Shown: positions 1 to 28,195 of the stretch, piece after piece
Position numbering within the stretch: the stretch's first letter is position 1
Layout: each line of letters opens with the position of its first letter
Source of the DNA: a virus
IMG/VR virus record: IMGVR_UViG_3300017779_000108
Span: 1 to 28,195 of that record
Strand: one strand, 5' to 3'
Length of the DNA stretch: 28,195 nt
Translations under genes and position numbers: made by a program
Notes under the pieces: model-generated
Told to the model about the DNA's origin: nothing
The model's input: the letters and a program-made list of their open reading frames with translations, nothing else
Database searches by the model: none

Positions 1-2027
1 ATACCCGAGTCATTCGCATTGCTTGTAGCACCCGAGTTAAGTTCGAAAAGATTGTCCGTAACAACTGAGTTGGTCGCATTGAGCGTTGTGGTTGTTCCGT
101 TGACTGTGAGGTTTGCACCAATAGTGACCGTCGAACCATCATCACTAATTGAACTATTAGTAACTGTATTAGAATCGCTCCATTTGGTTAGAGTGTTTGC
201 GTTTCCAGATCCATCAACCAGTGTGGATCCCCAAACCCGAGAATCGATTTCGTCTGTGACAACACTTGATCCATTGTAAACCAAAACGGTATTATCTGTT
301 CCGGCTGCGACATTCGCCAAGACAATTGTAGCGGCATTGATCGTTACGGAATCACCACTGGCATCTCCCAGAGTCGAATTTCCGGATATACTTAAAGTAT
401 CAAATGAACCTGTGCCAGTTACGTCTATACCTGTGGAGGTGGTAGCTAGTTTGACTGAACCTGCGTGATACAACTCAACTTCGGCATTTTGTTTTGCAAC
501 TAATGCGTTAACACCACTTGAGGTTGTTTGTATTCTAAAATCACCAGTAATTTCTCGCAACCTTGCATGGCTACCATCGTGGTAAATCTGTAGGTCATCA
601 CCATCACCGAACGTAGCCTTGTCGTTGTCGCCCAATGCAATGCCGCCGTTGGCTGTGATTTCTCCAGCAACAGTCAAAGTAGATGCCATATCTACTGCAC
701 CATCTATATCTACGGCATCTAAGTTAGTAGTGCCATCTATGTCTATATCCCCAGATATGTCTAAAGAACCAAATGAGCCAACACCTGTAGTAGTTATTGC
801 AGAAGATCCGTTATTAATAGAACCAAATCCAGAAGTTATTGAACCAGAATTTAGAGCCCCTGTCGTTACTATATCTCCGCCGCCTGCAATGGGACTGAAG
901 ATAGACGCTATCGCAGTGCCACCAATAGTGATCGCATCTGCCTCTAAAGTTCCATCAAAGTCTCCGTCTACTGCATCAATGTTACCTTTAAAAATTGTCG
1001 CACTAACTGTTCCCGTACTTGGATTATAGGAAAAATTACTTTCCATCTCCAAACCAACATTACCTGTAGTTGAGGTCGCACCTTCGACAAAAGTAATTAA
1101 ATTTTCTTCATCGGTACTCGGCGAGTTGTCAGTTACTAAAACATGTGCAGAATTAGTTGCATTTGTAACAGTTGTACCTGCAATGACCGTGGCTAAGGCT
1201 GTACCATTAACCGTTATTGCATCAGCTTCTAAAGTACCATCGATGTCTGCATTACCCGATATGTCTAGCGAACCACCATCGATTTCTCCAGATGCAGTGA
1301 TTGCATTATCTTTTATCAGAACACCATCAATCGTTACACCAGATCCAGAAGTGGTTTCTGCAATCGTGTCGGTTGTGATAGACTGACCAGCAGTAACAAC
1401 AAGATTGGTAGATCCAGTCGTATTACCCGCAGTAAGAATCTCTGCTAGATTATCCGCAGCTGCATTATCAACATACGCAGTAGTCGCGACTTTAGTTGAA
1501 TTATCACTGGCACTTTGAGTGGTTGCAGTGACTCCGTTGGCCAATGCACCAGAAAGAGATGTGACTGCGACCTGACCACCAGATCCGTATATAACAGCCT
1601 TTGAGTTTACTACGGTGTTTGCCGTAGACCCATCTAAGAGATTGAGTTCCGCAGCGGTTGATGATACTGATGTCCCGTTGATCGATAACGCATCTGTTTC
1701 TAAAGTACCGTCGATGTCTGCATCACCACTAACATCAAGACTACCTGCATCAAGTTCACCTGTAAGAGTAACGTTTCTAAAACTAGCTATATCTTTGTTA
1801 CTATCTACAATTACCGCCTTACTCGCAGTTACGGTTCCGGCGGTTGGAGTAAGAAGAGTGATGTCACCCGTCGAAGATGCCGCAAAGTGGTCTATGGAAT
1901 TCGATGATGTCTTATAGTAAAGTTTACCATCTGCATAGTTGATCGCTAACTCTCCAAAGTCAATATCTGACGTGCTAGGAGCGTTTGATGAAACCGATGA
2001 CTTCTTAAGGCGTATAGATGTTCCCAT
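1..2027 (-). CDS. Large tail fibre protein, C-terminus beyond the left edge
   Basis: A leftward reading frame stays open from the ATG at 2027 to the window edge (675 codons visible, no stop). The N-terminus (MGTSIRLKKSSV) leads into a compositionally simple Ser/Thr/Gly/Asp-rich sequence typical of trimeric phage fibres. Recognisable blocks include ADIDGTLEADAIT, NYADGKLYYKTS and GDGDDLQIYHDGS; the last is common in marine T4-like phage fibres. The visible part lacks a C-terminal chaperone or receptor-binding tip, which would lie outside the window. The segment encoded at about 1689-1850 is nearly the same in protein as one in the S74 fibre (6289-6453), so the two share a module. It is the only gene of promoter unit six, with a late promoter at 2096-2103 and an unusually long 68-base leader. 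The fibre call is secure; its receptor is unknown. Confidence 0.85.
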   Translation of the reverse strand, partial: MGTSIRLKKSSVSSNAPSTSDIDFGELAINYADGKLYYKTSSNSIDHFAASSTGDITLLTPTAGTVTASKAVIVDSNKDIASFRNVTLTGELDAGSLDVSGDADIDGTLETDALSINGTSVSSTAAELNLLDGSTANTVVNSKAVIYGSGGQVAVTSLSGALANGVTATTQSASDNSTKVATTAYVDNAAADNLAEILTAGNTTGSTNLVVTAGQSITTDTIAETTSGSGVTIDGVLIKDNAITASGEIDGGSLDISGNADIDGTLEADAITVNGTALATVIAGTTVTNATNSAHVLVTDNSPSTDEENLITFVEGATSTTGNVGLEMESNFSYNPSTGTVSATIFKGNIDAVDGDFDGTLEADAITIGGTAIASIFSPIAGGGDIVTTGALNSGSITSGFGSINNGSSAITTTGVGSFGSLDISGDIDIDGTTNLDAVDIDGAVDMASTLTVAGEITANGGIALGDNDKATFGDGDDLQIYHDGSHARLREITGDFRIQTTSSGVNALVAKQNAEVELYHAGSVKLATTSTGIDVTGTGSFDTLSISGNSTLGDASGDSVTINAATIVLANVAAGTDNTVLVYNGSSVVTDEIDSRVWGSTLVDGSGNANTLTKWSDSNTVTNSSISDDGSTVTIGANLTVNGTTTTLNATNSVVTDNLFELNSGATSNANDSG

Positions 2028-2047
2028 AGATAAAAATCTTTCTCTGT

Positions 2048-2061
2048 GGTCTATTGAGACC
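2048..2061 (-). other. Small hairpin in the 5' leader of the left-edge fibre gene
   Basis: GGTCT and AGACC form a perfect 5-bp inverted repeat around a 4-base loop. It lies inside the leader between the late promoter and the ATG at 2027. On the leftward RNA it is followed by AGAGAAAG, which may serve as a ribosome binding site, then a run of five U. It could be a weak terminator, a leader structure or chance; the stem is short. Confidence 0.35.
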
Positions 2062-2095
2062 GAGTTTTAGGCCATATTGATGACCTTTCTGACTG

Positions 2096-2103
2096 TATTT
2101 ATA
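2096..2103 (-). promoter_or_regulatory. T4-type late promoter, exact TATAAATA
   Basis: The leftward strand reads TATAAATA, the box recognised by the T4 late sigma factor gp55. It lies immediately after the stop codon of the 467-aa fibre gene (2104-2106), and 68 bases separate it from the ATG at 2027. This is the longest leader of any promoter in the window. Confidence 0.8.
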
Positions 2104-3507
2104 CTAGAAAGTTCCCCCGTCAAGAACACTTGAAAATGCGGGAACTCCAGTTGAAAGTTGTACAAGAACCTTTCCGCTTAAGTTGTCTGCGGGAGATCCA
2201 TCGGCATTATCGGTCGTCGCAACAAATCCAGTTGTGTTTGCGGCAGTTTGATAAACCAGTTGATTCGATGCACCACCATTGATGTTTGTTGCTCTACCCG
2301 CAAAGATCGTACTAGTAAGTGTTCCGGTGCTTGGATTGTATGTAAATCCGGTATCAGTTTCAATCCCCTGTGTGCCTGTTGCACCATCAACAAAGGTAGG
2401 AAATACTGTTTCGTCCGTAGAATTGTTTGCGGTAGCAGTTACGTTTGTTCCTACTGTTGCACTATCCGCATTACCTGTTACATTCCCCGTAAGGTTTCCT
2501 TCGAATGTTCCGGCCTTAAATTTTTCTGATCCAATTGACCACTCATCCTCGGACTCATCCCAGATTAAAGTTTTATTAGCTGAAGTTCCTCTTTCAATCT
2601 CGATACCACCATCCTGTGAAGGTGTACCAGCTTCATCACTGTTCAACGTGATGATCGAGTCTCCAACATTGACAACATTTGAATTGACTGTTGTGGTCGA
2701 TCCGTTTACGATCAGATTACCAGTGATGTAAACATTACCTCCTGCTTCTGGACTGGAATCCGTATAAGGAGAATCAAACGGAGCAGGATCTAAGATGAGA
2801 TCACCATTCGCACGAATCGTAGATGTCTCCGGAGAATCAGAAGATTTAATTGTGATCGTTCCTGCACCATCGTCAAAAATCGATCCATTGACAAACTGAG
2901 TATTACTATCATCCCATCTTGGAACGTATGTGTTAGTAAGATTAGTTGAATTTTTTAGAGAAACTGTGTGGGCAATACCTTCACCAGATGTCGCACCCGT
3001 TGATGCAATACCCTCTCCGGCAGTAACTGTTCCTACATAGTTTCCGGTTGTATCTGTTCCAAGAGCAACACTATTCGCTTGAATCGTTGCAGTACCATTT
3101 GTTGCAATTGCAATATCCCCACTTACAGATACATTTTTAAATTGACCCGAACCATCATGAACCAATATTTGTGCAGAGGAAGCAGATGCGATGGTAACAT
3201 CCGTAAGAGAAGTGAGAGCCTGAGTTTCACTATTCAGATAAGTCTTAAGATTAGTACCCGTTACCTTCTTAATACGATTATCACTATCATCATAGAAAGT
3301 AAAGAGATCAGCGTCAGCAGGAGTTGCGGCAGTCGCACCAGCAGGATACACACCGACCGCACGAGCAACGACATCCGATCCTACTGTTTCACCAACAAAA
3401 AGGTTGTGACTAGAGAAAGAATATGCTAACTCACTCTTTGCAAGATCATTGTTCGCTGGAGCATTATTGCTATCGCTATGTTTTATTCGAATTATTGTTC
3501 CGGCCAT
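2104..3507 (-). CDS. Tail fibre / structural protein, 467 aa
   Basis: This is a low-complexity Ser/Thr/Asn/Gly-rich fibre-like protein. The N-terminus (MAGTIIRIKHSD) is followed by FVGETVG and ADADLFTFYDDSDNR, a pattern seen in marine T4-like fibre or collar proteins. A middle block (VNGSTTTVNSNVVNVGDSI ... TPSQDGGIEIERGTS) and a block near the end (ETVFPTFVDGATGTQGIETD) are shared styles; the latter recurs almost verbatim in the S74 fibre. No enzymatic or chaperone motif is visible. The start at 3507 is supported by the best Shine-Dalgarno in the window (GGAGGA, 9 bases upstream), lying within the end of the preceding gene. It is the last gene of promoter unit five. The exact place in the virion cannot be told from sequence. 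Confidence 0.8.
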   Translation of the reverse strand: MAGTIIRIKHSDSNNAPANNDLAKSELAYSFSSHNLFVGETVGSDVVARAVGVYPAGATAATPADADLFTFYDDSDNRIKKVTGTNLKTYLNSETQALTSLTDVTIASASSAQILVHDGSGQFKNVSVSGDIAIATNGTATIQANSVALGTDTTGNYVGTVTAGEGIASTGATSGEGIAHTVSLKNSTNLTNTYVPRWDDSNTQFVNGSIFDDGAGTITIKSSDSPETSTIRANGDLILDPAPFDSPYTDSSPEAGGNVYITGNLIVNGSTTTVNSNVVNVGDSIITLNSDEAGTPSQDGGIEIERGTSANKTLIWDESEDEWSIGSEKFKAGTFEGNLTGNVTGNADSATVGTNVTATANNSTDETVFPTFVDGATGTQGIETDTGFTYNPSTGTLTSTIFAGRATNINGGASNQLVYQTAANTTGFVATTDNADGSPADNLSGKVLVQLSTGVPAFSSVLDGGTF

Positions 3508-3510
3508 TTG

Positions 3511-3756
3511 TTAAAATCCTCCACAAAGTATAGTCAAATTAGAATTGTTTAAAGACGTTGTTGCTTCAAACTTGTTTGATGTTCCATTAAACTGTAACAG
3601 CGATCCATCACTTGCACCACTATCGGGTACATCAACATCTGTCAGGTTCGCTATTGAATTTACTGAACCCACACCAATAACTGTTGCTCGAACTGGTATG
3701 CTCGAACTTGTTTTTGCCGTAGTGGTGCTTGAACTGATTTTTCCTTTAATAGCCAT
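3511..3756 (-). CDS. Small structural-type protein of unknown function, 81 aa
   Basis: This is a short Ser/Thr-rich protein whose centre (NLTDVDVPDSGASDGSLLQF) resembles a repeat unit found in marine phage fibres, of the form 'LTDVD..GA.DGSLL.YN..TNKF'. It ends abruptly in NLTILCGGF. The start ATG overlaps the stop of the preceding gene by one base (TAATG), which suggests translational coupling. The downstream gene begins 3 bases after its stop, using a Shine-Dalgarno embedded here. It may be a short fibre accessory or adaptor, or a remnant of a longer fibre. The reading frame is well supported by context; its function is not known. Confidence 0.7.
   Translation of the reverse strand: MAIKGKISSSTTTAKTSSSIPVRATVIGVGSVNSIANLTDVDVPDSGASDGSLLQFNGTSNKFEATTSLNNSNLTILCGGF
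3517..3522 (-). promoter_or_regulatory. Strong Shine-Dalgarno (GGAGGA) inside the upstream gene's C-terminal codons
   Basis: The leftward strand reads GGAGGA 9 bases before the ATG at 3507. The same bases encode the two glycines of the C-terminal CGGF of the 81-aa protein. Most other starts in the window have no clear Shine-Dalgarno, so this one stands out and fixes the start of the 467-aa gene. Confidence 0.75.
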
Positions 3757-4115
3757 TACCCGAAGCCTGGACTGTAATCATCCGGTTGTGTTACTCTTGG
3801 TGTTACTGTTACTTGTCCTTCAACAACTCTTGTTACCACTCCGGCAGCACTTATCACCTCAACATCGTAAACATATCTTCCTGCTTTCAATGCACCTGTT
3901 TGTGTGCGAGAAAGCGCTATGGTAAATTTACCACCTGTTGCATCGGTGATCGTTGTTGTAAAATTTGTTGCGGTAGATGCAGAATATGACTTTCGTACTT
4001 GTCCACGACAAGTGTAACCTGTAATATTAACCGCATCATCATTAGAATCTTCAACTGTCACTGTCGAGGTAAAATTAGATCCTTGATCAATAAATAAATT
4101 TGCAAATACCGCCAT
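3756..4115 (-). CDS. Small beta-sandwich structural protein, 119 aa
   Basis: The sequence is rich in alternating beta strands: GSNFTSTVTVEDSNDDAVNI, then GYTCRGQVRKSYSAST, then LKAGRYVYDVEV and VTRVVEGQVTVTPRVT. The pattern (polar strand, 'TGYT...QVRKSY', 'GRYVYDVEV', 'VEGxVTVTP') resembles small proteins in marine T4-like phage fibre loci and the N-terminal domain of some baseplate/fibre adaptors. That relation is from memory of the family and not from a search. It is the first gene of promoter unit five. A TATAAATA box ends 6 bases before its ATG and there is no Shine-Dalgarno, so it may be read from a near-leaderless transcript. It probably acts as a virion decoration or fibre-attachment protein. 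Confidence 0.75.
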   Translation of the reverse strand: MAVFANLFIDQGSNFTSTVTVEDSNDDAVNITGYTCRGQVRKSYSASTATNFTTTITDATGGKFTIALSRTQTGALKAGRYVYDVEVISAAGVVTRVVEGQVTVTPRVTQPDDYSPGFG

Positions 4116-4121
4116 ATCGTC

Positions 4122-4129
4122 TATTTATA
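4122..4129 (-). promoter_or_regulatory. T4-type late promoter, exact TATAAATA
   Basis: TATAAATA on the leftward strand lies in the 17-base gap between the LRR gene stop (4133) and the next ATG (4115). Only 6 bases separate the box from the ATG, so a T4-like initiation point would leave a leader of about one base. Confidence 0.8.
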
Positions 4130-4132
4130 ACA

Positions 4133-5275
4133 TTATATCGTTACAGTCCAACCCAAACTTTCAAGATTTGATTTAAACCCTAAACTATAAGAATCTCCGG
4201 GCGAGTTGTCACTCAAAATGTCCGGACTATCTAGTGTATTGTAATAATTTCCACTTACATTGATTGTCCTTCCTTGACCTGCAACACTGGTTTGAGGTGA
4301 GTCTAAATGGAAGGTTTGATTGAAAGCCTTTAGAATCAACTTAATTGTATTCAATGTCAATGAATTGTTTGACACGTCGAAGTGTATAATGGATGACGGA
4401 ACCTGAAAATTTATGTCAATTCCAACCAGACCATTACCCGAAACATCGAAGTGAGTAAGATTTGTACACCCTTCAAGATTTGGAACATTTCCAAAGAGAA
4501 CAGATTTTCTTCCATACTGATTAACAGCATAAGAGTTGGGTGAGTTATAAAGGTCTGTCCTTTGAGCAATGAACTTCTCGATTACAGTATTTCCCTGCAA
4601 AGCTGGTATTGCTCCACTAATAAGGTTTCCAGAAATATCGATGAACTTTGTCGTGCCTGGAATCCTTTCAAGTTGTCCAAAGAAATCATTATCAGTAATA
4701 ATAAATTCTTCCATCACCGAATCAAACGGAAATCTTGTAAGATGTTTACTGATTGAGTTACCCGAGAGATTGACGTAAGTAAGATCCTTATTCGTAACAT
4801 CTCCGGTTAGAGAAGTTAAACCAAACTGAGAAAAATTCAATGAAGTCAGATTGGTAAACTTTCGAATGTCAGCACTTCCTCCAATATCCTGATTTGTAGT
4901 TGCCGCAACTGTACCAACAGTTGTTCCGGTTGCATCTAATGGAGAATTTAAAGGAGAAGCAAAATCTCCCTTAGACCAAACTACATCGGTAGGATGACCA
5001 GCTGCACTCGTTGGATGTTCAATAAAGAAAACTGTAAAGGGACTTGCTGCATCTCTTAAAACCCACCGCGATTTATCGTCTATATCATCATGTGGTGAGG
5101 CATCAAAAGACCCCGCAATGTAAACAATTTCGCGAGTAGAACCTAATTTCCAAGTTTTATCTGTGGTTTTTAGATACGCTCCATTGCAACTATTACTAAA
5201 TCCCGAGAGTGTTAAATTAACATCAACGTCGAGATTTGTAATATCAAAGGCATTTGTTAAAGATACGGAAGGCAT
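4133..5275 (-). CDS. Leucine-rich-repeat protein in the tail fibre locus, 380 aa
   Basis: Residues about 135-340 show successive leucine-rich repeats: LTSLNFSQFGLTSLTG, LTYVNLSGNSIS, FIITDNDFFGQLERIP, KFIDISGNLISGAIP, LTHFDVSGNGLVG and IIHFDVSNNSLTL. The recurring LxxLxLSxNxIxG core is plain. The N-terminal ~130 residues look like a separate beta-rich domain (KTWKLGSTREIVYIAG, SRWVLRDAASPFTVFF). LRR domains mediate protein-protein binding, so a receptor-binding or host-surface role at the fibre tip is plausible but inferred. It sits 3 bases after the S74 fibre stop, in the same promoter unit. SP dipeptides after Asp or Asn are frequent (LNSPL, YNSPN, LDSPQ, LDSPD, DNSPG). LRR recognition is confident; the role is not. 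Confidence 0.8.
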   Translation of the reverse strand: MPSVSLTNAFDITNLDVDVNLTLSGFSNSCNGAYLKTTDKTWKLGSTREIVYIAGSFDASPHDDIDDKSRWVLRDAASPFTVFFIEHPTSAAGHPTDVVWSKGDFASPLNSPLDATGTTVGTVAATTNQDIGGSADIRKFTNLTSLNFSQFGLTSLTGDVTNKDLTYVNLSGNSISKHLTRFPFDSVMEEFIITDNDFFGQLERIPGTTKFIDISGNLISGAIPALQGNTVIEKFIAQRTDLYNSPNSYAVNQYGRKSVLFGNVPNLEGCTNLTHFDVSGNGLVGIDINFQVPSSIIHFDVSNNSLTLNTIKLILKAFNQTFHLDSPQTSVAGQGRTINVSGNYYNTLDSPDILSDNSPGDSYSLGFKSNLESLGWTVTI

Positions 5276-5278
5276 GAA

Positions 5279-8200
5279 TTATGATTCTAATGCTGCTACT
5301 CGTGATTCAAGTGATTCAATTTTAGTGATTGCTTCCTGCAGGGCCGCAGTTAAAAGAGGTACTAACTTGGATTGATCAATCGCCTGATATGATGGGTTTC
5401 CATTACTATCAGTCGCATCCTTGGCTCCAGTAATCGCTTCTGGAACAACACTAGAAACTTCATGAGCAATAAATCCATCAACAGTTGTACCAGAATCAAC
5501 AATAAAATTAAATCTTTTTGGAGATAGTTGTTTGACTCTTGTTATACCATCTGAGATCCCAACAAGGTTCTCCTTCAAACGATAGTCTGAAGATGTATTG
5601 AATGCAGTTGCGGATGTTGTGATACTGATTGAACCAACCTCTTTAGCAACATCTTGTCCTCCAAGTGTTCCATTCGCCTGATCGGTATCGTTAAAGGTTA
5701 TAACCTTGTCGGTTGAACTGGTTCCAACTGCCGTACCTAAATTTAGAGGACAGTTATCTTTCCGAGCAATATGTAATGAATTTCCGTTCGAGGCAGTGGA
5801 GGCCACTTCACTTTGCAATCCAAAAGTATTTTGCATAAGGCCTGGAAAGAATCCAGCGTCTCCGGAAACATTATGACTAATAGTGCCATCAAAGGTAGCA
5901 ACTCCGGTTACTCGAGCAGTTCCATTTACATCTAAGGAGTGAGAAGGTGTGGAATCATTTATACCAACACGATCTGCTGATACATCTACGAAGAGTGTGT
6001 CAGTATCAAATGCAGCGTCACCTGAGGCGCTAAAGGTTGAGAAAGATCCAACACCGCTGAAAGTTCCAGCCGTAAGAGTATTTGTGCTTGGATTATAGCT
6101 TAATGCAGTATCTGTTTCAATTCCCTGAGTCCCCGTTGCACCATCTACAAAGGTAGGAAATACTGTTTCGTTTGTGGTGTTATTGGCAGATGCTGTAATG
6201 TTTGTCGCATTTGTCGCATTTGTTGCATTTGTTGCGTTTGTAACTGTTGTTCCCGCAATAACTGTATTAAGAGCAGTTCCTGCAACTGTTATTGCATCAG
6301 CTTCTAACGTGCCGTCAATGTCTGCGTTTCCAGATACATCTAAAGATCCTGCGTCCAACTCTCCTGTAAGAGTTATGTTGCGGAAACTACCTATATCCTT
6401 GTTACTGTCTACAACTACAGCCCTACTAGCAGTAATCGTTCCGGCAGTAACACCCAAGACAGTTAAATCATTATCAAATTTAGATAATCCTATCTCTGCA
6501 AATCTTTTTCTTTTTTGAACACTATCATCAAGAAGAACAATCTCATCAGCAGAACCGTCAACAGCACCTGTCATGTCAGTCAATTCACTCAAATCAACAT
6601 TCAGTGTGACTGATCCCGAAGTTCCACCACCATCTAAAAGATTACCGGCAGTTACTCCTGTAATATCTCCGCTGGTGGATGTAAATCCAGAATCATTATT
6701 GAATGCAGAAAGGGGAATCTCTGATATAAGTTTTCTTCTATCTGCACCGTTGTCTAATAGGATAAGTTCGTCTTCTGATGCATTGACAGCCGCTGTCATG
6801 TCTGTCAACTCTGACATATCGAGGGTAAGAGTTACTCCTCCACTTGATCCGCCACCAGACAAACCAACTCCGGCAGTCACTCCCGTGATATCACCAGTAT
6901 TACTTGTAAATCCTGAGTCATTGTTAAATGCAGAAAGTTTGATTTCTGAAGCAGCCTTTCGACTTTCGGTTGAACCATCCTGAAGTATAAATTCTGTTGT
7001 ACCAGAGATGTCTCCAGTCATATCTGTGAGTTCAGAAAAATCTAATGCAAGAGAAACTGCACCACTTGTTCCTCCTCCGGATAAACCAACTCCGGCTGCT
7101 ACAGATTCTATGTCTCCGTCTACAGAAGTGAGGTATCCCTTACCCTCAACAAAGTTTATTACAGCAGCTGCAGTTAGAACAGATGTGTCATTATCACCAA
7201 TAGATCCACCAGTTCCACCGACTTCGGATGCAGTTTGAACTGCTGAACCTGCAAAGTTTGCAACTGTAAGAGTTGAAACACCACCTGGCGCTAATTGGTT
7301 CTGTACAAAATCAAAGACTGCATCACATGTTGGAATCTTCTCATCGTTTTCGGGCATACTAGAGCCCGGAGAATCGACCGCACTAAAGATCGCAGTTCCT
7401 GCAAGTGCTGAGGCGTTAAGAGTGAGTGTACCACCTATGGTTGGTGAAGTAAGCGTTTTGTTTGTAAGAGTCTTTGTAGTACCACTGAAGAAAGTATCCA
7501 AATCAGTTACGGCAACTTGTTTCATTGTGCCTGCATCATTGTATACGACTCTATCCGCATCGGCAACTGTTGTTCCTGTCGCAGATGTATTACCATCAAT
7601 AATGTTGATCTCGGCCGTAGTTACTGTGGCACCATCAAGTTTATTGAGCTCCGCGGCGGAAGAAGTTACAAGTGTTCCTCCAAGTTTCAAACCATTGGAA
7701 CCATCGTGACTTGCAATATCTAAATCGTGTGTACCGTCACTGAAAGTTGTGTCACCCGTGATAGTAGGAGTATTAAGAACTGGACTTGTGAGCGTCTTGT
7801 TTGTAAGAGTCTTTGTGGTGGCACTGAAGTGAGTATCCAAGGTAGACAATGCAACCTGTTTCATCGTACCACCGTCATTATACACAACCCTATCTGCATC
7901 AGCTGGAGTTATCGATGAGGCGGAAGTGCCACCATCAATAATGTTGATCTCGGCCGTAGTTACTGTGGCACCATCAAGTTTGTTGAGTTCTGCCGCAGAC
8001 GATGAAACAAGAGTACCCGCTAACTTCAAACCATTCGATCCGTCATGACTTGCAATATTGAAGTCAAAGGCACCATCACTGAAAGTAGTATTTCCTGTGA
8101 TTGTCGGTGTAGTGATAGCCGGACTCGTGAGAGTCTTGTTAGTGAAAGTAACCGTTGCAGTATCGATTCCATCCAAGGTTTGAACCGCAGTTGATAGATC

Positions 8201-8347
8201 AGTAAGATCATCCGCAAGAAGATTGGTAAACTGTCTCCACTCGTCAAAAGTGTTAGCCTTGGTGACATAAGTCCGATCAAGGGGCGAATTTAGTTGCGGA
8301 GGAGAATCTAGTGTGTAAGTAACAGATGAATATGATGCGATTGCCAT
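5279..8347 (-). CDS. Tail fibre with C-terminal S74 intramolecular chaperone, 1022 aa
   Basis: The C-terminal ~103 residues begin with SDYRLKEN and continue with VDGFIAHEVSSVVPEAI and LVPLLTAALQEAI. This is the Peptidase_S74 intramolecular chaperone that trimerises beta-helical fibres and then cuts itself off; the S-D-x-R-x-K motif at about residue 920 marks the cleavage region. A predicted coiled coil (ITKIESLESRVAALES) ends the protein. The shaft is repetitive: a 113-residue unit with AELNKLDGATVTTAEINIID in two copies (DNA 7457-8134), a ~75-residue unit with SELTDMT and SAFNNDSGFTS (6571-7240), and an (Asn-Ala-Thr)n run. The start lies 5 bases after a GATAAATA late box. Probably a long or side tail fibre that recognises the host; the receptor is unknown. 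Confidence 0.92.
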   Translation of the reverse strand: MAIASYSSVTYTLDSPPQLNSPLDRTYVTKANTFDEWRQFTNLLADDLTDLSTAVQTLDGIDTATVTFTNKTLTSPAITTPTITGNTTFSDGAFDFNIASHDGSNGLKLAGTLVSSSAAELNKLDGATVTTAEINIIDGGTSASSITPADADRVVYNDGGTMKQVALSTLDTHFSATTKTLTNKTLTSPVLNTPTITGDTTFSDGTHDLDIASHDGSNGLKLGGTLVTSSAAELNKLDGATVTTAEINIIDGNTSATGTTVADADRVVYNDAGTMKQVAVTDLDTFFSGTTKTLTNKTLTSPTIGGTLTLNASALAGTAIFSAVDSPGSSMPENDEKIPTCDAVFDFVQNQLAPGGVSTLTVANFAGSAVQTASEVGGTGGSIGDNDTSVLTAAAVINFVEGKGYLTSVDGDIESVAAGVGLSGGGTSGAVSLALDFSELTDMTGDISGTTEFILQDGSTESRKAASEIKLSAFNNDSGFTSNTGDITGVTAGVGLSGGGSSGGVTLTLDMSELTDMTAAVNASEDELILLDNGADRRKLISEIPLSAFNNDSGFTSTSGDITGVTAGNLLDGGGTSGSVTLNVDLSELTDMTGAVDGSADEIVLLDDSVQKRKRFAEIGLSKFDNDLTVLGVTAGTITASRAVVVDSNKDIGSFRNITLTGELDAGSLDVSGNADIDGTLEADAITVAGTALNTVIAGTTVTNATNATNATNATNITASANNTTNETVFPTFVDGATGTQGIETDTALSYNPSTNTLTAGTFSGVGSFSTFSASGDAAFDTDTLFVDVSADRVGINDSTPSHSLDVNGTARVTGVATFDGTISHNVSGDAGFFPGLMQNTFGLQSEVASTASNGNSLHIARKDNCPLNLGTAVGTSSTDKVITFNDTDQANGTLGGQDVAKEVGSISITTSATAFNTSSDYRLKENLVGISDGITRVKQLSPKRFNFIVDSGTTVDGFIAHEVSSVVPEAITGAKDATDSNGNPSYQAIDQSKLVPLLTAALQEAITKIESLESRVAALES
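6201..6236 (-). repeat. 9-bp tandem repeat encoding (Asn-Ala-Thr)n in the S74 fibre
   Basis: Four consecutive 9-base units (TTTGTCGCA or TTTGTTGCA/G on the given strand) encode N-A-T-N-A-T-N-A-T-N-A-T on the leftward strand. The units differ only at third codon positions. The run could change copy number by polymerase slippage without breaking the frame. Confidence 0.85.
6571..7240. repeat. Tandem ~225-bp repeats in the S74 fibre shaft
   Basis: Three copies of a unit encoding SELTDMT...RK..SEI.LSAFNNDSGFTS..GDITGVTAG lie head to tail. The bases for DMT recur at 6571, 6796 and 7018, giving spacings of 225 and 222; the segment for NNDSGFTS recurs at 6681 and 6906. Copies have diverged mostly at synonymous sites. 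This is a periodic shaft module. Confidence 0.85.
7457..8134. repeat. Two tandem 339-bp repeats in the S74 fibre shaft
   Basis: A 113-codon unit containing NKTLTSP, FSDG, IASHDGSNGLKL, SSAAELNKLDGATVTTAEINIID, ADADRVVYND and GTMKQVA occurs twice. The same start segment recurs at 7457, 7796 and 8135, exactly 339 bases apart each time. The third occurrence only begins the shaft. The exact spacing indicates duplication of a whole shaft module. Confidence 0.9.
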
Positions 8348-8351
8348 GATT

Positions 8352-8543
8352 CTATTTATCTAGTTTTGTTATAAGTGTCATAACGAGATCCTTTAATTCC
8401 TTTACTTCGTCAGTAAGATTATCAATCTGTTGCATTTTGGATCTTCGCTGTTTTGCTGCTTTATAGTCTTCATCACTTACATTGATAATTGCTCGTGAAT
8501 GATTGTCTCGTCTTAAATTAACTTCTCCTTCTACTCGTATCAT
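8352..8543 (-). CDS. Small coiled-coil phage protein, 63 aa
   Basis: A short charged protein starts MIRVEGEVNLRRDNHSRAII, continues with YKAAKQRRSKMQQID and ends in an amphipathic helix (LTDEVKELKDLVMTLITKLDK). Small proteins of this plan (basic N-terminal motif, then coiled coil) occur beside fibre and baseplate genes in marine T4-like phages; this is recalled, not searched. The start lies 1 base after the stop of the giant DUF4815 gene, so it is the last gene of promoter unit three. It may be an assembly factor or a small virion component. The ORF is convincing from position and composition; the function is unknown. Confidence 0.75.
   Translation of the reverse strand: MIRVEGEVNLRRDNHSRAIINVSDEDYKAAKQRRSKMQQIDNLTDEVKELKDLVMTLITKLDK
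8353..8360 (-). promoter_or_regulatory. Late promoter variant, GATAAATA
   Basis: The leftward strand reads GATAAATA, one base off the T4 late consensus. It overlaps the last codons and stop of the 63-aa gene (stop 8352-8354) and ends 5 bases before the fibre ATG at 8347. Its position matches the other unit-heading boxes, but because it is also coding sequence it is less certain. Confidence 0.55.
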
Positions 8544-8544
8544 C

Positions 8545-11500
8545 TTATATCGATGCGATTGCTCGAAGATCGTTTATGATCGGAGTTTTCGCTGCGTTAG
8601 TAGATGTCATGACGATCTTCAATTGGAACTGAGAGAAATCGTTTGTTGGATCGATTTCATATTCAATCTCTTGAAGTGTATTTTCGTCAGCAGTTTCTGA
8701 AATTGGAACAGAAGGAACAAGTGTGTATGGTGCGTCATTCAAATCAAGAGTTTGAGGACTTCCCACTTCATCATCGAATCTTGCGTATACCTCAATGTTG
8801 GCAACCTCAGGCCTGAAAGCACCGATGTAAACATTAAGTTTATCAGCAGGATTGTTGAGAACAACCTTCTTGGTGATATATCTCGCAGTTGCATTTCCAT
8901 GTGCCGCATTGGTTTCATTTGTAACATCATTATTAATAATGTTTCCATTACAAACCAAACAGATCCGATCAAAATCGATAAGAGGTGAGAGATACTCATC
9001 ATTAGTAGTCAGATTAGCTTCCAACTTAATATCTGAGGCAGAAGAAACTGAAACTGTTGAAGGTAGATACATGTGTGATCCATCAGGTTTCAGATCATAT
9101 CGTCTTCCTCCAACCACTAACTTGTACTCAATTGAAGTTCTTGGAAGAATCAACTGACCTGGCGAGAACTGAACGGAATCAACATTGAATGGGCCATTCT
9201 TTATAATTGACTGGAAGTTCCCTGTTCCTGTTTCCGTAACTGTACCTGGCCCGACTGCTCTTGTTCGAGTCGTTTCTGTTGAACTCAAGAATGTGTGTGC
9301 ATTTAACTTGAACTTGATATCCCTAGTTTGCACCGGAGTCCATGTCGAGGCATTTGCACTTCGGAAGGCAACTCCAAGATAAGGATCACGAGATATTCTT
9401 TCACCTGTCAGAACATCAGTATTGTCTATTTCTGACAACCAGATTCGATAATCTGCACTTGAAGATCTTACGATAAATGCATATTCACGATCCGCTTCCA
9501 GATAAACCGGAGAGTGGAAAGCAAAGTTTGTTGCAGTCGATGCATCTGTACTTGTCGTTACTGAAGAAGATGGAATTGTCTTTACACCATGTTTTACCAA
9601 CCTTTGAGTTGGGAATCCATTCTCCACTTCAACGATCTGAATAGTGACCGGAACATCATCGTTTTTAGCCTGAAAGAAGATGTCGATTGACTTAATCAAA
9701 GCACCCTGTGGAATACCAACATCAGACAACTGAAAGGACTGTGCCAAAGGATCTTCTCTACAGAACTCAAAAGGAGACCAGTTTCCAGTCGCGTAAGTTG
9801 ATGGATTAGCTGCTTGATTTGGATCTCCTACAAGAAACCTTACATCACCATCAAAAGGTTCAAAGAGAGCATCATCAATCGAAACCGATACTCGATGTTC
9901 AGGATTATTCGTCAATTTCAACAAGAAGAGATCTGCCTCATCCGTTTCAGAATCAACACGAGCCTTGAATGTGATAGAAGCTGTATTGCTCTGAACTGTG
10001 AAGTTTCCTGTGAGAGAAGTACCAGTTGCACCAGACAAGTCACTGGTTGTAACACCTGTGATAGTGTATGGAACATTTGTGCCATTCGCTACATTTTCGG
10101 TAGTCAGTGTAACCGTAAAGGATTCACCTTCCTCAACGTTGAACTTGTCGGTTGCAAGAGCATATTGTGGAACACCATCAGGTGTGTTAGGAGTAAACTC
10201 TACTGGATAGTTTGTATTATCTGGATCAGATACCTCTGGAAGACGAGTTTCGTTAAGATTGCAGTCTTCAAGATCAAAGCCGGGACTTACAACATATTTT
10301 GCTCTCGCTCGTGTTGTAACCAAAGGATCATTAACTCCATTGTTTGTGTCACTAAGAGTAAAGATTCTTTGACCAGTTGCAAAACGAGATTCTGTATTAT
10401 TAGGAATAATGAAGTATCCTTGAATTGTTCCATTTGCATCTGTCGTAAGATCACGACGAGAATCACTGACCAATGCAAATGATTCAGATGCGTTCTTATC
10501 ATAGAAATCTACTCTTGCAGCCGAAAGGACTTTTCGATTGAGAAAATCTTCGAAATTACCACTCGCAAGTGTTGTAGCATAACCCGTAACATTTGTTTCG
10601 TCAAAGTATGCGTAGAGTCGAGTGTTGGGTTTCATACCCATCGCCTTGAAGTAGACTCTGCGTGAACGGATGAATGGTATTAGAGTTGTTTCAACAAGTT
10701 TACCATCTTCCCTTTCAGTTATGATATTACCTGAAGTTTTCTCGCGAATAGCATCTTTCGAAGTAGTAACTCGAACCGAAGCATCATTTGAATCTCCGCT
10801 TCGTTTTTCTCTTACTCGATCCGTTTCGGTCTGAGTAATATAATCTGCTGGAGTTGTACTTCCGGCTCGTTGTGCCTTATTGTATTTTTCGGATCTTGCA
10901 AGAACTCCTCCAAGATACCAACCCATCCAATTGACTTGAGCAACATTCCAAACGGATCCGTTTGTTTTTTCCTTGTCACTACCCTGTTCAATATTATCGT
11001 AATTGCCATCAGGATTGTTTGTCAAGTCTGGCCTTCTATTCACTTCGTACCAAGAGTCACCACAAGGAGAGAGTTGAAGAGTTCCTCGATAGTTACTTGT
11101 TCCATAAGGAATAACAGACTCGTGAACTGCGGCAAACTTTTGATCGATGATTGTTTCAGTAGCTACAGTTGGTAGTCGAACAAAATTATCATCACTAGTG
11201 CCATCAACTCTTACTTCGACATCGTTGATATCGAAAGATGGGTGAAGTTGACCCTTAAGATAGTCGATAGAACACTTGTAGCCGGGATCTGTTACAGCCC
11301 CGCGATTATGTCCTGTGAAACTATCAACAAGAATACCATTCTTAAATCTTTCACCTGATCCATCAAAGATCTTTTTATCTTTTGCTTCTTGTTCAAGCAA
11401 GGAAAGTGAAGTGTAGTATTCAATATTCTTAATTCTCTTCTCAAGGTTTCCGATATCACGCATTGTGTATCGACGATGATCAAAATATTCTGTATCAATC

Positions 11501-14010
11501 GCCTTTGCATCAAAAGTAAAGGCTGGAAGAAATAGATTGTAGAGAAGAAGAGAACCCTTTGGTAGTTCAGGAAGAGTAGGTTCTAAAGAAGATACTCCCT
11601 TGTTGATAAGAAATTCTCCACGACGAGTCAAAATCAATTGATCGTACCTTGGTAGAAAGTAGTCAAGCTTGAGATTGATTTGTGTGTTAGGATCAAGTTC
11701 CGATCCATTTGTTCCTCGAAAATCGAGAACATCGGATAGACGATTTCCCTTATAAACCGGAATCTTAGCATAATCGAATGTCGTAGGATAAGACTCACGA
11801 GTGAAATAAGTACCGGATCCACTGTGTGTAAAGTGAGTGAAACTGATTGTTACGTTTCCGGTAAGACCATCGCCAACATAAGTCAACGTTCCGTTCTGAT
11901 AAGAATCATCTCTTTGTCCATTGTCTAAAACGAAATCGGAAAGTTTGATAGTCTGTTCTGGACTGTTGTCATCTCCTGCAACGATAGATGTTATTTCTAC
12001 GATATCGCTTACTCCAAGTTGAATAACTTCTCCGGTTGATAGTCCTTTAGGAGAGGGAGCATTAGTGACTGATGCAGATACTAATGTTTTTGTTGAAAGG
12101 GTAAGTTTGGTTCTTACTGATGCGATAGCAGAAATACTTCCGACCGCGGCCGATGTCGCAGAACTTAGTGTTAATGTGACTTCTGTAAAAGCAGCATTGA
12201 AACTTACGGCGCTGACTTCTTTGAAAGTAGTGCCATCTGATACGATATAATCATTAACATCTTTTCTGAAAAAGGTCTGAGTAGCAGCCGAGATTCCCTT
12301 TAACACTATTGTAGTAGTGTTGGTCTTGGTAAGTTGAGCGGTGTCCGCTCCAGTAAATTCTTTTCTAATGACAAAGGTTGTTTCGTCATCGTTGACTGCT
12401 GATACAACCTTACGAGGAAGAGGAATAATTTTACTTGACTTTTTGTTACCCTTTACCTTAAATGTTGCTTCGGTTGGATTGAACTGAACTTGAGGAGAGA
12501 CACTTTGATCAAGAATATTTGTTGCAGCATTTACTTGCTTATAAGACGCAGTTCCAAGATTGAAATACAAACGGAATACGGTATTCAATCCTGTTCCTCG
12601 AATCTTTTCAATTCCAGTTGGTGTAATAGTTTTTGAACCACTCCCTTGAACAACGTAACTTGAAAGAGGACTGTTGTCTCCTTCAATGTCGGGTATAGTT
12701 CCGTCAGTAAATTTACCTTCAATGTAAGTTGGCTCACCCGAATTGACAGAAACTGCTTCATCAAACTCTTGATCGCGAGCTTTATCTGCAAGAATTTCTA
12801 TGCGATTCTTTAACTCAACACGATATCCTTCCACATAAGCCGTCGAAGGTTCAATACCCATCGCATACTTAGACTTGAGTGTATTGATATCAGAGGTTTC
12901 TGTTGCGGAGAATCGTCCACGATTTCCACCATCGTTGTATGCTTCACGCACATCAATGATAAATGGATTTAGAGTGTAGTTTCCACTCTCTTCAAATGTC
13001 CTTTTTGCAATTACACCTCCGAGTCTTTCAGCCCCATCTGCATATTGAGCAGAAAGAGGTCGAATAACTCGATTGTCTTCGATTGTAACAAGAGAAACAA
13101 AATCAGTTGAAGATGCACTTGTTGTGAGATTAAAAACTTTATTCGCATTGAAGTCTACATTCAGTATGGTATTCTGATCTGTAAGAAGAACCAATGAAAG
13201 AGTAATTGCGTAACGATCAGCGCCAGGAGCAGAGGCATTTGGTGTTCCTGTCGAGTTGTCTACAAGTGTTGTATCGCTAACAGAGTTTGTAACTGTCTCT
13301 GATACTTTAAAGGCCAACTTACCAGTCAAACGGGTGTTCTCGCTTGGTCTTTCAATAAAAACATCGGTTGCTTCGACATTTACAAAATATCCTCCAACAA
13401 AGAAGACTCCCTTATTGACACGAAGTTTTGTCGCAAACCCAACCTTTTGAATTTCACCGATTACATCATCAGTAGATGTGACTTCAGATGAGGTATTATT
13501 GTTATCCTTTATGGACTGTTTAGATCTAATATTCTGAAGACGAGAGAAAAATGTTTCAGCGTCGGTCTTCTTCGTGTAACGTAGAAACAATCTATATGTA
13601 GTTTCTGTATCATTTGCAACCAATGCTTCGGCGGAGATTACATCCGCAGAAAGTCCACCATCCTCATCAATCTTTTTCAGATATGTTTTGATCCTCGCAT
13701 CAACGTCAGCCGCAGAAGGAGAAGTACCACTTACAACAAGGCCGACATCACTAAGTACAATGTCAATGAAATAAAGACTTGGATCAAATACTACTTCTCC
13801 ATCTAATACACGACTACCGTTCTCGAAGAGGTTTGATCCTAAACGGTCGATCTGTGTTTGAAGAAGAGTTTGAAGTTGATTCAATTCACGAACCTGTACA
13901 CTAACGCCGGGTTTGAATAGAATCTTAAGATGTCCCTTTGCCTCATTGCCCGACGAAACATAGTCGTCATAGTAAGGAGACGTTTGATAGAGTGTGGTAT
14001 TAATAGGCAT
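8545..14010 (-). CDS. Giant baseplate/outer tail protein with DUF4815, 1821 aa
   Basis: The N-terminus (YDDYVSSGNEAKGHLKILF, GVSVQVRELNQLQTLLQTQI) is the signature of DUF4815 proteins, the large structural proteins that marine T4-like phages encode after gp8, in the place where T4 has gp9-gp12. Residues about 1285-1380 (FNVEEGESFTVTLTTENV ... NTASITFKARVDSETDEADLF) resemble a Calx-beta domain. A conserved region follows from about residue 1420 (DPLAQSFQLSD, ADREYAFIVRSSSADYRIWL, DIKFKLNAHTF). The C-terminus is beta-rich. There is no signal peptide or membrane segment. It is the second gene of promoter unit three, 6 bases after gp8, with no strong Shine-Dalgarno. It probably forms the outer baseplate or the fibre-attachment platform. 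Family assignment is confident; the equivalence to gp10 is positional. Confidence 0.85.
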   Translation of the reverse strand: MPINTTLYQTSPYYDDYVSSGNEAKGHLKILFKPGVSVQVRELNQLQTLLQTQIDRLGSNLFENGSRVLDGEVVFDPSLYFIDIVLSDVGLVVSGTSPSAADVDARIKTYLKKIDEDGGLSADVISAEALVANDTETTYRLFLRYTKKTDAETFFSRLQNIRSKQSIKDNNNTSSEVTSTDDVIGEIQKVGFATKLRVNKGVFFVGGYFVNVEATDVFIERPSENTRLTGKLAFKVSETVTNSVSDTTLVDNSTGTPNASAPGADRYAITLSLVLLTDQNTILNVDFNANKVFNLTTSASSTDFVSLVTIEDNRVIRPLSAQYADGAERLGGVIAKRTFEESGNYTLNPFIIDVREAYNDGGNRGRFSATETSDINTLKSKYAMGIEPSTAYVEGYRVELKNRIEILADKARDQEFDEAVSVNSGEPTYIEGKFTDGTIPDIEGDNSPLSSYVVQGSGSKTITPTGIEKIRGTGLNTVFRLYFNLGTASYKQVNAATNILDQSVSPQVQFNPTEATFKVKGNKKSSKIIPLPRKVVSAVNDDETTFVIRKEFTGADTAQLTKTNTTTIVLKGISAATQTFFRKDVNDYIVSDGTTFKEVSAVSFNAAFTEVTLTLSSATSAAVGSISAIASVRTKLTLSTKTLVSASVTNAPSPKGLSTGEVIQLGVSDIVEITSIVAGDDNSPEQTIKLSDFVLDNGQRDDSYQNGTLTYVGDGLTGNVTISFTHFTHSGSGTYFTRESYPTTFDYAKIPVYKGNRLSDVLDFRGTNGSELDPNTQINLKLDYFLPRYDQLILTRRGEFLINKGVSSLEPTLPELPKGSLLLYNLFLPAFTFDAKAIDTEYFDHRRYTMRDIGNLEKRIKNIEYYTSLSLLEQEAKDKKIFDGSGERFKNGILVDSFTGHNRGAVTDPGYKCSIDYLKGQLHPSFDINDVEVRVDGTSDDNFVRLPTVATETIIDQKFAAVHESVIPYGTSNYRGTLQLSPCGDSWYEVNRRPDLTNNPDGNYDNIEQGSDKEKTNGSVWNVAQVNWMGWYLGGVLARSEKYNKAQRAGSTTPADYITQTETDRVREKRSGDSNDASVRVTTSKDAIREKTSGNIITEREDGKLVETTLIPFIRSRRVYFKAMGMKPNTRLYAYFDETNVTGYATTLASGNFEDFLNRKVLSAARVDFYDKNASESFALVSDSRRDLTTDANGTIQGYFIIPNNTESRFATGQRIFTLSDTNNGVNDPLVTTRARAKYVVSPGFDLEDCNLNETRLPEVSDPDNTNYPVEFTPNTPDGVPQYALATDKFNVEEGESFTVTLTTENVANGTNVPYTITGVTTSDLSGATGTSLTGNFTVQSNTASITFKARVDSETDEADLFLLKLTNNPEHRVSVSIDDALFEPFDGDVRFLVGDPNQAANPSTYATGNWSPFEFCREDPLAQSFQLSDVGIPQGALIKSIDIFFQAKNDDVPVTIQIVEVENGFPTQRLVKHGVKTIPSSSVTTSTDASTATNFAFHSPVYLEADREYAFIVRSSSADYRIWLSEIDNTDVLTGERISRDPYLGVAFRSANASTWTPVQTRDIKFKLNAHTFLSSTETTRTRAVGPGTVTETGTGNFQSIIKNGPFNVDSVQFSPGQLILPRTSIEYKLVVGGRRYDLKPDGSHMYLPSTVSVSSASDIKLEANLTTNDEYLSPLIDFDRICLVCNGNIINNDVTNETNAAHGNATARYITKKVVLNNPADKLNVYIGAFRPEVANIEVYARFDDEVGSPQTLDLNDAPYTLVPSVPISETADENTLQEIEYEIDPTNDFSQFQLKIVMTSTNAAKTPIINDLRAIASI

Positions 14011-14016
14011 AGATCT

Positions 14017-15471
14017 TTAGAATTGTAAAATTATTCTTACTTTTTCGGTCTGCACACTGCTTCGAAGGATAGGAACACGATTGTCAACCATGATAACATT
14101 ACCAGTGAAGGCATTGTGTTCAGGAGCCGTGATTGATCCGTATGCAATTTCAACCTGTTGTACATCGGCTGCATTATACACTTTGACAGTTCCACTCGAA
14201 GGAATGGCGTCTTGAGTTATATCTGCTGACGAATTTTGATGGAAGAAAATTTTATTATTTGTGGTATCAATAAAATCAATCCAAGCTCTTTCGAGACTTG
14301 TGTTCACAATAAAATACCATCCCGAATCAGAAGTAACACTTATTGAGGCAGAAAGATTCAAGCGTTGAAGAGAATTGACAACACTGAAAGCATGAGGAGA
14401 GTCATCAGCTGTCATCCCGATATTCTTAATAATAGAACATTGTCTAAACTTTGTATCAACTAATGTTTCGTTCGTATTAGCAGAATTAGCATCTCCTCCA
14501 ACAAAGTCGGCCGCGATTCCTACATAGAAAGGAGGAAAGACATCTAAATTATCTGCACCGAATCCTGCAGCTGGAGCAAAAAGAGGTTGAATATCCGCAC
14601 GAGTTGTAGACGTGGGTTCACTGTCGAACATCACACTCGCCTTACGAATACCATTCGATGCACCAGTTCCAAAAGCTTGAAGTTGGGACAAAGTGAGAGC
14701 AGATCCATCTGTTGAATTTCCTACCGAAGTAATAACACCATCAACCACGTTAATCTTCACTGCGGTTGTTGCGGTTGTTCCGTCGAGTTGTGTGTATCTA
14801 AGCTTTGCCGCTTTTGCACCGTCAACGGTACTATAACCTGCTCCACCATTCACAACTTTGAAACCATAAAGAAGTCCAATTGTGTCAATGCCACTGGATA
14901 GATTCGCCGGAATTTCAAAGAATGTAGTCGAGTCAACAAAATCACTTGCGGTCGGAATTACTCCGATGCGAGTCCAGATATAAGAGTCTCCACTATTTTG
15001 ACCAACATCACCATCCGCGGCTGCGGCACTTGAAGGAGAAACTGAACTAGTCCCATTTGAGTTATTACTCAAACAAAGGTATAGAACTCCATTCAAATGA
15101 ACGTAGCAAGCATACTGGTTAATCGAACTACCACTAACGGATTGATTAAAACAGGTTCTATCCGTTGAATCATACGCTTTGTACTTTCGTCCTGTGACCC
15201 ATGCTTGTCCAGTCTTTGGAAGGAGTCTTTCTACTTCGTTGGATTCAATCAACTTCATAGAGTTCAGGTTTTGAAGGACATCCTGTCTCTCTAGTTCACT
15301 CCCAGTTGGAGTTGGAGGAGCAGTTTCATCTAGCCAAGGATCACTCTTTCCGATCCCAACATAGAATCCAGTGGATTTACTAAGGGGTGAATCGACTGCT
15401 AGTGTGTTTATCGCCGTAACGAAAGCGTCGGCATTGTTTCTTCTAAAATCGTCGGTAATTATTGCACTCAT
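14017..15471 (-). CDS. 8: Baseplate wedge protein gp8-like, 484 aa
   Basis: T4 gp8 features are visible. The N-terminus has FYVGIGKSDPWLDETAPPTP, comparable to FITFGRSEPW plus PPYPTD in T4. The middle has YLCLSNNSNGTSSV and GDSYIWTRIGVIPTASDF, and the C-terminus VDNRVPILRSSVQTEKVRII, comparable to the T4 ending ENRPPIIM...TEEINILF. It is longer than T4 gp8 (334 aa), with a beta-rich insertion in the centre. gp8 is a wedge subunit that links gp7 and gp10 in T4, and the neighbours here (gp7-like before, DUF4815 after) fit. It heads promoter unit three; a TATAAATA box ends 9 bases before the ATG. Confidence 0.88.
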   Translation of the reverse strand: MSAIITDDFRRNNADAFVTAINTLAVDSPLSKSTGFYVGIGKSDPWLDETAPPTPTGSELERQDVLQNLNSMKLIESNEVERLLPKTGQAWVTGRKYKAYDSTDRTCFNQSVSGSSINQYACYVHLNGVLYLCLSNNSNGTSSVSPSSAAAADGDVGQNSGDSYIWTRIGVIPTASDFVDSTTFFEIPANLSSGIDTIGLLYGFKVVNGGAGYSTVDGAKAAKLRYTQLDGTTATTAVKINVVDGVITSVGNSTDGSALTLSQLQAFGTGASNGIRKASVMFDSEPTSTTRADIQPLFAPAAGFGADNLDVFPPFYVGIAADFVGGDANSANTNETLVDTKFRQCSIIKNIGMTADDSPHAFSVVNSLQRLNLSASISVTSDSGWYFIVNTSLERAWIDFIDTTNNKIFFHQNSSADITQDAIPSSGTVKVYNAADVQQVEIAYGSITAPEHNAFTGNVIMVDNRVPILRSSVQTEKVRIILQF

Positions 15472-15480
15472 ACTTTCTAT

Positions 15481-15488
15481 TATTTATA
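15481..15488 (-). promoter_or_regulatory. T4-type late promoter, exact TATAAATA
   Basis: TATAAATA on the leftward strand lies in the 30-base gap between the gp7-like stop (15502) and the gp8 ATG (15471), 9 bases from the ATG. The intervening bases include AGAAAG, which overlaps the expected start of transcription. Confidence 0.8.
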
Positions 15489-15501
15489 AAACTTTTTTGG
15501 A

Positions 15502-18312
15502 CTAAACGAAGGTTTCTGTGACTGATGCTTCGAGTGTAGGTGAATTATTAGGTGAAAAATTAAGATCACCTGTTTCGGGGAAGAATACATCAGTAAGAGG
15601 TGAGACTCTATCAAGTACCTTCAAGGATTGATGTTCGGTTACGGCTGTTGTTGCTCCAAGTTTCGCTCTTACAGACGAGAGATTTGTCACATCCAAAGGT
15701 TGTTGGAATGAACCAATTGTGCTTGTGTCAATCGCATCTATCGCACTACTCCAAGAAACATAGGAATCTGTTTCAACTGAAGATGCGGAGAAGTTTGGAG
15801 AATTACTTGCCTCGTCTCTTCCCGTATTAAATGTTGTTGTTGTAAGGAATTTGTTCGAAGCAGATGTATTTATCAACACATAATCAGTATTCGTCTCAAC
15901 ATAATTAGTAGTAAGTCTGATTGATAGAACACCCGCCGTAGTTGATGTATCGTATCGAAGAGCGTATGTCGAAAGAAGATCTTGATCAACTTTGGATTCA
16001 TCCACCGTCATATTAAATGCCGCAGGTGTAATGAAAATATTTACGAGACCCGATTCATCCAACCAACCAGGCTGATAAAATGGAGTATGGTTCCCAAGAC
16101 TCGTGTATAAATTCGTATACCAAAATGGATTTTCACCAATGTTGTAGTTTGGTATGATATTCTGATCGCTTCTACTAACAAAAGTTTCAATCTGAAGTTC
16201 CGCAAAAAGTTTCAAACCAGCTGGGTGAACCAGCTTATTATAAGAATCTCTCCATCTATCAATTGACACACCAGTGTTAATAATATATGAAAATTCTTGA
16301 AATTTGTCTCCATCATGAAGTTTATTCACATCTGAGACAAAGCCTTTTCGACCATTATAATCTGCAAATTGAGTAAAGATTGGAAGATTATAATCTTTTC
16401 TATTCCAACCCCAAACAAGTTCTTCATCTTTCAACTTATCATTGATCCAAAGAGCAAATGGATAGAGACCTTCAAATTTCCAAAGGCCGTCTGCCTGTGG
16501 CGAGTTGGGGCCTATAAAATTATCAGCTGGACTTACGTCACCCGAGTAACTTCCACTCAGATTTGATACATTCTTTGTTGGTGTGATCGTTTCGTAAAGA
16601 TCCCAAGTATCTGTAGAATAATCAAACTGATAGGCTTTGATCTCGTTACTATCGTAAGGACTTACAATCGTATAACCAGTCAATGAATCCGGCCACAAGT
16701 AAGTGTCGTTACAGTATCCTACCGGAATACCTTGACATTTATCGTTTCCATCGGCGGGTGATGCCTCTTGAAGACCATCGTTGATATGAACCACTCCATA
16801 GATCGCATTCGTTGGAGGTGAGTCGGCACTATTTGTGTGACGAACATTAGTTGTAAGATCAGCATCAAGTTTTCTGTTAGTCAGATCCCAAGTGATTCGA
16901 TACTTCGTCGATTCTCCGGTTGGAGAGTTTGGATCGCCTCGTGAAACATAATCACTCGACATAGGAGAAAGAACAGTCATGTCCTGAGCTCCGGCGGTCG
17001 TGTATGTAGATCCGGCAACGTTTCCGGTAGATTCAAAGAAAACTATGTGTTGATCGGGTGATCCGAAAGTATTTGTTATGAAAGTTGCATAATCTCCCGC
17101 CTTGACTCGTTTCTTCTCAACAAGGCTTGGAGTAAATGTAATAGGTGAAGAAAGACCTTGTTCGTAATCAATATAAAATTTGATTGTAGTATCTTCGAAG
17201 GCATAGAAATTGTAGACTGTTTCTTTATCGGGAGCTCCTAGTATAACATCACTGAAATACTTACCTCCAGCGCGTGTTGAAAGAATTGTGTGATTCCTTC
17301 CGGTTGCGACGATACCGAGTTGTTCCTTTTCTCCAAAGTACAAGTGTCTATTATTAAGATCGAGTGTTTTTGCATAAGGCTCATTGGGAGAATTGATGTC
17401 TTGAAAAACTGTGATCTCTCCCGTATCAAGGTTCTTTTGAAAGATTCGAGAATCTTCGATATAAGTTCCAACTCTGTATGTAAAATTTTCATTAGGAGAA
17501 TCGTATACTATTTCACTAGTGTCAATCGTTATTGACAGTGGACTATTGTTGGTGAGATTGGTTGATAATTTATTATCACCAGAGTTAAGTCGAGTAGATA
17601 CTGCAAACCCTGAAATATTTCCGCCAGGGCTGTTAAGAGGTGACTGAAAACCAGAATCCGATCTATCCTTCGCAACTCGAATTCTAAATGTTTTATCTGC
17701 TGCTAATTTACCATAAGTCCAAAATACATCTTCGAAATCACTTCCGATCTTCAAGTAGCCTGGATCTGCTGGAACAAAATCAGGAGTCAAAATTGTAGGG
17801 CCCGTTGGAATGGCAGAAGAAAATGTATCCGTTGCACCGTCGTACTCGACGCGAGTTCCATCCTGTTTAATGAAACCCGATACGTTGATATCCCCACTTG
17901 AAGGTTTGAAAAGAAAATCTGCTGGATATACGACAGACGGAACGTCATCGAAAAACAAACGAAAGAATGTAGCAATACTATCTTGTGATCCACGAGTCTT
18001 ATAAAACTCTAAGATATTTCGAAAGAGTTGCCTATTATCAAGAGCATCAGAGTTTGGTATGTTCTTTGCAATTTCTTTCTTTAATTCTTCAAGATATTTC
18101 GCATCAACAAGATCGATGTCATGTTCGAGTTGAATACGATCTATGACATTTGTGGGCTGATCCTTTTGATTTAGAAACTTATAGTAGTCCTCTAAAAACG
18201 AGATAAGATTAGCAGACTTTCCCCGCAGTTGAAACGGAAAAAGAGAAGAAACTCCTTCCGCCTCCCTATTGTGTATATGAGATTCTCCTACTGTCTTTTG
18301 TTTATGCGCCAT
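15502..18312 (-). CDS. 7: Baseplate wedge protein gp7-like, 936 aa
   Basis: The N-terminal ~130 residues (LISFLEDYYKFLNQ, LEHDIDLVDAKYLEEL, EIAKNIPNSDALDNRQLFRN, TRGSQDSIATFFRLFF) form the helical head of the large wedge protein found between gp6 and gp8 in marine T4-like phages. A region near residues 640-720 (FSYIINTGVSIDRWRDSYNK, LVHPAGLKLFAELQIE) is also typical. The length is close to T4 gp7 (1032 aa). The middle is beta-rich and strikingly rich in Ser-Pro, usually after Asn or Asp (about 16-18 SP dipeptides). The start overlaps the gp6 stop by one base (TAATG), so translation is probably coupled. The gp7 name rests on position plus family resemblance, since similarity to T4 gp7 itself is weak. 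Confidence 0.8.
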   Translation of the reverse strand: MAHKQKTVGESHIHNREAEGVSSLFPFQLRGKSANLISFLEDYYKFLNQKDQPTNVIDRIQLEHDIDLVDAKYLEELKKEIAKNIPNSDALDNRQLFRNILEFYKTRGSQDSIATFFRLFFDDVPSVVYPADFLFKPSSGDINVSGFIKQDGTRVEYDGATDTFSSAIPTGPTILTPDFVPADPGYLKIGSDFEDVFWTYGKLAADKTFRIRVAKDRSDSGFQSPLNSPGGNISGFAVSTRLNSGDNKLSTNLTNNSPLSITIDTSEIVYDSPNENFTYRVGTYIEDSRIFQKNLDTGEITVFQDINSPNEPYAKTLDLNNRHLYFGEKEQLGIVATGRNHTILSTRAGGKYFSDVILGAPDKETVYNFYAFEDTTIKFYIDYEQGLSSPITFTPSLVEKKRVKAGDYATFITNTFGSPDQHIVFFESTGNVAGSTYTTAGAQDMTVLSPMSSDYVSRGDPNSPTGESTKYRITWDLTNRKLDADLTTNVRHTNSADSPPTNAIYGVVHINDGLQEASPADGNDKCQGIPVGYCNDTYLWPDSLTGYTIVSPYDSNEIKAYQFDYSTDTWDLYETITPTKNVSNLSGSYSGDVSPADNFIGPNSPQADGLWKFEGLYPFALWINDKLKDEELVWGWNRKDYNLPIFTQFADYNGRKGFVSDVNKLHDGDKFQEFSYIINTGVSIDRWRDSYNKLVHPAGLKLFAELQIETFVSRSDQNIIPNYNIGENPFWYTNLYTSLGNHTPFYQPGWLDESGLVNIFITPAAFNMTVDESKVDQDLLSTYALRYDTSTTAGVLSIRLTTNYVETNTDYVLINTSASNKFLTTTTFNTGRDEASNSPNFSASSVETDSYVSWSSAIDAIDTSTIGSFQQPLDVTNLSSVRAKLGATTAVTEHQSLKVLDRVSPLTDVFFPETGDLNFSPNNSPTLEASVTETFV

Positions 18313-20177
18313 TATCCGTCTCTTCTAACAGTTTCAAAAGATGATAACAAACTCGAAACACCACTCACACTTGAATCAATATCTCCAACAACCGTGGTTT
18401 CTCCCATATCAATTGAAATAACTTCCTGTCTCTTTGAAACAAGGTCATCCGAAGCAGGTCTTACCTTCACTTTTACAGTTGCTGATGCATCTGCTTTTAA
18501 ATTGTTTAAGGTAAGTTTACCTGTTGCCGGCTCAAGGAACCCTGCATTGTTTTCGACCTTCTCCTGTGTTCCATCTGATTTGAGTTTAAATACAAATACT
18601 CGACGCTGTTTTGTGTCTCCAGCAATTTCTTCATCTGCTAATTGAACATCAGAACTACCGCTTGTCCAAGTAGATGAACTAATCATAGATTCCGTTTGAT
18701 CAACAGCTCCGTCTATTGCAAATCCAAAATCCAAACTATCATTTGCGGATACTAAATTTTTAACAGTGATTGAAAGATTCTTATATGCGTACAAACGAGC
18801 AACTGATCCAGTGATAGCGACATTAGTATCATCAATCTTTTCTAAAAACTTTGAGTATCTAAAAACACCATCAAAGTTGTTGAGATTGTTGTCACTAAAA
18901 CTACTGATAGTTGAACGAACATCCGTTACTAATTCATCTTTTGTCTTCGTTGTCTTAGTAATATCAAACTTAAAAAATGTTTCGAAATATAAGAAAAGAT
19001 AAAGGGGATCTCTCAAAACTGGTTTGATCGAAACAACCCTTCTCTTGTCAAGAAATGCCTCAACTTCGTCCTTTTCTAATTGCGTTAAAGTTAATTGTGA
19101 AGTATCTGCTGGTCGAATTGAGATATTTACTTCTCCAAAGTTTGGGATATCATTATCTTCACCACCCCAAACTGAAACATCACCGGCACTCGCAATATTT
19201 TGTGTTATGAGAGTCTTAAAATCCTCGGCTGTTATCGCTCTATTCTGTGATATGAAAGTAAGAGGAGCATTGAATTTAACACTTGATAATGATTCTTTCT
19301 CTGCACCACCTGCGGCCTTTCCGCCTGTCACTAGTGTAATAGTTGCAGCGCCCGTAACAATTTCATCTGCACCACTTACATAAGTGAAACTTGTTGCTCC
19401 GTTCGAGTCTGCTCCGTCAGTAACAAGGAAGTTGAGTCTTACAATATCTAAGGCACTCAATTTCTTCCCAAGAACTCCATCTCCAAACGAGACATCAAAA
19501 AATCCATCTCCATTCTCGTTAAGAAAATAAATCTGACTGGTTGAGTCTATGCTTGTGAATGTGGTAAATTTTGTGTAAGTATCCGGTGTGAGATCATCTG
19601 GTGTTCCAAGCACCTCAACTTTAAGTGTGGATGTATCAACATTTGAGTAGTTGATAATAAATTTTTGAAATGCTGAGTTGTCAACGGTATAATCAATCGT
19701 TCTCTGTGTTCCTTGAAAAATTTTCAGGTTTTCGAAAACAAACTTATTGGTGAGACTCAATCCAACTGTTGTATCTTCAATTGTCTGAAAAATGTAAGTG
19801 ACATCGTTGACAACTGTTCTAAATTTTGTTCCCCTAACAAGGGTGTATTCCGCGGCGGTACTCGTTGCTTTGCGAGTAAGTGTTAGATTAATAGTTGCAA
19901 CGGGAGCCTTCTTACTTGAGGGAGTGTATCCCAGAAGTTTTGCTCTCGAAACAACATTCGCTCTTAACTGTGCAGAATCCAAAAAGGATTCGTTCATGGC
20001 CATGTGAGCATTGACTGCGTTATAGTGAGTATTGTACGCTAATATGTCAAGAAGAGAACTAAGTCCCGATCCTTCGAAGTCAAAGTCAGCGAACGCACTA
20101 CCAGTTCTTGTAAAGTGGTTCTTGAGGTTTGTTTTTATCTGATCAAAGTCAAGCTCTGTTGTGTTGAATTGTGCCAT
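18312..20177 (-). CDS. 6: Baseplate wedge protein gp6 (baseplate J family), 621 aa
   Basis: The N-terminus (FDFEGSGLSSLLDILAYNTHYNAVNAHMAMNESFL, then RANVVSRAKLLGYTPSSKKAP) is the hallmark of T4 gp6 and its baseplate-J relatives. It continues with LVRGTKF, FEDVSFGDGVLGKKL-type residues (FFDVSFGDGVLGKKLS) and the RAITAEDFKTLITQNI motif that follows the J domain. The length is close to T4 gp6 (660 aa). gp6 dimers form the ring of wedges around the hub. The gene follows gp25 with one base between stop and ATG, and overlaps gp7-like by one base, so the three wedge genes form one tightly coupled unit under the promoter at 20641-20648. No unusual residues are seen. Confidence 0.95.
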   Translation of the reverse strand: MAQFNTTELDFDQIKTNLKNHFTRTGSAFADFDFEGSGLSSLLDILAYNTHYNAVNAHMAMNESFLDSAQLRANVVSRAKLLGYTPSSKKAPVATINLTLTRKATSTAAEYTLVRGTKFRTVVNDVTYIFQTIEDTTVGLSLTNKFVFENLKIFQGTQRTIDYTVDNSAFQKFIINYSNVDTSTLKVEVLGTPDDLTPDTYTKFTTFTSIDSTSQIYFLNENGDGFFDVSFGDGVLGKKLSALDIVRLNFLVTDGADSNGATSFTYVSGADEIVTGAATITLVTGGKAAGGAEKESLSSVKFNAPLTFISQNRAITAEDFKTLITQNIASAGDVSVWGGEDNDIPNFGEVNISIRPADTSQLTLTQLEKDEVEAFLDKRRVVSIKPVLRDPLYLFLYFETFFKFDITKTTKTKDELVTDVRSTISSFSDNNLNNFDGVFRYSKFLEKIDDTNVAITGSVARLYAYKNLSITVKNLVSANDSLDFGFAIDGAVDQTESMISSSTWTSGSSDVQLADEEIAGDTKQRRVFVFKLKSDGTQEKVENNAGFLEPATGKLTLNNLKADASATVKVKVRPASDDLVSKRQEVISIDMGETTVVGDIDSSVSGVSSLLSSFETVRRDG

Positions 20178-20178
20178 C

Positions 20179-20634
20179 TTATCTAAGTCTCTGTAAGTTA
20201 AATGTTACCTCTGTTTCAGCCTGAAGGAATATAATATTGAAGGCGATATTGACCGTATATGCATTAGCATCGGATCGATCAAACACCGCAACATTTACAC
20301 CATTCACTCGTGGTTCATGATTCTTTAAAACTTCTTTAATTTCATCTCTTATCTCGGAAGCAGTGAATCTATCCGCAGGTTCAAATAACTTTGATGTTAC
20401 ATTTCCACCAATCTCTGGATGAAATGGTCTTTCAAAGAAGTTAGTGAGAACAAGATTTACCACCGCCTGTTTTACTGCATCAAGATCTCTGAGAGGAGTA
20501 ATATCATTGAGAATTGGATGCTTTGTGAAAAAAAGATCTAAGTCTGAATATGTGTCAACCTTTGATATGTTTGAAGACTTATCAAAAACTCGTGATTGTC
20601 CTGTTTTTTTCTGATTGTAATCAAGGATTGCCAT
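20179..20634 (-). CDS. 25: Baseplate wedge protein gp25 (GPW/gp25 family), 151 aa
   Basis: The family motifs are clear: DLDLFFTKHP, LRDLDAVKQAVVNLVLTNFF with ERPFHPEIGG (the conserved 'RPF.P..G' turn), and NHEPRV containing the E-P-R core at about residues 107-109. gp25 is the small conserved wedge component at the end of the sheath-contacting arm, related to GpW of P2. The length fits the family (T4 gp25 is 132 aa). It is the first gene of promoter unit two, with a TATAAATA box only 6 bases before the ATG and no separate Shine-Dalgarno. Confidence 0.96.
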   Translation of the reverse strand: MAILDYNQKKTGQSRVFDKSSNISKVDTYSDLDLFFTKHPILNDITPLRDLDAVKQAVVNLVLTNFFERPFHPEIGGNVTSKLFEPADRFTASEIRDEIKEVLKNHEPRVNGVNVAVFDRSDANAYTVNIAFNIIFLQAETEVTFNLQRLR

Positions 20635-20640
20635 TTTATC

Positions 20641-20648
20641 TATTTATA
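20641..20648 (-). promoter_or_regulatory. T4-type late promoter, exact TATAAATA
   Basis: TATAAATA on the leftward strand sits in the 20-base gap between the gp5 stop (20655) and the gp25 ATG (20634). Six bases separate it from the ATG, predicting a near-leaderless transcript. Confidence 0.82.
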
Positions 20649-20654
20649 AGGTTT

Positions 20655-21698
20655 TTACTGAGGAACCGCAGTCAAAGTTCCACCTGCCGTCACACCAGAG
20701 TGTTTATGTGTCACTAATTTTATGTTTTGTGTTCCAGCGACCACATCTACTGTTGCATCTAAAGTACCAGTAACATTGACATTATTGTTGATATTTGTAA
20801 CTGACGCTGTAATGTTTTGGTTTCCGGTGATAGTTGTTTCCTGATCACCACCGACTGTAATCGTCTGTGATCCTCCTACGGTGACATTCATCTCTCCTCC
20901 TACATCTAAGTTTAAATTTTTGGAAATCTTTGTGTTCATATTACCATCAACATTTAAGTTTAAGTCTCCGGTGATATGAATTTTCTTATCCTTGATAACC
21001 ACTTCGTAACAGTCTCCAACTATCACAACGGCCCTATCTCCACTCGCATAGACTTCATCATACGATCCAGACTTGTGATAGACTGAGATTCTTTCCTTCT
21101 CACTTGTATCATCAAACTCTACAACATGACCAGACTCGCTTTGATACACATGATTTTTAGGATATGTGGGAGCAATATTACTTCCAGATGGGAGTGACCA
21201 AGGTTCTGCATCTCCGGTAGGAGTAATGGAAGTGATAGATCTAGCAGCTTTGCTTTTATAGACTGCGGAATCCTCATAATCCTTTCGAGCAGGTTGAGGA
21301 GTATCTGGTTTTTTTAGTGTCCCATCAAGAGGATAAACCTCATCCGGATCCGAGAAACCTTCTGCATAATCTGGCCTATCGTTGTGCATCGATGGAATAG
21401 ATCCCATGATGACCGGATCTTGTGCGTTTCCTCCATCGCGAAAGAAACCAATCACCCAAGAACCTTGAACCAGACCAGTTGCGGATTGACCAACACCAGA
21501 AGTAGATGCGGATGTGATGGGCATCATTACCGTCGCAAAGGGCAAGTCCTCAGTTTCGATATCCCCTTTGCTTTCTGTGTGATATCCAAAACAACGGACA
21601 CGATATCGACCCATCTCCTCGGGATCATTTACATCTTCTATTACTCCGGTGAACCAAAGGAAATTACCACCAACAAAACTGTCTCCGTACTCATTCAT
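20655..21698 (-). CDS. 5: Baseplate hub spike gp5-like, lacking lysozyme, 347 aa
   Basis: The N-terminal OB-fold (FLWFTGVIEDVNDPEEMGRYRVRCFGYH, with LPFATVMMPITS and GSWVIGFFRDGGNAQDPVIMGSIP) is that of T4 gp5 and VgrG/gpV spikes. A linker leads to a C-terminal beta-helix with repeats of the form LNLNVDGNMNTKISKNLNL and VTVGGSQTITVGGDQ. Near the end THKHSGVTAGG (about residues 330-340) contains the His-x-His that in related spikes binds a metal ion at the tip. T4 gp5 (575 aa) has a lysozyme domain between OB-fold and helix; none is present here, so cell-wall digestion must come from elsewhere or be dispensable. The start overlaps the gp27-like stop (TAATG), which fits a gp27-gp5 hub complex. 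Confidence 0.92.
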   Translation of the reverse strand: MNEYGDSFVGGNFLWFTGVIEDVNDPEEMGRYRVRCFGYHTESKGDIETEDLPFATVMMPITSASTSGVGQSATGLVQGSWVIGFFRDGGNAQDPVIMGSIPSMHNDRPDYAEGFSDPDEVYPLDGTLKKPDTPQPARKDYEDSAVYKSKAARSITSITPTGDAEPWSLPSGSNIAPTYPKNHVYQSESGHVVEFDDTSEKERISVYHKSGSYDEVYASGDRAVVIVGDCYEVVIKDKKIHITGDLNLNVDGNMNTKISKNLNLDVGGEMNVTVGGSQTITVGGDQETTITGNQNITASVTNINNNVNVTGTLDATVDVVAGTQNIKLVTHKHSGVTAGGTLTAVPQ

Positions 21699-23062
21699 TA
21701 TAGATCAATCGAAAAAGAATCTCTCTTCAGACGGAGATTCACGTAATATTCATCGTTTTCAAACTCGTGAATCGCTGAAGTGATCAGGTATTTACCTGAA
21801 AGAAATTCGTTGAAATGTTTTGTACTTGGCTTATCTGCAAAGTCTCGATAGATACTTGGATCGATTGCTTTTGGAAACTCTAAGATTATTTTTCTTCCCG
21901 CATTGAGTTTAAAATCACCATGCAATCTGATATCGTGTGTAAATGTGTTGAAGAGAGAATTGTAAGCGTTGAGAAAATGACGAGAAGTTTTTGATTCCTC
22001 GTTATAGTTTTTGGCTTGATCTCCCTCAAATGCTTTACTGTTGACAGAAATATACTCGCAGTGAGATTCGACGAAATCAAGTAATGAGTCTCCTTCAATC
22101 AGAAATTGATCTGAAAGAATAGACTTACCTTCGAGTGTTGGTTTCTTATCAATGAAATCTTTATCATAACCATACTCGAACTTAGTATAACTTTTATCAG
22201 AGTAATTCAAGTATCGATTTGTTGAGGCAAAAGCACCTCTTCTTGATTGTATACTCTTATTCAACTTCAACTCCGATGCAACACTTAATATTCTCTGAGC
22301 TCTCTGAAGAAAATCTTCTTCTGTACCAACTTCAGTATTGAAGTCTGTTGTGTCATAGTAGGTATCAAATACTTTGTTTACATCATCATCAACAAGTTCT
22401 GCGTGAGAGGACAAATTATATTTTCCGTTTAGAGTCTGGAAGAAAAAGAAAGGAGAGTAGTTTACATCAAAGGTTTGTCTCCTCAACCACTCAATGGCTT
22501 CCATTGGTTTCTGTGTGTTGATGACACCTTTGACTGAACTAATTGCTTTATACGCATCATTTGCCTCACGAAATTTCTTTTCAGGAAGAAGAAGATCCTC
22601 GGTGAGTATTTTTTTGATTCGAGTTGCAGTATTATCAGTGAACCCCTTTGATATTTTTTTCTGATTTGATATGTAAGATTGTTCGGATATTCCAACCAGT
22701 CTTACTATCTGAACGTATGATGATCTGTCAGTTGTTCCATATGTTGGATATTCAGCAACGTAGAATTTAAGATTCAAAGTCTTGGGTTTACCATTTCTTT
22801 TTTTATACTCTATTTTAATTTGAATCTTTTCTTGACCAATGATAGGAAATTCTTCGATAAGGTTTGTACTATCTTTAAGTGTTAGGTTCAAAGTCAAAGA
22901 TTGGCTATACAAACTTTCACTAATAGACATCTTAACGGCAATGTTTTGAATTTCCTTCTCATCGCCTCTGTAGTTCGTAAAAATTATCGTCTTAAGTTTA
23001 TAAGCCGATGGGATAAAAGCCTTATCTGAACTAAGGTCTAAATTCTTTCCGGTGATTGCCAT
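21698..23062 (-). CDS. 27: Baseplate hub protein gp27-like, 454 aa
   Basis: The frame encodes a mixed alpha/beta protein with AVKMSISESLYSQSLTLNL near the N-terminus, a middle helical region (PMEAIEWLRRQTFDVNYSPF, then FFFQTLNGKYNLSS) and a C-terminal gpD/gp27-type barrel ending in LSGKYLITSAIHEF and YYVNLRLKRDSF. This layout matches hub proteins (T4 gp27, P2 gpD) that clamp the spike and form the base of the tail tube. It is somewhat longer than T4 gp27 (391 aa). Placement directly before gp5, with a one-base overlap, supports the assignment because the two proteins form a complex. T4 itself has gp27 elsewhere. The gene name is from structure-like pattern and position, so moderate confidence. 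Confidence 0.75.
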   Translation of the reverse strand: MAITGKNLDLSSDKAFIPSAYKLKTIIFTNYRGDEKEIQNIAVKMSISESLYSQSLTLNLTLKDSTNLIEEFPIIGQEKIQIKIEYKKRNGKPKTLNLKFYVAEYPTYGTTDRSSYVQIVRLVGISEQSYISNQKKISKGFTDNTATRIKKILTEDLLLPEKKFREANDAYKAISSVKGVINTQKPMEAIEWLRRQTFDVNYSPFFFFQTLNGKYNLSSHAELVDDDVNKVFDTYYDTTDFNTEVGTEEDFLQRAQRILSVASELKLNKSIQSRRGAFASTNRYLNYSDKSYTKFEYGYDKDFIDKKPTLEGKSILSDQFLIEGDSLLDFVESHCEYISVNSKAFEGDQAKNYNEESKTSRHFLNAYNSLFNTFTHDIRLHGDFKLNAGRKIILEFPKAIDPSIYRDFADKPSTKHFNEFLSGKYLITSAIHEFENDEYYVNLRLKRDSFSIDL

Positions 23063-23063
23063 A

Positions 23064-24029
23064 CTATAAGTTAATCAGTGCTTTGTACTCATCGGCGAAT
23101 TGTTCTATGAATTCTGGCCGGACATATTGTATTTGTCGATTTGCTTCATTCTTATCTAGTTCATACTCATACCAACTTTTGAAATTAGTGATATCTCCCT
23201 GTCCTCTAATTAAAGAATCATAGGCACCAATTACATCATCCTTCGCCTTTTCTGTTGTTTGCACAACATCCGCCTCAAAATTTTGATCGACTACTGTTGA
23301 TTTAAATCTGAATGGTGCATCAAGTAAAGAGGAGTATGCTCTCTCAGGTGTGTAAGTGTAAGTCGAAAGATCTCCTTCCTCCAACACGCCAGCTTGATCA
23401 TAAACATTAACACTTTTCAAATGATCGGTGTAGATCTTGAGCCAAGCAGTCTTACCTGCGTTTGTTGCGGTCGATGAAAACGCAAAGTGATATGTTCCAC
23501 TTGAGTTATAAAATGAATCAGAACTTGCTTCGTGAGTAATCAACTGCAACATAAAAGGATCGAACCTTTCAATCTTTGCGGTATCTTGAGGAGAAGATCC
23601 TACTCGAGCAAGTCTTAAATCCGAGTAAGTAACATCCAAACCACTTATCGCATTTTCGACACGATCTGCCGTATTGGTCAGATCGGGCGGCAAGTAGCTA
23701 GGAAGAAAGATAAGAGCACCATGATCATCATACTCAAGTTCTAAACCACGATGAAAATCAAAAGATGATTTGTACCACTCATTAAAACCAGCTTGCAGAA
23801 AGTCATTGATGACAAAGAATGTCCAGTAATAATCAGGAGTGTCGTAAAGCTTGTATGATACTATGTCCGGTCTTTCTCCATCTTTTACCTGATAGTAGAG
23901 ATAAGATGTAAATTCATCACTCTGAGTAGTAGAAACATCGACGTGTCGAAAGATATCAAACCTTTTTGAGAACTGATTAGTCTCTTGAAGATCGTAGTCT
24001 ATTATAGGAAATTGTTGAAAAAATGACAT
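23064..24029 (-). CDS. 53: Baseplate wedge protein gp53, 321 aa
   Basis: The diagnostic gp53 region is at about residues 40-110: YLYYQVKDGERPDIVSYKLY followed by DTPDYYWTFFVINDFL and NEWYKS. It matches the T4 pattern 'YYI...PRPE.LA..IYG.P.LYWVLLMCND'. T4 gp53 is 196 aa, so this version has an extra C-terminal ~120 residues that are not obviously related to anything known to me. gp53 completes the wedges and allows six of them to join around the hub. It lies between the gp48-like and gp27-like genes; the ATG of the following gene is one base past its stop. Confidence 0.92.
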   Translation of the reverse strand: MSFFQQFPIIDYDLQETNQFSKRFDIFRHVDVSTTQSDEFTSYLYYQVKDGERPDIVSYKLYDTPDYYWTFFVINDFLQAGFNEWYKSSFDFHRGLELEYDDHGALIFLPSYLPPDLTNTADRVENAISGLDVTYSDLRLARVGSSPQDTAKIERFDPFMLQLITHEASSDSFYNSSGTYHFAFSSTATNAGKTAWLKIYTDHLKSVNVYDQAGVLEEGDLSTYTYTPERAYSSLLDAPFRFKSTVVDQNFEADVVQTTEKAKDDVIGAYDSLIRGQGDITNFKSWYEYELDKNEANRQIQYVRPEFIEQFADEYKALINL

Positions 24030-24035
24030 ATTTAA

Positions 24036-25100
24036 TTACGCTATATTGTCGGCCGCTGCTGCGGTTGCTGCTTGCTGTCGCTTGTTATCTGCATCTACTA
24101 TTCCCTTCGGATTTCCACTAACAGCCGGAGCTCCGGTTTCAGAATCAATACCTCGATCAACACCAATAGATCCCGCCTCAAGACCGTCGATATCAGTTCT
24201 TGTAAGAGTCCTTGTTTCCTGATAGGATATTGATACGTCTACTTCGAGAGGCGCTCCATCACGATGAAACATGTTGGTTGTTGAATTGAAACTGGATTCA
24301 ATTGATACTAAATAACAAGAGAAAATCTTTGGTATAAATTTGTTTTCAGTTAGGTTTCCATCAAGAAAACGTATAGTCCAAGTTGGAGGAAACGCAAGTA
24401 TCATGCTTTGTGCGTTAGATCGAGAATCTGCGTAAGTGAATGATCTGAATTTTGAATGAATCTTTCGAATCATTTCCGCTTCTTCGGGAGAATGTGCAAT
24501 CATCTTAAATGCAAAAGTAAAAGATCGTATTGCGTTTCCACTAAATGTGGTATTGGTATTTGGATTGAGAAGAACTCTTGACGCAAGTTTTGATGCACCA
24601 AAAACTTCGTCACTAAAGGGTAACATCTGTAAGGCAGCTGCCGCCTGTTCTCCTTCTTTGAAACTAGATCTGGCCTCCTGTATTTGACTGCCTACTCCAC
24701 CTGCAAGTCCAGAAACACCTGATCCAGACGACAATGCATCCTGAGCAGTCGCGGCCGCTGCTCCTCCAAGAGCCCCAAGATCGATTGTGTTGTATGTTGC
24801 AGAATCATTGATTGCAATATTTGCTGGACAGGGAAACCAGATGTGGTGTTGTTTAACACCGTCTCCTCTATTTTCAAAGGCCTTAAACTCAATGATATTT
24901 ACGTTTGGTTGACCTCGTAATACCAAAGGATAAATTAATCCATCAGTATTATTTGAGGCAAGATATTCCGGTACATTGAGTTTCGATTTCGTCAAATTTT
25001 TTCCGATGTCGGAAACCGATGATGACAACTGTGAACCAGCGTTTCTTACTAACGCATTTGCTTGTTTTCCGAGACCTGATAATTTGATTGGTAGTGCCAT
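24036..25100 (-). CDS. 48: Baseplate tail-tube cap protein gp48-like, 354 aa
   Basis: The C-terminal half has the pattern of tail tube cap proteins: IRSFTFAFKMIAHSPEEAEM, IRKIHSKFRSFTYAD, FPPTWTIRFLDG, KFIPKIFSCYLVSIESSFN and VDVSISYQETRTLTRTDI. The length agrees with T4 gp48 (364 aa). An N-terminal Ala/Gly/Ser-rich stretch (about residues 125-165) may be flexible. The start is set at MALPIKLSG (25100) because a longer frame to 25193 would run through the promoter and into the divergent gene. A late promoter lies 20 bases upstream (25121-25128). It is first in a unit of gp48-like, gp53, gp27-like and gp5. gp54 is the paralogue it could be confused with. Confidence 0.82.
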   Translation of the reverse strand: MALPIKLSGLGKQANALVRNAGSQLSSSVSDIGKNLTKSKLNVPEYLASNNTDGLIYPLVLRGQPNVNIIEFKAFENRGDGVKQHHIWFPCPANIAINDSATYNTIDLGALGGAAAATAQDALSSGSGVSGLAGGVGSQIQEARSSFKEGEQAAAALQMLPFSDEVFGASKLASRVLLNPNTNTTFSGNAIRSFTFAFKMIAHSPEEAEMIRKIHSKFRSFTYADSRSNAQSMILAFPPTWTIRFLDGNLTENKFIPKIFSCYLVSIESSFNSTTNMFHRDGAPLEVDVSISYQETRTLTRTDIDGLEAGSIGVDRGIDSETGAPAVSGNPKGIVDADNKRQQAATAAAADNIA

Positions 25101-25101
25101 A

Positions 25102-25109
25102 GATAAATA
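25102..25109 (+). promoter_or_regulatory. Rightward late promoter variant GATAAATA in the divergent junction
   Basis: GATAAATA lies 26 bases before the gp4 ATG at 25136, and directly abuts the gp48-like start codon on the other strand. It differs by one base from the consensus. A TAAGAA sequence before the ATG may serve as a weak Shine-Dalgarno for gp4. The two boxes form an imperfect inverted repeat. Confidence 0.6.
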
Positions 25110-25120
25110 GATTCTGTTCT

Positions 25121-25128
25121 TATTTATA
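25121..25128 (-). promoter_or_regulatory. Leftward T4-type late promoter in the divergent junction
   Basis: TATAAATA on the leftward strand, 20 bases before the gp48-like ATG at 25100. It lies only 7 bases before the gp4 ATG on the other strand, inside a 35-base gap between the two divergent genes. Confidence 0.8.
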
Positions 25129-25135
25129 AGAAAAA

Positions 25136-25576
25136 ATGGCATATAGTGGGAGATATAAAGTAAAGAATCCGGACAAGTATAAAGGTAATCCAACTCAGGT
25201 TATCTTTAGATCCTTGTGGGAAAGACAGGTTTTTCGTTGGTGTGACGAAAATCCAAGTGTTCTTCGGTGGTCGAGCGAAGAGATTATCGTCCCATATCGA
25301 TGCAAGACCGATAGAAAACGTCATAGATACTTTCCGGATGTTTACATCAAGACAAAAGATAAGGAGTATTTGATTGAAATCAAACCGAAAAAGGAGACTG
25401 TTCCACCCCGAGATCGTTCTCGAAAAACAAAACGTTACCTTAACGAAGTAATGACCTACATCAAGAACACCTCGAAGTGGGAGGCTGCTGAAGAATACTG
25501 TGCAGATCGAGGCCTGATCTTTCAAATCTGGACAGAAGAAACTTTGAAGGGAATGGGGATTAAATTGTTGACGTAA
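25136..25576 (+). CDS. 4: Head completion protein gp4 (gp50), 146 aa
   Basis: The length and motifs match T4 gp4 (150 aa). Residues about 16-36 (KGNPTQVIFRSLWERQVFRW), then PSVLRWSSEEIIVPYRC, then RYFPDVYI and YLIEIKPKKET recall the TnsA/Holliday-resolvase type nuclease fold, with acidic candidates E29, D68 and E81 followed by K83. gp4 is needed to finish heads so that tails can join; its nuclease activity in this lineage is inferred, not shown. It is the first rightward gene, divergent from gp48-like, with a GATAAATA box 26 bases upstream. Its stop lies just before the exact late box of the next gene. Confidence 0.9.
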   Translation: MAYSGRYKVKNPDKYKGNPTQVIFRSLWERQVFRWCDENPSVLRWSSEEIIVPYRCKTDRKRHRYFPDVYIKTKDKEYLIEIKPKKETVPPRDRSRKTKRYLNEVMTYIKNTSKWEAAEEYCADRGLIFQIWTEETLKGMGIKLLT

Positions 25577-25579
25577 TCA

Positions 25580-25587
25580 TATAAATA
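25580..25587 (+). promoter_or_regulatory. T4-type late promoter, exact TATAAATA
   Basis: TATAAATA lies between the gp4 stop (25574-25576) and the ATG at 25593, with exactly 5 bases (GATAC) between box and ATG. In T4 late promoters transcription starts about this far downstream, so the mRNA may begin at the A of the start codon. Confidence 0.82.
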
Positions 25588-25592
25588 GATAC

Positions 25593-26183
25593 ATGGCCGT
25601 ATCTTTTTTTGATAAATTACAAGCAGATGCTTTTCGTTCAGGTGTTCAACCTCGAACCGAAGAGTCGTTGAAGTGGTTTAAAAAGCGTCTTAGTAGCATC
25701 AAAACAATTAGTCGAAACAAGATACTGAAAGACGAGAATTTGATCAAGGTGAACAAACCGCTCACTGGCCGGATGTTTATGTACTTCTACGATCCAAAGA
25801 CCAAGGAAACTCTACCATACTACGATAAGTTTCCTCTTATCATTATGGTTGATAGAGCACCAAAAGGTTTCTATGGGTTGAATCTTCACTATCTCGATCC
25901 AAAGAGAAGGGCAATATTCTTTGATAGGTTGACGGATTACATGACCAACAAGAAATACAATCGAAGTACAAAATTTCGTCTATCCTATGGTCTTTTGTCT
26001 GGAGCTAGTAAACTCAAAGAGTTCGAACCCTGTTTCAAAAGATATCTTACCTCAAACATTAAATCAAGAGTATCAGAAGTTCCGGCGACCGAATGGGAGG
26101 CCGCACTCTTCATGCCGACCGACCAGTTTGTAAAAAACAAGAGGCAAACTGTCTGGAGAAAATCACGTAAACTTATAGCATAA
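25593..26183 (+). CDS. Conserved T4-like phage protein, 196 aa (possibly DNA end protector)
   Basis: The middle has GRMFMYFYDPKTKETLPYYD, FPLIIMVDRAPKGFYGLNLH and YLDPKRRAIFFDRL. The C-terminal half has FRLSYGLLSGASKLKEFEPC, FKRYLTSNIKSRVSEVPATE and WEAALFMPTDQF. I recall this conserved set from T4-like marine and other large myophages. The protein is basic, which fits DNA or virion contact. T4 has gene 2 (DNA end protector) beside gene 4, so a gp2-like role is a reasonable guess from position only. It follows gp4 behind its own late promoter, and its stop overlaps the start of the next gene by one base. Presence as a real gene is certain; function is uncertain. Confidence 0.75.
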   Translation: MAVSFFDKLQADAFRSGVQPRTEESLKWFKKRLSSIKTISRNKILKDENLIKVNKPLTGRMFMYFYDPKTKETLPYYDKFPLIIMVDRAPKGFYGLNLHYLDPKRRAIFFDRLTDYMTNKKYNRSTKFRLSYGLLSGASKLKEFEPCFKRYLTSNIKSRVSEVPATEWEAALFMPTDQFVKNKRQTVWRKSRKLIA

Positions 26184-26872
26184 TGTCTTTAGTTAAAAAA
26201 ATTCAAGGTACAATAAGTCCAACAACGATAGATGACTTCAAGTCAGTCATCAGTCGAAGAAGCGGATTGGCTCCGTCGAATCGGTTCGCGATCTTCATGG
26301 CTCCTCCATCGCAAACTCTCTTGAACTTAGACTTGCAGAATGTAGCAAGCAATCTTTTGAGTGGCAACTTTGCCCCATCACAACTTGTAAACGATCCAAG
26401 AGATATTTCACTTCTTTGTGAGAGTTGTTCTTTGCCCGGCCGTCAGATACAAACACTCGATCATCAGAACATGAACTATCGGCAATCTATAAAAGAACCA
26501 CAAGGATACTTCAATGAAGATGTGAGTTTTGTTTTTCACTTGACTAATGACTACCACATGAAAAAACTTTTTGATCGTTGGACAAGTTTGGTTATAAATC
26601 CTGAAACATATCAGGTTGCCTACAGAAAAGAATATGTAACTGACGTAACAATACAACAGTTAAATCAACAGAACGTTCCGATATATGGTGTTAAATTGAA
26701 AAACGCCTTTCCAGTAACGGTAAATACAATTGAGTTGAATAACGCATCAGCTGAAACCCAAAAATTGAATGTCACAATGACATACGAAGATTATGAAACC
26801 GAAGGATCACTTGCCTCCTCCATCGGTGGTGTTAAAAATGTAATTGGAGGCGTGCTTAATAGATTAATATAG
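26183..26872 (+). CDS. 54: Tail-tube fold protein, baseplate tube initiator (gp54-like), 229 aa
   Basis: The sequence NRFAIFMAPPSQ, SLLCESCSLPGRQIQTLDHQ, EPQGYFNEDVSFVFHLTNDY, HMKKLFDRWTSLVINPETY and FPVTVNTIELNNASAETQKL with MTYEDYE follows the plan of gp19/gp54-type tube proteins, which stack hexameric rings on the hub. In this lineage the gene next to gp26 is usually taken as the tube initiator gp54, and the major tube gp19 is normally beside the sheath gene, not here. T4 gp54 is longer (320 aa), so a divergent tube-like hub ring is the alternative. The start overlaps the preceding stop (TAATG). The tube-fold call is firmer than the gp54 name. Confidence 0.68.
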   Translation: MSLVKKIQGTISPTTIDDFKSVISRRSGLAPSNRFAIFMAPPSQTLLNLDLQNVASNLLSGNFAPSQLVNDPRDISLLCESCSLPGRQIQTLDHQNMNYRQSIKEPQGYFNEDVSFVFHLTNDYHMKKLFDRWTSLVINPETYQVAYRKEYVTDVTIQQLNQQNVPIYGVKLKNAFPVTVNTIELNNASAETQKLNVTMTYEDYETEGSLASSIGGVKNVIGGVLNRLI

Positions 26873-26875
26873 ATT

Positions 26876-27565
26876 ATGCCATTACCAGTATTAGAAGCGC
26901 CGAAGTACAACCTAGTTGTACCTTCGACTAAAAAGAAATTGCAGTATCGTCCTTTCCTCGTGAAGGAAGAGAAGATACTTATGATTGCACAAGAATCAGA
27001 TGATGCTTCTCAAATAGAATCGTCAATCAAAGAAATAATAAAAGCATGTACGTTTGGAAAAATAGACGTAGACTCTTTATTCACTTATGATTTGGAATAT
27101 ATTCTTCTGAAATTAAGAGAAAAGAGTGTAGGAGAAACTAGTAATTTTTCTTTGGCGTGTGAGAAGTGTGGGGCTAGCAATAAAGTGACTGTCAATCTTC
27201 AGGATGTTTCTGTTGATTTTCCAGAAAATGTTCCGGACAACACTATAGAATTAGCTGAGGGTGTTGGTATAACTCTTTCTCCTGTTTCAATCAAGAGATT
27301 AGGAAAACTGGATCAGAATAACATCAACTCAGTCATATCTACAGTAATTGAAACAATATATGATGAAAAAAGTGTATATTCTGTTGATAGTGTCAGTAGA
27401 GAGGAACTAGATGCTTTCATCGATTCTTTTACTCATAAAAATTTAGAAGAAATTCAGAATTTCGTTAAAAATCAACCAACACTAAAACATACAGTTACTT
27501 TTAAATGTTCGGAGTGTGGACATGAGAACACATATACATTAGAGGGAATTCAATCTTTTTTCTAA
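26876..27565 (+). CDS. 26: Baseplate hub / tail assembly chaperone gp26-like, 229 aa
   Basis: The N-terminus (PVLEAPKYNLVVPSTKKKLQ, then YRPFLVKEEKILMIAQES) is the signature of the T4 gp26 family (T4_baseplate). Two CxxC pairs, CEKC at residues 95-98 and CSEC at 211-214, could together bind one zinc ion. The length is near T4 gp26 (208 aa). The gene ends with codons TCT TTT TTC TAA; the last bases form a T TTT TTC slippery heptamer. The -1 frame continues open into the next small ORF, predicting a second product of 290 residues. With a tape-measure-like gene directly after, this matches the chaperone position of lambda G. gp26 in T4 is an assembly protein for the hub, which is consistent. It starts 3 bases after the previous stop. 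Confidence 0.88.
   Translation: MPLPVLEAPKYNLVVPSTKKKLQYRPFLVKEEKILMIAQESDDASQIESSIKEIIKACTFGKIDVDSLFTYDLEYILLKLREKSVGETSNFSLACEKCGASNKVTVNLQDVSVDFPENVPDNTIELAEGVGITLSPVSIKRLGKLDQNNINSVISTVIETIYDEKSVYSVDSVSREELDAFIDSFTHKNLEEIQNFVKNQPTLKHTVTFKCSECGHENTYTLEGIQSFF
27556..27562 (+). promoter_or_regulatory. Putative -1 ribosomal frameshift slippery site T TTT TTC
   Basis: The heptamer fits X XXY YYZ exactly in the gp26 frame: codons TTT (27557-27559) and TTC (27560-27562), preceded by T27556. After a one-base back-slip both tRNAs re-pair on TTT TTT, and reading resumes at CTA (27562). The gp26 stop TAA (27563-27565) follows immediately. The -1 frame has no stop until 27745. Confidence 0.75.
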
Positions 27566-27681
27566 TTTGCCTTTCTCACGATTCACTCGCCAATCACTAT
27601 CAAACTAATTTTTCCATGATGCATCATCATAATTATAGTTTATCAGAACTTGACAACATGATTCCGTGGGAAAGGCAAATT
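27564..27681 (+). promoter_or_regulatory. Long-range RNA stem downstream of the slippery site
   Basis: Bases 27564-27580 (AATTTGCCTTTCTCACG) pair with 27665-27681 (CGTGGGAAAGGCAAATT) over 17 bp with one G-U wobble and no bulge, enclosing a loop of 84 bases. The GC-containing core starts at 27569, six bases past the slippery heptamer, the usual spacer for frameshift stimulators. The 3' arm also encodes the conserved-looking PWERQI. A pseudoknot with the loop is possible but not resolved here. Confidence 0.7.
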
Positions 27682-27747
27682 TATACTTCTATGTTATTGG
27701 ATTGGGTGAAAGAAGAAAATGAAAGGATAAAGAAAAACAATGGCTGA
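27616..27747 (+). CDS. Small tail assembly chaperone ORF, probably made as a -1 frameshift extension of gp26
   Basis: From the first ATG the ORF is 43 residues: MMHHHNYSLSELDNMIPWER, then QIYTSMLLDWVKEENERI and KKNNG. The motif YSLSEL..M.PWER.IY..ML....KEENE resembles small proteins seen after gp26-type genes in other myophages and the T part of GT chaperones (from memory). No Shine-Dalgarno precedes its tandem ATGs. Instead the same frame is open back to 27562, inside the gp26 slippery site, adding 18 residues (LICLSHDSLANHYQTNFS) before the Met. The fusion would therefore add 61 residues to gp26. It overlaps the next gene by 8 bases. Independent initiation at 27616 is the alternative. Confidence 0.72.
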   Translation: MMHHHNYSLSELDNMIPWERQIYTSMLLDWVKEENERIKKNNG

Positions 27748-28195
27748 AGAACCATCATTCTTAGGAATTATAGATAGAATTAGAGCAGAGGGAGACTTGG
27801 ATCGAAATAAAGGATCCAATTCCATCAAGTCTTTGAAGGGAGAGGTTTCTGTTGGCAATGAGAAAATTGTAGACGAACTAGATGATATCTCTATTTCAGC
27901 AAGGGTGCAGACAAATAGTCTTCATGATTTAAGGGATGCCATAGTCGGTAACGACCTTGCAAAAGCAGAAAAAGATAGAGAACAAAAAGATCTCCTTCAA
28001 GACATCGCTGATGGTACTAACAAACCCAACAAAGAAATTCAGAAGAGTGAAGAGAAAAAAAGTAAAGGGTTCTTTGCAGGATTGCTTGGATTCTTCAGCA
28101 AATTTAAAGGATTTTTAACACCTCTTATAAAACTATTTAAGGGCCCACTGTTGAAAATTTTTGGAGGTTTGGGGACAGTATTCAAAAGAGTTTTC
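27740..28195 (+). CDS. 29: Tape-measure-like tail length protein (gp29-like), 5' part only
   Basis: The frame is open from ATG 27740 to the window edge (152 codons, no stop). The N-terminus (MAEEPSFLGIIDRIRAEGDL, then RNKGSNSIKSLKG) matches the opening of tail-length proteins in marine T4-like phages as I recall them. It is followed by a charged helical stretch and then a hydrophobic amphipathic segment (GFFAGLLGFFSKFKGFLTPL, IKLFKGPLLKIFGGLG), as expected for tape measures that line the tube and may enter the membrane. Direct placement after chaperone genes is the rule in tailed phages. The start is preceded by AAAGGA 12 bases upstream, inside the chaperone ORF. Without the C-terminus, the gp29 name is provisional. 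Confidence 0.72.
   Translation, partial: MAEEPSFLGIIDRIRAEGDLDRNKGSNSIKSLKGEVSVGNEKIVDELDDISISARVQTNSLHDLRDAIVGNDLAKAEKDREQKDLLQDIADGTNKPNKEIQKSEEKKSKGFFAGLLGFFSKFKGFLTPLIKLFKGPLLKIFGGLGTVFKRVF

Follow-up and report, generated by a model that had tools for sequence, protein, structure and literature searches.

A probable ribosomal -1 frameshift joining gp26 to a gp51-like extension in the tail assembly chaperone locus of an uncultured T4-like marine phage

We analysed a stretch of 28,195 nucleotides from an uncultured marine relative of phage T4 (IMG/VR record IMGVR_UViG_3300017779_000108), which we will henceforth refer to as the window. Within it, a homologue of gene 26 of T4 is flanked by genes for a tail tube protein and a tape measure protein. 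The features of this locus are as follows.

26183..26872, + strand: tail tube protein gene, upstream of gp26 (phrog_45, 7e-32; PF06841 at 2e-5, below its cut-off)
26876..27565, + strand: gp26 homologue, the candidate short chaperone form (TAC-N, G-like), 229 aa (PF12322 in a match to the whole protein, residues 9-229, E 7e-60; phrog_150, 3e-66)
27556..27562, + strand: putative slippery heptamer T TTT TTC, phased with gp26 (from the sequence and from relatives)
27563..27565, + strand: zero-frame stop TAA of gp26, abutting the heptamer (from the sequence and from the stops of relatives)
27563..27747, + strand: -1 frame extension (TAC-C, T-like), giving a predicted gp26 fusion of 290 aa (frame open in all relatives)
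27564..27580, + strand: 5' arm of a predicted long-range RNA stem, with a conserved core at 27569-27580 (from fold, pairing and covariation)
27616..27747, + strand: 43-codon ORF under its expected annotation (gp51-like 'baseplate hub assembly catalyst')
27665..27681, + strand: 3' arm of this stem, spanning the PWERQI codons, with its core at 27665-27676 (from fold, pairing and covariation)
27740..28195, + strand: start of the tape measure gene, which is cut by the window end (its full-length counterpart on contig L003 matches PHROGs)

At its 3' end gp26 reads CAA TCT TTT TTC TAA, and past the slip site the -1 frame translates as FF followed by LICLSHDSLANHYQTNFSMMHHHNYSLSELDNMIPWERQIYTSMLLDWVKEENERIKKNNG, ending at a TGA at 27745-27747. 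The portion of this peptide that lies between the gp26 stop and the annotated start of the 43-codon ORF (henceforth the gap) is LICLSHDSLANHYQTNF. The ORF itself matches phrog_634 (1e-17) as well as the C-terminus of phrog_150, and no Shine-Dalgarno precedes it (upstream sequence ...CAAACTAATTTTTCC). A preliminary description of this DNA, made from its letters alone, had placed T TTT TTC in the gp26 frame at 27556-27562, directly against the stop, had read the -1 frame as open to the TGA at 27745 and had found the small ORF to lack a Shine-Dalgarno; we verified all three in the window, and the sizes of 229 aa and 290 aa fit.

The window alone cannot carry the claim of a frameshift, since TTTTTTY sites are not enriched in it but rarer than chance (20 versus 34 expected from shuffling), and we thus rejected any significance drawn from the window by itself. 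Only one other ORF end in the window (ORFs of at least 60 aa) combined a T-run heptamer with a long open -1 frame, and it was discarded as belonging to an antisense ORF running into a real gene. Inspecting the sequence 5' of the slip site by eye, we found no conserved Shine-Dalgarno-like stimulator: the window has GAGGG there, which is absent from most relatives.

The claim holds because heptamer, -1 peptide and relative frame are all preserved at the junctions of relatives. Scans of IMG/VR, together with a phage collection, yielded 166 usable junctions, or 69 after removal of near-duplicates. In 166 of 166 junctions the small ORF lay in the -1 frame and gp26 carried an in-frame T TTT TTN heptamer, although the script that assembled this set itself selects for a T-run heptamer. 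Unselected junction lists, in which the gp26 stop was located first and the junction read afterwards, therefore matter too, and these had the same layout at all loci long enough to judge. The zero-frame stop fell 0-2 codons past the heptamer in all relatives, and the distance from the heptamer to PWER was exactly 36 codons in 164 of the 166 junctions. After dereplication the heptamer was T TTT TTY in 68 of 69 cases and T TTT TTG in the remaining one. No relative with the small ORF in another frame was found among the junctions examined; the alignment of related phages that the preliminary description had proposed thus returned heptamer, frame relation and small ORF conserved in every one of them. 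The layout is found in phages of Methylophilales, Pelagibacter, Synechococcus, Prochlorococcus, Sinorhizobium, Rhizobium, Vibrio and Aeromonas and in one of Desulfovibrio. Loci from outside the marine group that share it are those of Sinorhizobium phiN3, Rhizobium RL38J1, Vibrio V05 and D525, and Aeromonas CC2, as well as, among loci inspected singly, those of Pelagibacter HTVC008M, Prochlorococcus P-SSM4, Synechococcus S-CRM01 and the Desulfovibrio phage.

A frame change at such a site could also arise in the transcript, by slippage of the polymerase on a run of six to seven T, given that T7 runs can slip in transcription. However, 60 of the 69 dereplicated junctions have a run of only six T followed by C, and the phasing of the tract is X XXY YYZ without exception, with structured RNA after it, as expected for a ribosomal -1 shift. 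We consider that polymerase slippage has only a very slim chance of being the explanation.

The pattern of codon changes indicates that the apparently intergenic gap after gp26 is protein-coding, and in the -1 frame only. Specifically, among 67 relatives, 64% of single-codon changes in the gap were synonymous in the -1 frame (versus 20% expected), compared with about 15% in the other two frames, while stop codons numbered 0 in the -1 frame versus 35 and 126 in the others. This bears on how the small ORF is usually described: most deposited genomes, including those of S-PM2, Melnitz, HTVC008M and P-SSM4 among others, annotate it as a separate gene (gp51) with its own start codon, for which the window offers an ATG at 27616. 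Such a gene would begin only after a peptide that is itself conserved and coding-constrained, and its ATG is not conserved, as 7 of the 67 relatives have no ATG in the region at all and only 5 of the 67 have any start with a Shine-Dalgarno-like motif; moreover, T4 gp51 carries the same stretch fused to a gp26-like domain. On these counts of start codons and Shine-Dalgarno motifs we rejected a separate start for the small ORF, which we judge very unlikely. Termination-reinitiation, in which ribosomes ending gp26 restart on the small ORF, would be helped by the closeness of the stop to candidate starts, but the candidate start in the window is about 50 nt past the stop and is not conserved among relatives, and the conserved gap peptide would stay untranslated; we judge it very unlikely. 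The 43-codon ORF is most likely just the end of the gp26 fusion. In all, 591 phage records encode the extension, and at the frameshift-type loci that we opened it was annotated as a separate gene or left unannotated, never joined to gp26. The frameshift reading would thus mean that many deposited genomes annotate one protein as two. In the RefSeq record of Synechococcus phage ACG-2014b (L187:1501-1680), the -1 extension is wholly unannotated, with frame, heptamer and peptide conserved.

The relationship to T4 is informative, given that T4 gp26 and T4 gp51 both belong to PF12322. In profile comparisons, the columns of T4-type gp51 up to 200 were matched by marine gp26, and columns 200-249, its C-terminal 50 aa, by the -1 extension (E 4e-8). 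Because gp26 plus the small ORF aligns with gp51 from end to end, gp51 is the natural in-frame form of the fusion and, as a paralogue of gp26 with the same tail, allows T4 to encode both forms as two genes. T4 gp51 (249 aa) resembles the fusion in that this C-terminal extension comes after a gp26-like domain, but it is a separate full-length gene on the strand opposite to gene 26, for which a frameshift is unneeded. T4 gp26 keeps the FF as GAG TTC TTT GAG, with no slippery heptamer and with a closed -1 frame. Sequence comparison thus suggests that the two forms come from two paralogous genes (26 and 51) in T4 and from one gene in the marine phages, in which case the locus contrasts two routes to the same protein pair, gene duplication and frameshift. 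Sullivan et al. (PMC3037559) described cyanophage gp51 as having about 20% of its normal length, with the first ~200 residues missing; these residues would be accounted for if gp26 supplies them through the frameshift.

Downstream of the slip site we predict a long-range RNA stem of 12-17 bp, which would pair the LSH codons with the PWER codons and enclose a loop of 84 nt. Its arms in the window, 5'-AATTTGCCTTTCTCACG (27564-27580) and 5'-CGTGGGAAAGGCAAATT (27665-27681), are able to pair, and RNAalifold recovered the same helix unprompted. Across the 30 LSH-bearing relatives, the 12-bp core was 91.7% paired, compared with 33-59% in slid registers, and both-sided changes in the core were found in 25 cells versus 9.7 in shuffles. 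One could object, as regards the stem part only, that conservation of the LSHDS and PWER peptides creates the pairing as a by-product without a role of its own: synonymous randomisation of the core showed that the encoded amino acids suffice for about 70% pairing in this register. The maximum reached by this randomisation was nevertheless 76%, well short of the observed value, none of 500 within-column synonymous codon swaps attained the observed pairing, and compensatory changes from UA to CG occurred at paired third codon positions in 7 relatives. We therefore regard the by-product explanation as rather unlikely. The downstream RNA stems are putative stimulators of slippage and make control of the product ratio directly testable.

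Other lineages have other elements in this place. Phages of the S-PM2 group have a local hairpin over the FYN/YYRTN codons in place of the long-range stem, and those of the MAH group an 11-bp hairpin over the MAH/ESYY codons, whose sequences vary too little for covariation to be assessed. Local folding energy relative to synonymous shuffles had a mean z of -3.3 in the S-PM2 and MAH groups, and -0.5 in a control inside gp26. We lean slightly towards a scenario in which a single slip site, fixed across marine T4-like viruses, has been combined with no fewer than three downstream RNA elements that differ between lineages, the stimulatory RNA being replaced while the protein output stays the same. 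At a further locus (L073:4382-4513) the slippery site and the LSH peptide are intact, but PWELEI stands instead of PWERQI, the long-range stem is lost and no obvious structure takes its place; the stem is therefore not universal. The RNA stem after the slip site may be a new part of this system; in the literature searched, with Vladimirov et al. 2022 covered by title and citation, we found no description of a covarying long-range stem or of its replacement by other hairpins in related lineages.

The gene that follows is consistent with a tail assembly locus. The tape measure gene starts at 27740, overlapping the end of the 43-codon ORF, and its full version lies on a contig whose gp26 is 100% identical to that of the window (L003:4865-6424). 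The 519-aa protein encoded there matches several tail length tape measure profiles (best phrog_58, 5e-11), which bears out the earlier claim that a tape-measure-like gene directly follows the small ORF.

Structure comparison pointed in the same direction for the N-terminal domain of gp26. When Foldseek candidates from the PDB were realigned to the AlphaFold2 model of gp26 (pLDDT 89.9) over residues ~1-85, HK97 gp13 (2ob9) came top (Z 7.3, 83 residues, 3.8 A), followed by 3fgx (Z 7.3) and YqbN 3klu (Z 6.9), both of which we take to be chaperone-type proteins; the fourth row dropped to 4.8. Given that a Z of about 7 is moderate, we read the fold match as support rather than proof that the gp26 N-domain has a TAC-N fold. 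Foldseek alone, run with the gp26 model against the PDB, returned no significant match, chaperones being ranked first only after realignment, and a search of the gp26 profile against the sequences of solved structures gave nothing meaningful. The comparison of AlphaFold models with chaperones that the preliminary description had suggested thus favoured the gp26 N-domain, whose best matches were tail assembly chaperones at moderate Z, but not the T4-type gp51 model, which did not bring up chaperones in either PDB search.

The tape measure protein of lambda is a binding partner of both gpG and gpGT, and the T part of the latter binds the subunit of the tail tube (PMC5009743). For T4, gp26 and gp51 already appear in a review as chaperones of hub assembly (PMC3004832). 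The suggestion that the fusion would recast gp26 as a tail chaperone is accordingly upheld as regards a chaperone pair, but is no novelty for T4 gp26 itself.

Considering the heptamer, its phase, the coding of the -1 frame, the colinearity with gp51 and the RNA covariation, all read from sequence, we hold with high confidence that gp26 and the small ORF make up one tail assembly chaperone locus, in which a stem-aided -1 slip at T TTT TTC would yield forms of 229 and 290 aa. From these data we infer the slippage and its level: most ribosomes would terminate after gp26 and release the 229-aa short form, while a minority, aided by the RNA stem, would slip back by one base on T TTT TTC and produce the C-terminally extended form of 290 aa. 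Homology, position and fold suggest a chaperone role for the locus. By analogy with lambda G/GT, both forms would coat the product of the neighbouring tape measure gene, and the C-terminal extension would recruit tail tube subunits. The G/GT-like gp26 fusion proposed in the preliminary description is thus supported by the conservation of heptamer, phase and spacing, by the coding constraint in the gap, by the end-to-end homology with gp51, by the chaperone-like model of the gp26 N-domain and by the adjacent tape measure gene.

As with lambda gpG/gpGT, a single gene that precedes the tape measure gene would give short and -1-extended forms, with the slip site near its 3' end; the lambda proteins, however, are of another sequence family, their slip site differs from T TTT TTC, and in the window virus an RNA stem is predicted downstream. 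For T4-like phages, the Vladimirov abstract is said to report frameshifting in several groups, whereas the group of T4 itself has genes 26 and 51 as separate genes. According to a 2016 review (PMC5009743), G-T frameshifting is conserved widely, T4 being the exception. Judging by its title, the later study of Vladimirov, Gautam and Davidson 2022 (Virology 566:9-15) established which proteins are the tail assembly chaperones in T4-like phages, and PMC12846349 cites it for -1 frameshift signals of the polyT kind in the TAC-N genes of such phages. Title and citation together show that a lambda G/GT-type pair in T4-like phages was already known, and the earlier remark that such a frameshift had not been described for T4-type gp26 no longer stands. 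To the extent that these sources convey, those chaperones share the PF12322 family, the chaperone assignment and the polyT -1 signals with our locus; the window virus, however, is an uncultured marine relative, and T4 itself uses two separate genes. Chaperone frameshifting in Vandenendeviridae and Andersonviridae (PMC12846349) is similar in its polyT -1 motif, in the separate annotation of the extension and in its position upstream of the tape measure gene, but concerns other phage families and the motif GTTTTT.

Several loci depart from the arrangement in the window. Distant gp26-like genes in Kuttervirus 3HA11 (L091:2938-3741) and Vibrio phage K357 (L085:2983-3723) are followed by an open -1 frame with ..MPWHL, and their junctions, which lack the T6 heptamer, read GAA ATT TTC ATT TAA and TCA CTT TTC AAG TAA, respectively; these may represent this locus with another slip site. 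In Melnitz (L001:4911-5240) and Pelagibacter phage HTVC008M (L184:1711-2043), an extra ORF of about 110 residues, absent in the window, lies between the chaperone extension and the tape measure gene. The S-PM2 gene directly after the chaperone locus (L002:4886-8389) has ADP-ribosyltransferase-like and phage tail lysozyme domains and differs from the short tape measure gene of the window. Elsewhere in the window, the T4 gp4-type head closure gene (25136-25576) has a Pfam match to the TnsA-like endonuclease N-terminal domain (2e-20).
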